A stretch of DNA of 64,000 nucleotides, from assembly GCF_002007205.1 (NCBI RefSeq), contig NZ_LAZS01000005.1, forward strand, positions 1,302,001 to 1,366,000. The letters run 5' to 3'. Below are positions 1-64,000 of this stretch, piece after piece. The DNA comes from Ensifer adhaerens (lineage in GTDB: Bacteria; Pseudomonadota; Alphaproteobacteria; Rhizobiales; Rhizobiaceae). The translations under genes and the position numbers were made by a program. The notes beneath the pieces were generated by a model, which was given only the letters and a program-made list of their open reading frames with translations, did not search any database and was not told the DNA's origin. Each line of letters starts with the position of its first letter. The stretch's first letter is position 1.

Positions 1-721
1 CGCCCATCTGGCCACCGGACATGTAGAGCGTCTTGGCGGCGGAGTTGATGATCTGGTCGATCGCCTGCATGGCGAAATTGAAGGTCATGAACTCGACGAT
101 CGGGCGAAGACCGGTCATGGCAGCGCCGACGCCGACGCCGGCAAAGCCGTGCTCGGTGATCGGGGTGTCGATGACACGACGGGCGCCGAACTCCTGCAGC
201 AGGCCTTGCGTGATCTTGTAGGCGCCCTGGTATTCGGCGACTTCTTCGCCCATGACGAAGACGTCGTCGCTGGCGCGCATTTCTTCGGCCATGGCGTCGC
301 GAAGCGCTTCGCGAACGGTCATCGTCACCATCTCGGTGCCGGCCGGGATTGCAGGATCGGCGGCAACTTCGACCTTCGGCTGGGCAGCGACCGGTGCCGG
401 CGCGGATGCAGCCGGCGCTTCGGCAGCGGCTGCCTTCGGAGCCTCGGCCTTAGGTGCTGCGATATCGCCGGCGCCTTCGCCATCCTGCAAGAGCACGGCG
501 ATCGGGGTGTTGACCTTGACGCCTTCGGTGCCGGCGGCGATCAGCAGCTTGCCGATCGTGCCTTCATCGACGGCTTCGACTTCCATCGTGGCCTTGTCGG
601 TCTCGATCTCGGCAATCACGTCGCCCGAGGACACCTTGTCGCCCTCGTTCTTCAGCCATTTCGAGAGCGTGCCTTCCTCCATCGTCGGGGAAAGGGCGGG
701 CATAAGAATTTCTACTGGCAT
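1..721 (-). CDS. pdhB: Pyruvate dehydrogenase E1 component, beta subunit, with N-terminal lipoyl domain (partial)
   Basis: This is the beta subunit of the E1 decarboxylase of the pyruvate dehydrogenase complex, which converts pyruvate to acetyl-CoA. The C-terminus lies beyond the left edge, so about 240 residues are visible. Residues 1-80 form a lipoyl domain with the lipoylation site ETDKATMEV. An Ala/Pro/Lys-rich linker (about 85-125) follows, and then the transketolase-like domain begins with [10 protein letters not shown] and [16 protein letters not shown]. An E1 beta subunit carrying its own lipoyl domain is typical of alphaproteobacteria. The ATG at 721 lies 17 bases after the pdhA stop, so the two are co-transcribed. 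Confidence 0.97.
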
Positions 722-738
722 GTTTGTCCCTCCCCGGA

Positions 739-1785
739 TCAAAGCAGGATGTCGGTGTAGAGCTCGGATGCATCCGGCTCCGGATCGGCCTGGGCAAAAT
801 CGGCGCTGTCGGCAACGATGTCGCGGACGTCCTTGTCGATCTGCTTCAGTTCGTCCTCGTTCGCCCAGCCCTTTTCGGTCAGACGTGCTTTCACCTGCTC
901 GATCGGGTCGTGTTCCGACCGCATCTTCTGCACTTCGTCCTTCGAGCGATACTTCGCCGGGTCGGACATCGAGTGGCCGCGATAGCGATAGGTCTGCATC
1001 TCAAGGATGATCGGACCCTTGCCCGAGCGGCAGTGCTCAACGGCCTCGTCGCCGGCGGCCTTGACCGCACGTACGTCCATGCCGTCGACCTGGAAGCCCG
1101 GGATGTTGAAGGAGACGCCGCGCTGCGAGAAGTCGGTCTGTGCCGAAGCCCGCGAAACGGAGGTACCCATGGCGTAGCGGTTGTTCTCGATCACGTAGAT
1201 CACCGGCAGCTTCCAGAGCTGCGCCATGTTGAAGCTTTCGTAGACCTGGCCCTGGTTGGCCGCACCGTCACCGAAATAGGCAACGGAAACATTGTCGTTG
1301 CCGCGATAGCGGTTGGCGAAGGCAAGACCGGTGCCGAGCGACACCTGGGCGCCGACGATGCCGTGACCACCGTAGAAATGCTTTTCCTTGGAGAACATGT
1401 GCATCGAGCCGCCCTTCCCCTTGGAAAGACCGCTGCGACGACCGGTGAGTTCGGCCATGACGCCGCGGGCGCTCATGCCGCAGGCCAGCATGTGGCCATG
1501 ATCACGGTAGGCGGTGATAACCTGATCGCCCTCTTTAAGCGCCATCTGCATGCCGACGACGACAGCTTCCTGGCCGATGTAGAGGTGACAGAAGCCACCG
1601 ATGAAGCCCATGCCATAGAGCTGGCCGGCCTTCTCCTCGAAACGCCGGATCAACAGCATTTCGCGGTAGGCGCTCAGGTCTTCTTCCTTGGAGAATTCGG
1701 CGAACGTGCCGCCGTTGAAGTCTTTCTTCGCCGGCTTTGCGGCACTCTTGCGGCTGGAAACGGACGCGGATTTTCGCGGAGCCAT
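739..1785 (-). CDS. pdhA: Pyruvate dehydrogenase E1 component, alpha subunit
   Basis: This is the thiamine-diphosphate-binding alpha subunit (348 aa) of the pyruvate dehydrogenase E1 heterotetramer. After a basic Ala/Ser/Lys-rich N-terminus (residues 1-25), the E1 domain starts at [18 protein letters not shown]. The ThDP motif runs from [13 protein letters not shown] to NNRYAMGT. The phosphorylation-loop type segment [11 protein letters not shown] is also present. Length is normal for the family. It is the first gene of a pdhA-pdhB operon (17-base gap). A perfect inverted repeat at 1853-1880, just upstream of the start, is a candidate operator. Confidence 0.98.
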
Positions 1786-1852
1786 TCGTTCCTCCCAATG
1801 GTTAGCCTTTTGCGGTTACCATAGGGAAAGAAAGCGGACACAGCAATGCCAT

Positions 1853-1880
1853 ATTTGCATGGCTCACATTCCATGCAAAT
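1853..1880 (-). promoter_or_regulatory. 10-bp perfect inverted repeat upstream of pdhA, candidate operator
   Basis: The arms ATTTGCATGG (1853-1862) and CCATGCAAAT (1871-1880) are exact reverse complements separated by 8 bases. They lie about 70 bases upstream of the pdhA start, in the AT-rich gap between ftsB and pdhA. No T-run follows on either strand, which argues against a terminator. The arm spacing suits a dimeric repressor or activator. The regulator is unknown. Confidence 0.5.
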
Positions 1881-1921
1881 AGTTGATTTTTCTCTACAAA
1901 TTTCGATTAACTGAATTCAGG

Positions 1922-2242
1922 TTAATTCGCAGCGCGGTGAAAAATGACGATCTCGTCACTTCGCGACATGTTGAGCGCGAGGCGAGCCTTTTCATCCAGC
2001 ATGTCCCGTTCCAGCGACCCATCACTCATCAGCTGAACCTCCTTTTCGAGGATCATTCGCTGCTTCGTGAGCTTATCCAGCCGCGCCTGCCGCTCGACGA
2101 TCTGGCGATCGAATTGCTCGGTCGCCTTGAGGCCGTAGCCGCCGTGAATGGAATGATAGCCGAAGTAGGAGAGAAAGGCGACCGCGATCAGCGGCATCAC
2201 CAGCCGACCCAGTTTCCGTTTCTTATGATGCCGTGTCCACAT
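1922..2242 (-). CDS. ftsB: Septum formation initiator protein, FtsB/DivIC family
   Basis: A small bitopic membrane protein of 106 aa. A short basic cytoplasmic N-terminus (MWTRHHKKRKLGR) is followed by one membrane segment (about 15-30). A coiled coil then covers about 40-75 (QFDRQIVERQARLDKLTKQ) and the tail reads DEKARLALNMSRSDEIVIF. This is the FtsB/DivIC layout; FtsB bridges FtsQ and FtsL in the divisome. The position between eno and pdhA is the usual one in alphaproteobacteria. It is called by architecture and context, because the family is short and diverges quickly. Confidence 0.85.
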   Translation of the reverse strand: MWTRHHKKRKLGRLVMPLIAVAFLSYFGYHSIHGGYGLKATEQFDRQIVERQARLDKLTKQRMILEKEVQLMSDGSLERDMLDEKARLALNMSRSDEIVIFHRAAN

Positions 2243-2320
2243 GCATTCACGCCCTGATACGCAGTACGGACATCAGATTAGCGGCGATTGATTAACCGAC
2301 CGTTGACCATGAACGGCAGG

Positions 2321-2356
2321 AAAATAGAAACCCGCCCACATTGCGATGTGGACGGG
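2321..2356 (-). terminator. Intrinsic terminator downstream of eno
   Basis: An 11-bp stem with one mismatch (2331-2341 with 2346-2356) has a 4-base loop. In the minus direction it runs into a T-rich stretch (A-rich 2321-2330 on the plus strand). It lies about 65 bases after the eno stop. Confidence 0.7.
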
Positions 2357-2421
2357 CTTCTTTTCGTTAGCGCTGCAGAGCGACCTTCGCGCACCGGACA
2401 AGGCGCGCGGGTGCTAGAGGA

Positions 2422-3801
<1,380 letters not shown>

Positions 3802-3833
3802 TCATGAAAATTTCACGGAACGCCGCTGATGGC

Positions 3834-4676
3834 TCAGCTCTTGGCGATCGCGTCGAAGGCGAGCAGCTTTTCGAGCAGCCGCGGCATGTCCTTCAGATGC
3901 ACCATATTCGGGCCGTCCGACGGTGCATTGTCCGGGTCTTCGTGCGTCTCGACGAACACACCTGCGACCCCGACGGCGACAGCGGCGCGCGCGAGGGTCT
4001 CGACGAATTCACGCTGGCCGCCGGAGGAGCCGCCCTGCCCGCCCGGCTGCTGCACCGAGTGGGTGGCGTCGAAGACGACGGGCGCGCCGAGCGAGGCCAT
4101 GATCGGCAGCGAGCGCATATCGGAGACCAGCGTGTTGTAGCCGAAGGAGGCGCCGCGCTCGCAGAGCATGACATTGGGGTTGCCGCTCTCGGTGAACTTC
4201 GCCAGCACGTTCTTCATGTCCCAGGGCGCCAGGAACTGGCCCTTCTTGACGTTGATCGCGCGGCCGGTCTTGGCGGCGGCGACGAGAAGGTCGGTTTGGC
4301 GCGACAGGAAGGCCGGGATCTGCAGGATGTCGACCGTCGGGGCGACCAAAGCGCATTGCTCTTCGGTGTGGATGTCGGTCAGAACCGGAAAGCCGAATTC
4401 CTTCTTCAGGTCGGCGAAGATTTCCATCGCCTTGTCGAGACCGATGCCACGCTTGCCCGAAAGCGACGTGCGGTTGGCCTTGTCGAAGGAGGACTTGTAG
4501 ACGAGGCCGAGGCCGAGCTTGTTGCAGAGTTCGGAGAGCGCGCCCGCCATCATGAAGGCGTGTTCACGGCTCTCCATCTGGCAGGGGCCGGCGATCAGCG
4601 ACAACTTCTCGGTCTGTGCGAAGACGACCTGACGGGCGCCCTCACCGACAACGACTCTGACATTGGTTTTCATCAT
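3834..4676 (-). CDS. kdsA: 3-deoxy-8-phosphooctulonate synthase (KDO-8-P synthase)
   Basis: It condenses arabinose 5-phosphate with PEP to give KDO 8-phosphate, the precursor of the lipopolysaccharide inner core. The protein has 280 aa. Motifs include [33 protein letters not shown] and [12 protein letters not shown], all typical of KdsA. The ATG at 4676 overlaps the stop of the upstream gene as TGATG, so the two are probably translationally coupled. An in-frame TTG lies one codon upstream and an ATG one codon downstream. Confidence 0.98.
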
Positions 4677-5566
4677 CAAACTCCAAACGCGAAGATCACC
4701 CCTTGCCCCGGCATTTCGGGGACAATGAGGCGCCCGCCCATTTCTGCAAATTCGATATCGTTCTCGGCAAAGAGCGCCCGCGTTGCCTCGAGATCGGCGA
4801 CGCGGAAAACAACCGCCCGCCCGCGCAGGCCCCGCTCGGCGTCGCGCACCGAGCGGCCGAAGAAGGCTTCCATGCCGGCGGCGTTCAGCACCGAGACCTT
4901 GGCATTGGTGGTCGCGACATCCATGCCGAAGGAATGCGCCGTGACCTCGCGCTCGTCGACCGCTTCCTGCAGCAGGTACTGGAAATCGGTCGGATTGGTT
5001 TCCGACAGAACCACTTCGCTTATCCCGATCACGCCGTTGCCGTGCTGCTCCAGCGCCGCCCGATCGGTGGGGAGCGCCCGGATGCGCTGACAGTTGAAGA
5101 GGAAGAGATCCGGCGCGCGCAGGTCGGCGGCAAAGGCAAGGCGGAACGATCCCAGACCTTCGCGGCCATCCGGCAGCTTCATCGGCCGGGAAAACTCCAG
5201 CATATCGCCGCCGGAGATGCCGCGGGCGCGAAAGCGGATGTGGTCGCTCGCCGCATCCTCGGTGCCGAAGACCAGCGCCGAGAGGCCTTCCGGTCCCTGG
5301 CGGAAACGAAACGCCTGATCACGCGCCACAAAGGCATTGCCGTCGAGTGCAGCGGCTTCGCACTCCTCGCGGGACGCTATGGCTAGCGGTTCGAGATAGG
5401 TGCCGTCGGCAAAGAAGACGCAGGCATTTTCGGTGCCGAAGGGATGGCGGGCATCGTCGGCGACGGTGAAGCCGAGATTGGAAAGCCGACGCCGCGCCTG
5501 GGTAAGCGTATCCACCGGCAGCACGAGGTGATCGAGCGGGCGGGTGGTGCGCTTGGAGAGGCTCAT
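4676..5566 (-). CDS. VOC/glyoxalase-like domain protein
   Basis: A 296-aa protein with the glyoxalase-like fold. The N-terminal half begins [20 protein letters not shown] and contains [20 protein letters not shown] second repeat near 180-290 includes [19 protein letters not shown] and [19 protein letters not shown]. The family (Glyoxalase_3-like) has no single known substrate. It shares TGATG coupling with kdsA. The ATG at 5566 follows an AGGGAAC ribosome-binding site; the longer open frame upstream lacks one. Function beyond the fold is not assigned. Confidence 0.85.
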
Positions 5567-5686
5567 GGCGTGTTCCCTGATGGTTCGCCGCTGTTTGCAA
5601 CTTTTGGCCGGCGAATGCAAGCCGGGTCGCGACCAGGGAACGGATCAGCGGTCCGGGTTCGAGGCGTTGCCGCAAACACGAACGGC

Positions 5687-5702
5687 CCGCGGCCGGCCGC
5701 GG
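5687..5702. repeat. 16-bp perfect GC palindrome
   Basis: CCGCGGCCGGCCGCGG is its own reverse complement and lies between the VOC gene and the small lipoprotein gene. It could form a strong hairpin downstream of the lipoprotein gene, but no U-tract follows. No function is assigned. Confidence 0.5.
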
Positions 5703-5747
5703 CCGCCGCGGATCATGCTTGTCAGCGGGAGACGAACCGCCGGAAGG

Positions 5748-5918
5748 TCAGTAGTAGCCCGGCGCCGTCGTGGCGTTGGCCGTGTTCCCCGCACCGAGAC
5801 CGGGGGCGAACGTCTGAGGCTGCGTGTAGGACGTATTGGTCGAGGACGTCGAGGCACAACCCGAAAGCCCCAGCACGGCGACCGCCAAAGGCACGAACAA
5901 CAAAGCGATGAAGCGCAT
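5748..5918 (-). CDS. Small lipoprotein, unknown function
   Basis: This 56-aa protein starts at the ATG at 5918. It has a hydrophobic signal peptide ending in the lipobox LSGC (Cys about residue 21), so it should be lipid-anchored. The mature part is short, low-complexity and rich in Ser, Thr, Asn and Ala (CASTSSTNTSYTQPQ), ending APGYY. The longer upstream frame lacks coding character. Small lipoproteins of this type are common in rhizobia. No function is suggested. Confidence 0.65.
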   Translation of the reverse strand: MRFIALLFVPLAVAVLGLSGCASTSSTNTSYTQPQTFAPGLGAGNTANATTAPGYY

Positions 5919-6125
5919 ACGGATGGACCCCTTTCCAGTTTCGCTGCCGAACAGAAAAGTACGAAACCGGTGCCTTGGCGAGTACGTAACAGTAACGCTG
6001 CGTAACACGACACGATGATCGACGAGCAGCATTGCCCTGAAAAGCAACCGCGGGTTATCGCAGGCGCCCGCGATTGCTCTGTGGGTGGCGCGCACCAGAA
6101 GGCGCGCGTTCCTCAAACGATTACT

Positions 6126-6938
6126 TCAAAGGCCGAGATCGCTCTTGATGGCAAAGGTGGCGATGAAGGTCGGCACGAACCTGTCGATCAGGAAACGAGC
6201 CGACGGCTGCCAATCCTCGTGGAAGCCGGCCAACAGGAAACCGGCCTGCAATTGCCCCTCGATCTGCGCGGACAGGCTATGCCCGAACACCAGGGCTTCG
6301 CCCCGATCGATCTTGGCCTGTACGACATCGGGAGCGAAATGCTCCGCCTCGGCAAAGGGGAGCCGGTAAGCCGGCCGGATGAGGCCCTTTTCCGCATGAC
6401 CCGAATCCCGGTCGCCGACGAAAACGATCGGATTGTAGAAGCTCGAAAGCAGTCGGCCGCCGGTCTTCAGAACCCGGTGGCATTCCTGCCAGACCGGCTG
6501 GATATCCGGAACATAGAGATTCGAGATCGGATGAAAGACGATATCGAAGGTCTCATCCGCAAACACTGAGAGATCTCGCATGTCGCCCTGCACGGCCGAA
6601 AGCGACAGCCCCTCGCGTTCGGCGACGCGCCGGTCCTGATCGAGTTGCCCCTCGGAGATGTCGAAGACCGTGACCTCGGCGCCAGCCGCAGCCAGGATCG
6701 GAGCCTGCTGGCCGCCGGCGGACGCCAGGCACAGGATTTTCTTGCCCCTGACGTCAGGCAGCCAGCCCTTCGGCAGATCGCCGGGCGTCAGCCGCGCCTG
6801 CCACTGCCCTTTGCGGGCGTCGGCGATCATCTCCGGTGGTACCGGACGCGACCATTCGCAGCCCTGGCTTACCTGCCTGTCCCACGCCTGGCGATTGTGA
6901 TCGATGATATCGAGATTGAAGGAGGAAATATCTTGCAT
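6126..6938 (-). CDS. SAM-dependent class I methyltransferase
   Basis: A 270-aa protein with a Methyltransf_11/25-type domain. SAM-binding motif I is KKILCLASAGGQQAPILAAAGAEVTVFDIS (in part), followed by GDMRDLSVFADETFDIVFHP (motifs II/III) and the post-motif VLKTGGRLLSSFYNP. The C-terminal 100 residues probably form the substrate pocket. The substrate is unknown. The ATG at 6938 follows AGGGAC. The gene is flanked by intergenic DNA on both sides and appears monocistronic. Confidence 0.85.
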   Translation of the reverse strand: MQDISSFNLDIIDHNRQAWDRQVSQGCEWSRPVPPEMIADARKGQWQARLTPGDLPKGWLPDVRGKKILCLASAGGQQAPILAAAGAEVTVFDISEGQLDQDRRVAEREGLSLSAVQGDMRDLSVFADETFDIVFHPISNLYVPDIQPVWQECHRVLKTGGRLLSSFYNPIVFVGDRDSGHAEKGLIRPAYRLPFAEAEHFAPDVVQAKIDRGEALVFGHSLSAQIEGQLQAGFLLAGFHEDWQPSARFLIDRFVPTFIATFAIKSDLGL

Positions 6939-7464
6939 GTTCGGTCCCTGGAAACTTTGTCCTGATGTGACCGCTCACGAAGGCGAATGGAGATCGCAGG
7001 CAGAAATGCCTCGGCGTTCGTCCGTCGATGCGGATCGCAGCAATGCCATCGTCCATCCTCTTCGCAAGCGAAGTTGAGGCGATTCGGTTTTCACCGGGCA
7101 TTACTGGCGCATTGGACGACGCTCCTCTGTTTGCGACCGCAAGCTATCGGGCGGGCGGCTGACGGTCAATGCCGGTGACGATGGCTTTGGGCGCGCCGAC
7201 TGTGGCGCGGCGTCGCATCGCGTTCGAACCCTTCTCAAGCACGAGCGAATATCCGGAGTGTCCGGCACGTTATCCCACTGCGTGTGATTTCAACCGCTTG
7301 AGAAGCGGGCGCAATCGCGTAAAGTTGGTCGATTGCAGCCTGGGGTTACGCCAGGCGCAGGCTGAGGGGCAGCGCTTGATCCTATTGTTGAAACGCATCC
7401 GGGCTAGGTCGATACGCTCTGCAAGGCGCGTCGACCCGTCGGTTCCGACCGGATTTGAAACCGC
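6939..7464. other. Intergenic region between divergent genes, no convincing gene
   Basis: These 526 bases separate the minus-strand methyltransferase from the plus-strand phospholipid-type operon. I see small hairpins (for example CCTGG/CCAGG near 7340) but no tRNA, terminator or gene. A 99-codon frame ending at 7468 has no ribosome-binding site and an unlikely composition. Promoters for both flanking units should lie here. Confidence 0.5.
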
Positions 7465-8112
7465 ATGATCCGCGATCTGACGGCCAAGCTGGCTTCCATC
7501 GCCATCATGATGTTTGCGCGCGCACTGACGGCGGCCCGCGCCATCTGGCATGAGACCGGCCTGCCGCCGAAGCAGAGCGTCTATTTCGCCAACCACTCCA
7601 GCCACGGCGATTTCGTGCTGGTCTGGGCGGTCTTGCCGCCTTGGCTCAGGGAACGCGCACGGCCGGTCGCAGGCGCGGAGTACTGGCTGAAATCGAAACT
7701 CTCCGCCTTCATCGGCCGCGACGTCTTCGACGCCGTGCTGATCGAGCGAGACCCGGAGGCGCGCACCCAGGATCCGGTCGAGCAGATGACGACCGTGCTC
7801 AACGACGGCTCATCGCTCATCCTCTTTCCCGAGGGGACCCGCAACCAGACCGAGGCGCGTTTGCTGCCCTTCAAGAGTGGGCTCTACCACCTTGCCTGCA
7901 AGCGGCCGGACGTGGCGCTGGTTCCCGTCTGGATCAACAATCTCAACCGCGTCATGCCCAAGGGAGAGTTCGTGCCGATCCCGCTGATCTGTACCGTAAC
8001 CTTCGGCGAACCGATGCGCCTCAAGGCGCAGGAGACGAAGGAAGAATTCATCGCACGCGCCGAGGCCGCCCTGCTCGCGCTTTCCCCCACTTCGACGGAA
8101 GACAATGCATGA
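7465..8112 (+). CDS. 1-acyl-sn-glycerol-3-phosphate acyltransferase-like protein (PlsC family)
   Basis: A 215-aa LPLAT/PlsC-family acyltransferase. The catalytic block NHSSHGD (H-x4-D, about residue 43) and the phosphate-binding block LFPEGTRNQ (about 115) are both intact. The later VALVPVWINN block is also present. It is the first gene of a four-gene plus-strand run with the cdsA-like, membrane-protein and phosphatidyltransferase genes. Its TGA overlaps the next ATG as ATGA. An accessory lysophospholipid acyltransferase role is inferred. The set recalls the E. coli ynbABC genes, which also have no settled function. Confidence 0.85.
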   Translation: MIRDLTAKLASIAIMMFARALTAARAIWHETGLPPKQSVYFANHSSHGDFVLVWAVLPPWLRERARPVAGAEYWLKSKLSAFIGRDVFDAVLIERDPEARTQDPVEQMTTVLNDGSSLILFPEGTRNQTEARLLPFKSGLYHLACKRPDVALVPVWINNLNRVMPKGEFVPIPLICTVTFGEPMRLKAQETKEEFIARAEAALLALSPTSTEDNA

Positions 8113-9059
8113 GCACGGCAAGTCTGGACATGCTCAAACTGCTCTCAGGCGTCGGCGGTATTCTCGTTCTGGCGTCGAGCATCGGTTACGTGCTCAAGCA
8201 GAGGCTGTCACCCGACGGTACGAACGGCGCGATAGAAAACCTCAACGCCCGCATCAAGGCCTGGTGGGCGATGGTCATTCTGATCGCGATCGCCTTCGTC
8301 GCCGGCAGGGTCGGCGTGCTCCTGCTCTTTGCCTTCTGCTCGTTTGCGGCGCTGCGCGAATTCATCACGCTCATCAACACGCGGCGCGCCGATCACTGGG
8401 CGATCGCCGCCGCCTTCTTCGTCGTGCTGCCGATCAACTACTTCCTGCTCTGGGCGGAAGAGTATGGCATCTATTCGATCTTCGTGCCGGTCTATGCCTT
8501 CCTGTTGATGCCGATCATCGCGGTGATGCGCGGCGACACGCGCGACTTCCTGCTCAGGATCTCCGAGGTACAGTGGGCGCTGATGATCTGCGTCTTCTGC
8601 GCCTCGCACGTCCCGGCGCTGCTGACCCTGCAGATCCCGGGATACGAGGGGCGCAACGTGCTTCTCATCGCCTTCCTCGTCATCGTCGTGCAGTCGAGCG
8701 ACGTGCTGCAGTATGTCTGGGGCAAGCTCTTCGGCAAAACCAAGATCGCGCCCACCCTTTCGCCCTCGAAGACGGTCGAGGGCTTTGTAGGCGGGGTTGC
8801 GAGCGCAACCCTGATCGGCGCGTCGCTCTGGTGGATCACCCCGTTCACGCCCGTGCAGGCGGCGCTGATGTCGCTCATCATCACTCTGATGGGCTTCTTC
8901 GGCGGGCTTGTGATGTCGGCAATCAAGCGGGACCGCGGCGTGAAGGACTGGGGACACCTGATCGAGGGCCATGGCGGCCTGATCGACAGGCTGGATTCCG
9001 TCGTGTTCTCGGCGCCGATCTTCTTCCATCTGACGCGTTACTGGTGGTCGCTGACATGA
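8109..9059 (+). CDS. CDP-diglyceride synthase-like protein (CdsA family)
   Basis: An integral membrane protein of 316 aa with about eight hydrophobic segments. The C-terminal part contains the complete CdsA signature: SAIKRDRGVKD, then GHGGLIDRLDS (about residues 265-292). CdsA makes CDP-diacylglycerol from phosphatidate and CTP, and the intact signature argues for catalysis. It is a second-type CdsA, linked to accessory lipid genes rather than to frr/uppS. The start ATG overlaps the acyltransferase stop and the stop overlaps the next start (both ATGA). Confidence 0.88.
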   Translation: MSTASLDMLKLLSGVGGILVLASSIGYVLKQRLSPDGTNGAIENLNARIKAWWAMVILIAIAFVAGRVGVLLLFAFCSFAALREFITLINTRRADHWAIAAAFFVVLPINYFLLWAEEYGIYSIFVPVYAFLLMPIIAVMRGDTRDFLLRISEVQWALMICVFCASHVPALLTLQIPGYEGRNVLLIAFLVIVVQSSDVLQYVWGKLFGKTKIAPTLSPSKTVEGFVGGVASATLIGASLWWITPFTPVQAALMSLIITLMGFFGGLVMSAIKRDRGVKDWGHLIEGHGGLIDRLDSVVFSAPIFFHLTRYWWSLT

Positions 9060-9454
9060 TCGCCAAACTGAAGGGATTGGCATCGAGCGGCGTCGTGCAC
9101 GTGGCATTTGCCTTTGTCGCCATGGGCGGCTGGGCGCTTTTTGCCAACCGCCATCACCCGGTGCCCAAGCCGCTCGTTGCCGGCGTCGTCCAAGGTACGC
9201 TTTCGGCGCTTTTGACGCTCTACCTCAAGACAGCGGTCGATGCGCTTTCGAGGCGGTTCAGCGGTGCGGGCCGCTTGATCCTGCCTCCGCTCGTCGCTTG
9301 CCTTGGTTCATCTGCAGCGCTCGTGGTGATCCACGCCGCCAGCGGCACGCCAGAGATCCTCAAGACGATTGCGCTGCCGCTCACGGTATCGACTACTTAT
9401 GCCGCCCTCTACAACTACTCCATCAGCCGAGGCGCACATGACCGAAACCGGTGA
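9056..9454 (+). CDS. Hypothetical integral membrane protein of the phospholipid-type operon
   Basis: A 132-aa protein with about four membrane segments: FAFVAMGGWALFANR, then segments near residues 38-60, 70-98 and 102-120. The ATG overlaps the CdsA-like stop as ATGA, and its 3' end overlaps the next gene by 17 bases. This placement makes it a real gene despite the lack of a recognised domain. It may be a subunit or flippase-like partner of the neighbouring lipid enzymes; that is inference from position only. Confidence 0.75.
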   Translation: MIAKLKGLASSGVVHVAFAFVAMGGWALFANRHHPVPKPLVAGVVQGTLSALLTLYLKTAVDALSRRFSGAGRLILPPLVACLGSSAALVVIHAASGTPEILKTIALPLTVSTTYAALYNYSISRGAHDRNR

Positions 9455-10094
9455 CCGCAGGCCGCTCGCAAGCCGCAACACCCGCTGGGCGCAGGCCATC
9501 GCACGCCGCTTGGCATCGATGAGCATCACGCCGAACCGGATCTCGCAGGCGAGCATGCTGGCAGCGGCACTGGGCGGCCTTTCCTTCTGGCTTGCCGGCG
9601 AAACGGAAGATGGTTCGCGAGCGGCGCTGTACATTGCTGCCGCTCTCTTTTGCCAAATGCGCCTGCTCTGCAATCTCTTCGACGGCATGGTGGCCGTCGA
9701 GGGCGGCAAGGGCGAGGCCGACGGCCCGTTCTGGAACGAATTCCCCGACCGGGTCGCCGACATCCTCATCTTCATCGGCGCCGGATACGGGATCGGCGTC
9801 CCGGCCCTCGGTTACGCGGCAGCCGCCTTCGCCGTGCTGACGGCCTATGTGCGCGAGCTCGGCCGGGCCAATGGCGCGCCAAGCGACTTCTCCGGCCCGA
9901 TGGCCAAACAGCACCGCATGGCGACGATGACGGCCGCTGCCGTGCTGTCCGCCTTTGAAGGTCTCTGGCTCGGCGATGGCGAAGTCCTCTGGATTGCCCT
10001 GTTGCTGGTCGCAGCCGGCGCGGCGTTGACGGCGCTGCTGCGAGCCCGCCGGCAGATTTCCTGGCTTCGGCACGGCGAGACCGACAAGCGCTAA
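9438..10094 (+). CDS. CDP-alcohol phosphatidyltransferase-like protein with altered active-site motif
   Basis: A 218-aa membrane protein of the CDP-alcohol phosphatidyltransferase fold. The family motif is D-x2-DG-x2-AR-x8-G-x3-D-x3-D. Here the spacing is kept exactly but the residues read N-LF-DG-MV-AV, eight residues, G-PFW-N-EFP-D (about residues 79-103). Two metal-ligand Asp are Asn and the Arg is Val. The second and last Asp are kept. The protein could be inactive, use a different metal geometry, or belong to a distinct subfamily. It is the last gene of the four-gene operon. The ATG at 9438 lies inside the previous gene. Confidence 0.8.
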   Translation: MTETGDRRPLASRNTRWAQAIARRLASMSITPNRISQASMLAAALGGLSFWLAGETEDGSRAALYIAAALFCQMRLLCNLFDGMVAVEGGKGEADGPFWNEFPDRVADILIFIGAGYGIGVPALGYAAAAFAVLTAYVRELGRANGAPSDFSGPMAKQHRMATMTAAAVLSAFEGLWLGDGEVLWIALLLVAAGAALTALLRARRQISWLRHGETDKR

Positions 10095-10162
10095 CCGCAT
10101 CTTCACAAACGTCCGACACGGCCGACGGAATATGTTCCGCCGCCCCTTGACGTTTGTTCCTT

Positions 10163-10182
10163 ATTAGATTGACTAGTCTATT
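10163..10182 (+). promoter_or_regulatory. GACTAGTC palindrome upstream of the DUF418 gene, candidate operator
   Basis: An AT-rich patch carries the 8-bp palindrome GACTAGTC (10171-10178), flanked by TAGA to the left and TA to the right. It lies about 150 bases before the DUF418 start. A TTGACG hexamer sits at 10147-10152. This resembles TetR-type operators, but no such regulator is adjacent. Confidence 0.3.
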
Positions 10183-10330
10183 TATTAAATGACTCTGGTG
10201 TCATGAACCTGCCCCGGCGCCATAGGCCTCCCGCCTCGGCGGCCGCCGAAGTAGCGTCATCGCGTCGAGAGTAAATTTTTCAATAGGTTATGGCGCGATC
10301 CTCCTGCGCCTGCCGCAACGGAGACCACCG

Positions 10331-11518
10331 ATGTCCACCCCCGATCGCATCGACGATGTCGACGCCTTGCGCGGTTTTGCACTGCTCGGCATTCTTCTCG
10401 TCAACAGCATGGCCTTTGCCTCGGCCTTCTACGGCCTGGAACTCTCGGACCCCGCCTTCGGCGGCATCCTCGATCGCAGCGTGCATTTCGTGATCGCCTT
10501 GTTCTTCGAGATGAAATTCTACCTGCTCTTCTCGTTCCTGTTCGGCTACAGCTTCACCCTGCAGATGCGTTCGGCGGAAAAATCCGGCGAGGCCTTCGTG
10601 CCCAGGCTCTTGCGCCGCCAGATGGGCCTCTGGCTGATCGGGCTTGCCCATGCGATCCTGCTTTTCCATGGCGATATTCTCACCACCTACGCGGTGCTTG
10701 GCATCGTCCTCCTGACGCTCAGAAACCGCAGCGATGCGGCCCTCTTCCGCCTGGCGAAATGGCTGGTCCTTATCCTCGCCATCATCTGGGGCACGCTCGG
10801 CATCCTCATCGCTCTGGATCCGATGCCGCTCGATCGGTCTGCCATTCTTTCCGCCGCGGAGGCGGCCGAGCTTGCCTTCCGCGGCGACTGGCAAGCCGTC
10901 ATCGGCCAGCACCTGACGGAGCTCAACTCGGTCTGGATCATCCTCGCGCTGCTGCAAGCGCCATGCGCGCTGGCGATGTTCCTGCTCGGCCTGATCGCCG
11001 GGCGTCGCAAGACCTTAGCGCGGCCGGAGGAGAACAAGGCATTGTTCCAGCGCCTCGTTCGTTCTGGTCTCTGGATCGGCCTGCCCGGCGCCGCCATCTA
11101 CGCCTATGCCAGCATCATAAAGCTTGATTCGCCAATCGCGATCATCGGGCTTTCGATCGGGCTTATCAGCGGCCCGTTTCTCACCGGCGCTTATGTTGGC
11201 GTCATGATGCTGTTTTTCGGGTCCAAGGCCGGCCAACGCCTGCGCGATCTGCTGGCGCCGGCCGGGCGCATGGCGCTTTCCAACTATCTGATGCAGTCGC
11301 TGCTTCTGGCGCTGGTCTTCCACGGCTACGGCCTTGGCCTCATCGGCCAGGTGTCGCCACTGACGACAGTCCTGATCGCTCTTGCCATCTTCATGGTCCA
11401 GCTTTTCACTAGCCGCTGGTGGATGACCCGTTTCGCCTATGGGCCGCTCGAATGGGTACTGCGCTTCATCACTATCTGGCGCGCGCCGCAATGGCGAAAA
11501 GCGGCGCCGGCACGCTAA
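10331..11518 (+). CDS. DUF418 domain-containing membrane protein (YeiB-like)
   Basis: A 395-aa protein with about ten membrane segments. It begins with the family hallmark RIDDVDALRGFALLGILLVNS and continues with FLFGYSFTLQ and FLLGLIAGRRK. The C-terminal DUF418 domain contains APAGRMALSNYLMQS, then FTSRWWMTRFAYGPLEW. The family is distantly related to membrane acyltransferases and its function is not established. The ATG at 10331 follows GGAGACCACC. The unit ends in a strong terminator at 11542. Confidence 0.9.
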   Translation: MSTPDRIDDVDALRGFALLGILLVNSMAFASAFYGLELSDPAFGGILDRSVHFVIALFFEMKFYLLFSFLFGYSFTLQMRSAEKSGEAFVPRLLRRQMGLWLIGLAHAILLFHGDILTTYAVLGIVLLTLRNRSDAALFRLAKWLVLILAIIWGTLGILIALDPMPLDRSAILSAAEAAELAFRGDWQAVIGQHLTELNSVWIILALLQAPCALAMFLLGLIAGRRKTLARPEENKALFQRLVRSGLWIGLPGAAIYAYASIIKLDSPIAIIGLSIGLISGPFLTGAYVGVMMLFFGSKAGQRLRDLLAPAGRMALSNYLMQSLLLALVFHGYGLGLIGQVSPLTTVLIALAIFMVQLFTSRWWMTRFAYGPLEWVLRFITIWRAPQWRKAAPAR

Positions 11519-11541
11519 AAGAAATCAGGTTTGCAATCACC

Positions 11542-11577
11542 AATGCCCGGCACTTTGGACGCCGGGCATTTTCATTT
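11542..11577 (+). terminator. Intrinsic terminator downstream of DUF418 gene
   Basis: A perfect 10-bp stem, AATGCCCGGC (11542-11551) with GCCGGGCATT (11561-11570), is followed by TTCATTT. It separates the DUF418 unit from the sdpR-like gene. Confidence 0.85.
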
Positions 11578-11616
11578 CCGCCCCCCCTCAAGGGCATCAT
11601 ATTTCGTATTTACTCT

Positions 11617-11636
11617 AATTAGATATTTTTCTAAAT
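11617..11636 (+). promoter_or_regulatory. TTAGA-N6-TCTAA inverted repeat, candidate SdpR-type operator
   Basis: TTAGA (11619-11623) and TCTAA (11630-11634) flank six T/A-rich bases in an AT-rich promoter-like stretch about 30 bases before the ArsR-family gene. The location fits autorepression, as for Bacillus SdpR. The match to any known operator was not tested. Confidence 0.45.
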
Positions 11637-11662
11637 ATGAACTCGACAAGGCGAACGAGGCG

Positions 11663-11932
11663 ATGCGGATCAACAGGGTTTTCGAGGCACTTTCTCATCC
11701 GGTACGACGGCAGATTTTGACACTGCTGAAGGCCGGACCGATGAGCGCGGGCGAACTCGCCGAGCATTTCGACCTGACCAAGCCGACGCTGTCAGTGCAT
11801 TTCAACAAGCTGCGGGAGGCGGAACTCGTCGCCATCGAGCGGCGCGGCACCAGCCTCATCTACCACCTCAACATGTCCATCCTCGAAGAGGCGCTCGGCG
11901 GTCTCCTCGGCACAAGGGATCAAACACCATGA
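11663..11932 (+). CDS. ArsR/SmtB-family regulator, SdpR-like autorepressor
   Basis: An 89-aa winged-helix regulator. It opens with VFEALSHPVRRQILTLLK. The recognition helix region is LTKPTLSVHFNKLREAELV and the wing is RRGTSLIYHLN. There are no metal-binding ELCVCD or DXHX10H motifs, as in the SdpR group. The ATG at 11663 follows ACGAGG; the longer upstream frame covers the terminator and operator and is unlikely. The stop overlaps the sdpI-like start as ATGA. Confidence 0.9.
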   Translation: MRINRVFEALSHPVRRQILTLLKAGPMSAGELAEHFDLTKPTLSVHFNKLREAELVAIERRGTSLIYHLNMSILEEALGGLLGTRDQTP

Positions 11933-12576
11933 CCTCGCTTTTGCGCTCCCCGATCGCGCTGGTATCAGGCGGCATTCTGCTTTCCGCCACGCTCGTCGGC
12001 TACCTCGCAATCCCCGCCGAGGCTTCGCTTCCGATCCATTGGGGCGTCGATGGCACCGCCGACGCCTTCTGGCCGCGTGACCGGGCGCTGGCGCTGGCGC
12101 CCGTGGCGGTTGCCGTGCTTGCCGCACTCTCACTTGCCGTCGCTCGATTTGCACCACAGGCCGAGCTTCAGGCAGGCCGGCATATCGCCCAAGTCACCCT
12201 CCCCGGCATCCTCGCGCTCTTTGCCGCCATTCAGGCGGTGATCGTGCTGATCGGGCTCGGCATCGATCTCCCGATGACGCGCGTGATCGCGTTCAGCCTC
12301 GGGCTTCTGTCGATCGTCGTCGGCAACGTCCTGCCGAAATCGCAGCCGAACGGCCTTGCCGGCATCCGACTGCCATGGACGCTCTCCGACGCCGCCAACT
12401 GGCGAGCGACGCACCGGCTTGCGGGGCTGCTGATGGTCTGCGCAGGGATCACCTTGGCGCTGCTGGCCCTCGCCATGAGCACCGGTCCCGCGCTTGCCGC
12501 AGCCACAATCGCCGCGATGCTGCTGCCGGTCGCAATCGCCACGCTCTACAGCTACCGCCTCACCCGCCGGAATTAG
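11929..12576 (+). CDS. SdpI-family membrane protein (DUF1648 + SdpI/YhfL)
   Basis: A 215-aa protein with six predicted membrane segments. The N-terminal DUF1648 motif is LPIHWGVDGTADAFWPRD. The C-terminal SdpI motif is NGLAGIRLPWTLSDAANWRA followed by THRLAG. In Bacillus, SdpI gives immunity to the SdpC toxin and sequesters SdpR at the membrane when the toxin is bound. Here only the regulator/SdpI pair is present, with no sdpABC. It therefore more likely senses or resists an external membrane-active agent. Coupled to the regulator by ATGA. Confidence 0.9.
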   Translation: MTSLLRSPIALVSGGILLSATLVGYLAIPAEASLPIHWGVDGTADAFWPRDRALALAPVAVAVLAALSLAVARFAPQAELQAGRHIAQVTLPGILALFAAIQAVIVLIGLGIDLPMTRVIAFSLGLLSIVVGNVLPKSQPNGLAGIRLPWTLSDAANWRATHRLAGLLMVCAGITLALLALAMSTGPALAAATIAAMLLPVAIATLYSYRLTRRN

Positions 12577-12627
12577 TGGCTCCGGGCGTCGCAGTTCAGC
12601 CGCGGCGTAACGCGCCAGCACAAATGC

Positions 12628-12655
12628 AAAAGGCCGGTCTTGCGACCGGCCTTTT
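12628..12655. terminator. Bidirectional intrinsic terminator between sdpI-like gene and pyrG
   Basis: AAAAGGCCGGTC and GACCGGCCTTTT form a 12-bp stem with a 4-base loop. The A- and T-runs serve both converging transcripts. Confidence 0.88.
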
Positions 12656-12675
12656 ATGTTTTACCCGATGTCGCC

Positions 12676-14391
<1,716 letters not shown>

Positions 14392-14392
14392 T

Positions 14393-14429
14393 CACACAAA
14401 ACAAAACCGGCGGATGAAACATCCGCCGG
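14393..14429 (-). terminator. Intrinsic terminator downstream of secG
   Basis: A 10-bp perfect stem, CCGGCGGATG (14407-14416) with CATCCGCCGG (14420-14429), has a 3-base loop. On the minus strand it runs into TTTTGTTTTG. It ends the secG transcript before pyrG. Confidence 0.88.
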
Positions 14430-14451
14430 CGGGTTCTTCAGAATTGCGACC

Positions 14452-14943
14452 TTATTGGCCGCTGGGAACTTGCGATCCCGAGTTGTTGTTGGCACCACCA
14501 GCCGGTGCCGGGGTCGTTGCACCGCCGGCCGGGGCTTCGCCCGTCGTTGCCGGTGCGGTCGTCGAGGGGACGCCATTGCCAGCCGGAGCAGCATTGCCGG
14601 TCGCCGGCTGCTGTTCAGTCGCGCCGCCAGCCGGAGCCGGAGCGCCGCCACCGAGCGAATTGAGGACGCCACCACCGTTCGAGCTGGTGCCCGGGATACG
14701 GTCGAGGATGTCGGTCGCCTGCGGCTGGTAACGCGCAAGGATGCCCATGCCGAGCGCCAGGACGAAGAAGAGTGCGGCAAGGATCGCGGTCGTGCGGGTC
14801 AGCGCATTGGCCGTACCGCGCGCGGACATGAAGCCCGAGCCGCCTCCGATGCCAAGGCCCCCGCCTTCGGAACGCTGAATGAGAACGACGCCGATCAGGG
14901 CGACGACGACCATGAGATAGATGACGAGTAGTACGGTCTGCAT
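14452..14943 (-). CDS. secG: Protein translocase subunit SecG
   Basis: An auxiliary subunit of the SecYEG channel, 163 aa. Two membrane segments are visible (residues 1-22 and 52-72), with the family motif VVLIQRSEGGGLGIGGG and FMSARGTANALTRTTAILA. As in other Rhizobiales the C-terminus is a long, disordered tail rich in Ala, Pro and Gly (about residues 85-163). The ATG at 14943 follows GGAAGC; the 12-residue upstream extension is less likely. The gene lies between tpiA and pyrG. Confidence 0.95.
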   Translation of the reverse strand: MQTVLLVIYLMVVVALIGVVLIQRSEGGGLGIGGGSGFMSARGTANALTRTTAILAALFFVLALGMGILARYQPQATDILDRIPGTSSNGGGVLNSLGGGAPAPAGGATEQQPATGNAAPAGNGVPSTTAPATTGEAPAGGATTPAPAGGANNNSGSQVPSGQ

Positions 14944-15074
14944 CAGCTTCCAGTCCTGCCCTTGGGGCACACGAATCAAACCATGCGCAAACTCGGCATG
15001 GCCGGGCGCAATTTTCGCGCCTCTTTATACCATGCCGTGCGCCATTAAAAGCCCCTGCCCGGCGCTCCGGGCGA

Positions 15075-15845
15075 TCAGGCCGTCAATTCTTCATAAGCCC
15101 GGTAGATGGCGAGGAAGTCTTCGGCTTTCAAGCTCGCGCCACCGATGAGGGCGCCATCGACATTGGCAACACCCATCAATTCCCTAGCGTTCGACGGCTT
15201 GACCGACCCACCATAGAGGATGCGCATCTTGGCGCCGGCGTCGGCAAAGCGTGCGACCAGTTCCTTGCGCATGAAGGCATGGGCCTCCTCGACATCGGCC
15301 GCCGTCGGCGTCAGCCCGGTGCCGATCGCCCAGACGGGCTCGTAGGCAATCACGGTGTTTTCGGCCGTCGTGGCATCCGGCAGGCTTTCGGCGAGCTGGC
15401 GCTTCAGGACGTCGAGCGTCTTGCCGGACTTGCGCTCGTCGCCGGTCTCGCCGATGCAGACGATCGCCACGAGTTCCGCGGCATGCGCCGCTTCCGTCTT
15501 GGCACGCACCAGGGCATCGCTTTCGGCGTGATCGGTACGGCGCTCGGAGTGGCCAACGATGACGTGGGTGCCGAAGCAATCAGCAATCATTTCGGCCGAG
15601 AGGTCGCCGGTGTGCGCGCCCGACTGCTTCTGGTGGCAGTCCTGCGCGCCGATCAAAAGCGGGCTGTCGTCGCAAAGCGCCGTCGCCACGTAAAGCAGCG
15701 TTGCCGGCGGGCAGATCAGCGTTTCGACCTTGGCGGAGAGTTCGCCCTTGACCCCTTCGGCCATCGCCTTGATCTGATCGAGCGAGGCGCGGGTTCCGTT
15801 CATCTTCCAGTTGCCGGCGACGAGCGGGCGGATATCGGGCGTCAT
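15075..15845 (-). CDS. tpiA: Triosephosphate isomerase
   Basis: It interconverts dihydroxyacetone phosphate and glyceraldehyde 3-phosphate. The protein has 256 aa. The N-terminal substrate residues are in AGNWKMNG. The catalytic His is in [10 protein letters not shown], the catalytic Glu in [13 protein letters not shown], and the phosphate-binding loop near the C-terminus is ILYGGSVKP. The ATG at 15845 gives the conserved start [17 protein letters not shown]. The GHSERR motif is followed by TDHAES in place of the usual extended loop, a small variation. Confidence 0.98.
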
Positions 15846-15990
15846 GCAGTTTCCTCCGGATGCTTTTCTCCGGAAGCGGCCTAGCAAATGCAGCCGGCAA
15901 ATAAAAGCACCGCCGGCGATTATTCATGGGCGGCGGGACCGGCTGCCCTGCCCCGCCGCAAGCATTTTCAGGCGCGACGCGTCAGGCAGA

Positions 15991-16884
15991 TCACGGCGAA
16001 GGGCGCCCGATCTGCTGGCCAACTTCCCGCGTCGACCCGGCCTTTGCGGCCGCAATCGCATACATCAGCGGCAGGCTCGGCATCGTCGAAGGCGGCGCCA
16101 TGCGCCCGCCGCCAAGGTCGCGCATGCCTTCGAAGCCCACCCAGCCATTGGCATAGGGATACTCCTTCAGGCATTCGATCCCGAGCCCGGCGTCGATCAG
16201 GGCCTGCACGACATCGGCGATACCCCAATTGAACTCGAAGGAGGGGTGTGGATTGGTGAAGCCCACGACGCCCTCCCGGTAGCCGCCGTGCGCAAGGCCT
16301 GCGCCCGAGTCGGCGACATAGTCGCCGACGCCCGCTTCTGCCACCGGCTCCCTGGGGGCGTAGTCGTAGTGGGGCTTCCAGCTCTGATCGAAGACCATCG
16401 CAAAGGGATGGAACTCGATGAACGCGAAACGCCCGCCAGGCTTCAGCACATCGGCGATGCCACGCGCCCAGACACCGAGGTCCGATAGCCAGCAAATGGT
16501 ACCATAGGAAGCAAATACGCGATCGAACCGGCGGCCGGCCTTGCGGGCGTCGTCGAACCACTGGAACAAGTCCGACCGTTCGAAGGCAGCGGCGACGCCA
16601 CTTTCCGTCGAAAGGCGTGTGGCAAAGGCGATCGCCTCGTCCGAGATATCGACGCCCGTCACATTCGCGCCGCGCCGCGCAAGGCTCAGGCTGTCCTGAC
16701 CGGAATTGCACTGCAGATGGAGGAGGTCGAGCCCGGCGAGATCACCGAGCAATTCGATCTCCTCCGGATAGAGCGTGGAGCCGCCGGCGCGGAAGAAGGC
16801 GGCCTGGTCGCCCTTGTGGCTATTGTGCGCGACGGTCGCGGCGTTCCAGGAGAGGCGGTTGGCCTCGTGCAGATCTATACTCAT
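15991..16884 (-). CDS. SAM-dependent class I methyltransferase
   Basis: A 297-aa methyltransferase. The Rossmann domain has motif I DLLHLQCNSGQDSLSLARRG, then VTGVDISDEAIAFA, the acidic segment FDRVFASYGTICWL, and VLKPGGRFAFIEFHP. The long C-terminal part includes EFNWGIADVVQALIDAG, FGF-type methyltransferase features of the UbiE/Methyltransf_25 group. The substrate is unknown. It is not closely similar to the methyltransferase at 6126. The ATG at 16884 lies in the middle of a longer open frame and fits the family N-terminus. Confidence 0.85.
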   Translation of the reverse strand: MSIDLHEANRLSWNAATVAHNSHKGDQAAFFRAGGSTLYPEEIELLGDLAGLDLLHLQCNSGQDSLSLARRGANVTGVDISDEAIAFATRLSTESGVAAAFERSDLFQWFDDARKAGRRFDRVFASYGTICWLSDLGVWARGIADVLKPGGRFAFIEFHPFAMVFDQSWKPHYDYAPREPVAEAGVGDYVADSGAGLAHGGYREGVVGFTNPHPSFEFNWGIADVVQALIDAGLGIECLKEYPYANGWVGFEGMRDLGGGRMAPPSTMPSLPLMYAIAAAKAGSTREVGQQIGRPSP

Positions 16885-16949
16885 TTTTCTACTCACGAAA
16901 ATCCCGGCGCCGGGCACGGAACATGCTGCTCAGTGCCCGCGCCACGTTT

Positions 16950-17435
16950 TTAGAACTTCAGAACGGCCTCAAGCTCGTCGTCATAGTACTCGCCCGTCGG
17001 CTTGAAGCCGAGGCCGTGGTAAAACCCCTCGGGACTGCCGGGGCCCTGTCCGTAGCTCGTGTAGAGCTCGTGAAGGCCGCGCGCCTTCAGATCGCGCACG
17101 ACAAGGGCGATGGCCTGCTTGCCGTAACCTTTGCCCTGGAAAGGCCGGGCAATCATGAAGCGCCAGAGATAGACACCCGGGCAATCGATGCCGTCGTCCC
17201 AGTCGGATCCTTCGTGCAGCATGATGAAGCCGATGAGCGTTTCGTCGGCATAGACCGCACGGAACCAGGCATTCTCGGAAAAATGCGCCTCGGCGATCGA
17301 GGTGCCGTTGTCCGCCACCATGTTGCGCTGTTCGTCGCTCAGCGTTTCGCTGAGTTCGCAGACGTCGCAGACGGTCAGGGCTGATATGCGCCGAAGGGTA
17401 ATTTCGGCATCAGCCGGCAATACGGTTTCACTCAT
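16950..17435 (-). CDS. GNAT-family N-acetyltransferase
   Basis: A 161-aa acetyltransferase of the diamine/spermidine acetyltransferase (BltD/PaiA-like) type. Motif A, which binds acetyl-CoA, is WRFMIARPFQGKGYGKQAI (about 91-110). The C-terminal motif B reads GPGSPEGFYHGLGFKPTGE, followed by an acidic tail. A polyamine substrate is possible from the family but not shown. The ATG at 17435 follows AAGGAG at ideal spacing. Confidence 0.88.
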   Translation of the reverse strand: MSETVLPADAEITLRRISALTVCDVCELSETLSDEQRNMVADNGTSIAEAHFSENAWFRAVYADETLIGFIMLHEGSDWDDGIDCPGVYLWRFMIARPFQGKGYGKQAIALVVRDLKARGLHELYTSYGQGPGSPEGFYHGLGFKPTGEYYDDELEAVLKF

Positions 17436-17461
17436 GGGAAACTCCTTAGAAAAATCAAAAT

Positions 17462-17490
17462 GTTAAAAAAGGGCCGGAACCAGAACGGCC
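17462..17490 (-). terminator. Intrinsic terminator downstream of the 17619-18098 gene
   Basis: The stem GGCCG/CGGCC with a 9-base loop (17472-17490) runs on the minus strand into CCTTTTTTAACA. It lies about 130 bases past the stop of the upstream gene. Confidence 0.65.
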
Positions 17491-17618
17491 AGCCTCGAAT
17501 CACCCGCTAAAGGGGCAATCGGCGGATAGAATGAAATCATGGCGAGAAAACGCCACCTCTGAATTGCCGGTATCCCGCCAGATTCCGGCACCGCTATGTC
17601 ATGGCTATGCGCCCGCCT

Positions 17619-18098
17619 TCACTTGGAGCGACCGGCCGTCGGCCGGTCGTCGCCGTTCTCCAAACCGGCGATCGCCGCGTGAACGTCGCCTTCGAGATCC
17701 TCGTCGAACTGCTCGAAGATCGCATCTCCGATCAGGGCGTGAACCTCGCGAAGATAGGGTGCTGCCGCCTCGCCTTCGCCAAGCGCCAGATGAGCGCGCG
17801 CGATCGAAAGCGACGAAAGCGGCTGGCGCCGTGCGAGTGTCCACTCACGGGCAAGCAGAGAGACGGCAATACTCTCCCGATGGTGCCCCGCATCGCAAAG
17901 TGCGGCGCCGTAGCCGCTCTTGACCCAGTAGTACATGTCCGTGAAAGCGAGGTGGGCATCGGCTATGTCGGATGCCAGACGCCAGGCATCGACCGCCTTG
18001 CCATATTCGCCTTCGGTTCCAAGCCGAATGCCCGCACGAGCGTGCTCGTAGGCTTCCCGTTCATGCGGGTTCATTGGTGTCGTTTTCTTCTTTGTCAT
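17619..18098 (-). CDS. Hypothetical helical-repeat (TPR-like) protein
   Basis: A 159-aa soluble protein with no signal peptide. It is largely alpha-helical, with TPR-like pairs: EAYEHARAGIRLGTEGEYGKA (in part), ALCDAGHHRESIAVSLLAREW and ARAHLALGEGEAAAPYLREV. An acidic end (FDEDLEGDVHAAI) precedes a short basic tail. The ATG at 18098 (MTKKKTTPMNPHE) fits better than the longer frame, which starts in intergenic DNA. No partner is suggested by the neighbours. Confidence 0.65.
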   Translation of the reverse strand: MTKKKTTPMNPHEREAYEHARAGIRLGTEGEYGKAVDAWRLASDIADAHLAFTDMYYWVKSGYGAALCDAGHHRESIAVSLLAREWTLARRQPLSSLSIARAHLALGEGEAAAPYLREVHALIGDAIFEQFDEDLEGDVHAAIAGLENGDDRPTAGRSK

Positions 18099-18232
18099 GT
18101 ACGCCAGTCCACATGCTCCCGGGAACAACCCCTCCGTGTCCCCTCCATTGGCAAATGGACCATAGCTTGCCGAAATCAACAAGGATCTCAGTGCAATTTT
18201 ATGGTATTACAGGCGAATAAAAGCACGAACTC

Positions 18233-18913
18233 ATGAGTCATACCGCAGTCGCCGAGCCAATAGCGGCCGGGCGAACGGCCACGAGGTCGGGCATGCTGCG
18301 CAACGACAAAGCCGGATTTGGATGGATCACCATCGTCCTCCACTGGGCGATTGCGGCGCTGATCCTAGCCCTGCTCGGCCTCGGCTTCGTCATGCGGCGA
18401 ACACCCGTCGATCCGGCGCTGCAGTTTTCGCTTTATCAATGGCACAAGTCGCTCGGCTTCACCGCACTCGGGCTGGCAACGATCCGTGCCCTGTGGCACC
18501 TGGTCGAGGTTCGCCCGCGTCCGCCCGCAGGCCTCAACATGCTCGAGCGCCACGCGGCCAGCACTACCCATGTCGTGCTCATCGTGCTCGCGCTTGCCGT
18601 TCCGCTTGCCGGTTGGGCGGTAGCATCGACATCGACGCTGAACATTCCGAGCTTCTACTTCAACTGGATCGTCATTCCCCATCTGCCGATGGCGAAGTCG
18701 GAAGCTGCCGAAAACTTCTGGACGCTCGTCCATATGACGCTCGCCTATCTCCTGCTCAGCTTCGTCGCGCTTCACGCTCTCGCCGCCCTCTACCACCACT
18801 TCGCACGCCGCGACGACGTCCTCGTCCGCATGCTTCAGACCGGCTCTCGCCAACGCGCGTCCTCCCAGGCGGCAGGATCGGATCCGGTTATCGCCGGAAG
18901 GAAGAAACCATGA
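18233..18913 (+). CDS. Cytochrome b561-family membrane protein
   Basis: A 226-aa di-heme b-type cytochrome with four membrane helices. Heme-ligand His candidates are in VLHWAIAALILA, YQWHKSLGF, ASTTHVVLIV and VALHALAALYHH. The family moves electrons from the quinone pool, for example to respond to superoxide (as CybB). It is coupled by ATGA to a YceI-family gene, a common pairing in proteobacteria. The C-terminus ends in a basic, flexible tail. Confidence 0.93.
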   Translation: MSHTAVAEPIAAGRTATRSGMLRNDKAGFGWITIVLHWAIAALILALLGLGFVMRRTPVDPALQFSLYQWHKSLGFTALGLATIRALWHLVEVRPRPPAGLNMLERHAASTTHVVLIVLALAVPLAGWAVASTSTLNIPSFYFNWIVIPHLPMAKSEAAENFWTLVHMTLAYLLLSFVALHALAALYHHFARRDDVLVRMLQTGSRQRASSQAAGSDPVIAGRKKP

Positions 18914-19509
18914 CACTGCGCTCGCAATCACCAACGAAGACCATTGCTTTCACGCTGCTGCTGGCTCTGGGGAGCGTTCCATCGTCCGCCACTGCCGCCG
19001 CACCGGACCTCGCCGATGCCGCCGGCAACTACGGCATCACGTCGGCTTCCCGCATCCACTTTACGGTTGCCCAGGCGGGTGGCGGCGGCATTGTCGGCGA
19101 TTTCGCCAAGTTTTCCGGCAATTTCCGCATCGACCGAAATGATGTCGGCCACTCGACGGTCGAGTTCACGCTTTATCCGGAAAGCGTGAAGACGGGAGAA
19201 AAGCGGATTGAGGATTTCCTGAAGTCGAGCGCCGTCTTCGACACCGCGAACTACAACACCGTCACTTTCCGCTCGACGAATGTGAAGCAGACCGGCCCCG
19301 ATACGGCGGCGGTCGAAGGTACGCTTACGGCGCGCGGAACCTCGCGGAAGGAACGCTTTTTGGTGACGCTGCTTGACTGGAGCCGTGGTTCGATCGCCTT
19401 CAACATCCGCGGCAACATTCATCGCTCGCCCTATGGCATGGATGTTGGCACGCCGATCTATTCCAACGTTGTCCAGTTCGACATGAACATCAAAGGGCAG
19501 AGGCGCTGA
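18910..19509 (+). CDS. YceI-family periplasmic lipid-binding protein
   Basis: A 199-aa exported protein. Residues 1-31 form a signal peptide ending ATAAA. The mature part is the YceI lipocalin-like barrel with YGITSASRIHFTVAQ, STVEFTLYPESVKTGEKR, EDFLKSSAVFDTANYNTVTF and RSPYGMDVGTPI. Family members bind isoprenoid chains. Together with the cytochrome b561 it probably handles a quinone or similar lipid at the membrane face; that role is inferred from the pairing. Start by ATGA overlap. Confidence 0.93.
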   Translation: MTLRSQSPTKTIAFTLLLALGSVPSSATAAAPDLADAAGNYGITSASRIHFTVAQAGGGGIVGDFAKFSGNFRIDRNDVGHSTVEFTLYPESVKTGEKRIEDFLKSSAVFDTANYNTVTFRSTNVKQTGPDTAAVEGTLTARGTSRKERFLVTLLDWSRGSIAFNIRGNIHRSPYGMDVGTPIYSNVVQFDMNIKGQRR

Positions 19510-19545
19510 ATGCCCCTGCCCCTTGGAAAGCGATAGGTCCGTCGG

Positions 19546-20997
19546 TCAGCCGATCTGGCTTCCGACGAAATCCTTGACGATGCGCACGATGCCGCGACCG
19601 AGCAGGTCGTCGAGGGCTGCGATGAACTGGTCGACATGGGCGCGCTCGCAGATCAGCGGCGGCTCGAGGCGGATGACGTTGCGATTGTACTCGGTGAAAG
19701 CCACGAGCACATCGTAGTCACGCAGGAGCAGCGCGCCGATGAAACCGGAGAGCGAACCCTTGAGCTTGTCGTCGAGCATCGAGACGACGGGGCGCAGCAC
19801 CATCGGCAGCGTCTGGCTGAAGTCCTGGAATTCCAGACCGACCATCAGCCCCTGACCGCGGACGTCCTTGATGATCTTCGGATACTTCTCCTTGAGTGCC
19901 TGCAGGCGGTCGAGCAGATAGCTGCCGCTGTCGGCGGCGCGGTCGATCAGGTGCTCGTCATAGAGCACGTTGATGCCTTCGATCGCCGTCACGCAGGCCT
20001 CGCCCATGCCGCCGAAGGTCGCCATCGCGTGGATCATCGCCGTTTTCGGCGTGCCATAGGCCTTCATGTAGACTTCGCGGCGGGCAATCATCGCGCCGAC
20101 GGCGGCCTTGCCGGCGCCAAGCGACTTGGCGAGCGCCGTCACGTCAGGCACGACGCCGTAATGCTCGAAGGCATAGAAGCGGCCGGAGCGGCCATAGCCG
20201 CACTGCACTTCGTCGGCGACCCAGAGCACGCCGTACTTGTCGCAGAGCGCGCGCAGCTTCTGCCAGTATTCCGCCGGCGCCTGGATGATGCCGCCGCCGC
20301 CCTGGATGGTTTCGAGCACGATGACGCCGATTTCCGGATCGGACTTGAAGGCATTCTCCACCGCGTCGATATCGGCGAAGGGCACGCGCACGGTGTTGTC
20401 TGTGATCTTAAAGTCGGCACGGTAGAGCTGGCCGTCGGTGATGGCGAGCACGCCCTTGGTCTTGCCGTGGAAGGAATTCTCGGCATAGACGACCTTCGGC
20501 CGCTTCGGGCCGGCGGCGCGCTCGGCGAGCTTGACCGCGGCCTCCATCGCTTCCGAGCCGGAGGAACCGAGGAAGACCATATCGAGATCGCCGGGCGAGC
20601 AGGCGGCGATGTTCTTCGCCAGAGCCGCCGCATATTGCGACATGAAGGCGATGGCGATCTCGTGGCGCTTTTCGTCCTGGAACTTCTGGCGGGCGTCGAG
20701 AATGCGCGGATGGTTGTGGCCGAAGGCGAGCGAGCCGAAACCACCGAAGAAATCGAGGATCTTGCGGTCGTTCTGGTCGGTATAGAACATGCCTTCAGCG
20801 CTCTCGATCTTCACCTTGTGAAAGCCGAGAAGCTTCATGAAGTGGAGCTGGCCCGGGTTCAGGTGTTCCTTGAACGCGGTGGTGATGTCGCCGATCGACA
20901 TGGCCTTGGCCTGTTCGACCGTGATGAGATCGGGCCTGGCAACGCCGCCGTCGAGCGAAGGGGCGGCAACGGCGATACGGTTCGGTCTGTCCAGCAT
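19546..20997 (-). CDS. Class III (PLP-dependent) aminotransferase of the DprE1-like operon
   Basis: A 483-aa fold-type I aminotransferase. Visible are the cofactor region FLGSSGSEAMEAAVKLAE, the Asp in VLWVADEVQCGYGRSG and the PLP-Lys in TALAKSLGAGKAAVGAM. The closest types are ornithine/4-aminobutyrate aminotransferases, but the substrate is not clear. It is the last gene of a five-gene minus-strand operon. Two starts are possible: an ATG at 21012 overlapping the SDR stop (ATGA), and the ATG at 20997 placed well after GGGGAG. The second is preferred. In context it might aminate a keto-sugar lipid; see the finding on this operon. Confidence 0.88.
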   Translation of the reverse strand: MLDRPNRIAVAAPSLDGGVARPDLITVEQAKAMSIGDITTAFKEHLNPGQLHFMKLLGFHKVKIESAEGMFYTDQNDRKILDFFGGFGSLAFGHNHPRILDARQKFQDEKRHEIAIAFMSQYAAALAKNIAACSPGDLDMVFLGSSGSEAMEAAVKLAERAAGPKRPKVVYAENSFHGKTKGVLAITDGQLYRADFKITDNTVRVPFADIDAVENAFKSDPEIGVIVLETIQGGGGIIQAPAEYWQKLRALCDKYGVLWVADEVQCGYGRSGRFYAFEHYGVVPDVTALAKSLGAGKAAVGAMIARREVYMKAYGTPKTAMIHAMATFGGMGEACVTAIEGINVLYDEHLIDRAADSGSYLLDRLQALKEKYPKIIKDVRGQGLMVGLEFQDFSQTLPMVLRPVVSMLDDKLKGSLSGFIGALLLRDYDVLVAFTEYNRNVIRLEPPLICERAHVDQFIAALDDLLGRGIVRIVKDFVGSQIG

Positions 20998-21008
20998 GGT
21001 GTCTCCCC

Positions 21009-22019
21009 TCATTCGGCCGGTACGGCGACAGCTTCAGGAGCTGCGGCGCCCATCTTCTTGGCCCGATATTCGTCATAGGCGGCGATCAGCATGTCGCCAT
21101 CGTTGAATTCCGCACGCCAGCCGAGCTCGCGCTTCAGCTTGCCGGTCTCACGCACGCACATCTCGTCGGCAATCAGATACTGTTCCGGATCCATGATCGG
21201 CTTGTTGACCAGGTCAAAGAAGGCGAGCGTCTGCTTGACCGCGAAGGCGGGCGTCGGCAGCAGGAAGGACTTCGATCCCGCATGTTTGATCAGCTTGCCG
21301 AGCAGTTCGCGCACCGAAGGCGGATTGTCGGAGCCGAGATTGTAAGCTTCGTTCGGCACGCCACCCTTCCAGGCAAGGCGAGCGGCTTCGGCGCAATCGA
21401 ACACGGAGATGAACTGGTAGGGCACCTTGCCCGAGCCGATCATCGGCACCGGCAGGTTCAGGTCGATCAGCTTGAACAGTTTTTCGAGAATGCCAAGACG
21501 GCCGGGACCGATGATCAGGCGCGGGCGGAAGATCGAAATGTTCATGCCCTGCTTGCGCCATTGCATGGCCAGTTGCTCGGTCGCCCATTTCGACTTGCCG
21601 TATTCGCCGAGCGGCTTTGCCGGATGGTCTTCGGTTTGCGGCGATTGCACCGTATGGCCGTAGATCATGTCGGTGGTGAACTGCACGAGGCGCGATGCGC
21701 CGGCGGCGTCCATGGCCTTCATGATGTTCTCGGCACCGTAATAGTTGACCGGCCAGAAAAACTCCCAGCGCTTCGCGCGGACCTGCAGCGGCGACAGCAT
21801 CTTGGCCGCCATGTTGTAGATCATGTCGTCAGGACCGATGCCGACCTTCTGGACGGCTTCCAGATCGGTGACGTCGCAATGAACGAAGCGCACGCGGCCG
21901 TAGTGCGGCAGGTCGGACTTGACGATATCGGCGACAACGACGTCCTCGCCTTCCTTGACGAGACGTTCCGCCAGGTGACGGCCCACGAAGCCGTCGCCAC
22001 CAAAGATGATGTGTTTCAT
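21009..22019 (-). CDS. NAD-dependent epimerase/dehydratase (extended SDR)
   Basis: A 336-aa extended short-chain dehydrogenase. The dinucleotide-binding motif is HIIFGGDGFVGRHLAERL. The catalytic pair is YGKSK (Tyr/Lys, about residue 145). Substrate-side features include FRPRLIIGPGRLGILEKL. The substrate is probably a sugar nucleotide or sugar lipid. It is coupled by ATGA to the SMR transporter upstream and followed immediately by the aminotransferase. It is not an obvious DprE2, which is a shorter classical SDR. Confidence 0.88.
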   Translation of the reverse strand: MKHIIFGGDGFVGRHLAERLVKEGEDVVVADIVKSDLPHYGRVRFVHCDVTDLEAVQKVGIGPDDMIYNMAAKMLSPLQVRAKRWEFFWPVNYYGAENIMKAMDAAGASRLVQFTTDMIYGHTVQSPQTEDHPAKPLGEYGKSKWATEQLAMQWRKQGMNISIFRPRLIIGPGRLGILEKLFKLIDLNLPVPMIGSGKVPYQFISVFDCAEAARLAWKGGVPNEAYNLGSDNPPSVRELLGKLIKHAGSKSFLLPTPAFAVKQTLAFFDLVNKPIMDPEQYLIADEMCVRETGKLKRELGWRAEFNDGDMLIAAYDEYRAKKMGAAAPEAVAVPAE

Positions 22020-22456
22020 GACTTGCTCCCGAATTCTGCGGTGCTCACCCCGGCGGCATCGGCCGGCTTGTCGTCGGCATGGGATGAAATGCCCGATTGG
22101 GCGATAAGAACGGTTCCGGCGCAGATCAGCGCGATGCCGGCGATGCGCCAGGCGTTGAGGTCTTCGCGAAAGACGAAATAAGCAAAGACCGCGACGGCGA
22201 CGTAAGCGAGGCTCAGGAACGGATAGGCAAAGGAAAGCTCGACCTTCGACAGCACGTAGAGATGCGACGCCATCGAGATGACGAAGGTCGCAAGACCGGC
22301 GAAGACCCAAGGGTTGAAGACGATCTGAAACAGCCGGACAATTGCCGTCTCAGCGGTCATCGAAATCGGTCCGAGCGTCATCATGCCCTGCTTCAGCATC
22401 AGCTGGGCAGCGGCGTTGGTGAGCACCGTAAAGAGAATGAATGGAATATATTTCAT
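22016..22456 (-). CDS. SMR/EamA-type small transporter
   Basis: A 146-aa membrane protein with four membrane helices, starting KYIPFILFTVLTNAAAQLMLKQG (in part), with the EamA-like end NAWRIAGIALICAGTVLIAQ. It is about the size of ArnE/ArnF and other small flippases of polyprenyl-phosphate sugars. The polar 25-residue tail is unusual. Given its operon it may flip the glycolipid made by the neighbouring enzymes, which is inference. Start ATG at 22456, 93 bases after the oxidase stop, so it may also have its own promoter. Confidence 0.82.
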   Translation of the reverse strand: MKYIPFILFTVLTNAAAQLMLKQGMMTLGPISMTAETAIVRLFQIVFNPWVFAGLATFVISMASHLYVLSKVELSFAYPFLSLAYVAVAVFAYFVFREDLNAWRIAGIALICAGTVLIAQSGISSHADDKPADAAGVSTAEFGSKS

Positions 22457-22497
22457 AGTTTTACTCCCAGTCCCGAAAATCTACTTACGGGCAAGAG

Positions 22498-22510
22498 ACG
22501 GATATTCCGT
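22498..22510 (-). promoter_or_regulatory. ACGGA-N3-TCCGT inverted repeat inside the operon
   Basis: A perfect 5-bp inverted repeat sits in the only sizeable gap of the operon (22457-22549), 42 bases before the transporter start, in otherwise AT-rich DNA. It could be an internal operator or a small hairpin. Confidence 0.25.
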
Positions 22511-22549
22511 GAAGTTTGCGCATTTAATTGAATAAAATTGTTTGCATTC

Positions 22550-23872
22550 TCATTCTGGCAAAGCCAGAGCCGTGCGTTTCCAGAAGTTCGAAACGAGCGC
22601 CGGATCGCGCAGCGCTTCGACCTTTCTCCATAAAGGGAATGATTTTTCAAATACTTGCGGGTTCATACGGGCATCCTTGTAAGGATTGACCGCGCCGCCG
22701 GCCTCGATCACGATGCGATCGAGCGCGTCGAGCAGCTTTACTGTCCGTTCACCTTGATTGGCGAAGTCCAGCGTCAAAGTAAAACCGGGACGCGGGAAGG
22801 AGAGGATGCCTCGGGAGCCGATGTCGCCGAACCGCTTCAAGATCGTCAGGAACGAGGCATGGCCGGCCTGACGGGCGGTTTCCATGAGTTTGGCCGTGAT
22901 CTCCGGAGCGTTCTCCGCGGGATAGACGCTCTGATGCTGGTAGAGCCCGCGCGGACCATAGAGCCGGTTCCACGCGCCGATCGCGTCCAAAGGGTAGAAA
23001 TAGGACGTCCAGGGAACCGTCGTTACGGTTTCGCCCGGCTTCACCTTGCGGAAATAATACTCGTTGAAGCCCTTCAAAGTTGCCCGGTTCAGCAGATTGA
23101 ACGGAGGGGAAAACGGCACCGAGAGTTTCAGGCCCTTGGGAACGTCGGGCAACTCGCATGAACCATCGGCATGGTCGCCGGCAAGAAGCACGCCCCGCCC
23201 CATGCGGGATCCCGTGGCAAGCTGATCGATCCAGGCGACGGAATATTCGTGCTCGGCATCGACGCCGTCGACGAGCGCAAAGTATCGGTCCAGGTTTTCG
23301 AAGCGGATCGCGTGCTGCTGAACATGCGGCGAAGGCACCTTCATCAACCGGATATCCACGGTGAGAATCAGTCCGGTCAGACCCATGCCGCCGATGGTCG
23401 CGGCGAAGAGTTCCGGGTTTTCGACCGGCGAGCAGGTCAGCCGTTCGCCGGTCGAGCGCAGCAGCGTGAACGCCGTCACGTGATTGCCGAAGGTGCCGCG
23501 CGCGTGGTGGTTCTTGCCATGCACGTCATTGGCGACCGCGCCGCCGACGGTCACGAAGGCCGTACCGGGCGTCACCGGCAGGAAGAAGCGATGCTCGATC
23601 GCGCGCTCCAGTACCTCACGCAGCGTCACGCCCGCTTCGCAGGTCATCATGCCGGTACCGGGATCAAACGCGAGGATGCGCGCGTGTCTGCGGCTCTCGA
23701 TCAGCAGGCCCTGATCATTATGGCAGCTGTCGCCATAACTGCGGCCGTTGCCGAAGGGCAAGAATCCTCCGGCCTCCAGGTTCCCGAGGCGGTCTTCATA
23801 GTCGTCAGGCAAAATGGCCGGCCGCGCCCGATTGTCGAGGCGGCCCCAGCTTTCATGGTCTTCAAATGTCAT
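22550..23872 (-). CDS. FAD-linked oxidase, decaprenylphosphoryl-beta-D-ribose 2-oxidase (DprE1)-like
   Basis: A 440-aa VAO-type flavoprotein. The FAD domain contains GFLPFGNGRSYGDSCHND and GGAVANDVHGKNHH. The C-terminal part aligns with mycobacterial DprE1: LKRFG, then LSFPRPGFTLTLDF and NPYKDARM. The Lys in KDAR corresponds to catalytic Lys418 of DprE1. The benzothiazinone-reactive Cys387 position is Thr here (LTLDF). DprE1 oxidises C2 of polyprenyl-phosphoryl-ribose on the way to the arabinose donor. Coupled by ATGA to the UbiA-type gene. The exact substrate is inferred. Confidence 0.85.
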   Translation of the reverse strand: MTFEDHESWGRLDNRARPAILPDDYEDRLGNLEAGGFLPFGNGRSYGDSCHNDQGLLIESRRHARILAFDPGTGMMTCEAGVTLREVLERAIEHRFFLPVTPGTAFVTVGGAVANDVHGKNHHARGTFGNHVTAFTLLRSTGERLTCSPVENPELFAATIGGMGLTGLILTVDIRLMKVPSPHVQQHAIRFENLDRYFALVDGVDAEHEYSVAWIDQLATGSRMGRGVLLAGDHADGSCELPDVPKGLKLSVPFSPPFNLLNRATLKGFNEYYFRKVKPGETVTTVPWTSYFYPLDAIGAWNRLYGPRGLYQHQSVYPAENAPEITAKLMETARQAGHASFLTILKRFGDIGSRGILSFPRPGFTLTLDFANQGERTVKLLDALDRIVIEAGGAVNPYKDARMNPQVFEKSFPLWRKVEALRDPALVSNFWKRTALALPE

Positions 23873-25344
23873 TGCGGCCCGATGGCTCCAAAGAGGATGA
23901 GCAGCGCGCCAACCAGCATGGTCAATTGGCTGCGCCAGTCGCGCATGATGAAGACAACAGGATCTTCATGCAGCATGCCGCGGCGTGCGAGCATCCAGAT
24001 GCGCAGCAACATATAGAGCACCAGCGGGCAGAGAGGCCACAACGCCCAGGGCGTGGTGTACATCTCCTGCAGCTCCTTGCTGTGCACGTAGAGCGCCAGA
24101 ACCAGGGCCGAGGTAAAGGCTGACGCCACGCCCGCCTGCCCGACCATTTCGAAGTCGACGGCAAGATAGCCGCGCCCGGGTACATTGCCGCCGTCCTTGT
24201 CCTCGAATTCGTGCAACTCGACGTAACGCTTCACCAGAGCCAAACTGAGGAAGAAGAAGATCGCAAAGGACACCAGCCAGAAGGAGAGTTCGGTGCCCGT
24301 CGCCGCCGCGCCGGCGACGATGCGCATGGTGTAGAGGCCGGCGAGCGTGAACACGTCGACGAGCAGCTTGCGTTTCAGCACGAAGGTATAGGCCGTCGTG
24401 GCGCAGGCGTAGAAGGCGAGCACCCCGGCAAACTTCCAGGGCAAGAGAAGGGTCAGCGCCATGGAGGCGAGGATGAGGCACCCGGCCAGCACCAGCGCCG
24501 TCGGCACGGACATCTGGCCGCTGGCGAGCGGCCTGTAGCGTTTCTTCGCGTGGCGGCGATCGTTGGCGAGATCCGAAAGATCGTTGATGACGTAGACGGC
24601 GGAAGCGAGGAAACTGAAGGCGAAGAAGGCGATGATGACGCTGACGATCGCATCGAAGTGCAGCACTTCGTGATTGAGGATCATCGGCACGCCGATGAGC
24701 ACGTTCTTCGCCCATTGATGTACCCGGATCGACTTCAGCGGCGCAAGCGCGCTCACCTTGCCCGTGTCGAGCCGCTCGGCGTCATGGTTGCGGCGCCATT
24801 TTTCCGCGGCCGCATCGGGCGAGACCACGATCGCGCGGCGCGCCACCTCGAAGACGGCGATATCGTCGCGGCTGTTGCCCATATAGTCGAAGGCGCCGTC
24901 GCCGAACCGTTCGACCAGCGCCTGGCGCTTGCGGCTGCTCGTCAGGTTGAGCTCGTCCGTCGAATGCATCACCGACGAAAAGACGCCCACATGCTCGGCA
25001 ATGTCTTTTGCGACGGATGGCGCGGCACCGGTGACCAGCACCAGCTCGCGCCCCGTCTTCTTCTCCTGCGCGAGCCGGTCGATGACGGCCTGCCGGTAGG
25101 GCCAGTCTTCCGCCCGGCGGCCGGACCGCAGCGCCACTTCATGCTTCAGCCGTGCCTTGCCTTTTGTCAGCCAGAACAGCATGGGAAACAGCATCAGCGG
25201 ATTGCGCAGCAGGATGATCGCCGCCCCTTCCCACAGGGTGTCGGCAGCCAGCAAAGTGCCGTCCAGATCCACACACAGCGGAATGTGCCGTGTCTCGGTG
25301 CGCGCGTCCATGAAGTCCATCCCAGCCATAGTTGCCGGTATCAT
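23869..25344 (-). CDS. HAD hydrolase-UbiA prenyltransferase fusion (DPPR-synthase/NoeC-like)
   Basis: A two-domain protein of about 491 aa. Residues 15-200 are a HAD phosphatase: DLDGTLL (motif I), VLVTGAAPS (motif II), Lys in SRKRQALVERFG and YMGNSRDDIAVFE (motif IV). Residues 215-490 are a UbiA prenyltransferase with about eight membrane helices and the first Asp-rich motif VINDLSDLANDRRHAKKRYR. The fusion matches the phosphoribosyl-polyprenyl-phosphate synthase group plus its phosphatase (Rv3806c/Rv3807c functions) and NoeC of Azorhizobium. The start is uncertain; the ATG at 25344 is used, with ATGs at 25326 and 25317 possible. First gene of the operon. Confidence 0.85.
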   Translation of the reverse strand: MIPATMAGMDFMDARTETRHIPLCVDLDGTLLAADTLWEGAAIILLRNPLMLFPMLFWLTKGKARLKHEVALRSGRRAEDWPYRQAVIDRLAQEKKTGRELVLVTGAAPSVAKDIAEHVGVFSSVMHSTDELNLTSSRKRQALVERFGDGAFDYMGNSRDDIAVFEVARRAIVVSPDAAAEKWRRNHDAERLDTGKVSALAPLKSIRVHQWAKNVLIGVPMILNHEVLHFDAIVSVIIAFFAFSFLASAVYVINDLSDLANDRRHAKKRYRPLASGQMSVPTALVLAGCLILASMALTLLLPWKFAGVLAFYACATTAYTFVLKRKLLVDVFTLAGLYTMRIVAGAAATGTELSFWLVSFAIFFFLSLALVKRYVELHEFEDKDGGNVPGRGYLAVDFEMVGQAGVASAFTSALVLALYVHSKELQEMYTTPWALWPLCPLVLYMLLRIWMLARRGMLHEDPVVFIMRDWRSQLTMLVGALLILFGAIGPQ

Positions 25345-25542
25345 CACGACTTCAACTTTCCAGAGTGGAAACGCGGCCCGCTGTTTCGCTGGCAAATTGG
25401 CGGGCTGGTTAACAAATCCGCAGCAACAAGGCGACGCCTATCGCCTGTCGCGTGAACGAAGATTCACACGCCAGGCCTTAAGCTCTTGTTTTGATGCATG
25501 TCGCTGCCGCAAAACCGCTGCACACTTTTTGCGCGACATGCG

Positions 25543-26427
25543 TTAGCGGCTGCCGATCCAGTTCAGCGCATCGCGCCAGTCGGTCATGCGCACCGGCGTT
25601 CCATGCGAGCCGGTTTCGAAGAGTATGAAACGCGTGGGGTAGCCCTTGGCCTTCAGCGCACGGTAGAGCGCCTTTTGACCTTCGGCGGGATAGACGGTGT
25701 CGCGGCTGCCATGGCTAAAGAACATGGGGAGCTTTGCCTTGTAGGCGGCGCTTTTCGTGAAATCCGGGTCGCTCGCGCCCCCCATCACCATCATGCCGCT
25801 GAGCGCTGCAACCGCGGACGCGTCGCGGGAAACGCCCCAGCAGATGAAGCTTCCCATCGAGGCGCAGGCGAGCACGACCGGACGGCCGCCGGAGCGTTCG
25901 GAGGCGTATCTGACCAGTCCGGCGATATCGGCCGCGCCTGCCGTATCGAAGGACCGGACGCTCGGCGCATAATAGGTGCCGCCATTGGCGACGGCGAGGT
26001 TCTTCAGCCGGTTGAAGTTTCCGCCGAAGGAAAAATCGTTGACGCCGAGCCGGCGGTCGCCGCCGCGACCATGGATAAAGATGACCGAAAAGCCGGCGCC
26101 GCGATCAGGGCCGACGCGCGTCACGTCAAGCGCGCGACCGCCGATATCGAGCGTTTCATTGACCTGTTCGCTCTTCACGCCGAGCGAAACATAAGCGCGC
26201 TTCACGCGGCGTTCGGGGATTTCGTCGCGCTCGTTGATATCGCGCAGCTCCTGATAATCGACCGTCAGGTCGTCTCCACCATCCTGCTCGCGCAGCACCT
26301 TCGCGTAGGAGAAAAGCTCGTCCTTGTAGGGCTTCAGCACCTGAGCCTGCGCCGGCGAAGCGGCGATTGCCAAGGCCAGGGCGAACAGGCCGGCGCGAAA
26401 CGGAAAAACAACTGTGGACACGGCCAA
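25543..26427 (-). CDS. Secreted alpha/beta-hydrolase-like protein
   Basis: A 294-aa exported protein. A signal peptide (about residues 1-28, ending SPAQAQ) precedes an alpha/beta-hydrolase domain. The oxyanion region is VIFIHGRGGDRRLG. The nucleophile elbow reads CASMGS, a C-x-S-x-G instead of G-x-S-x-G. The Asp is in FSHGSRDTVYP and the His in FETGSHGTPVR, so a full triad is present. The start is a TTG at 26427 with AGGGAG upstream; a GTG at 26421 is also in frame. The substrate is unknown. Confidence 0.78.
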   Translation of the reverse strand: MAVSTVVFPFRAGLFALALAIAASPAQAQVLKPYKDELFSYAKVLREQDGGDDLTVDYQELRDINERDEIPERRVKRAYVSLGVKSEQVNETLDIGGRALDVTRVGPDRGAGFSVIFIHGRGGDRRLGVNDFSFGGNFNRLKNLAVANGGTYYAPSVRSFDTAGAADIAGLVRYASERSGGRPVVLACASMGSFICWGVSRDASAVAALSGMMVMGGASDPDFTKSAAYKAKLPMFFSHGSRDTVYPAEGQKALYRALKAKGYPTRFILFETGSHGTPVRMTDWRDALNWIGSR

Positions 26428-26675
26428 ATGACGGGCTCCCTCTTATCCTGCAAGCCTTGCCATTGGCCGTTCCTCAAAGCAACACTCGGCCCGCAACACG
26501 GTCGCCAAGGCGAAGGAAAGCCGGCGGTCCGTACCAGAAATTCTCCTTTTGTTCGCGTATCCTGTGAGAGTCTGGCAGAATTCAGGTGATTCGACCGCCG
26601 AGGGATGGCGGCAAAGCCTGGGGCTTGCTATGGCCTCTGGCATTCCCGAACGACAGGAACGATCCGAACGGCCCC

Positions 26676-28736
26676 ATGGACGACAACAGCGACCTCTTCT
26701 CAATGCCCGAGCAACCGAAGCCCGTACAGCCGAGCGCCAAGCCGGCCGTGCCTGTGGCGCCCGTCGCGCGCGAAGAACCGCGCCCTGCCCCGAAAGGTAG
26801 CGACGGTAGCGACTACGACGCCTCGGCGATCGAGGTGCTCGAAGGCCTTGAGCCGGTTCGTCGTCGCCCGGGCATGTATATCGGCGGCACCGACGAAAAG
26901 GCGCTGCACCATCTCTTTGCCGAAGTCATCGACAACTCGATGGACGAAGCCGTCGCCGGCCATGCGAACTTTATCGAGGTCAATCTCGATGCCGAGGGCT
27001 TCCTGACCGTCACCGACAACGGCCGCGGCATCCCGGTCGAGAACCATCCGAAATTCCCCGGCAAGTCGACGCTCGAAGTCGTCATGACCGTGCTCCACGC
27101 CGGCGGCAAGTTCGACGGCAAGGCCTATGAGACCTCGGGAGGCCTGCACGGCGTCGGCGTCTCCGTCGTCAACGCCCTTTCCGATGCGCTCGAAGTCGAG
27201 GTCGCCCGCAATCGCAAGCTCTACCGCCAGCGCTTCTCCCGCGGCATTCCGCAGGGCGGGCTCGAAGAGCTCGGCGACGTGCACAACCGCCGCGGCACGC
27301 GCGTTCGCTTCCATCCCGATCCGGACATTTTTGGACCGCACGCGCATTTCGAGCCCGGCCGGCTGTTCCGCATGGCGCGCTCGAAGGCCTATCTCTTCGG
27401 CGGCGTCGAAATCCGCTGGTCCTGCGATCCGTCGCTTTTGCAGGAAGGCTCGGAAATCCCGGACAAGGCCGTCTTCCATTTTCCGGGCGGCCTGAAGGAC
27501 TATCTGGCGGCCACCCTCGGCAAGGAATTCACCGTCACCCGCGAGATCTTCGCCGGCAAGTCGGAGAAGGCCAACGGTCACGGCTCGCTCGAATGGGCGG
27601 TCACCTGGTACGGCGGCGACCAGCAGGTTCATTCCTACTGCAACACCATTCCGACGCCCGAGGGCGGCACGCACGAGGCGGGCTTCCGCATTGCGCTGAC
27701 CAAGGGCTTGAAGAACTATGCCGAACTGAAGCAGAACAAGCGCGCGGCGATCATCACCACCGACGACGTGATGATCTCGGCAGCCGGCATGCTCTCGGTC
27801 TTCATCCGCGAGCCCGAATTCGTTGGTCAGACCAAGGACAAGCTCGCGACGGTCGAGGCTCAGCGCATCGTCGAAAACGCGCTGCGCGACCCCTTCGACC
27901 ACTACCTCACCGATAACCCGGTAGAGGCCGACAAGCTCTTGGATTGGGTGGTCGAGCGCGCCGAAGAGCGCGTGCGCCGGCGCAAGGAAAAGGAAGTCAA
28001 CCGCAAGACGGCCGTGCGCAAGCTGCGGCTGCCCGGCAAGCTTGCCGACTGCTCGCAGAACACAGCAGAGGGCGCCGAACTCTTCATCGTCGAAGGCGAC
28101 TCCGCAGGCGGCTCGGCAAAACAGGCGCGCAACCGCGCCAACCAGGCGATCCTTCCCCTGCGCGGCAAGATCCTCAACGTCGCGAGTGCGGGCCGAGAAA
28201 AGCTCGGCGCGAACCAGCAGATCGCCGACCTCATCCAGGCGCTTGGTTGCGGCACCCGCAGCAAGTACCGCGAAGAGGACCTGCGCTATGAGCGCATCGT
28301 CGTCATGACCGACGCCGACGTCGATGGCGCGCATATCGCCTCGCTGCTGATCACCTTCTTCTATCAGGAGATGCCCGAACTGATCCGTGGCGGTCACCTC
28401 TATCTCGCCGTGCCGCCGCTCTATCGCATCAGCCAGGGCTCGAAAACGCTCTATGCCCGCGACGACGCGCACCGCGAGGAACTGATGCGGACCGAATTTG
28501 CGGGTCGCGGCAAGGTCGAGATCGGCCGGTTCAAGGGCCTCGGCGAGATGCTGCCGGCGCAGCTCAAGGAAACGACGATGGATCCGAAGTTCCGCACACT
28601 GCTGAAGGTCGAGATCGACGATGTCGATTTCGAGGGCACGCGCGAGGCGGTGGACAACCTGATGGGCACGAAGGCGGATGCCCGCTTCCGCTTCATCCAG
28701 GAACGCGCCGTCTTTGCGGAAAATCTGGACATCTGA
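26676..28736 (+). CDS. parE: DNA topoisomerase IV subunit B
   Basis: The ATPase subunit of the decatenase that separates daughter chromosomes, 686 aa. The GHKL ATPase domain has EVIDNSMDEAVAGH, VTDNGRGIPVE and SGGLHGVGVSVVNALS. The TOPRIM domain has ELFIVEGDSAGGSAKQ and VMTDADVDGAHI. The C-terminus carries GRFKGLGEMLPAQLKETTM. PLP-rich disordered residues 10-50 precede the ATPase domain, and the basic linker RRRKEKEVNRK is seen. The ATG at 26676 starts MDDNSDLFS; an upstream in-frame start at 26586 is less likely. Confidence 0.98.
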   Translation: MDDNSDLFSMPEQPKPVQPSAKPAVPVAPVAREEPRPAPKGSDGSDYDASAIEVLEGLEPVRRRPGMYIGGTDEKALHHLFAEVIDNSMDEAVAGHANFIEVNLDAEGFLTVTDNGRGIPVENHPKFPGKSTLEVVMTVLHAGGKFDGKAYETSGGLHGVGVSVVNALSDALEVEVARNRKLYRQRFSRGIPQGGLEELGDVHNRRGTRVRFHPDPDIFGPHAHFEPGRLFRMARSKAYLFGGVEIRWSCDPSLLQEGSEIPDKAVFHFPGGLKDYLAATLGKEFTVTREIFAGKSEKANGHGSLEWAVTWYGGDQQVHSYCNTIPTPEGGTHEAGFRIALTKGLKNYAELKQNKRAAIITTDDVMISAAGMLSVFIREPEFVGQTKDKLATVEAQRIVENALRDPFDHYLTDNPVEADKLLDWVVERAEERVRRRKEKEVNRKTAVRKLRLPGKLADCSQNTAEGAELFIVEGDSAGGSAKQARNRANQAILPLRGKILNVASAGREKLGANQQIADLIQALGCGTRSKYREEDLRYERIVVMTDADVDGAHIASLLITFFYQEMPELIRGGHLYLAVPPLYRISQGSKTLYARDDAHREELMRTEFAGRGKVEIGRFKGLGEMLPAQLKETTMDPKFRTLLKVEIDDVDFEGTREAVDNLMGTKADARFRFIQERAVFAENLDI

Positions 28737-28796
28737 GCCTGAGCGACGTGCTGGGCGGCTTTCCGCCCGCCATCACGCTTACGATCTTTCGAACGA

Positions 28797-28828
28797 AAGC
28801 GGCGGCCCAAAGGCCGCCGTTTCCGTTT
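28797..28828 (+). terminator. Intrinsic terminator downstream of parE
   Basis: The 8-bp GC stem CGGCGGCC (28800-28807) with GGCCGCCG (28812-28819) is followed by TTTCCGTTT. It lies about 60 bases after the parE stop. Confidence 0.85.
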
Positions 28829-28852
28829 AAAAAGCTTACTGGCAAGCCGAGC

Positions 28853-29341
28853 TCATGCCGCCGCGCGAACGGACTTCTCCATGAAGAGGCTGAGCGGATC
28901 CGGCTGATAGTCGGCGAACGGCGGGCGTTCGGCATATCCCGCCGCCTTGTAAAGGCCGATCGCTTCGGGCTGGTAGATACCGGTTTCGAGGCGGATTGCC
29001 GCCAATCCGAGTTGCGCCGCGCGCGCCTCCAGCGCCTGCAACAGCAGCTTTCCGACCCGCAGTCCTCGCGCTTCGGGATCGACGAACATGCGCTTGATTT
29101 CCGCCGTCCCGTCACCCGCATCCACCAGCGCGCAGCAGCCGACGATATCGCCGTCACGCCTTGCGACGAAGAACGACACCTCCGGCTTTTCCAGGCTCGA
29201 CAGGTCGACCATGTGGTTGCTCTCGGGGGGATAGAGCGAGGCGGCGTAGGCGTCGGAGAGTTCCAGCAGGCGCAGAACTTCAGCTTGGCGCGGCGTCTCC
29301 AGGGCGATGGTTACGGCAGGCAATCGGTTCGTCCTTTTCAT
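28853..29341 (-). CDS. GNAT-family N-acetyltransferase
   Basis: A 162-aa acetyltransferase. The core has GDIVGCCALVDAGDGTAEIKRM, then MFVDPEARGLRVGKLLLQALE (motif A, R/Q-x-x-G-x-G/A equivalent GLRVGK) and the C-terminal ETGIYQPEAIGLYKAAGYAE. This is the PhnO/YjgM-like general GNAT type. The substrate is unknown. It converges with parE across the terminator at 28797. Start ATG at 29341. Confidence 0.88.
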   Translation of the reverse strand: MKRTNRLPAVTIALETPRQAEVLRLLELSDAYAASLYPPESNHMVDLSSLEKPEVSFFVARRDGDIVGCCALVDAGDGTAEIKRMFVDPEARGLRVGKLLLQALEARAAQLGLAAIRLETGIYQPEAIGLYKAAGYAERPPFADYQPDPLSLFMEKSVRAAA

Positions 29342-29545
29342 TCAGGCATGGCTTTGCCTCAAAACTACCGTCGGATCACGGCTGGACCAATACGTCAAAT
29401 GACGCAGGCTCTCATGCCTCCCCATCAATCCGCCTAACAGGCTGAAATAATTTGTTCCGCGTCGCCGGCAACATCGCCCTATTTCGGGGAGAATCATGCA
29501 GGCATAGGTTGATCCACCACAACCTACAAAGACGATGGGAACGCG

Positions 29546-29959
29546 ATGCAAGCGGCGCTGATAGTCATGACCATTCTCGGCTGCGACCACGACGTCAGCC
29601 AATGCCAGTACATCTCGACGGTCAACGGCACCTGGCCATCGATCGCGCAATGCGACACGGCATCGAACGCACAATTGCCGAAGTTCTCGAATGCGAACTA
29701 TCCGGTTGTCGTCGCGGTTTGCGAGAGCTCCGCACCAAGCGTCGCCGAAATCCCCGCGCCGCCACCGGGCTCCCAGCAGAACGAGACGCCGCCCGTTCAG
29801 ACGACGGAGCCGGAACCCGAGCAAGGATTGCCGAAGCGCACGCTGGCTTTCCTGTCAGGCGCGATCCCCGATCGGGAAAAGCTCAAGACCATCGTCACGA
29901 AGCCGGTACGCTACGTCGAGGATGGCTATTCCTGGGTCGCGCGCCGCTTTACCGACTGA
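29546..29959 (+). CDS. Hypothetical protein, possibly exported
   Basis: A 137-aa protein of no recognised family. A short hydrophobic N-terminus (MQAALIVMTILGC) may be an uncleaved or weak signal. Four Cys occur in the first 60 residues (GCDHDVSQCQY, AQCDT, VCESS), suggesting disulfides outside the cytoplasm. A Pro/Glu/Thr-rich linker (about 68-92) precedes a basic C-terminal segment (KLKTIVTKPVRYVEDGYSWVARRF). The ATG at 29546 follows GGGAACGCG. Confidence 0.6.
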   Translation: MQAALIVMTILGCDHDVSQCQYISTVNGTWPSIAQCDTASNAQLPKFSNANYPVVVAVCESSAPSVAEIPAPPPGSQQNETPPVQTTEPEPEQGLPKRTLAFLSGAIPDREKLKTIVTKPVRYVEDGYSWVARRFTD

Positions 29960-30231
29960 GGCCGCCCGCATGCCGCAGGCGGGGCCAGCCGCAATCAGGC
30001 TGTTCGCCGAGGCCACGACGGCCTCTCGGCGGAGCGCTGCTGCCACCGAGCACGCGGCGCGCCTTTTCGTTGGAACTGCGCGAGCATGCCCCAGTTCGCG
30101 CACGATGAGGCGCAGACCGGCATCGAAGGGCGCAGCAAGACGTGAGGAAAACGCGGTCTCGCCGGCCGAACGGGGGCCTTTGAGCACGCGCGTGGTGCCG
30201 TCGCGCGCGAGCCAGATCAGGTCGTCTCTGT
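29960..30231 (-). other. Gap with a readable minus-strand frame after DUF2336, no gene called
   Basis: On the minus strand a frame runs on from inside the end of the DUF2336 gene and reads RDDLIWLARDGTTRVLKGPR, with a possible GTG start at 30187 and a stop at 29855. Its first 60 codons look protein-like, and later codons become Ala/Arg-rich. There is no ribosome-binding site that I can see. It may be a small or frameshifted remnant gene, or chance. Confidence 0.25.
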
Positions 30232-31368
30232 TCAGGCGGCCTGGCGTGCGGCAAGTTCCGCGTAATCGCGGGCCGACTGACGCTCCTCGGCAAATGCCAG
30301 GCGCTCGAGCAGATCGATCATGGCGGCGTCGGTCGGCGACGTTGCCCGGCCGCGTCGTAGCCGTGCGAGCAGTTCGGCCGAGACCGTCGCGTGATCGTCG
30401 ATTGCATCCGGCCTATCCTGGCGCCACAAGAGCACGGCCGTCGCGAAGGTCTCGCTGACGTCGCGGCCGAGCCCGGCGCTTTCGAACAATGCCCGGATGG
30501 AGTGAATGCGCCCCCCGGACAGGATTGAGCGCACGCGCTTTTCATTGACGCCGGAGAGATCGACGATCACGGCCGAGAAAAACTCGGCGCGGCCGGTCAC
30601 GAGCGCATGCAGCAGGAAGGCGGGTGTCAGCCGGCCGGTCTCGCGCAGATGCGTGACGAGGCCCGGCAGGTCCTCGACCGCCATTGTTCCGACCATGCCC
30701 AAGGCGGCGATATCGCAGGCTTCACGGGTGACGCGCTGCACGCGAGCCTCTCCAATCGTCACCTGCACGAGGCCGAAGGCGGCAAGCGCCGCGCCGACCT
30801 CTTCGACAAGCGCATGGCGGGCTTCGCTCGGCAGGTCGTTGCGCGCAAGAAGCAGGTCGCGGACCGCCGCGGAATGGCCAAGCCGCTCGGCAATGCGCTT
30901 CAGCGAGCGGCGTGACAGATGAGCACCGGGATTTTCCAAGAGGATCAGCATCTCGTCTTCGTCGCCGATTTCGGCGATCGCGGCGGCGACCGCACGCGAA
31001 ACGAAGCTGCGCGCGGCGATCAGTGCGCGGGTCTCGAGTGTTCCTCGCGCAGCGAGATCGACCAGGTCGCCGTCGGTGAGCACAGGCGAATGCGAGACGA
31101 CGAGATAGGCGATTTCGGGCTGGTCCGCGGCGAGACCAAGAATGATGGCCCGCGGCACGGACGAACAACTGCAAAGCGCCTCGGCCAATGCATGGCGAAC
31201 CTTCGGCGACGGGTCGTCCAGCAGGAATGTCATGGCCATTTCGGCGGCGCGACGATCAAGGCCGTTCAGCTGCGCGTCGACATAGGCGCGGGCGAGCGCG
31301 CTGGCGGCGCGCATGCGTTCGCCTGTTCTCGCCGTTTCCACCCAGCGAAGAAATGCTTGTATGATCAC
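30232..31368 (-). CDS. DUF2336 domain-containing protein
   Basis: A 378-aa alpha-helical protein. DUF2336 covers roughly residues 20-290, with HEAT-like repeats, for example MTFLLDDPSPKVRHALAEALC and NDLPSEARHALVEEVGAAL. The family is common in alphaproteobacteria and has no established role. The start appears to be GTG at 31368 (reading IIQAFLRWVETARTGERM); no in-frame ATG fits. It is transcribed divergently from the CitE-like gene, with only 74 bases between the starts. Confidence 0.85.
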   Translation of the reverse strand: MIIQAFLRWVETARTGERMRAASALARAYVDAQLNGLDRRAAEMAMTFLLDDPSPKVRHALAEALCSCSSVPRAIILGLAADQPEIAYLVVSHSPVLTDGDLVDLAARGTLETRALIAARSFVSRAVAAAIAEIGDEDEMLILLENPGAHLSRRSLKRIAERLGHSAAVRDLLLARNDLPSEARHALVEEVGAALAAFGLVQVTIGEARVQRVTREACDIAALGMVGTMAVEDLPGLVTHLRETGRLTPAFLLHALVTGRAEFFSAVIVDLSGVNEKRVRSILSGGRIHSIRALFESAGLGRDVSETFATAVLLWRQDRPDAIDDHATVSAELLARLRRGRATSPTDAAMIDLLERLAFAEERQSARDYAELAARQAA

Positions 31369-31442
31369 CTACGCCCCACTAGACCACGCCACTGCCACCG
31401 ATGTTCAGAGCCTAGCGCGCAAAGGTTTAAGATTGGTTCACC

Positions 31443-32141
31443 ATGTCTGTTAACCGCCTCCAAACCATAAGGCCGCTGCTCCTTGACGACGGCACCGCGC
31501 TCAGCCTGGACGTGACCGTTCTCAACACCCTGGCCGGGCTCATCCTTGATGCTGGCTGTAGCGACGAAAAACTTTTCAGCCTCACCCGCCTGCAAGAACG
31601 CGATTTCGCGATACTTGCGCGCGTGGAGCCGGCCGAGCTATCCGGTGAGGACGAATTGTGCCGGTTGCTTGCCGCGGGCATCGATGGCGTCGTGCTTTCC
31701 GGATGCCGCGGTCGCGCGGACATACAGAAGCTCGACGTGATGTTGCGGGTTGCCGAAGCAAGAACCAGCATTGCCGCCGATCGCATCAGGATCTACGCCG
31801 AATACGGCGGCGCGCCCGAGGGCTTGCTGTCACCGCACCGGCTGACGGAAGCGTCACAACGGCTGGAAGGGCTGATCTTCGACGGCTCGGCACTGGCAAG
31901 GGCGGTCGGTTGCAAGGAGCCCGCGAGCGCCCCGCATCAGGGCGTTGCGGCGCCCGTGCTCGTCGCCCGCGCAAATGTGGTGCTGAGGGCGCATGAGGCG
32001 GGCGTACCCGCTTTTGAAGTACTGCCGGCCACCGCCGACGCGGCTGCCACGCGCTGGGCGCTTTCGCAAAGCAGGAATGATGGATTCGCCTCGGTCGTCT
32101 GTCGGTCGCTCGAACAGGCAATCATCGCCGGCAGCGAATGA
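31443..32141 (+). CDS. Degenerate HpcH/HpaI aldolase (citrate lyase beta)-like protein
   Basis: A 232-aa protein with the order of motifs seen in CitE-like aldolases: LARVEPAE (normally VRINP), LLAAGIDGVVLSGCRGRADI (normally GLDGIVLPKVES), RIYAEYGGAPEGL and LEGLIFDGSALA. The catalytic Glu/Arg and the Mg-binding acidic residues of the family are missing or changed. An enzyme of the usual kind is therefore doubtful. It starts 74 bases from the divergent DUF2336 gene. The call is moderate because similarity is judged by eye. Confidence 0.55.
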   Translation: MSVNRLQTIRPLLLDDGTALSLDVTVLNTLAGLILDAGCSDEKLFSLTRLQERDFAILARVEPAELSGEDELCRLLAAGIDGVVLSGCRGRADIQKLDVMLRVAEARTSIAADRIRIYAEYGGAPEGLLSPHRLTEASQRLEGLIFDGSALARAVGCKEPASAPHQGVAAPVLVARANVVLRAHEAGVPAFEVLPATADAAATRWALSQSRNDGFASVVCRSLEQAIIAGSE

Positions 32142-32162
32142 CGCTCAACCTGCCCGCTCCAG

Positions 32163-32765
32163 TCAGCGCGTCGGACGGGTCATCTGGAAGACGTCGCCGC
32201 CGTCGCAATAATCCATGTAGCCGAGGCGAGCGAGCGGCTTGACCGTCGCCATGTCAAAACGGCCGTCGCGGATCGCTTCCTCGCGGATATGGATGCCGAC
32301 GACCTGGCCGATGACGACGTAGTTGTCGGACTGCGCGCCATCCAGGTCCTTCGGCTGGAACATTTCGGTCATCCGGCATTCGAGCGCGGCATAGGCTTCC
32401 GCGACGAAGGGCGCGTTAACCAGCGCGCCATCGACCGGCGTCAGTCCGGCGATCTCGAATTCGCTCTCGCCGTGCGGCGCCGGGATCGACGTCTTGTTCA
32501 CGGCGGCGGCGAGATCACGGCTGGCGAAGCTCGCCGTGAATTCGCCGGTTGCCTCGATGTTGCGGACCGAATCCTTGTAGCCGCTCGAGGAAAACATAAC
32601 GAGCTTCGGCCGGTCGCTGATGGCATTGAAGAAGGAATAGGGCGCGAGGTTCAGGGCGCCCTCGGCCGACCGCGTACCGATCCAACCGATCGGCCGCGGG
32701 GAGACGATCGCCTTGAAGGGGTCATGCGGCAGGCCATGACTGTTTAAGGCGGTCTCGTAGAACAT
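32163..32765 (-). CDS. Flavin reductase-like FMN-binding split-barrel protein
   Basis: A 200-aa protein of the flavin reductase-like domain family. It contains the conserved start FKAIVSPRPIGWIGT, APYSFFNAISDRPKLVMFSS (FMN phosphate region), KDSVRNIEATGEFTASF and ALECRMTEMF. Members are NAD(P)H:flavin oxidoreductases or esterase-like FMN proteins. Its ATG at 32765 overlaps the nitroreductase stop as TGATG, so the two flavoproteins are co-translated. Confidence 0.9.
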   Translation of the reverse strand: MFYETALNSHGLPHDPFKAIVSPRPIGWIGTRSAEGALNLAPYSFFNAISDRPKLVMFSSSGYKDSVRNIEATGEFTASFASRDLAAAVNKTSIPAPHGESEFEIAGLTPVDGALVNAPFVAEAYAALECRMTEMFQPKDLDGAQSDNYVVIGQVVGIHIREEAIRDGRFDMATVKPLARLGYMDYCDGGDVFQMTRPTR

Positions 32766-33349
32766 CAGGCTTCCTCACCGACCCAGGTGACGATTTCGCC
32801 AAGCTCCGGCCGTGGCCGTTCCGTCGGCGGCACCATGGCAGTGCCGATATGGATGAAGCCGGCAATTTTCTCACCCGGCTTCACACCCAGCAACGGATAG
32901 GCGCGCTCGTCGAAGGCATACCATTCGGTCAGCCAGTTGGAGGCGTAGCCGAGCGCGTTCGCGGCCATCAGGAGGTTGAGGCAGACCGCACCGGCAGACA
33001 TAACCTGCTCCCATTCGGGGATCTTGAAATGCGGCGCGGCGGTGCTGACGACGGCGACGACGACGGGCGCGCGCGACAGCCGGGTTTCCTCCACCTTGAT
33101 CATCTCTTCAGACAGGTCGGGCTTCAGCTCCAGCGCCATCGCCTTCAGCTTGGCGCTGATGCGCACCCGTTCCTCGCCGCGATAGACGATGAAGCGCCAG
33201 GGCGCGAGCTTGCCGTGATCCGGCACGCGCGAGGCGAGCTTCAGCATTTCCTCGACTTCGGCCTTGCCGGGTCCAGGCGCTCCCATCTGGAAGGCGGGGA
33301 TCGAGCGACGGGACGTCAGGTAGTCGACGAGCTTAATTTCGGTTTTCAT
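32765..33349 (-). CDS. Nitroreductase-family oxidoreductase (YdjA-like)
   Basis: A 194-aa FMN enzyme. N-terminal FMN-binding Arg are in [10 protein letters not shown], with the phosphate region [20 protein letters not shown], the middle [19 protein letters not shown] and the C-terminal [14 protein letters not shown]. Short nitroreductases like this reduce nitro groups or quinones with NAD(P)H; the physiological substrate is unknown. It is the first gene of a two-flavoprotein operon with the flavin reductase-like gene (TGATG overlap). Confidence 0.92.
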
Positions 33350-33449
33350 GTCAGATGAATTCCACTAATTTGCCGCCCCACAGGCAGCCACGAAAATGCC
33401 ATATCGGCGTCCCAAGTGGAGTCACTCAGTCAGGAAGTCAACTGTTCTC

Positions 33450-34463
33450 ATGCGTGCGTTCTCTCGTATTTTCCTTAAGGCCGGTCTTGCGATCCTTATC
33501 GCCGGCACCGTGACGGGAAATGCGTTCGCCGAGGATCCGACCCAGGCCTTCGAAAGTTTCCCCTCGATCGCCGGCCCGCGCAAGATGCCGAAGCTGACGG
33601 GCTTCAGCCCGATGACATCAGATCCGCTTGCCGACGGCACGCTGAAGGACATCAAGCTCGAAGCGCTGCTCACGGAAAAAGGCGGACCGGTCGAGGCCGG
33701 CCTCACCTGGCGGGTGTTCAGCCCGATCCCCGGAAGCGACGGCAAGTTGCCGCTGCTTGCGACGTCGGAAGGCGGCTCCACCGCGTTCAACCTCGTGCCG
33801 GGCGACTATTTCGTCAACGTCTCCTTCGGACGCGCCTCGGCAACGCGCAAGATCCGCGTGCCCGAGCAAGGCGCGCTCGACAAGCAGGTGCTGGTGCTTG
33901 ATGCCGGAGGCATGAAGCTCAATGCCGTCTCTGGCAGCGACGTCCGCATCCCACCGGCCGAACTCAGCTTCGACGTCTATTCCGCTGACACCAAGAGCGA
34001 CGGCGAACGGGCTCTCATCATCGAGGACGTCAAGCCGAACACGGTGGTCCGGCTGGGCGCCGGAACCTATCACGTGACCTCCAGCTACGGCGGCACGACC
34101 AACGCCTCGACCGCTGCAGACATCCAGGTCGAAGCCGGCAAGCTGACCGAAGCAACCATGCAGCATCGCGCTGCCAAGCTCACGCTCAAGCTGGTCTCGG
34201 AGCCGGGCGGCGAAGCGATCGCCAACACCGCCTGGACGATCCTCACCTCCGCCGGCGACACGGTGAGCGAAGCCAACGGCGCCTTCCCGACGCAGGTTCT
34301 GCTTGAGGGCAGCTATTCCGCCGTGGCGCGCTACAAGGACAAGATCTACGAGCGCGACTTCACGGTGAAGGCCGGGGTCAACATGGACGTGGAAGTGCTG
34401 CTCAGCAGTGGCGGCAACAATGCGAACGCCAATGCGAGCGTCGTCTCGGAAGCACAGGACTAG
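33450..34463 (+). CDS. Hypothetical exported protein with beta-rich repeats
   Basis: A 337-aa protein with a clear signal peptide (residues 1-28, ending GNAFAE). The mature part has about three similar beta-sandwich-like units: GLTWRVFSPIP and LVPGDYFVNVSFGRAS; LSFDVYSADTKS and LGAGTYHVTSSYGG; NTAWTILTSAGD and LLEGSYSAVARYKDK. This pattern (modifier word, then x-G-x-Y-x-V) resembles carboxypeptidase-regulatory/Big-like domains. It is known in rhizobia as a conserved hypothetical. The ATG at 33450 follows AGGAAGT; the frame extends 18 codons upstream. Confidence 0.8.
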   Translation: MRAFSRIFLKAGLAILIAGTVTGNAFAEDPTQAFESFPSIAGPRKMPKLTGFSPMTSDPLADGTLKDIKLEALLTEKGGPVEAGLTWRVFSPIPGSDGKLPLLATSEGGSTAFNLVPGDYFVNVSFGRASATRKIRVPEQGALDKQVLVLDAGGMKLNAVSGSDVRIPPAELSFDVYSADTKSDGERALIIEDVKPNTVVRLGAGTYHVTSSYGGTTNASTAADIQVEAGKLTEATMQHRAAKLTLKLVSEPGGEAIANTAWTILTSAGDTVSEANGAFPTQVLLEGSYSAVARYKDKIYERDFTVKAGVNMDVEVLLSSGGNNANANASVVSEAQD

Positions 34464-34493
34464 TTCACGTAGCGGAAGGCTACTGACTTGACG

Positions 34494-35333
34494 TCAGCTT
34501 GCCCGCCGCATGAAACGCCGACGCGGCGGCGCCATGGAAAAGACCGCCTCATAGATGCGCGCCAGCAGATCCTTGCGATCGCCACAGGCACCGAGATCCT
34601 CGGGCGTCAGTACCCGGCCGATGCGCGCCGCGATCGTCGTTCCGGACAGGCGACGGAACTCGCGGATCAGCAGCGACAATCTCAGCGTCAGTGAAATCTT
34701 GCTCGCCAGGTGGAAGAACGGCCCGTTCTGCCCTTCGAAGTAGATCGGGATCACGCTCGCCCGCGCCGCCTGGATCAGCTTTGCCGGGAAGATCTTCCAC
34801 GGCAGGTCCTCGGCGCGGCCAAAGCCCTTCGGCGCCGTCGCCACACCGCCGGCCGGGAAGATGACGATCGTCACGCCTTCCTTCAGCAGACGCAGCGCCT
34901 CATGGCGCGTCGCCATGTTGACCGCCAGTGCCTCCTTGGTTTCCTCGAAGGACACCGGCAAGGAGTAAGGCGCCATTTCCGGCACCTTCAGCAATTCGTT
35001 GTTGATGAGAACGCGGAACGGGCAGCCGAGTTGCTCGGCGAGCGCCAGGACGGCAATGCCGTCGCCGATGCCAAAGGGATGGTTGGCGATGATGACGATC
35101 GGCGTATCAGGCAAATTCCGCGGCGGCCACTCGCCCTTCGTCTGCAGCTTCACGTCGATGAGCTGCAGCATCTCTCCGAAGACCCGGTCGCTTTTGCCGA
35201 CGATGTCGGACCGCCAGCGCGTATAGAGCCTGGCATAGCGGTTGCGGCCCGACAGGCCTTCCATGGAGCGAATGAACCAGCGCTTCAGGCGCCGGTCGTT
35301 CTCATTGGCGTAGGACAGCTCTTTGAACTGCAC
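34494..35333 (-). CDS. Lysophospholipid acyltransferase-family protein (PlsC domain)
   Basis: A 279-aa acyltransferase. The catalytic H-x4-D block is IIANHPFGIGD (about residue 84), and the later block VTIVIFPAGGVATAP replaces the usual FPEGTR. The region ARASVIPIYFEGQNGPFFHLAS is typical of the hemolysin/OlsA-like branch. It could work in phosphatidate or ornithine-lipid synthesis. It is separated from thrS by a terminator and converges with the exported-protein gene (30-base gap). Start ATG at 35333. Confidence 0.85.
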   Translation of the reverse strand: MQFKELSYANENDRRLKRWFIRSMEGLSGRNRYARLYTRWRSDIVGKSDRVFGEMLQLIDVKLQTKGEWPPRNLPDTPIVIIANHPFGIGDGIAVLALAEQLGCPFRVLINNELLKVPEMAPYSLPVSFEETKEALAVNMATRHEALRLLKEGVTIVIFPAGGVATAPKGFGRAEDLPWKIFPAKLIQAARASVIPIYFEGQNGPFFHLASKISLTLRLSLLIREFRRLSGTTIAARIGRVLTPEDLGACGDRKDLLARIYEAVFSMAPPRRRFMRRAS

Positions 35334-35394
35334 GGAAATCTCCGAGGGATACGATCTTATCCGGATATTCCGCTAATATGACAGTTTGCTGACA

Positions 35395-35424
35395 AAGCAA
35401 GTGCCCGGGGTCTCAACCCCGGGC
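35395..35424 (-). terminator. Hairpin terminator overlapping the thrS stop codon
   Basis: GCCCGGGG (35403-35410) and CCCCGGGC (35417-35424) form a perfect 8-bp stem. The thrS stop codon (35413-35415) lies in the loop. On the minus strand the stem is followed by ACTTGCTTTGT, a modest U-tract. Confidence 0.65.
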
Positions 35425-37395
35425 TTTCTTTTCCAACTTGCGCTTGAGGTCCGGCGCCATGGCTTCGAGCGAAAGCGAGGCGATCGCTTCGTCGAGCGAC
35501 ATGGCGGTCTGCGCCTGCGAGCCCAGACGACGGATGTTGACCGAACGCTCTTCGGCCTCGCGCTTGCCGCAGACGACGATGACCGGAACCTTGGTCACCG
35601 AATGTTCGCGGACCTTGTAGTTGATCTTCTCGTTGCGGAAGTCGGTCTCGACGGTCAGGCCGGCGTCACGCAGCAGTTCGGCAACCTCGCGACCGTAGTC
35701 GTCGGCCTCGGACGTGATCGTCGCGACGACCACCTGCAGCGGCGAGACCCAGAGCGGCATGTGGCCGGCGAAGTTCTCGATCAGGATGCCGAGGAAGCGC
35801 TCCATCGAACCGCAGATGGCGCGATGGATCATCACCGGCTGGCGCTTTTCCGATTCCTTGTCGATGTAGAAGGCACCGAAACGCTCCGGCAGGTTGAAGT
35901 CGACCTGGGTCGTGCCGCACTGCCATTCGCGGCCGATGGCGTCCTTCAGCGTGTACTCGAACTTCGGACCGTAGAACGCGCCCTCACCCGGCAGAATGCC
36001 GGTCTTGATGCGGCCTTCCGACTGCGCCTCGATCGTCTTCAAGACGTCCATCATCACGCTTTCGGCGCGATCCCAGAGCTCGTCGGAACCGACGCGCTTG
36101 TCCGGACGGGTGGAGAGCTTGACCACCACTTCCTTGAAGCCGAAGTCCTCATAGACCGAGAGGATCAGGTCGTTGATGCGCAGGCATTCTTCCGCCATCT
36201 GCTCGTCGGTGCAGAACACGTGCGCGTCGTCCTGGGTAAAGCCGCGCACGCGCATCAGGCCATGCAGGGCGCCCGACGGCTCGTAGCGATGAACGTTACC
36301 GAATTCGGCGAGACGCACCGGCAGTTCGCGATAGGACTTCAGGCCATGCTTGAAGATCTGGATGTGGCCCGGGCAGTTCATCGGCTTCAGCGCGAAGATG
36401 CGCTCGTCGTCGGTCTCGTCACCGGCAACCGTCACCTTGAACATGTTGTCGCGGTACCAACCCCAGTGACCCGATGTTTCCCAGAGCGACTTGTCGAGCA
36501 CCTGCGGCGCGTTGACTTCCTGGTAGGTGTTGGCGAGCCGGCGGCGCATATAGGCGACCAGCGTCTGGAACATGCGCCAGCCCTTGCCGTGCCAGAAGAC
36601 GACGCCCGGGCCCTCTTCCTGGAAATGGAACAGGTCCATTTCGCGGCCAAGGCGACGGTGGTCACGCTTCTCGGCTTCGGCGAGCACGTGCAGGTACTGG
36701 TCGAGCTCTTCCTGGGTGTGCCAGGCCGTGCCGTAGATGCGGGTCAGCATCGCATTGTTGCTGTCGCCGCGCCAATAGGCGCCAGCCACCTTCATCAGCT
36801 TGAAGGCCGTGCCGATCTGGCCGGTCGAGGCCATGTGCGGGCCGCGGCAAAGGTCGAACCAGTCGCCCTGGTAGTAGATCTTGAGATCCTGCCCCTCGGG
36901 GATCGCGTCGACGAGTTCGACCTTGTAGGTCTCACCCTTGTCGGCGAACACCTGGCGGGCCTTGTCGCGCGACCAGACTTCCTTGGTGAAGGGCTTGTTG
37001 CGCGCGATGATCTCCTTCATCCGCTTTTCGATGACCGGCAGGTCGTCCGGCGTGAAGGGCTCGTTCTTGGCAAAGTCGTAGTAGAAGCCGTTGTCGATGA
37101 CCGGACCGATGGTCACCTGTGTTCCCGGCCACAGTTCCTGCACGGCTTCCGCCATCACGTGCGCGGCATCGTGGCGGATCAGTTCGAGCGAACGCTTGTC
37201 GTCGCGAACGACGATCTCGAGCCGGCCATTGGTCACGGGATCAGACAGATCGCGCAACTCGTCGTCGAGCGCAATCGCGACCGCCTTCTTGGCGAGCGAC
37301 TTCGAAATCGATTCTGCCACGTCACGGCCGGTCGTGCCGAACGGGTATTCGCGCACCGAGCCATCAGGAAATGTAAGGGAAACAGGATTCGACAT
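35413..37395 (-). CDS. thrS: Threonine-tRNA ligase
   Basis: It charges tRNA-Thr, 660 aa. Domain order is normal. Residues 1-65 form the TGS domain ([19 protein letters not shown]). The tRNA-SAD editing domain has [18 protein letters not shown]. The class II core shows [22 protein letters not shown], and a zinc site with Cys in [10 protein letters not shown] and a later His pair. The C-terminal anticodon-binding domain contains [17 protein letters not shown]. The stop sits in a terminator hairpin. About 220 bases upstream hold no obvious regulatory RNA. Confidence 0.99.
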
Positions 37396-37615
37396 GATGA
37401 TCTCCTATCCAGTCCCGCCAACGAATGCGGGTGGTATGGTTGACCGGAAATGACCGGTGAATTGACGATACAGCGTCGCATCCGTCAGACGCGCAGGGGC
37501 CGCTGTAGTGCTTTGGATTGCTGCATGTCCCTCAGCCGGAGGCGACCCAGGGAAACACGCCGTAGCCTGATAAAGGGTTTTCGAAAGTGAGTAAAGGCGA
37601 AGGCTGCGACGGAAA

Positions 37616-38155
37616 CTAGCTGCGCAACATCTCGGCAAGCCCCTTCACCGTGTTCCAGTTGCGGAACGTTCCGATGCCGAGACGCTTGGTGGTCATGGCG
37701 CCGAGCAGTTTCGATTCGCTCGCCTGGCCGGCGAAATGTACCCAGAGATCACCATCGACGACGGCAAGGCGTTCGCCCGCGCTACAGTAGCGCCGCAGCC
37801 CGTCGAGCGCGGCTTCGTCGAGCGGATCGCGCATCACCCGCACGTGGACGCGCGTCGCATCGTCCTCGCCCTCGTCGTGAAATGGATTGGAGGCCGCAAG
37901 CGTCAGCCAGCCGGCGCCGGACCGGACGATAATGTCGACATGCCGGCCAAATGTCGCGGCGAAAGCCTTCTCGAGCGGCGTTTCGAGGGCACGGGCGGAC
38001 GTTTGTCCGGTCTCAAAGACGAGATTGCCTGTCGCAACCAGGGTTCGCGGTGCGCGAAAGCCGAGGCCATCGGCCATCCCTCGCAGATCGGCCATCACGA
38101 CGCGCCGCCCGGCACCGAGAACGATGCTATAGAGCAAGGCGACGTAGCTGTTCAT
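37616..38155 (-). CDS. DUF1697 family protein
   Basis: A 179-aa protein of the DUF1697 family (two ferredoxin-like repeats). It begins NSYVALLYSIVLGAGRRVVMADLRGMADGLGF, in part; the middle shows TLVATGNLVFETGQTSARAL, and the end has TKRLGIGTFRNWNTVKGLAEM. No biochemical role is known. The ATG at 38155 follows GGGAGACGAG and is preferred to one four codons upstream. It lies 12 bases after the DUF2267 gene and is likely in the same operon as iscU-like, yidD and DUF2267. Confidence 0.85.
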   Translation of the reverse strand: MNSYVALLYSIVLGAGRRVVMADLRGMADGLGFRAPRTLVATGNLVFETGQTSARALETPLEKAFAATFGRHVDIIVRSGAGWLTLAASNPFHDEGEDDATRVHVRVMRDPLDEAALDGLRRYCSAGERLAVVDGDLWVHFAGQASESKLLGAMTTKRLGIGTFRNWNTVKGLAEMLRS

Positions 38156-38167
38156 CTCGTCTCCCAT

Positions 38168-38596
38168 TCACGCGCGCCAGAAATCGGCTGCACCTGCGGG
38201 CAGCCGGGCAAGAACCCGGTCGAGCTTCGCCTCGTCGATGTTGCGACGCAAGGCGCCAGCCACGTCGGCGATGGCGCTGTCGGGCGAGATGTTGTGGTCC
38301 GGCCGGAGCGCCTGCACTTCGCGGGTCATGGCGATACGCCCCGAAAACGGAGGTCTAGGCTCTTCAAGATCCCATTCGGCAACGAAGATCGCCCTGACGA
38401 CAGGGGGCAGGACGTCGGCAAACAGGATGGCGTCCTCGATATCCAGTCGCCGGCGAAACGTCTGCAGCACCGCCTGCACCATCGTATAGGCTTGGTTCGT
38501 TGTCTGCAGCCCGGCAAGCTCGCAGACATCGAGGATGAAGCGATCGAAGTCTTCAGAAGCCTGGCGGTATTCCATCGGCATGGGCATGGCGATCAT
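38168..38596 (-). CDS. DUF2267 family protein
   Basis: A 142-aa soluble helical protein of DUF2267, which usually occurs as two four-helix repeats. Seen are MEYRQASEDFDRFILDVCE, QAVLQTFRRRLDIEDAILFADVLPP and the second half DEAKLDRVLARLPAGAADFW. The ATG at 38596 overlaps the yidD stop as ATGA and follows AAGGTTGG. Two further Met lie at 38587 and 38581. The much longer open frame to 38965 is a shadow of yidD. Confidence 0.82.
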   Translation of the reverse strand: MIAMPMPMEYRQASEDFDRFILDVCELAGLQTTNQAYTMVQAVLQTFRRRLDIEDAILFADVLPPVVRAIFVAEWDLEEPRPPFSGRIAMTREVQALRPDHNISPDSAIADVAGALRRNIDEAKLDRVLARLPAGAADFWRA

Positions 38597-38967
38597 CCAA
38601 CCTTCGGCCGCGGTCGCCAAAAACGCCACGGCGCATACCAGACGAGGCGCGGTTCGAGCCGCTCCGGCACCGGATCGAAACCATGCGTTCCGCCCGGTCC
38701 GCAGCGGGCCACGCGAAACAGCGTCATCCAGCCTCCGGCCCAGAAGCCATGGCGGGCGATGGCCTCGTAGCCATATTCCGAGCAGGTCGGAAGATGCCGG
38801 CACGAATTGCCGATAAAGCTCGAAAGCGTCAACTGATAGGCGCGGATCAGCGCCATGCCCGCAAGCCGCCCCGGTGTCTTGCTGTAGGGGCCGGACCAGT
38901 TTCGGCCACGGACCGCCGGCGCTGCCTTCCCGTGCTCCGCATGCCGGCAATTCGGTTCGCCGCACAT
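38593..38967 (-). CDS. yidD: Membrane protein insertion efficiency factor YidD
   Basis: A 124-aa protein. The YidD core is IRAYQLTLSSFIGNSCRHLPTCSEYGYEAI followed by HGFWAGGWMTLFRVARCGP, both hallmarks (in part). YidD helps YidC insert membrane proteins. The extension of about 35 residues before the core and the basic tail (WRFWRPRPKVG) are rhizobial features. Here it is separated from rnpA/yidC and sits between an IscU-like gene and DUF2267. Its start is one base after the upstream stop, and its stop overlaps DUF2267. Confidence 0.95.
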   Translation of the reverse strand: MCGEPNCRHAEHGKAAPAVRGRNWSGPYSKTPGRLAGMALIRAYQLTLSSFIGNSCRHLPTCSEYGYEAIARHGFWAGGWMTLFRVARCGPGGTHGFDPVPERLEPRLVWYAPWRFWRPRPKVG

Positions 38968-38968
38968 T

Positions 38969-39415
38969 TCAGACGGCCGCGAGCGGTCGCTTCGCCTCGA
39001 TCTGCTCGATGGCATCGACGACGGCATCGAAGGTCAACATAGTCGACGCGTGGCGCGCCTTGTAATCCTTCACAGGACGCAGGAAGCGCATGTCCTCGAA
39101 ACGGCCCGAAGGCCCCTCGCCGTCCGCCTTCAACATGGCCAGCATGTCTGCGCGGGCCTGGCGGATCTCTTCCGCGGCGGCGCCGACGACATGGCGAGCC
39201 ATGATCGAGGACGACGCCTGGCCGAGCGCGCAGGCTTTCACGTCATGGGCGAAATCGGTGACCACGCCACCGTCCATCTTCAGCCAGATATGCACCTTGG
39301 AACCGCAAAGCTTCGAATGCGCCGTCGCGTCTGCATCGGCATCGCCGAGCGTCCCGACACGCGGAATATTGCCGGCAAATTCGAGAATTCGGCTATTGTA
39401 GATGTCATCCATCAT
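38969..39415 (-). CDS. Iron-sulfur cluster assembly scaffold-like protein (IscU/SufU type)
   Basis: A 148-aa protein of the IscU/NifU-N fold. Two of the usual three Cys are present, in HSKLCGSKVHIWLKM and VKACALGQASSSIM. The place of the third Cys (usually R-x-x-C) reads KARHASTMLTF, so it is missing; a His is nearby. The role as a scaffold is therefore uncertain. It is the first gene of the run iscU-like, yidD, DUF2267, DUF1697. The start ATG at 39415 is followed at once by a second ATG. Confidence 0.85.
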   Translation of the reverse strand: MMDDIYNSRILEFAGNIPRVGTLGDADADATAHSKLCGSKVHIWLKMDGGVVTDFAHDVKACALGQASSSIMARHVVGAAAEEIRQARADMLAMLKADGEGPSGRFEDMRFLRPVKDYKARHASTMLTFDAVVDAIEQIEAKRPLAAV

Positions 39416-39554
39416 TTGACGCGATCCGACTGATTTTTCGCGGTTTTGAGTGATCGACGCATGATTTTCTCCGGTAGACGGGAAAAAAGCACGACGCAAC
39501 ACGCTCCGCCTCTTTCATCTCTGTGGCACCATACTATATGCTATGTCGTGTTGG

Positions 39555-39741
39555 GGTGACAGTTCCGCAAGGGACGAATGTCGCCTGTTGTTTGGGAAAC
39601 CGTGCCGGAAGGTCCAGTGCACTGTTAAGCCAGGACCCGAAAGCCCCGGAGCCCGCCGACGGAACCCAAGCCTGCAGGGTTAGGCGAATGGCCAGTGGCG
39701 AGTTGTCCGAAAGATAAAACGTCAAGCAATCCCGTATTGCT
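39555..39741 (+). promoter_or_regulatory. Structured 5' leader of folE, candidate cis-regulatory RNA
   Basis: The first hairpin is GGTGACA/TGTCGCC stacked on GTTCC-GCAA-GGGAC (39555-39585). Next comes a nested set: TTGGG/CCCAA (39592/39665), CCGT/ACGG (39600/39659), CCGG/CCGG (39605/39646) and GGTCC/GGACC (39611/39633). The apical part of the last includes the palindrome CAGTGCACTG. Finally AGCAAT-CCCGT-ATTGCT (39725-39741) lies directly before the AAAGAGG ribosome-binding site. This order (folded domain, then hairpin at the RBS) is that of a riboswitch-like leader. I cannot match it to a known class. Confidence 0.45.
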
Positions 39742-39754
39742 CAAAGAGGCCATT

Positions 39755-40372
<618 letters not shown>

Positions 40373-40396
40373 GGCTCCGACAGACGGAGCCTTTCC

Positions 40397-40849
40397 ATGA
40401 CGCTCACCTTCGACGCTCCCTCCTCAGACAAGGCCGAACTGGAAACCGGTCCGGCCTTCACGCCACGTTTCGATGAAAAGGGGCTGATCACCGCCGTCGT
40501 CACCGACGCGCGGGATGGCGAACTGCTGATGGTCGCCCACATGAATGCGGAGGCTCTCGCGCTGACGATCGAGACCGGCGTGGCCCACTACTACAGCCGC
40601 TCGCGCAAGAGCCTGTGGAAGAAGGGCGAAAGCTCGGGCAACCTGCAGACGGTCAAGGAAATCCGAACCGATTGCGATCAGGATGCGATCTGGCTGAAGG
40701 TCTCGGTCGCGGGTCATGACGCCACCTGTCACACCGGCCGCCGCTCCTGTTTCTATCGCACCGTCGGCATCGAAGACGGCAAGGCCGGCGTCAAAATCAC
40801 CGACGACCACAGGCATTTCGACCCCGCCGAGATCTACGATAAAAATTAA
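40397..40849 (+). CDS. hisI: Phosphoribosyl-AMP cyclohydrolase
   Basis: It opens the purine ring of PR-AMP in histidine biosynthesis, 150 aa, a stand-alone HisI as in most alphaproteobacteria. Features are [34 protein letters not shown], the Mg/Zn block [11 protein letters not shown] (Asp-x-Asp and Cys) and the second Zn part [10 protein letters not shown]. It sits 24 bases downstream of folE, so both cyclohydrolases may share a transcript. Confidence 0.97.
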
Positions 40850-41247
40850 GCATCGCGCATCTTTTTGGCGCGGGTACATGCTATATTTATACTTTGGAAA
40901 CCAACCGGGCGCCTAATCCTTGAAACAAGGATGCGGCGCAATCGGAACGATGTGGTTCCCAACCGTATTGCAAACTGTATCCAATGTTTATCGGTCATGC
41001 CGCAATCGTCGGCGGGATCGGTGATATACCTTAGAGAATGGTGCCAGTCTTTCACGATGAAACAGGACAAGGCCGGCACCGGCGCCGGCTTGGCGGAGCC
41101 TCCCCAGGACGCGCGCAGGAATTGCGTCTCTCCAGGATCAATCCCGACACCTGGAAGTTTAGTCAGTGATGAAATGCCACAGCGATCTTCGCGCATTGTC
41201 ATCGACGTGTCGCGCTGCGGAGTGTTCGGCGGTGTTGGAGGTGCCGG
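40850..41247. other. Intergenic region before the patatin gene
   Basis: About 400 bases without a supported gene. The first part has a small hairpin (CGCGC/GCGCG with a T-rich loop near 40857) and an AT-rich patch near 40878-40892 that may hold a promoter. A 129-codon frame (40865-41254) crosses it but has no ribosome-binding site and an unusual composition. Confidence 0.4.
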
Positions 41248-42207
41248 ATGTTGAATTGGTCGTTTACGCGTAGCAACCAGATTACGGATCTGTCCGGACC
41301 GGACGGGACATCGATTTCGACAACGCCGCCAGAACCGGCACACACCCCGCAAAAACCGAAGATCGCAATCGCGCTTGGCGGCGGTGCCGCTCGTGGCTGG
41401 GCTCATATCGGCGTGCTGCGTGCTCTCGACGAAGAAGGCATCGAAGTGGGCATGATCGCCGGCACCTCGATCGGCGCGCTGGTCGGTGGCTGCTATCTTG
41501 CCGGCAAGCTCGACGAACTCGAAGCCTTTGCCCGCTCTCTCACTGTGCGCCGGATCGCAGGCCTGCTCGATTTCGCCATCGGCGGCGGCGGTCTTTTCGG
41601 CGGCCTGCGCCTGACCAAGCGCATGCAGGAACACCTGGAGGGTCTCAGCATCGAAGGTCTCGACAGGCCGTTCATTGCCGTGGCGACCGAAGTCCACAGC
41701 GGCCACGAAGTCTGGCTCGAGAAGGGATCGCTGATCACTGCCATCCGCGCCTCCTATGCCCTGCCCGGCATCTTCGAGCCGATCAAGGCGAACGGACGCA
41801 CGCTGATCGATGGCGCGCTCGTCAATCCGGTTCCGGTCTCGGTCTGCCGCGCCCATGAGCAGCAACTCGTTGTCGCCGTCAATCTCAACTACGATCTCTA
41901 CGGCCGCTCCGCCGTCGTCAAGCACAGCGCCGGCGCAGAATCGATGGACGCCCCGGCGAAAGAACCGCCGCACCACTCTCGCCTCGGCATGACTGGTGTC
42001 ATGGTCCAGGCGTTCAACATCATCCAGGACCGTATCTCGCGCGCGCGGCTTGCCGGCGACCCGCCGGATCTGGCGCTGCACCCGAAGCTCAACGACATCG
42101 GCCTTTCGGAGTTTCACCGCGCCGGCGAGGCCATCGACCGCGGTTATCTCGAAGCCAAGGCCAGGCTGGGGGAAATCCAACGCATGCAGGAGGCGCTTGT
42201 GCGCTGA
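41248..42207 (+). CDS. Patatin-like phospholipase family protein (RssA-type)
   Basis: A 319-aa serine lipid hydrolase. The oxyanion hole is ALGGGAARGWAHIGV, the nucleophile is in AGTSIGALVGG (G-x-S-x-G), and the dyad Asp is in TLIDGALVNPVP. A Pro-rich N-terminus of about 35 residues (TSISTTPPEPAHTPQK) precedes the domain. The C-terminal segment LALHPKLNDIGLSEFHRAGE is usual for the RssA/YchK group. No signal peptide. The ATG follows GGAGGTG. The lipid substrate is unknown. Confidence 0.92.
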   Translation: MLNWSFTRSNQITDLSGPDGTSISTTPPEPAHTPQKPKIAIALGGGAARGWAHIGVLRALDEEGIEVGMIAGTSIGALVGGCYLAGKLDELEAFARSLTVRRIAGLLDFAIGGGGLFGGLRLTKRMQEHLEGLSIEGLDRPFIAVATEVHSGHEVWLEKGSLITAIRASYALPGIFEPIKANGRTLIDGALVNPVPVSVCRAHEQQLVVAVNLNYDLYGRSAVVKHSAGAESMDAPAKEPPHHSRLGMTGVMVQAFNIIQDRISRARLAGDPPDLALHPKLNDIGLSEFHRAGEAIDRGYLEAKARLGEIQRMQEALVR

Positions 42208-42388
42208 CACGGCGCCGGTGCCTCTGCCGAGGACAAGGTTTACCCTGTCTTCCCAACCAACTCAGTGTTTTGCCAACAATTCAGTGAAACGTCGCGACGC
42301 CGGATCGCGGTTGGGCGGCACGCATGTTCGCGGCCCGACCATTCAGCCAGACTGGCCCGCGACGCCTTCGGCCGCGCGGCCACGGACA

Positions 42389-42418
42389 CAAGAACAAGAG
42401 GGCGGCATCAAGCCGCCC
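42389..42418 (-). terminator. Intrinsic terminator downstream of the CBS gene
   Basis: GGGCGGC (42400-42406) with GCCGCCC (42412-42418) forms a 7-bp stem. On the minus strand it runs into TCTTGTTCTTGTG. Confidence 0.65.
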
Positions 42419-42425
42419 GTTCCCG

Positions 42426-42854
42426 TCAGCCGGCGATATAGGCCTTGATCTGCTCGGTCTCGTGCTCGATGGCGCGGATGTGATGCTTGATCACGTCGCC
42501 GATCGAGACGATGCCGGCAAGCTGGCCGTCCCTTTCGACCGGCAGGTGACGAGCCCTGAGCTTGCTCATCATCTCCATCAGGGTCTGGACCGACATATCC
42601 TCGGTGCAACAGTAGACATTCTGCCACATGACGGCCGCGACAGGACGCTCGAGACAGGTCGCACCCTGCTTGGCAATCGCTGCGACGATGTCGCGCTCGG
42701 TGAGGATGCCTGCGATCTGATCGTCCGCATCAAGGATGACGACCGCACCGATATGATTGTCACGCAAGAGGATGGCAGCCTGTTGGACTGTCATCTGAGG
42801 GCCGACAGATACCACGTTGCGGCCCTTTTCATCGAGTATGGCTTTTACTGACAT
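42426..42854 (-). CDS. CBS-domain protein
   Basis: A 142-aa protein made of a single CBS pair (Bateman module). The halves are VSVGPQMTVQQAAILLRDNHIGAVV, in part, with AGILTERDIVAAI, and TEDMSVQTLMEMMSKLRARHLPV with AGIVSIGDVIKHHI. Free-standing CBS pairs often sense adenine nucleotides or S-adenosyl compounds. ATGs at 42860 and 42854 are both in frame; the latter has better spacing from GGGAG. Confidence 0.9.
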   Translation of the reverse strand: MSVKAILDEKGRNVVSVGPQMTVQQAAILLRDNHIGAVVILDADDQIAGILTERDIVAAIAKQGATCLERPVAAVMWQNVYCCTEDMSVQTLMEMMSKLRARHLPVERDGQLAGIVSIGDVIKHHIRAIEHETEQIKAYIAG

Positions 42855-43115
42855 GCGCATGTCTCCCGTTGCGACAACACCGGGTCGGCAGGGAAAGGTC
42901 CAGCCATCTCACGTGCGGTACGGTCGAGCGATGGAACCTGTACCCTGGCCGCTTGCGAAAGCCCTCCCGCGTGCTCCTCAAACGCTGATGGCATTCGATA
43001 CCCGGCCTACACGGGCCGCCCAGTCTTTCGATCACGGGCGACCGTAACAAATGGTGCGCCAGCGCCTTGGGGAAATCAAGCGCTCACAAGCGCCGTCCGC
43101 CGATCTTTCGCACCG

Positions 43116-43847
43116 TCAGTCGCGCGGATCGAAGAGGCTGAAGAGCAGAAAGCCGAAGAGGAACCCGCCGATATGCGCTTCCCAGGCGACGCTGCCTGCC
43201 CCGCCCGGAGTGAACATGCCGAGGCCGATCAGGAAATTGGTCAGGAACCAGATGCCGGCGAAAACGACGACGGACCGGTTGGCCAGCGCCTCACCGACGT
43301 CAAGACGGCGATTGAGGTGGGCAAACTGACGGCTGATGCGCCCGCTTGGCGAAAAGACGAAACGCGCCGCAGCCCCCATGAAGCCGGAAACAACGCCGGA
43401 CGCGCCGACGACGACGATCATCTCCCCCCAGTGAAACGCCGTATGCAGCGCGACAGCGGCCGCCGCCGACAGGCACCAGAACACGGCCAGCCGCCCCATG
43501 CCGATCCGCCGGACGACCGGCGCACCGAAAGCCACCATCCAGAAGATGTTGAAGATCAGGTGCTCCCAGCTTCCGTGCAGGAACGAATAGGTGACGGGGC
43601 TCCAGAGCCAGGCGAGCCCCTGCTCTGCCAGGGGGTGATCGTAGCGCGCCGGCAGAAACGCGAAATTGAAGATGATCTCCTGATCGATCGCCGGTGGCAG
43701 GATGTAGGTCCGCAAGACGTGGATTGAGATGAGGAACAGCAGGATGAAGGTCAGCCCCGCCGGCAGATTGAAGGCGGGCTCGCGCGCCGGGCTCGCAGCG
43801 TCTTCGCGCTCTGCTTCCGGTGGCGTCGCCGTCTGATCTCGTTCCAT
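43116..43847 (-). CDS. Rhomboid-family intramembrane serine protease
   Basis: A 243-aa polytopic protein. Catalytic Ser is in VVGASGVVSGFMGA and His in WEAHIGGFLFG. The conserved HLIFNIFWMVAFG block carries the oxyanion Asn. A disordered acidic N-terminus (about 25 residues) precedes six membrane segments. Substrates are unknown. The ATG at 43847 is chosen because the upstream extension crosses the terminator-like hairpin at 43951. The stop lies 268 bases from the CBS gene start on the same strand. Confidence 0.93.
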   Translation of the reverse strand: MERDQTATPPEAEREDAASPAREPAFNLPAGLTFILLFLISIHVLRTYILPPAIDQEIIFNFAFLPARYDHPLAEQGLAWLWSPVTYSFLHGSWEHLIFNIFWMVAFGAPVVRRIGMGRLAVFWCLSAAAAVALHTAFHWGEMIVVVGASGVVSGFMGAAARFVFSPSGRISRQFAHLNRRLDVGEALANRSVVVFAGIWFLTNFLIGLGMFTPGGAGSVAWEAHIGGFLFGFLLFSLFDPRD

Positions 43848-44199
43848 GGTTGCCGTTCTCTTCCCTGCTGCGCCCGCACAATCCCGCGTGATCGCGGCGA
43901 TGGCATGGCATCGCCGAAATTGGGACTGGATTGGGGCGACCAGCCATAAGCAAACAAAAAAAGACCGTCCAGCAAAAACTGAACGGTCGCCAAGCTCAAA
44001 TCCGAGCTCCAGTTCAAGTGCCGAAGACAACGCTTCGTAAAGTGATGCCCTCCCCTGCCAGTTGCAGCGGCGCGCTGCAACGGAAACCGTTTGTTAACCT
44101 TAATTTCCGGCTGGCACGGTTTTCGCTCCCTGAACCTCAGAACCGAAATGCACGGCCGAAGCTGTCTCGAACCGGGACACGAAGGGCCGCACGAGTGGA
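43848..44199. other. Intergenic region with an orphan minus-strand terminator, possible small RNA
   Basis: This 352-base gap lies between divergent genes. A strong minus-strand terminator at 43951-43988 has no annotated minus-strand gene to its right. On the minus strand the 100 bases before it (from about 44095) hold a GC hairpin (GCAGCG/CGCTGC near 44065) after a TTAACAAACGG stretch. This layout would fit a short non-coding transcript. Confidence 0.35.
43951..43988 (-). terminator. Orphan intrinsic terminator upstream of rhomboid gene
   Basis: GACCGT-C-CAG (43963-43972) pairs with CTG-A-ACGGTC (43979-43988) around a 6-base loop. On the minus strand it is followed by TTTTTTTGTTTG (43951-43962). 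It is a good rho-independent terminator but lies upstream of the rhomboid start. Confidence 0.7.
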
Positions 44200-44841
44200 A
44201 TGAACGACGCGATGCGCAGCAATACGACGACGGAGCTTTTCCGATATTGGAACACCATTCGCGGGAAGCGCGAGCTTCCCCGCCGCGACGAGCTTGAACC
44301 CTCGGATATCAGAACGCTGCTGCCGAACCTGTTCATCCTCGAGCGCGACCGCAGCGCCGGCATTTCGTTCCGCCTGGCGGGAACCCAGGTCTGCGCGCTC
44401 TTCGGCCAGGAGTTGCGCGGCCGGCAATTCGGCATGCTCTGGCTCGGCAGCCAGGCTGCAAAGACGCAACGCATCACCGGCCAGGTCATGACGCACCGCG
44501 TGCCGCTCGTGCTTTCGGCCAAGGGTCGTACCGCCGACGCGCGCGAGGTCGATATCGAGACCCTGCTCTTGCCGCTCGCCTCCAGGGAAGGAGAAAGCGA
44601 CCGGGTTCTGGGTGCGCTTTCGCCGCTTTCTCGCCCGCACTGGTTGCATGCGACCTCGATCGAATATCTCGACGTGACGGGCATGAAGGTCCTCGACCCC
44701 GACCGGACCGCCGTGTTTCGCGACGAGGATGCCCAGCAACAGAACGCAACTCTTCCAAAATCGCCGGCGGCCGGCCCATTTTCGAGCGAATTCCGCCAGT
44801 TTGGACATCTTCGTATTCTCGAAGGCGGACGCCGCGACTGA
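44200..44841 (+). CDS. PAS-domain protein (PAS_5 type)
   Basis: A 213-aa cytoplasmic protein whose first 165 residues match the alphaproteobacterial PAS_5 domain: LFRYWNTIRGKRELPRRDELEPSDI (in part), LLPNLFILERD, ISFRLAGTQVCALFGQELRGR and TLLLPLASREGES. No output domain follows, only a Gln/Ser-rich tail. It lies next to a PilZ protein on the same strand (109 bases away), so a sensor/c-di-GMP link is possible. Start at 44200 or the ATG at 44212. Confidence 0.85.
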   Translation: MNDAMRSNTTTELFRYWNTIRGKRELPRRDELEPSDIRTLLPNLFILERDRSAGISFRLAGTQVCALFGQELRGRQFGMLWLGSQAAKTQRITGQVMTHRVPLVLSAKGRTADAREVDIETLLLPLASREGESDRVLGALSPLSRPHWLHATSIEYLDVTGMKVLDPDRTAVFRDEDAQQQNATLPKSPAAGPFSSEFRQFGHLRILEGGRRD

Positions 44842-44852
44842 CCTTGCCCGCT

Positions 44853-44874
44853 GTCCCGGGTTGACGCCCGGGAC
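44853..44874. repeat. Strong hairpin between PAS and PilZ genes
   Basis: GTCCCGGG (44853-44860) pairs perfectly with CCCGGGAC (44867-44874) across six bases. There is no T-run, so it may be an mRNA-stability hairpin or a weak terminator between the two genes. Confidence 0.45.
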
Positions 44875-44950
44875 CAACCGCAGGACGAACCTTCTATTAA
44901 CTTGAAAAGGTTAAGCTCCGCCAGCCAAGCCATGTCGCCACAGAGTCATC

Positions 44951-45559
44951 ATGTTCTCGTTTCAGCACGCACAGAATACCGCTCCGAAACCGCACCACGA
45001 AGGTGCATTCCAGCGCGTTTCCGTGAACCTTACGGGGCGGCTGATGCTTGCGAATTATGACGAGTTCGAGTGCACGGCCATCGAAATGTCGCCCGGCGAC
45101 GTCCTGCTTTCCTCACCCGCCCGGCCGCGCGGCGGCGAACGCATCATCGCCTATGTCGATCACGTCGGGCGCCTCGAAGGCACCGTGTCCCGCATCGCCG
45201 ACGGCGCCTTCGTCATCCAACTCAACGCCACCGAGCGCAAACGCGAGAAACTGGCGGCCCAGCTCACCTGGATCGCCAACAAGCACGAACTCGGCCTGCC
45301 CGAAGACCGCCGCCATGATCGCCTTGCGCCGCGCAAGACGGCGACCGAACTGACGCTCGACACCGGCGTCAAGCTTCCCTGCCGCATCATCGATCTTTCG
45401 CTCTCCGGCGCCGCGATCGACATCGAGAACCGTCCGCCGATCGGCACCCAGATCTTGCTCGGCAACATGAAAGGGAAGATCGTTCGCCACTTCCAGGAAG
45501 GCTGCGCCATCGAGTTTTCGGGCGTCCAGTCCCGCGAGGCACTGACCGAATTCCTCTAA
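44951..45559 (+). CDS. PilZ-domain protein (c-di-GMP binding)
   Basis: A 202-aa protein with two PilZ-like barrels. The first (about 18-95) is degenerate: QRVSVNLTGRLML and AIEMSPGDVLLSS lack the full signature. The second (about 118-200) has the binding motifs RHDRLAPR and DLSLSGAAIDI, then IGTQILLGNMKGKIVRHFQEGCAIEF. The second domain should bind cyclic di-GMP. This double-PilZ form is frequent in rhizobia. The mRNA may begin in the AT-rich stretch 44893-44912. Confidence 0.9.
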   Translation: MFSFQHAQNTAPKPHHEGAFQRVSVNLTGRLMLANYDEFECTAIEMSPGDVLLSSPARPRGGERIIAYVDHVGRLEGTVSRIADGAFVIQLNATERKREKLAAQLTWIANKHELGLPEDRRHDRLAPRKTATELTLDTGVKLPCRIIDLSLSGAAIDIENRPPIGTQILLGNMKGKIVRHFQEGCAIEFSGVQSREALTEFL

Positions 45560-46250
45560 CGGCGCGCCTGCGCCGCACGCTGGCATTGGGCAAGCGCCCG
45601 ATCATCCCGCGATCGTCTTATCTGGCAAAAGCCGCCTTTCGGCCCCGCTCGCGCGGCAGCGCGCAGCCGCTTTCCTTTCCCGCACCAGTTCCCTCCGCAT
45701 GACTGCGCCCAGCCCGAACGCGCCGCAGGCGCTCTCAACAGGGCGAACGACCGCCAGACCGGACGTCATGCGATCGTCTGCGGTGCGCGGAGAGATTGCC
45801 GGGTGACAGACACGGCCCATATCCTCACCTGGATCATTTCGAAACAATTCCGGCGCGGCGATTAAGCGCCCGCGTTTTCTGCAAATATTTTTTCCGGCAG
45901 AATTCAAGCGAAAACGCATATTTCAAGTCGAAAATCGCCAGAAGAGCCAATGGGAGCTGCCGCAAAGGCGTGCCAGCCGCCGCGCCCACGACGCCACTTT
46001 TGCCGCATGCGACAGGTCGACCATCATAAAATGACAAGAATACAGCAACTTGTATACTTAACAAATTGCAGCGCCGCCCGAAGGCCGAGCCAAAATCGAT
46101 AAAATTTGAGTCAAATTCGATTCAAATACAAATAAAAGTCTATTCTTGTTTTATTCTTATACGACTTTCATTTGTACTTGTTTTTAGCTCGCAAGTTCGC
46201 GAGCGATAAAAACGTCCGTGTCATTGTCGAACCATAACGGGGAGACAATC
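45560..46250. other. Long intergenic region with an AT-rich half
   Basis: About 690 bases. The first half (to about 45870) has normal GC, with a weak 105-codon minus-strand frame of unlikely composition. The second half, mainly 46020-46200, is markedly AT-rich, unlike anything else in the window, and contains a 7-1-7 inverted repeat. It is probably a regulatory or promoter region for the BTLCP gene. No gene is called. Confidence 0.5.
46102..46116 (+). promoter_or_regulatory. AATTTGA-G-TCAAATT inverted repeat upstream of BTLCP gene
   Basis: A perfect 7-bp inverted repeat with a one-base centre. A further half-like TTCAAAT follows at 46120-46126. It lies 135 bases before the gene start in strongly AT-rich DNA. 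Candidate operator; regulator unknown. Confidence 0.4.
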
Positions 46251-46859
46251 ATGCTCAAGACAATCACCAAGCTGATCGCGGTTGCGGTCCTCTTCACCGG
46301 CAGCCTTTTCGGCACGGCTCAGGCCCTCCCGGCCAACATGGTCGTGACCGGCTCCACCAATCCGCCGATCGGCCACTACGAGTTCTGCAAGATCTATGCG
46401 TCGGAGTGCGCCTCCAACGGCAAGGATCGCGGCCCGATGGTGCTGACCCGCGAAGGCTGGCAGAAAATTCTCGAGATCAACTACGACGTCAACCAGGCGA
46501 TCACCCCGATGACCGACATGGAAATCCATGGCGTCGAGGAGAAGTGGTCCTATCCGGAAACCGTCGGCGATTGCGAAGACTACGTTCTCCTGAAGCGCCG
46601 CAAGCTGATCGAAAACGGCTTCTCCGCCTCCGACCTGCTGATCACCGTCGTGCTGCAGCCGAACGGCGATGGCCATGCGGTCCTGACCGTACGCACCGAT
46701 CGCGGCGACTTCATCCTCGACAACATGCGCAACAAAGTGCTGCTGTGGTCGGATACCGAATACACCTACCTCAAGCGCCAATCGACCGAGCATTCCGGCC
46801 GCTGGGTCAAGCTTCAGGACGGCCGTACCGTCGCCGTCGGCAGCGTACGGACCCAGTAA
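46251..46859 (+). CDS. Transglutaminase-like cysteine peptidase (BTLCP)
   Basis: A 202-aa exported protein. Residues 1-25 are a signal peptide (ITKLIAVAVLFTGSLFGTAQA). The BTLCP domain has the catalytic Cys in VGDCEDYVLLKRRKL, His in GDGHAVLTVRT and Asp in FILDNMRNKVL. The relative LapG cleaves adhesins under c-di-GMP control in pseudomonads, but LapD is not adjacent here. A Cys pair (CKIYASEC) near residue 45 is seen. The ATG follows GGGGAGAC. A very strong terminator ends the unit. Confidence 0.93.
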   Translation: MLKTITKLIAVAVLFTGSLFGTAQALPANMVVTGSTNPPIGHYEFCKIYASECASNGKDRGPMVLTREGWQKILEINYDVNQAITPMTDMEIHGVEEKWSYPETVGDCEDYVLLKRRKLIENGFSASDLLITVVLQPNGDGHAVLTVRTDRGDFILDNMRNKVLLWSDTEYTYLKRQSTEHSGRWVKLQDGRTVAVGSVRTQ

Positions 46860-46940
46860 GCAATCGGCGCACCGCAGAGCAGCGGTCGCCACGAAAAGGG
46901 CTCCGGTCAGTTTACTATCCCCGTCCAGACCGGGCCATTC

Positions 46941-46976
46941 GGCCGGTTCCGTGTCCCTCGGAACCGGCCGTTTTTA
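46941..46976 (+). terminator. Intrinsic terminator downstream of BTLCP gene
   Basis: An 11-bp perfect stem, GGCCGGTTCCG (46941-46951) with CGGAACCGGCC (46959-46969), is followed by GTTTTTATG. Confidence 0.92.
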
Positions 46977-47137
46977 TGCAGGATCGACTCCCCCGACATC
47001 CCGCGCACAAAGAGCATTCACCGAAAGTTAACCGTCTTCGACCAGCGTCGGGCAAGCGGCGTTCGCCACACTTCGGTCCGCCGCGAACCAGGCAATCGGC
47101 ATTCGACCTGGGCTCGACCAACGCGACCGGACGGCCG

Positions 47138-47878
47138 ATGATGAACAACAACTCTCCAAACAGCACGCACGAACCGGAGCTCCGGCCGCTGCTCTCGCCG
47201 CGTTTCGTCTACCGGGTGACGGCGATCGTCGTCCTGCTTGCCGGGCTGACCGCGGCGATCGCGTTCGCCGGCCGCTGGTTCGGCGAGAACCTTGCCCTCG
47301 CCGGCCACACGGCGAGCCGCGAGCTTTTCGATATTTTCATCGGCCAGGATCACCTGCGGCTGCCGGCGAACGTGATCCGCTTCGAAGCGCAACGCGCCAC
47401 CTCGATCGTCGAACGCGTCGATATCTACCTGACCTGGCCCAGCCTCGAAGGTTACAGCGATGAAAACCGGTCGCTCTTCAACGACGTCGACGCGCCTGAA
47501 AACCTGATCTTCCTGCAGATTTCGCAAAGTACCATGTCCCGCGACATGTCAGGCCGGCTGGAACCGATATACGGGCAGGTCTTCGACGGCACCCCGGCAG
47601 CCGGGCCGAACGGACTGACGATGCATGCGACCAGAGCGACCTCAAGCTATGCGGGCGAAGTCTTCTATACGGCGGAGCGAGCCGGCCGGGCGCCCTATGT
47701 GGTGCGCTGCCTGAAAGCCGACGTGCAAACCCTATCGACCAGCGCCGATTGTCAGCGCGACATTCATGCCGGCAAGGATCTCGTCGTGCTCTACCGCTTC
47801 ACCGAAAAGTTGCTGCCACAATGGAGAGAGATCGACGACGCGATTGCGGCTTTCATCAAAAGCCGAATCGTGCCCTGA
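47138..47878 (+). CDS. Hypothetical inner-membrane-anchored protein
   Basis: A 246-aa protein. One membrane segment (about residues 27-47, AIVVLLAGLTAAIAFAG) follows a polar, Asn/Pro-rich N-terminus. The remainder should lie in the periplasm: FIGQDHLRLPANVIRFEAQR, VDIYLTWPSLEGYS and VVRCLKADVQTLSTSADC. Two Cys in that C-terminal part could pair. The pattern recurs in rhizobial hypothetical proteins; no domain was recognised. The start ATG at 47138 is doubled at 47141. Confidence 0.75.
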   Translation: MMNNNSPNSTHEPELRPLLSPRFVYRVTAIVVLLAGLTAAIAFAGRWFGENLALAGHTASRELFDIFIGQDHLRLPANVIRFEAQRATSIVERVDIYLTWPSLEGYSDENRSLFNDVDAPENLIFLQISQSTMSRDMSGRLEPIYGQVFDGTPAAGPNGLTMHATRATSSYAGEVFYTAERAGRAPYVVRCLKADVQTLSTSADCQRDIHAGKDLVVLYRFTEKLLPQWREIDDAIAAFIKSRIVP

Positions 47879-48059
47879 TTTCGTCCAAGTGATGTGGTCG
47901 AGGCAACGGCCGCGCCATTGCGCTACACCGGAATCGTCTTTGTACGAATGCGTCCGATTCCGGAAACCAATCATTCATCATAAACCGATTGGTAACGCTA
48001 TGCCGATACTGTCTCGAGAACGGTCGTTCCCGGAGGCGGCGTCCGGACAACCCCATGAC

Positions 48060-49592
48060 ATGAGAATAAAGAGCAGCGTAGTGTCCCAATCCGGTTTTTT
48101 TGATCTCGCGAAGCGCCCGTTCGGCGCTCTTTCAAAGATGGTAGGACGGGTCGTCCTGGCAGGCACCATTGCCTCGGTCGCCTTTGCGTTTCCTGGCTTT
48201 GCGGCATCGACCTACGCCAATCCCAAATATTCGGGCATCGTCGTCGATGCCAAGACCGGCAAGATTCTCTACGGCGAGGATGCCGACGAACTGCGCTATC
48301 CGGCGTCTCTCACCAAGATGATGACGCTGTACCTCACCTTCGAGGCGCTCGAAGCGGGCCGGATCAGCAAGTCCACGCAGATTCCCTTCTCGAAAAATGC
48401 GTCCGCAGAACCGCCGTCGAAGCTCGGCGTTCGCGCCGGCCAGTCGATCACCGTCGAACAGGCGATCCTTTCGCTCGTCACCCGCTCGGCCAACGATGCC
48501 TCCACGGCACTTGGCGAATATCTCGGCGGCTCCGAGCAACGCTTCGCCCGCATGATGACGAACAAGGCGCGCGCGCTCGGCATGACGCGCACGACCTACC
48601 GCAACGCCAACGGCCTGCCCAATCCGGAACAGCGCACGACCGCACGCGACCAGGCCCGCCTCGGTCTCGCGCTTCGCCAGCATTTCCCGCAGTATTACGA
48701 CTATTTCTCCACCCGCAGCTTCCGCTTCGGCAAGCAGACCATTGGCAACCACAACCGCCTGCTCGGCAATGTGCGCGGCGTCGACGGCATCAAGACCGGC
48801 TACACCCGCGCCTCCGGCTTCAATCTCGTAACCTCTGCGCAGCTTGAAGGCCGCAGCATCGTCGCCGTTGTCATGGGCGGCACCTCGGGCGCGAGCCGCG
48901 ATGCGCAGATGCGCCGCCTGGTCGCAAAGTACATGCCGGACGCGTCGCGTCGCGGCAATGGCAACCTGATTGCCGAGACCAAGCCGACGCCCGTTCCGGC
49001 CGAAGAGACCCAGGTTGCAGTCGCAGCCCCCGTTGCCGAGACGCCGGTCGTCGCAGCTGCCGCCACTGGCCACGACCTGCCCAGCACCGGACCCGTTCCC
49101 GGCATCCGCTACAACGGCGAAAGCGCCAGCAGCGTGCAGATGGCCTATGCCGGCAACAAGCGCGCATCGGACAACCCCGTCCTGTCCCCGAAGATCGTTC
49201 CCAACACCCTCGACGCGCAGAGCCTGAAGCTTCGCCAGCCTGCGACCGCAGCGATGGTCGATACGCAGATTACCAACTCCGTCCCGAAGAAGGCCGAGAC
49301 CGTTGCCAAGGCCGAGCCCGCCGAAGTCGCGAAGGCCGAACCGATGCCGGCCCAGCCGCAGGGTTGGGTGATCCAGATCGGCGCGACGCCGGACAAGGAA
49401 CAGGCGATGACGCTGCTCGGCAACGCCAAGGACAAGGGCGGCAAGGCGCTGCGCAACGCGCAGCCGTTCACCGTCGCCTTCGGTCAGGTATACCGCGCCC
49501 GCTTCGGCGGCTTCGATGACCAGAATTCGGCGGTCAACGCCTGCAAAGCCTTGAAGAAGAAAGGCATTTCCTGCTGGGCCAGCCAGCAGTAA
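48060..49592 (+). CDS. D-alanyl-D-alanine carboxypeptidase with C-terminal SPOR domain
   Basis: A penicillin-binding peptidoglycan carboxypeptidase of about 510 aa (S11). The catalytic motifs are ASLTKMM (S-x-x-K), TRSANDAST (S-x-N) and IKTGYTRASG (K-T-G). A Pro/Ala/Lys-rich linker of about 140 residues leads to a SPOR domain (GWVIQIGATPDKEQAMTLL), which targets septal glycan strands. A membrane/signal segment (GTIASVAFAFPGFAAS) lies about 50 residues in. The start is uncertain: 48000, 48060 or 48138 are all in frame. A role in septal cell-wall trimming follows from the domains. Confidence 0.93.
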   Translation: MRIKSSVVSQSGFFDLAKRPFGALSKMVGRVVLAGTIASVAFAFPGFAASTYANPKYSGIVVDAKTGKILYGEDADELRYPASLTKMMTLYLTFEALEAGRISKSTQIPFSKNASAEPPSKLGVRAGQSITVEQAILSLVTRSANDASTALGEYLGGSEQRFARMMTNKARALGMTRTTYRNANGLPNPEQRTTARDQARLGLALRQHFPQYYDYFSTRSFRFGKQTIGNHNRLLGNVRGVDGIKTGYTRASGFNLVTSAQLEGRSIVAVVMGGTSGASRDAQMRRLVAKYMPDASRRGNGNLIAETKPTPVPAEETQVAVAAPVAETPVVAAAATGHDLPSTGPVPGIRYNGESASSVQMAYAGNKRASDNPVLSPKIVPNTLDAQSLKLRQPATAAMVDTQITNSVPKKAETVAKAEPAEVAKAEPMPAQPQGWVIQIGATPDKEQAMTLLGNAKDKGGKALRNAQPFTVAFGQVYRARFGGFDDQNSAVNACKALKKKGISCWASQQ

Positions 49593-49668
49593 CGACGAAA
49601 TTCGGCGGCCGGATGTGTTTGTTTTTCGGCCGCCTTCCTCGGATTTGTACAGCGTAACGAGGTTAATC

Positions 49669-49938
49669 ATGGCAATGAACGAGAACGTTCCGGGCGTCAC
49701 CCCGCTGCCGGGCCGACGGGGCAAACCGTCGCGCATCAACCTGCACCCCCTGCACGAGGCGGCCATGCGCATCGCCGATCTCGGCCTCAATCGATCGAAG
49801 GCCAAGACACGCGATCTCGTCGGCATGCTCCTGACGCATGGGGCCCGCGCCTGGCGCTCGACCCAGCCGCGCGCCGGCATCCACCTTCACGTCACGGCGC
49901 CAAACCGGCGCCACCCGTTGAAGATGCGGATCACCTGA
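49669..49938 (+). CDS. Small conserved-looking protein, unknown function
   Basis: An 89-aa basic protein (MAMNENVPGVTPLPGRRG at the start) with no signal peptide. Its middle is helical (LHEAAMRIADLGLNRSKAK) and rich in Arg/Lys/His; the end reads NRRHPLKMRIT. The ATG at 49669 has AACGAGG upstream. A strong terminator follows at 49955. It probably binds nucleic acid or protein, by charge only; no family recognised. Confidence 0.65.
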   Translation: MAMNENVPGVTPLPGRRGKPSRINLHPLHEAAMRIADLGLNRSKAKTRDLVGMLLTHGARAWRSTQPRAGIHLHVTAPNRRHPLKMRIT

Positions 49939-49954
49939 AAATTCTCCCAGTTCG

Positions 49955-49981
49955 AAAGGCGGCCACGGCCGCCTTTTTTGC
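49955..49981 (+). terminator. Intrinsic terminator downstream of the 89-aa gene
   Basis: A 9-bp stem, AAAGGCGGC (49955-49963) with GCCGCCTTT (49968-49976), is followed by TTT. Confidence 0.85.
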
Positions 49982-50164
49982 TTTTTGGCTGGAGAGGGTG
50001 CGGTCTCAGTGAAACCGTCTTCGAGCCCGCAGAAGCAGCGCGAGCGGGGGCCGTACTTCCAAGGACGGGTCGGTTGCCGCTCGATCGCCAAGAATTGAGC
50101 AAGAATGCCGTTGGCTGACGAATTCCAGACCGTCCTTTGTGCATTCGGATGAACGCACGGCGCT

Positions 50165-50602
50165 CTAGAGAAGCCCGAGTTCCGCCAGTTCGCGCCGCAA
50201 TTCGAGCGGCATCTCGGAAGTGCCACCCGACAGCGACGCCAGGTCGCGCGGGGCGTCCTTGTCGGTCAGGTAACGCCATCCCTGGAACGCGCGCCGCGGC
50301 TGCAGTTCCGTCTCGATCACTTCCGGGCCCAACAGCAGATTGCAGCGGCCGATGCCTTCGCCGTCGGTGAAGGTCTCGATGCCGATCAACGGCTGGCGCG
50401 CCTGCACACTGCCCTTGATCACCCAGTAGAGCGAGCCGCCTTCCAGCAGTTCCTCCACGCGTTTCGGCACCATGCGCGTCGTGTGGAACGAATGCGGCTC
50501 AAGGCCGGCGGCCATAGCCGCCATCGCCTTGCGCGAAACCCATTCGCGCAGGTCCTCGATCGATTCCGCTCCGACGCAGAGCTTTATGAGATTAAGAGAC
50601 AT
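50165..50602 (-). CDS. DUF1489 family protein
   Basis: A 145-aa protein of the alphaproteobacterial DUF1489 family. It begins SLNLIKLCVGAESIEDLREW, contains RMVPKRVEELLEGGSLYWVIKG and ends with LQPRRAFQGWRYLTDKDAPRDL, the usual blocks. No function is known for the family. The ATG at 50602 gives the standard N-terminus; the frame is open 12 codons upstream. Confidence 0.88.
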   Translation of the reverse strand: MSLNLIKLCVGAESIEDLREWVSRKAMAAMAAGLEPHSFHTTRMVPKRVEELLEGGSLYWVIKGSVQARQPLIGIETFTDGEGIGRCNLLLGPEVIETELQPRRAFQGWRYLTDKDAPRDLASLSGGTSEMPLELRRELAELGLL

Positions 50603-50729
50603 GGCTTTTTTGAACACCCGTCCGGCCGTTGCGGTCAAGCGGCCAGACGTCGTTCATCCACAATCACCGCAGCACGTCCAGTCGATACACCGACGTCTGG
50701 GCCTCATGAGGCGTGCAACGTTGCCGGCC

Positions 50730-52130
<1,401 letters not shown>

Positions 52131-52203
52131 AAGCTGCCTGCCCCGGAGACTGACCCACGGCGGACGGGCACAAACGCTCGTACGCCGCATTCACGATTTG
52201 CCT

Positions 52204-52245
52204 CGATATCACGCTTCACGGTCGATGCGAACCGGCGTGATATCG
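52204..52245 (-). promoter_or_regulatory. 10-bp perfect inverted repeat upstream of sdaA
   Basis: CGATATCACG (52204-52213) and CGTGATATCG (52236-52245) are exact reverse complements with a 22-base spacer, centred about 95 bases before the sdaA start. The two sites are 32 bases apart, three helical turns, so one regulator could bind both. Each arm also holds the palindrome GATATC. Confidence 0.5.
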
Positions 52246-52420
52246 TCACATCTGCTCTGCGATTTTATCCTCAGATCGGTGCCGATTTAAGGAAATCGTC
52301 GAACAGATATAGGAACGAAGCCTAAGCGATCCCAGGGCAAGGGCTCAGGCGGTCAACCGACATTCGATCGCATCCATGCGACATTGCCACCCGCGCATGC
52401 TCCGGGACGCCATACCCCGG

Positions 52421-52456
52421 AATCAAAAAAAGGCGCGGCTCTTTCGAAGCCGCGCC
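52421..52456 (-). terminator. Intrinsic terminator downstream of the 33-aa membrane protein
   Basis: GGCGCGGCT (52432-52440) pairs with AGCCGCGCC (52448-52456). On the minus strand a TTTTTTT run follows (52425-52431). It ends 33 bases past the small gene's stop. Confidence 0.9.
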
Positions 52457-52488
52457 GTCAATCAGTGGACTTTTCTGGATACTAGGTA

Positions 52489-52590
52489 TCAAAGGCCGCC
52501 GAAAAGATAAGCAAGAACAAGAACGCCAGCGAAACCAGCTACGGCGCGTGCAGTCACGCCCCAGCAAGACTTCTGAATTGTATTGTCCAT
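52489..52590 (-). CDS. 33-residue single-span membrane protein
   Basis: The ATG at 52590 follows GGAGAC and opens a 33-codon frame: MDNTIQKSCWGVTARAV, then a hydrophobic helix AGFAGVLVLAYLFGGL to the end. The predicted topology is a short polar N-terminus with a Cys-Trp pair and one membrane span. A near-perfect terminator follows 33 bases later, so this is a compact monocistronic unit. The gene is too short for most gene callers. Function unknown; small membrane proteins often modulate a larger partner. Confidence 0.72.
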   Translation of the reverse strand: MDNTIQKSCWGVTARAVAGFAGVLVLAYLFGGL

Positions 52591-52872
52591 GATGTCTCCG
52601 AAAACACTCTCAACGGCCGCGGGCAGCACAGTGGGGGCCCGCGTCTGGGGCCATGCATATTGAAGAAAGCGTAAATGCGCAATGGGGGAATGTGGCGGAA
52701 AGGTGTCAGGCTTCGGCGTTCCTCCGCAGGATCCTGGTGAAAACCTCTCAATTCCCCGGAAGAAGCGAAGAGAAATTCTGCCGCAATTTCATCACAGTAG
52801 TTGACGCGTCGCCGATTCCAACGCCGTTCCGGCCACCTTGCAATTTCCAAAAGCCATGCCAAAAACACGTGT

Positions 52873-53565
52873 ATGACCTTCGAAGATTACATAGCACTTG
52901 CCGTGTTCGTGCTGCTCTGGGCGGGCTTCAGCTGGGCAACCGATGGCACGCGCGGCTTCAAGCGCGTGAGTCTGACGCGCCTCATGAACGAGCATCGCGG
53001 CCGCTGGATCCGCAATTCGCTCAACCGCGACCTGAAGATGATCGACACGCAGATCATCGCCGGCCTGCAGGCCGGCACCGCCTTCTTCGCCTCAACGACG
53101 ATCTTCGCGCTCGGCGGCTGTTTCGCGCTGCTCGGCGCGACCGAACAGGCGCAGATGATCTTTGCCGACATGCCCTATGTCTTCCACGGCGGGCGGACGG
53201 CGTTCGAGCTGAAGGTCGGCGGTCTCACCTGCCTCTTCGGCTATTCCTTCTTCAAGTTCGGCTGGTCCTACCGGCTGTTCAACTACTGCTCGATCCTGAT
53301 GGGCGGCATCCCGATGACCGCCGACATGCAGCGCGATCCGCAGGGAGCGGAGAAGGCGGCCGAACGGGCGATCCGCATGAACGTGCTCGCCGCCAAGCAT
53401 TTCAATGCCGGCCTCAGGGCGATCTTCCTGTCGATCGGCTATCTCGGCTGGTTCATCAGCCCGTATGTGTTCGTCGCGCTCACCGTCTTCGTCATCTTCG
53501 TGCTCACCCGGCGGCAGTTCTTCTCGGAGGCGCGTTCAGCGTTGCTGCAGGACGCTACGCCCTGA
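52873..53565 (+). CDS. DUF599 family membrane protein
   Basis: A 230-aa protein with four membrane segments: IALAVFVLLWAGFSWA, STTIFALGGCFALLGA, TCLFGYSFFKFGWSYRLF and IFLSIGYLGWFISPYVFV. The family hallmarks are NRDLKMIDTQIIAGLQAGTAF (in part) and HFNAGLRAIF. Function unknown. The ATG at 52873 is preferred to a frame starting at 52801. The following two genes encode further membrane proteins on the same strand. Confidence 0.9.
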   Translation: MTFEDYIALAVFVLLWAGFSWATDGTRGFKRVSLTRLMNEHRGRWIRNSLNRDLKMIDTQIIAGLQAGTAFFASTTIFALGGCFALLGATEQAQMIFADMPYVFHGGRTAFELKVGGLTCLFGYSFFKFGWSYRLFNYCSILMGGIPMTADMQRDPQGAEKAAERAIRMNVLAAKHFNAGLRAIFLSIGYLGWFISPYVFVALTVFVIFVLTRRQFFSEARSALLQDATP

Positions 53566-53695
53566 CGCAACGCGCGGATTACGATTCGGACGAGACCAGC
53601 CCGCACCCGCCCAATTCACCGCCCACCGAACGACGCTCGCCTGGCGCAAGCCTGGCCTGCCACTCTTCCTCACGCCAACAGGATGGCGAACGCCC

Positions 53696-54703
53696 ATGTC
53701 CGATATCACCGTGACCTCCCCGGCAACTGAGACCCCACCCGCGCGGCCGCGGGGACGGCTCGCCTTCATCGACGTCGCACGTGGCCTCGCGCTCTTGGCG
53801 ATGGCGCTCTACCACTTCGTCTGGGACCTCGAATTCTTCGGCTACGTCGCTGCAGGCACGGCCGGCACCGGCGGCTGGAAGATCTTTGCCCGCCTCATCG
53901 CCAGCAGCTTCCTGTTTCTTGCCGGCTACAGCCTCGTGCTCGGGCAATGGCCGACGCTCCGGTTCCACGCGTTCCTGCGCCGTTTCGCCAAGATCGCCGG
54001 CGCCGCAGCGCTGATCACGATTGCCACCTATTTCGCCTTCCCGGACACTTTCATCTTCTTCGGCATCCTGCATTCGATCGCCGCGGCAAGCCTGGTCGGC
54101 CTCCTATTCCTCCGGCTTCCGGCCGCCGTTTCCTTCGTGGCAGCCGCGGCTGCCATCGTGGCCCCGCTCTATCTGCGTTCGCCGATCTTCGATGCGCCCT
54201 GGTTCTGGTGGGTCGGGCTGTCCGAGACGCTACCGCGGTCCAACGACTACGTGCCGCTGCTGCCGTGGCTCGGGCCGTTCCTGCTCGGCCTTGGCGCGGC
54301 CAAGCTGTTCCATGCGCGGCTCGTCGCTGCGCTTTCGCACCGGTCATCCACAGCAGGCAAGGGCCGCCTGTGGACGACGCCGCTTGTCTTCGGCAGCCGT
54401 CACAGTCTGGCCATATACCTCATTCACCAGCCCGTGCTCATCGGACTGGTCTATCTCTTCTCGCTAATCTCTCCGCCGACACTGCCCGACCCCAAGGAAG
54501 CCTACCGCAGCAATTGTGTGGCTGCCTGCAACCAGGGAAATCCGGCCGTGCCGTGCGACAGCTTCTGCGGCTGTACGCTGGACCGTCTGGTGGAACAGAA
54601 CCTGTTCGACAGTCTGAACAGGGGAGAGATCAAGGTCAGCACCGATGAGCGCATTGCGCGAATCGCGCAGCAATGCACAATGAACGTGCAATCAGGGGAC
54701 TAG
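53696..54703 (+). CDS. DUF1624 (heparan-alpha-glucosaminide acetyltransferase-like) membrane protein
   Basis: A 335-aa protein. DUF1624 covers about 25-270, starting RGRLAFIDVARGLALLAMALYHFVWDL (in part) and ending SRHSLAIYLIHQPVLIG, with about eight membrane segments. The remaining 60 residues form a Cys-rich extension (NCVAACNQ, PCDSFCGC and a late QQC), probably disulfide-linked or metal-binding. The family relates to membrane acetyltransferases; the acceptor is unknown. ATG at 53696 after AGGATGG. The methyltransferase follows four bases after the stop. Confidence 0.88.
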   Translation: MSDITVTSPATETPPARPRGRLAFIDVARGLALLAMALYHFVWDLEFFGYVAAGTAGTGGWKIFARLIASSFLFLAGYSLVLGQWPTLRFHAFLRRFAKIAGAAALITIATYFAFPDTFIFFGILHSIAAASLVGLLFLRLPAAVSFVAAAAAIVAPLYLRSPIFDAPWFWWVGLSETLPRSNDYVPLLPWLGPFLLGLGAAKLFHARLVAALSHRSSTAGKGRLWTTPLVFGSRHSLAIYLIHQPVLIGLVYLFSLISPPTLPDPKEAYRSNCVAACNQGNPAVPCDSFCGCTLDRLVEQNLFDSLNRGEIKVSTDERIARIAQQCTMNVQSGD

Positions 54704-54706
54704 GAC

Positions 54707-55180
54707 ATGAATGCCTATCGTGCCAAGCCGCTGAACTTCCCATGGCCGGCCCTGCTCTTCGGGGCGGCCACGCTTGCGGCGCTCATTCTGGCGCGATATT
54801 TTCCCATTCCGGTGGCACACGGACACGGGTGGTTTCCCTGGATCAGCGGCGGCATTCTGATTGTCGCTGCCATCTGGCTGGCTCTCTGGGCCGTCAAGAC
54901 GCTGCTCGACCGCCATACCGCCGTCATGCCCTATCGATCGGCAACCTGCCTCGTCACCTACGGACCGTTCCGCTTCACCCGCAACCCGATTTATCTCGGC
55001 TACACGCTGATGATGATCGGCTTTGGCCTGGCGACCCTCAATCCCTGGTTCTTCATCATGGCGATCGCAGCCGTGATGCTGACGACGCTTTTTGCCATCC
55101 GCAACGAGGAGCGGCACCTGTTGTCGCGCTTCGGCTTCGAATTCGAGCGCTACTGCCGCCACACCAGCCGCTGGATCTGA
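54707..55180 (+). CDS. Isoprenylcysteine methyltransferase/phospholipid methyltransferase-like membrane protein
   Basis: A 157-aa polytopic protein of the ICMT/PEMT superfamily. Three or four membrane segments are visible. The SAM-binding signature is VTYGPFRFTRNPIYLGYTLMM, in part, and the C-terminal IRNEERHLLSRFGFEFERYCRH. The substrate is unknown. The gene starts four bases after the DUF1624 stop and is probably co-transcribed. Confidence 0.9.
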   Translation: MNAYRAKPLNFPWPALLFGAATLAALILARYFPIPVAHGHGWFPWISGGILIVAAIWLALWAVKTLLDRHTAVMPYRSATCLVTYGPFRFTRNPIYLGYTLMMIGFGLATLNPWFFIMAIAAVMLTTLFAIRNEERHLLSRFGFEFERYCRHTSRWI

Positions 55181-55202
55181 GTGCCGGCTGGGGTGCGCGC
55201 AG

Positions 55203-55228
55203 CAAAAAGGGCAGCGCGAACGCTACCC
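55203..55228 (-). terminator. Intrinsic terminator downstream of the MerR gene
   Basis: GGGCAGCG (55209-55216) pairs with CGCTACCC (55221-55228) with one mismatch across a CGAA loop. On the minus strand it runs into TTTTTGCTG. Confidence 0.7.
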
Positions 55229-55260
55229 TTCGAAATTTCCAACGATAAACCAGCGGCGCT

Positions 55261-55647
55261 TCAGGTGCCGACGCCAATTTCCGCCAGACGCGTCAGGCAC
55301 GCCTCCTCGACATTGTCGAGTTCCGTCAGCGTATCGTCGATATCCTTGCGCTTCTGGCGCAGCTCTTCGCGCTTTTCCTCGACGCGCGACATCAGGAGCT
55401 GAAGCTGGCCGAGCTCGCCGGGCGGGTCCTTGTAGACCTGAATGATTTCACGGATCTCGGCGATGGTGAAGCCGATGCGCCGTCCGCGCAGAATTTCCTG
55501 AATGAGCCGCCGGTCAGCCGGCCGGAACAGGCGCGTGCGGCCACGGCGCTCCGGATGGATGAGGCCCTCGTCCTCATAGAAGCGCAGCGTTCGGGTGGAA
55601 ATGCCGAATTCCCGCGTCAATTCGGTGATGCTATAGTATTTATTCAC
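55261..55647 (-). CDS. MerR-family transcriptional regulator, LiuR-like
   Basis: A 128-aa regulator. The MerR HTH is YYSITELTREFGISTRTLRFYEDEG and RRGRTRLFRPADRRLI, in part. The dimerisation helix is long (EEKREELRQKRKDIDDTLTELD). There are no metal-binding Cys. The sequence fits the LiuR group, regulators of branched-chain amino acid catabolism in other proteobacteria. No liu genes are in the window. The GTG start at 55647 matches the family N-terminus; an ATG nine codons upstream lacks a ribosome-binding site. An operator-like repeat lies upstream. Confidence 0.85.
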   Translation of the reverse strand: MNKYYSITELTREFGISTRTLRFYEDEGLIHPERRGRTRLFRPADRRLIQEILRGRRIGFTIAEIREIIQVYKDPPGELGQLQLLMSRVEEKREELRQKRKDIDDTLTELDNVEEACLTRLAEIGVGT

Positions 55648-55683
55648 GCTGCCATTCCATGTGTTCCTGGGCATGCACTATCG

Positions 55684-55706
55684 TTTACCTTGACGTAAAA
55701 GTCAAA
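55684..55706 (-). promoter_or_regulatory. MerR/LiuR-type operator-promoter of the regulator gene
   Basis: The 23-base element TTTACCTTGACGTAAAAG and TCAAA contains the inverted TTGAC-N6-GTCAA. On the minus strand TTGACT (55700-55705) can serve as -35 with GATAGT as -10 after 17 bases. MerR-type operators usually sit in this spacer. The pattern resembles LiuR sites and suggests autoregulation. Confidence 0.5.
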
Positions 55707-55718
55707 CAACGCGCCACG

Positions 55719-57140
55719 TTACGTAACGTGGAACCACCAGGTGGCGATGCCGAGGAAACTGAAGAAGCCGGTGATGTCGGTGATGGCGGTGACGAAGACC
55801 GCCGAGGAGACCGCGGGGTCGGCGCCGAAGCGGTCGAGGCAGAGCGGCACGAGGATGCCGCCAAGGGCTGCGGCCATCATGTTGATCAGCATGGCCGTGG
55901 CGATGATGCCGCCGATGTTCGGATCCTGAAACCAGAGACCGGCAAGCAGCCCAATCAGCGTGCCGAAGATCATGCCGTTCAGCAACCCGACGCCTGCTTC
56001 ACGCCGGATGATGCGCGGCGCGTTATGAATGTCGAGGCCTCGGGTTGCGAGCGCGCGCACGGTGACCGTCATCGTCTGCGAACCGGCGTTGCCGCCCATG
56101 CCGGCAACGATCGGCATGAGGATGGCGAGCGCGACGATCTGCTGGATCGTCGCATCGAAGAGACCGATGACCGAAGCGGAAATGCAGGCGGTCATCGAAT
56201 TGATGAACAGCCAGGGCACGCGCGAGCGCGATGCTTCCGCCACCGAGTCCGACAGTTCTTCGTCACCGACGCCGCTCAGGCGCAACAGGTCTTCCTCGGC
56301 TTCTTCCTGAATGACGTCGACAACATCATCGATGGTGAGCACACCGACCAGCCGGCCATTGTCGTCGACGACGGCGGCGGAGAGAAGGTCGTATTGCTCA
56401 AACAGTTGAGCCGCCTCTTCCTGGTCCATCTCGGCCGGAATGGCATGGCTCGTGTCGTGCATGATCGCGTCGACCTTGATCGACCGCTTGGTTCTGAGGA
56501 TGCGGTCAAGGTCCATCGCGCCGAGCAGCTTGAAGGTCGGGTCGATCACGAAAATCTGCGTAAAACTCTCCGGCAGATCCTCGTCTTCGCGCATGTAGTC
56601 GATCGTCTGGCCGACGGTCCAGAACGGCGGCACCGCCACGAACTCGGTCTGCATGCGCCGGCCGGCCGTGCTTTCGGGATAATCCAGCGAGCGGCGGAGG
56701 CGAACCCGCTCGGTAAACGGCAGCTTCGCCAGGATCTCGTCCTGGTCTTCCTGGTCCAGGTCTTCCAGAATGTAGACGGCATCGTCCGAATCCATCTCGC
56801 CGATGGCCTCGGCGATCTGCTCGTTCGGCATGTGCTCGACGATATCGAGGCGGATCGCCTCGTCGACCTCGGTCAGCGACGAAAGGTCGAATTCCTTACC
56901 AAGCAGCGAGACGAGCGCAAGGCGCTGATCGGGCTGGATCGCCTCGAGCAGGTCACCCATTTCCGACGAGTGCAACCCGGCGACGTGCTGGCGCAGATAG
57001 ATCGTATCACGATCGGCGATCGCCGCGCCGACATGCATGAGAAAATCGGAACGGACCGAACCGTCGTCGGCATAGATGTCCGAACCGTCAAAGGCCTTGA
57101 CGTCTTCTGAGCCGCGGTCTTCGTCGCCAGTATTGCTCAT
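55719..57140 (-). CDS. mgtE: Magnesium transporter MgtE
   Basis: A 473-aa Mg(II) channel. The N domain (about 30-135) has the acidic helical repeats EMGDLLEAIQPDQRLALVSLL, in part, and IAEAIGEMDSDDAVYILEDL. The CBS pair follows (ESFTQIFVIDPTFKLLGAMDLD, then LVGVLTIDDVVDVIQEEAEED, each in part). The membrane part has the pore motifs MPIVAGMGGNAGSQTMTV and GLLNGMIFGTLIGLLAG. The ATG at 57140 follows GAGGGC. The acidic N domain and CBS gate on cytoplasmic Mg, as known for MgtE. Confidence 0.97.
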   Translation of the reverse strand: MSNTGDEDRGSEDVKAFDGSDIYADDGSVRSDFLMHVGAAIADRDTIYLRQHVAGLHSSEMGDLLEAIQPDQRLALVSLLGKEFDLSSLTEVDEAIRLDIVEHMPNEQIAEAIGEMDSDDAVYILEDLDQEDQDEILAKLPFTERVRLRRSLDYPESTAGRRMQTEFVAVPPFWTVGQTIDYMREDEDLPESFTQIFVIDPTFKLLGAMDLDRILRTKRSIKVDAIMHDTSHAIPAEMDQEEAAQLFEQYDLLSAAVVDDNGRLVGVLTIDDVVDVIQEEAEEDLLRLSGVGDEELSDSVAEASRSRVPWLFINSMTACISASVIGLFDATIQQIVALAILMPIVAGMGGNAGSQTMTVTVRALATRGLDIHNAPRIIRREAGVGLLNGMIFGTLIGLLAGLWFQDPNIGGIIATAMLINMMAAALGGILVPLCLDRFGADPAVSSAVFVTAITDITGFFSFLGIATWWFHVT

Positions 57141-57460
57141 GTGCGCCCTCGAAACGATTGGTTGCTTCCCGGTCGTCCACCTCGCGAGCGGGAAAGAATG
57201 CGTCACTGACGGTTGCCTGCCCCTCAACCGCCGCCATGCGCGGGAAGATGGGCTTTACAGCCTGCTAGCGCAAAGCCCTGCTGAGGTCCACAGCACAGAT
57301 ACCACCGGGCGCGCCGCAACAACAGATTTATTCAAGCTGTTGCAAATACATGAAAAACCGGCTGCATCCCGACACAGTCGACATCGATCGCGCGATCGGC
57401 TAGCACTTCAGTCAAGATGACGGAGGCGCAGCACCCATTCGCGCCGCCAAGGAAGATCTG
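57141..57460. other. Intergenic region between mgtE and the deformylase-like gene
   Basis: About 320 bases between divergent genes. A CGATCGCG-type GC cluster and the palindrome GCGCGC near 57391 are seen but no gene, terminator or recognised Mg-sensing RNA. It should hold both promoters. Confidence 0.4.
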
Positions 57461-57970
57461 ATGGCCATTCGCCCCATTATCCGCTTTCCTAATCTGTTGC
57501 TGACCAGGAAAGCGGAGACGATCACCCGTTTCGACCCGGCGCTTGAGGCGCTCGCGACCGACCTTCTCGACACGATGCGGGCCGCCCCCGGCGTCGGCAT
57601 CACAGCGCCGCATATCGGCGTCCTGGAGCGCGTGACGGTGATTGAGCTCGATCGCGACAGCGGCGCCAGGACCTTCGTCAATCCGGAAGTCGTCTGGCAC
57701 AGCGACCAGACGACGACGCATACGGAAGGCAGCGTCTCGATGCCGGGCATCCTGGAAGAGGTCGAGCGCCCGAACGCCGTTCGCATCCGCTACCAGACGC
57801 TTGGCGGCGAGACGGTCGAGGAGGAAGCCGACGGCTTCATGGCCATCTGCCTGCAGCACGAGATCGACCAGCTCGACGGCATCTTCTGGACACAACGGCT
57901 CTCGCGCCTGAAACGCGATCGCGCCATCAAGAAGTTCGAAAAGCTGACACGGGAACAGGCGCGCAGCTAG
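57461..57970 (+). CDS. Peptide deformylase-like protein lacking two metal ligands
   Basis: A 169-aa protein with the overall deformylase layout. The three signature motifs are altered. Motif 1 (GxGLAAxQ) reads GVGITAPHIG. Motif 2 (EGCLS) reads EGSVSMPG, with the metal-ligand Cys replaced by Ser. Motif 3 (HExxH) reads QHEIDQLDG, with the second ligand His replaced by Gln. The catalytic Glu in HE is kept. It cannot bind metal in the normal way and is probably not an active deformylase. Such paralogues are known beside a functional def gene, which would lie elsewhere. Confidence 0.85.
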   Translation: MAIRPIIRFPNLLLTRKAETITRFDPALEALATDLLDTMRAAPGVGITAPHIGVLERVTVIELDRDSGARTFVNPEVVWHSDQTTTHTEGSVSMPGILEEVERPNAVRIRYQTLGGETVEEEADGFMAICLQHEIDQLDGIFWTQRLSRLKRDRAIKKFEKLTREQARS

Positions 57971-58022
57971 CGCGGCGGCTCCACGCCCACAACATCAAGT
58001 CAAAGCCACCAAGGACCGAACC

Positions 58023-58292
58023 ATGAAACCGACCTATCTCGCCGTCATCGGCCTCCTCGCGCTTGCCGGCTGCAACAGCGCCCAGCAGAATCTGGAGCCC
58101 CTGCCCCAGAGCCTGACCTATGGCGAGAACGCAGCCAACAGAAAGACACAGGCCGCACCGGGCGCCATGGTCCAGAACCGATTCATGTATGAGGGCCAGA
58201 TGGTCTACGAAACCTACGAGGTTCAGCCCGATCGCACCTACAAGCTCGTCCGCCGCCGCATGGACCAGAGCGGACCGGCCGGCAACAGCTGA
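58023..58292 (+). CDS. Small lipoprotein, unknown function
   Basis: An 89-aa protein with a lipoprotein signal (residues 1-17, LALAGC lipobox). The mature part is polar (CNSAQQNLEPLPQSLTYGE), with an end rich in charge (YEVQPDRTYKLVRRRMDQSG). No family recognised. It follows the deformylase-like gene after 52 bases on the same strand and may share its transcript. Confidence 0.8.
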   Translation: MKPTYLAVIGLLALAGCNSAQQNLEPLPQSLTYGENAANRKTQAAPGAMVQNRFMYEGQMVYETYEVQPDRTYKLVRRRMDQSGPAGNS

Positions 58293-58345
58293 CAAGCGTC
58301 TGCGCATGGCGTACGGGCGCAGCGGCCTCGGTCGCCCGTGCGCAA

Positions 58346-59548
58346 CTACGCAGATCCAGCCGGTGGCTTGGGAAGCGTAGCGTAAACTGCCGTTTCGAAT
58401 TCGAGGTATCCCCCGATCGATGCGGGGTCGGCGAAGGGGAATATCTGGGTCGCCCACAGTCCGCCGATACCACTTTGTCGGTCTATCCAGAAATAGAGAT
58501 TGGCGAGCCCCGCCCAGCCCAGCGCGCCGGCCGCTCGCCCTGTCGGCGCCACCGCATCGTTGATCATGAAGCCGAGCCCCCAGGACTTCGGCATGCCCGG
58601 GAAAAATTCGGCATCGTGCGAAAGGCTTGGGATCACCCCCGGAAGCCTACTGATCTTCTTGTCTCCAAGACCGTTCTTTTCCGCCATTTCGACGGTTTCG
58701 GCCTTCAGCACGCGACCGCCGGGCGACACTCCAGCATTGAGCCACATGCGGATAAACTTGGCGTAGTCCACAGCCGTCGAATAGAGACCATGCCCGCCCA
58801 TCTGGACCTCTGGGTCTTGTGGCAGCCTGAAATCAGGCCGCGGCGTCAAACGTCCGGCATCGTCCCTTTGATGCAAAGTGACCACCCGCGAGGCCATGGA
58901 TGGGGTCATTGCAAAGCCGGTATCCTCCATGCCAAGCGGCTGGAATATTCGCTCCGCCATCACGGTTCCAAGCCGCTTGCCGGTAATGCCCTCCACGACC
59001 TGCCCGGCCCAGTCCATGTTGCTCCCATATTCCCAGTCGTCGCCGGGATCGAAGAGCAAGGGCGTCCGGATGGAGGCATGGGACGCCGTGATCACGCTTG
59101 GCTGCCCATGTTGTCGGGCCAACCTGGCATAGGTCTCGTTGAAAAAATCATAGCCAAGGCCGGCCGTGTGCAGGAGCAGCATACGCGTGGTGATATCCCG
59201 TCTGGGCGGGCGGAACTTCGGGTTCCCCGCGGCATCGAAGCCGTCGATCACCTGCAGCTTGCCGATCTCTGGTGCGTACTGCCTGGCTGGAGCGTCGAGG
59301 TCGAGCCTGCCCTCCTCGAGCAATTGCAGGCAGGCCGTCGCGGTAATCGCCTTGGTCATCGAGAAAATCGCAAAGACGCTGTCGACGGTCATATCCGTCG
59401 AGGAAGCCAAAGCGCGCTTTCCGGCCGCCCCATCGTAGATATTGCCGCGTCCGTCCGTGGCGATCGCGACGACGCCCGGCACGCCATCGGCGGCGCTGAC
59501 AACGGCATTGAGGATTGCATCGGCAGCTGTCTTGAGATCGCCAAGCAA
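58346..59548 (-). CDS. Serine hydrolase of the beta-lactamase/class C family
   Basis: A serine-beta-lactamase-like hydrolase of about 400 aa (EstB/PBP4*-type). The catalytic motif is [15 protein letters not shown] (S-x-x-K), the second element is [11 protein letters not shown] (Y-x-N), and a GGHGLYS/GLGFM region follows. No signal peptide at the chosen start. TTG at 59548 follows GGGAGG, and GTG at 59593 follows GAGGG; no ATG fits. The long frame to 59767 is unlikely. Esterase or amidase activity is expected; the substrate is unknown. Confidence 0.87.
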
Positions 59549-59814
59549 AGGAACCTCCCACGTAAGCAACGGCTCCTCAGCGGAGGCAATCACTGAACCC
59601 TCGCCACGGCACGCGCGTCGTTTCCGACCCGCCTTCACCTGGACCGGCGGCCAGATCTTAGCACAAAAGGCGGCCTGGGACATTTTTGCGCCGGCCTCGT
59701 GGAACGGGAGATGTGCCGGCCATCTGAACTCGGCACGAGCAAGACCGGGACTGCCATATGGCGTCACGATCCCTGTACGAGGGGGAGAGACCGACTGAGA
59801 TAAACGTGTGATTT

Positions 59815-59841
59815 AAAACAAAAAACCCGGCCGAAGCCGGG
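59815..59841 (-). terminator. Intrinsic terminator of tRNA-Leu copy 1
   Basis: CCCGGC (59826-59831) pairs with GCCGGG (59836-59841) across a CGAA loop, which reads TTCG in the minus-strand transcript. It is followed on the minus strand by TTTTTTGTTTT. Confidence 0.85.
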
Positions 59842-59845
59842 TATT

Positions 59846-59930
59846 TGGTGCGGTCGAGAAGACTCGAACTTCCACGGGTTGCCCCACAGCGACCTCAACG
59901 CTGCGCGTCTACCAATTCCGCCACGACCGC
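59846..59930 (-). tRNA. tRNA-Leu (anticodon GAG), copy 1
   Basis: An 85-base gene including an encoded CCA (59846-59848). The acceptor arms are GCGGTCG and CGACCGC; the anticodon stem/loop is CAGCG-TTGAGGT-CGCTG with anticodon GAG (reads CUC and CUU). A long variable arm is present, as expected for a class II tRNA. T-arm GAAG-TTCGAGTC-TTC. Confidence 0.97.
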
Positions 59931-59964
59931 ATCGTGGTAGGGCCGACTTGCGTCGGCGCGGCTG

Positions 59965-59993
59965 CATGTAGCAAAAGCCCCTTGCGTGCACAA
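59965..59993 (-). promoter_or_regulatory. Promoter of tRNA-Leu copy 1
   Basis: On the minus strand TTGTGC (-35) and TACATG (-10) are separated by 17 bases, about 35 bases before the tRNA. The same boxes are kept in copy 2 although the spacer sequence differs, which supports them. Confidence 0.6.
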
Positions 59994-60280
59994 GGGATGG
60001 CTGTGGACAATTCGAACAATGGTGACGGACGTCAGTGGCAGTCGCATTGCAATGGGAAAAAGCCGAGTTCGGCGGCCGCCTGCCTGACCCGCAGAACGAG
60101 CTACCGGCGTCATCGGAAGGCCTCCTCTCGCCGCAACAGGATCGTCGGCAATGTCTCCGAGCGCGAGCCACCGGACAACGCCATCTCGCCCTATTCCAAT
60201 GCCCGGCGTTAACCGGAGGCGGAAGGGATGCATGCGACGCCATTCCAACCAGCAGGCCGGCCTTGGCTAACATCAGGATT

Positions 60281-60308
60281 AAAAACAAAAAACCCGGCCG
60301 AAGCCGGG
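60281..60308 (-). terminator. Intrinsic terminator of tRNA-Leu copy 2
   Basis: CCCGGC (60293-60298) with GCCGGG (60303-60308), followed on the minus strand by TTTTTTGTTTTT. Confidence 0.85.
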
Positions 60309-60314
60309 TTTTTT

Positions 60315-60399
60315 TGGTGCGGTCGAGAAGACTCGAACTTCCACGGGTTGCCCCACAGCGACCTCAACGCTGCGCGTCTACCAATTCCGCCACGACCGC
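60315..60399 (-). tRNA. tRNA-Leu (anticodon GAG), copy 2
   Basis: Identical to copy 1 over the whole 85 bases, including CCA. Anticodon GAG. Confidence 0.97.
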
Positions 60400-60433
60400 A
60401 TCGTGGTAGGGCCGACTTGCGTCGACGGGGCTG

Positions 60434-60462
60434 CATGTAGCAAAAGCCCATTGGGGGCACAA
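60434..60462 (-). promoter_or_regulatory. Promoter of tRNA-Leu copy 2
   Basis: TTGTGC and TACATG, 17 bases apart, on the minus strand, about 35 bases before the tRNA. The boxes match copy 1 while the spacer differs. Confidence 0.6.
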
Positions 60463-60592
60463 GGGGATGACGAGAGAAATTTGACGGGAACTGAAACTAT
60501 TTCAACGGCCCGTTCGGGAACCCCCGGAAACGCTGGACTCTTGCTCCGCGCCATCCCATGTACAGGCTCTGAAAAACAGGAATGCCGAACGA

Positions 60593-61312
60593 ATGCAGCG
60601 TGAAAATCTGAGCCAGGAGATGTTCGCCCCTCCGGAATCGCCTCCGGTTCGCTGGCGTATCGCCTCCGAACTGGTGGACTACCCACAGGCCGTCGAGCTG
60701 ATGGAGCAGGAAGCCGCCGCGATCGCCGCCGGCACCGCCGACGAACTCGTCTGGCTGGTCGAACATCCGCCGCTTTATACCGCCGGCACCAGCGCCGATG
60801 CCGCTGATCTGGTGATGCCCGATCGCTTTCCGGTCTTTGCCACCGGCCGTGGCGGCGAATACACCTATCATGGCCCCGGCCAGCGCGTCGTCTACGTCAT
60901 GCTTGATCTCAAGCGCCGCAAACAGGACGTGCGCGCCTTCGTCGCCGCGCTCGAAAGCGTCGTCATCTCGACGCTCGATTCGATGAACGTTCGGGGCGAG
61001 CGCCGCGAGGACCGCGTCGGCGTCTGGGTGCGGCGCCCGGAAAAGCCTGCCCTGCCCGACGGCTCCATGTCGGAAGACAAGATCGCCGCGATCGGCATCC
61101 GCCTGCGCAAATGGGTGAGTTTCCATGGCTTTGCGCTCAACGTCGACCCGGATCTCGACCATTTCGGCGGCATCGTGCCCTGCGGCATTCGCGGTTATGG
61201 CGTCACCAGCCTCGTCGATCTCGGCCTGCCCGTGATGATGCCGGACGTGGATATCCGCTTGCGCGAGGCCTTCGAGAGCGTGTTCGGTCCGACGCGGAAC
61301 GACGCGTCGTAA
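60593..61312 (+). CDS. lipB: Octanoyl-[acyl-carrier protein]:protein N-octanoyltransferase
   Basis: It transfers octanoate from ACP to lipoyl domains, such as that of pdhB in this window. The protein has 239 aa. Motifs are [37 protein letters not shown], the catalytic Lys in [23 protein letters not shown], in part, and the catalytic Cys in [14 protein letters not shown]. The ATG at 60593 is used; an in-frame ATG at 60620 is very close to a GGAG. Confidence 0.97.
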
Positions 61313-61318
61313 GCCCGT

Positions 61319-62257
61319 TCAACTTGCCGTTCGACGTCCAGCCTGCCGCTCACGCCAGATGATGAAGAGGCCCGAGCCAACGATGATGGCGATACCAAGC
61401 CATTTGGAGAGCGACGGAAAGTCTCCGAAGATGAGATAACCGAGCGCCGTCGCCGTGACGATCTCGAAATAATGAAACGGTGCGAGCAGCGAGACGGGTG
61501 CCGCCCGGAACGCCTTGACCACCAGCAGATGGCCGTAGCCGGACAGCGCGCCAAGCACGATCACGAGCATCCAGCCAAGCGGCGACTTCGGCAGCGACGG
61601 CACGAAATCGGCGCTGCCCATGCCGTTGCCGATCAGGATCACCAGCGCCATCGTCAATGTGCCGCCGATGCCGGCAATTGTCTGCATCGTCAGCGGCGAG
61701 TCGCCGGTACCGACAGCGCGGTTGAGGAGCAGGTAGCAGGCAAAGACGAAGGCGCAGGCAACCGGCAACAGCGCGGTCAGGCCGAAAGCGGCAAAGCTCG
61801 GCTGGATGACGATCATCGCTCCACCGAAACCGACGACAATGGCGAGCCAGCGCCGCCAGCCCACCCTCTCCTTCAGAAAGACGGCCGAGAGGCAGGTGAG
61901 GATGAAGGGCTCGACGAAATAGATGGCGAAGGTGTCGGCAAGCGGCATGTACTTCACGGAAATGAAGAAGAACAGCGCGGCGGTTGCGAGCAGCACGCCG
62001 CGCAGCAGGTTTGCCCAAGGGCGCTTCGGCCTCAGCGCCCGCAGGCCGCCGGCGCCAAGCAGCATCGGCAACGTCGCCACCAACTGGAAGAAAAAGCGGT
62101 AGAAGGTCACCTGGCCGGGCGACATGCCCTCATAGACGGCCATATATTTCGCGATCACGTCCATGCCGGGCAGAATGACCATGGCGAAGAGCATGATGGC
62201 GACGCCCTGCATCACCGTGTCTGTGTGTTCGGCGGTCGCGGTTCGGGCGTCTGTCAT
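61319..62257 (-). CDS. DMT-superfamily (EamA) transporter
   Basis: A 312-aa exporter with ten membrane helices arranged as two EamA repeats. Repeat one ends FAIYFVEPFILTCLSAVFLKERVGWRR and repeat two ends HYFEIVTATALGYLIFGDFPSLSKWLG, each in part. Such proteins export amino acids or metabolites; the substrate is unknown. It converges with lipB (6-base gap) and is divergent from the XRE gene. Confidence 0.93.
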   Translation of the reverse strand: MTDARTATAEHTDTVMQGVAIMLFAMVILPGMDVIAKYMAVYEGMSPGQVTFYRFFFQLVATLPMLLGAGGLRALRPKRPWANLLRGVLLATAALFFFISVKYMPLADTFAIYFVEPFILTCLSAVFLKERVGWRRWLAIVVGFGGAMIVIQPSFAAFGLTALLPVACAFVFACYLLLNRAVGTGDSPLTMQTIAGIGGTLTMALVILIGNGMGSADFVPSLPKSPLGWMLVIVLGALSGYGHLLVVKAFRAAPVSLLAPFHYFEIVTATALGYLIFGDFPSLSKWLGIAIIVGSGLFIIWRERQAGRRTAS

Positions 62258-62503
62258 GGGGCAAGCTCCTCTGGCCGCCGCACATTAGAGCCTATGCCCT
62301 GGTTTTCAACGGTTGAAGATGCGACGAGCAAGGAACTATCCGCGCCCTAGCCGCAATTGACGGTGTTTTTGGCGCTTCGGGGTGGTCCCTCGCCGCCCAA
62401 ATGCCTATAAGCTCAGGACAATCTTCCGCCCCGGACCTCAAAATCGGCGTTCAGCCTCCGAGGTCCGGTACCTTTGAACGTGACCGTGGCAAAGGAGATA
62501 TCC

Positions 62504-62902
62504 ATGCGCTTGTCCACCGAAACGATGATTGCCCGCCTGCGCGACACCAGCGACGGTGATACGCTGGGAGGACGCATCTGGAGGGCGCGCGACGCCGCCA
62601 ATCTCAGCACCAAGGAACTGGCCGACCAGCTCGGCGTGCGCGTAGAAACGATCGCGGCCTGGGAACGGGACCGGGCGGAACCCCGGACGAACCGGCTGTT
62701 CATGCTCGCGGGCGTTCTCGGCGTGACCCCGGCCTGGCTGATCGCCGGGCTTGGCCGCGCGCCGGATGCCGACGCAATCGACGACGAGAAGGACGGCCTG
62801 CGCGAGCAGCTCGCTCTCGTCAAGAAGCTGCACGAACAGACCGGCAAGGCCATCGCCGCACTTGAGATGGAACTCAATCGCGTTCAACAGAACATTCGAT
62901 AA
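62504..62902 (+). CDS. XRE-family transcriptional regulator
   Basis: A 132-aa regulator. HTH_3 lies at about 28-85: IWRARDAANLSTKELADQLG, VRVETIAAWERDRAEPRTNR. A C-terminal helix (EQLALVKKLHEQTGKAIAALEMEL) resembles a coiled-coil dimerisation segment. The ATG at 62504 follows AAAGGAGATATCC. It precedes the formaldehyde dehydrogenase gene by 69 bases on the same strand and may control it; that is inference. Confidence 0.9.
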   Translation: MRLSTETMIARLRDTSDGDTLGGRIWRARDAANLSTKELADQLGVRVETIAAWERDRAEPRTNRLFMLAGVLGVTPAWLIAGLGRAPDADAIDDEKDGLREQLALVKKLHEQTGKAIAALEMELNRVQQNIR

Positions 62903-62971
62903 CCTATTGCGATTCCACTTAGGGCCGCCGTCCTGGCGGCCCGAAGTCATTTCAGTCCAAGGAGAAAATAG

Positions 62972-64000
<1,029 letters not shown>

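Follow-up and report, generated by a model that had tools for sequence, protein, structure and literature searches.

Introduction

The mycobacterial decaprenylphosphoryl-arabinose pathway (Rv3806c, Rv3807c, DprE1/DprE2 and Rv3789) comprises a PRPP-dependent UbiA enzyme, a dephosphorylation step and a DprE1-family oxidase, with DprE2 as the reductase. The Arn pathway, which places L-Ara4N on lipid A, also carries an amino-pentose on polyprenyl phosphate and uses a small flippase and a GT-C protein, and its amination takes place on the UDP-sugar and is performed by a DegT-type enzyme. A literature search on amino-pentoses turned up mainly papers on nucleoside antibiotics.

The Citrobacter youngae three-component system (Kelly et al. 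2024, PMC11127046) consists of a HAD(PRP)-UbiA protein making undP-ribofuranose, a pentose-altering SDR, a flippase of the MATE type and a GT-C protein. As described, it handles ribose or xylose without a DprE1-type oxidase or an aminotransferase, a word absent from that paper. For Nod factor arabinosylation, a further paper (PMC5080398) attributes individual steps in the making of decaprenylphosphoryl-arabinofuranose to noeC, noeH and noeO; in IRBG74 the phosphatase candidate, NoeN, is a separate gene.

Organisation of the Ensifer operon

Five open reading frames were present on the minus strand of the window (the whole 64-kb stretch of Ensifer DNA that was analysed), with a sixth gene just upstream:

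19546..21012, minus strand: class III PLP aminotransferase (AT), from Pfam Aminotran_3
21009..22019, minus strand: extended SDR (NAD-dependent epimerase/dehydratase family), a tailoring enzyme with no step assigned, from Pfam Epimerase
22016..22456, minus strand: EamA/SMR-type small membrane protein, flippase candidate, from Pfam EamA
22550..23872, minus strand: DprE1-family FAD oxidase, predicted polyprenyl-P-pentose oxidase, from PDB 4aut, NCBIfam DprE1 and conserved residues
23869..25344, minus strand: HAD-UbiA fusion, predicted polyprenyl-phosphate ribofuranose synthase, from NCBIfam PRK08238, PDB 8j8j and conserved residues
25543..26427, minus strand: alpha/beta hydrolase with a TTG start, possible accessory gene, from Pfam Hydrolase_4 (37 bits)

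The gene list, order and strand were as originally predicted, and so were the mostly overlapping ATGA junctions: 4-nt ATGA overlaps occur at three of the four junctions (UbiA/oxidase, SMR/SDR and SDR/AT), and the oxidase-SMR junction is a 93-bp gap. The AT start may sit a few codons further in. The alpha/beta hydrolase adjoins the operon in 10 of the 80 loci of the best AT relatives, and lies beside an orphan oxidase in all six loci read from genus g144. A promoter scan returned none where 1.6 would be expected by chance, and a terminator scan returned 10, with 5.9 expected by chance.

Compared with the mycobacterial pathway, the operon shares a UbiA enzyme predicted to be PRPP-dependent, a predicted dephosphorylation step and the DprE1-family oxidase, but has a class III AT in place of DprE2, a phosphatase that is fused and of the HAD type, and an EamA-like flippase candidate. 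Its proposed logic is also that of Arn, from which it differs in its class III enzyme and predicted PRPP-derived lipid. The components shared with the Citrobacter system are the HAD-UbiA fusion with its spacing of UbiA residues, an SDR, a flippase candidate and, possibly, a GT-C protein. The alphaproteobacterial UbiA-GtrA-DprE1-DprE2 operons (L196, L198, L199, L202; L246, L247, L249-L254), of which L246-L254 come from the same bacterial family as the window, are alike in HAD-UbiA and oxidase families and in gene order; where the Ensifer operon encodes SMR, extended SDR and AT, they encode GtrA and DprE2, and oxidase identity is about 37-42%.

Sequence evidence for the encoded proteins

The fusion protein scored 580.8 bits against NCBIfam PRK08238 (cut-off 351) and 94.7 bits against Pfam UbiA, while Pfam HAD (26.2 bits) fell just below its cut-off of 27. 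The UbiA part matched the decaprenyl-phosphate phosphoribosyltransferase PDB 8j8j (E 1e-25), and the N-D-x-x-D-x-x-x-D and R-x-x-E motifs of UbiA-type phosphoribosyltransferases were present, with the spacing of the residues tested in Citrobacter ORF15 (PMC11127046). Among 124 AT loci, window included, N254, D255, D258, D262 and R373 were found in all and E376 in 123; the nucleophilic Asp of the HAD part (D26, DLDGT motif) was found in 123, the remaining locus not being aligned. As the Citrobacter fusion with identical residue spacing makes polyprenyl-P-ribofuranose (PMC11127046), the prediction of a lipid-linked pentose synthase gained support from both this protein and the 8j8j match.

The assignment of the oxidase as DprE1-like was supported by the match to PDB DprE1 4aut (E 4.4e-68), together with 67.1 bits against Pfam FAD_binding_4; its 337.9 bits against the NCBIfam DprE1 equivalog model lay below the cut-off of 500. 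All 123 AT-linked oxidases carry H118, G119 and K120 (HGK), K346 and the catalytic lysine K399. Beside K399, 121 of the 123 have T367, N396 and Y398, whereas six DprE2-linked oxidases have A or T at 367, Y at 396 and A at 398. Since the AT-clade oxidases differ from DprE1 at these three positions, the oxidised carbon could differ. The AT-linked oxidases of loci L192 and L231 retain the DprE2-type A367, Y396 and A398.

The SMR protein matched Pfam EamA (31.4 bits, cut-off 28.2), and its best NCBIfam models, ArnF (54.9, cut-off 99) and ArnE (36, cut-off 92), were both below cut-off. The extended SDR matched Pfam Epimerase with 118.5 bits, and G8, G10, G13, T116, Y140 and K144 were present in 123/123. 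A DprE2-like identity for this protein was not borne out, its best NCBIfam model being HpnA (66 of 368 bits). The AT belongs to class III (Pfam Aminotran_3, 284.3 bits), and DegT (ArnB-type) was not among its Pfam matches. Its nearest solved chain was 4ppm (E 3.3e-71), and its best NCBIfam model was PigE (346.5 bits, cut-off 850). K296, D267, Q270, R275, H182 and R448 were found in all 127 AT loci, and S151 in 117, with T in the other 10. The AT was the best conserved of the five proteins (median 85% identity), most loci having been picked by AT similarity.

Conservation and distribution of the gene cluster

Of the 80 best relatives of the AT in the species genome collection, 78 had all five genes in identical order and strand, the remaining two loci being cut contigs. 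Conservation of order and strand at this level means that the cluster is not due to chance. All five genes were together in a further 36 of 39 loci, so that the conserved linkage sought in the original prediction was found in both sets.

Among 394 genomes of the window's family, the AT was present in 195 (about half of those sampled), the oxidase in 219, and both in 194, with 11 of these 194 oxidase matches being weak (E 1e-85 to 1e-114). Genome G239 has the AT operon without its own oxidase, only a 48% relative lying elsewhere in the genome, and G405 has the AT as a weaker match (E 8e-126) with no oxidase at E 1e-60. Genus g144 keeps only a decayed orphan oxidase, of which there are seven; K346 was changed in 6/6 and K399 in 4/6. 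The SDR was found in 123 of the 127 AT loci, and no SDR ortholog was found in three genomes with both AT and oxidase (G217, G161 and G183). As some AT genomes lack the SDR, the oxidase and AT form the core.

Mutual replacement of AT and DprE2

The key finding is that the AT and the arabinose-pathway reductase DprE2 take each other's place. With the seven g144 orphans set aside, DprE2 (E 1e-30) was found in 15 of the 18 oxidase-positive, AT-negative genomes, and in none of the 40 AT genomes tested (Fisher p 3e-11, uncorrected for kinship among genomes); in 25 of these 40, only 42 SDR candidates were scored. The three of the 18 in which DprE2 was not found were G371, G461 and G521. DprE2 was likewise found in none of the 127 AT loci, and the window's own genome has no DprE2 ortholog among all 63 candidates scored (best 33%, E 1.4e-15).

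UbiA and oxidase were adjacent at 14 of 16 DprE2 loci, these being the 15 hits plus that of G043, which has an operon with the SDR and without the AT, and a lone DprE2. In an order-level sample of 20 loci, all six oxidase loci lacking both the AT and the extended SDR had DprE2. Locus L192 (G161) reads UbiA-oxidase-AT, and L256-L258, whose oxidases come from the same unresolved fork as that of L192, have DprE2 in place of the AT and an LPG-type neighbour common to both. Five genera mix members with the AT and members with a DprE2 operon.

When the long-branched L231 and the mycobacterial row were left out of the oxidase tree, a single exchange of AT for DprE2 or the reverse was enough (support 51/6, 52% of bootstrap trees); three changes were obtained with L231 included. 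Repeated swapping was therefore dropped as a conclusion, as one of the two changes forced by the first tree depended on L231, whose placement is unsure. Because one switch suffices, the exclusion is a correlation, and perhaps a single event.

Proposed pathway and alternatives

We consider it somewhat probable that the operon produces an amino-pentofuranose linked to polyprenyl phosphate and flips it across the membrane. After synthesis of the lipid-linked ribofuranose, the HAD part would remove the 5-phosphate and the DprE1-type oxidase would turn a ring hydroxyl, most likely that of C2, into a ketone. These three predicted steps have their basis in sequence homology, in residue conservation and in the enzymes characterised from Citrobacter and mycobacteria. 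Gene content suggests the subsequent steps. The AT most likely aminates the keto-pentose on polyprenyl phosphate, at the point where DprE2 would reduce it in the arabinose pathway; the extended SDR, if present, may adjust another position, for example C3, as the SDR does in Citrobacter; and the SMR protein would flip the lipid-linked sugar, which a transferase encoded elsewhere, perhaps a GT-C-like protein, would attach to an envelope glycan. The pathway skeleton of the original prediction, a lipid-linked pentose, is supported by the 8j8j and 4aut matches and the Citrobacter system, and amination of the keto intermediate by the PLP enzyme gains indirect support from the exclusion of AT and DprE2.

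It is unlikely, though worth weighing, that the extended SDR stands in for DprE2 and that the product is a plain pentofuranose of the arabinose or xylose type, the AT acting elsewhere, such as on the acceptor or a side metabolite. The intact catalytic residues of the SDR, its presence at nearly all AT loci and its occurrence without the AT at L189 would fit this, as would the conversion of the Citrobacter ribose side chain to xylose by an SDR alone (PMC11127046). However, the three genomes with AT and oxidase lack an SDR ortholog, G043 has DprE2 despite its SDR, and an AT acting elsewhere is at odds with its being the best conserved protein, although selection of loci by AT similarity bears on that ranking. 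We think it rather improbable that the pathway is the same but amination occurs at C3 or C5 through changed oxidase regiochemistry, giving a 3- or 5-amino-pentofuranose. Class III aminotransferases commonly act on terminal aldehydes, and the T367/N396/Y398 set agrees with such a change, but the DprE2-type residues of L192 and L231 fit C2 as the earlier site, with the tree placement of L231 being unsure.

An ordinary decaprenylphosphoryl-arabinose-type pathway with the AT as a passenger appears very unlikely: the homology of UbiA, phosphatase and DprE1 and the Nod factor assignments of noeC, noeH and noeO point towards it, but the operon's own genome has no DprE2 ortholog among the 63 candidates scored, and 194 of the 219 genomes with the oxidase also have the AT. 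It is hardly credible that the AT is HpnO making aminobacteriohopanetriol, with unrelated neighbours. According to PMC12583986, HpnO belongs to the aminotransferase family and has ribosylhopane as its substrate; in the species set of that paper it is confined to Hyphomicrobiales, and its gene usually lies outside the hopanoid cluster. The paper also counts Mesorhizobium as a genus lacking shc and gives no HpnH for 26 Ensifer genomes, yet both genera carry the operon, and the AT is linked to UbiA and oxidase; this identity was set aside on those literature grounds.

Candidate transferase and significance

A membrane protein co-occurring with the AT may be a GT-C transferase. Its gene lies at G000:C18:1121828-1123633 in the operon's own genome and was found in 132 genomes, 129 with the AT and three without, and was missing from 66 of the 195 AT genomes. 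The protein contains a WDxxxYxD loop. Two family members had no Pfam or NCBIfam match, and profile comparison with two PMT_2-like neighbours gave no significant match. An AlphaFold model from a two-sequence alignment reached a pLDDT of 39.9.

The amino-pentofuranose reading may extend further: polyprenyl-phosphate amino-pentofuranoses would be a class of sugar donors for the envelope that is widespread and arises by DprE1-type oxidation and then transamination on the lipid carrier. In Hyphomicrobiales, AT and DprE2 would be alternative modules of a single oxidase pathway, and the transferase would come from a GT-C-like family without an earlier name; for this wider proposal, doubt slightly outweighs belief. 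In literature searches on polyprenyl-linked arabinofuranose/pentofuranose, DprE1 and rhizobia, no description of such an aminotransferase route to amino sugars was found. If true, it would represent a second logic for bacterial amino sugars, built on a membrane lipid from PRPP and not on a nucleotide sugar, and would point to a new GT-C-like family. Genus g144, with its decayed oxidase only, and the five genera split between AT and DprE2 operons would serve as natural controls. A positively charged amino-pentofuranose would then be predicted in an envelope glycan in roughly half the genomes sampled from the family.

Operon layout and protein identities

As originally described, the five genes lay on the minus strand with mostly ATGA overlaps, which were found at three junctions (UbiA/oxidase, SMR/SDR and SDR/aminotransferase); a gap of 93 bp separated the oxidase gene from the SMR gene.

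Window 19546-25344, minus strand: five-gene operon encoding a HAD-UbiA fusion (P0001), DprE1-family oxidase (P0002), EamA/SMR protein (P0003), extended SDR (P0004) and class III aminotransferase (AT, P0005)
Window 59846-59930 and 60315-60399: two tRNA-Leu(gag) genes

The GC content of the operon was close to that of the remaining window. An alpha/beta hydrolase gene (25543-26427) was directly upstream, and adjoined the operon in 10 of 80 named relatives (the best 80 of 236). In the organism's own genome (G000; 6.87 Mb, 22 contigs), the HAD-UbiA protein had one match and the best AT paralogue was 35% identical. The closest named AT relatives were mostly Ensifer strains (AT identity 95-98%). The sequences surrounding the two tRNA genes (some 50 bp on the upstream side and, downstream, a terminator-like hairpin) were 96% identical over 187 columns, and the pair is probably a recent tandem duplication.

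The identities proposed for the HAD-UbiA protein and the oxidase were borne out. P0002 matched the DprE1 structure 4aut (E 4.4e-68) and retained H118-G119-K120, K346 and K399, which we take to be counterparts of known DprE1 active-site residues. P0001 exceeded the cut-off of NCBIfam PRK08238 (580.8 against 351), and its UbiA part matched the solved mycobacterial phosphoribosyltransferase 8j8j. The residues tested by Kelly et al. (PMC11127046) in the Citrobacter HAD-UbiA fusion (D18; N247, D248, D251, D255; R366, E369) had equally spaced counterparts in P0001 (D26; N254, D255, D258, D262; R373, E376). These were conserved in 123 or 124 of the 124 AT loci, window counted. P0003 was EamA/SMR-like, its top curated matches, ArnF and ArnE, both being under cut-off. 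The YxxxK motif of the extended SDR P0004 was intact. For the class III protein P0005 the closest solved protein was 4ppm (E 3.3e-71; title just 'Aminotransferase'), presumably PigE, which was also the best NCBIfam model (346.5 bits against a cut-off of 850).

HAD-UbiA chemistry and SDR epimerisation are established in Citrobacter and DprE1/DprE2 homologues are reported in arabinofuranose systems (PMC11127046), and noeCNHOP is used for Nod factor arabinosylation (PMC5080398, PMC2443382). No description of an aminotransferase within such lipid-linked pentose systems was found in the literature searched, which did not include most subscription journals. PMC12583986 describes Mesorhizobium without shc and Ensifer without HpnH, which is evidence against a hopanoid role.

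Conservation of the gene set

An AT scan of the species genome collection gave 236 relatives. The best 80 came mainly from Ensifer and Mesorhizobium; in 78 of these loci the five genes had a single order and strand, the two exceptions (L082 and L085) being cut contigs. A wider sample drew 40 regions from a range of genera in the family, and one with a wrong coordinate was set aside. All five genes were present in 36 of the remaining 39 AT loci; L153 lacked the SDR, L164 lacked the oxidase and L165 had just SMR-SDR-AT. In the genus of L165 (g145), an oxidase 61-63% identical was encoded elsewhere in the genome (7/7 genomes tested), adjoining HAD-UbiA in all three loci read. The family sample of 394 genomes contained AT in 195, the oxidase in 219 and both in 194; eleven of these co-occurring oxidase matches were weak (E 1e-85 to 1e-114), and other oxidases may account for them. 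Of the 289 genomes in the class sample, two had AT: the own genome and G788. At two HAD-UbiA loci (L197, L200) the neighbouring gene encoded a small membrane protein that by eye resembled EamA, and no oxidase lay within the stretch; these are possibly plain ribofuranose donors.

No SDR ortholog was detected in three genomes with AT and oxidase (G217, G161 and G183; best E 4e-13, 2e-13 and none at 1e-10, respectively). The oxidase and AT therefore look like the core, with the SDR as a tailoring step. Ribose is converted to xylose by an SDR in Citrobacter (PMC11127046), and by analogy the operon SDR may have a similar role.

A membrane protein, about 560-600 residues long and carrying an invariant WDxxxYxD loop close to the N-terminus, was a candidate downstream transferase. 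Its gene adjoined the operon in 15 of the genus-spread loci (39 in all) and in 2 of the 80 named loci (best 80 of 236). The own genome had one copy, about 198 kb from the operon, next to a gene that reads by eye as glmU:

G000:C18:1121828-1123633 (L217 7826-9637): WDxxxYxD membrane protein

Of 132 family genomes with this protein (394 sampled), 129 had AT; it was not found in 66 AT genomes of that sample. Two members had no Pfam or NCBIfam match, and topology and motif suggest that the protein is perhaps GT-C-like.

The oxidase active site

T367, N396 and Y398, near K399, were present in 121 of 123 AT-linked oxidases. The six DprE2-linked oxidases in the same alignment had A or T, Y and A, respectively, and L192 and L231, although AT-linked, likewise had DprE2-type residues. 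The predicted oxidised carbon is most likely C2, with real doubt. In six loci of genus g144, possibly Sinorhizobium (L223-L228), UbiA, SMR, SDR and AT were missing and the oxidase, still an open frame, remained between an alpha/beta hydrolase and a YceI-like gene, with K346 altered in 6/6, K120 in 5/6 and K399 in 4/6. As two of these orphan oxidases were placed inside the AT clade of the oxidase tree, beside the window's oxidase, this genus probably lost the operon, and its oxidase decayed or took a changed role.

Distribution of AT and DprE2

From 51 HAD-UbiA matches in the order sample, 20 loci were chosen: six had AT, seven had no oxidase in the stretch and one (L189) was UbiA-oxidase-SMR-SDR without AT. 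The remaining six had an oxidase, neither AT nor extended SDR, and a DprE2-like short SDR in every case; the two of these SDRs that were compared with NCBIfam scored 185 and 196 bits to its DprE2 model (cut-off 250) and exceeded the PRK07102 cut-off.

DprE2 was found in none of the 127 AT-bearing records among 153 records of at least 9 kb, window counted. At a threshold of E 1e-30, it was found in 0 of 40 AT genomes (the own genome plus the lowest handle numbers, out of 195), with just 42 SDR candidates scored in 25 of them; when the own genome was searched separately, all 63 SDR candidates were scored, the best at 33%. Of 18 genomes with the oxidase but no AT, 15 had DprE2; it was not found at E 1e-30 in the other three (G371, G461, G521), and was found in none of seven g144 genomes. 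At 16 loci around DprE2 matches (these 15 plus G043), UbiA, oxidase and DprE2 were together in 14; one was a cut contig, and in G043, the genome of L189, DprE2 was isolated from UbiA and oxidase. Five genera (g187, g162, g116, g176, g146) had AT in some genomes and a DprE2 operon in others. The UbiA of these DprE2 operons was just 33-40% identical to P0001, so the difference concerns whole operons and not single genes, which suggests operon replacement within these genera.

Repeated exchange of AT and DprE2 was considered and dropped. An initial tree built from 55 oxidases called for three AT-label changes, two of them forced, one of these depending on L231, a flagged long branch. When L231 and the mycobacterial row were left out, a single change was enough, weakly supported, and repeated exchange is thus not shown by the data. 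The most telling single comparison stands between L192, where UbiA-oxidase-AT adjoins an LPG_synthase_TM protein in a genome without an SDR ortholog, and L256-L258, where UbiA-oxidase-DprE2 has a related LPG-type neighbour; their oxidases come from the same unresolved fork. The original interpretation, a lipid-linked pentose pathway with amination and a predicted product, looks mostly right and is now better supported. The new evidence for it is that AT and DprE2 exclude each other: AT would aminate the keto-pentose that DprE2 would otherwise reduce.
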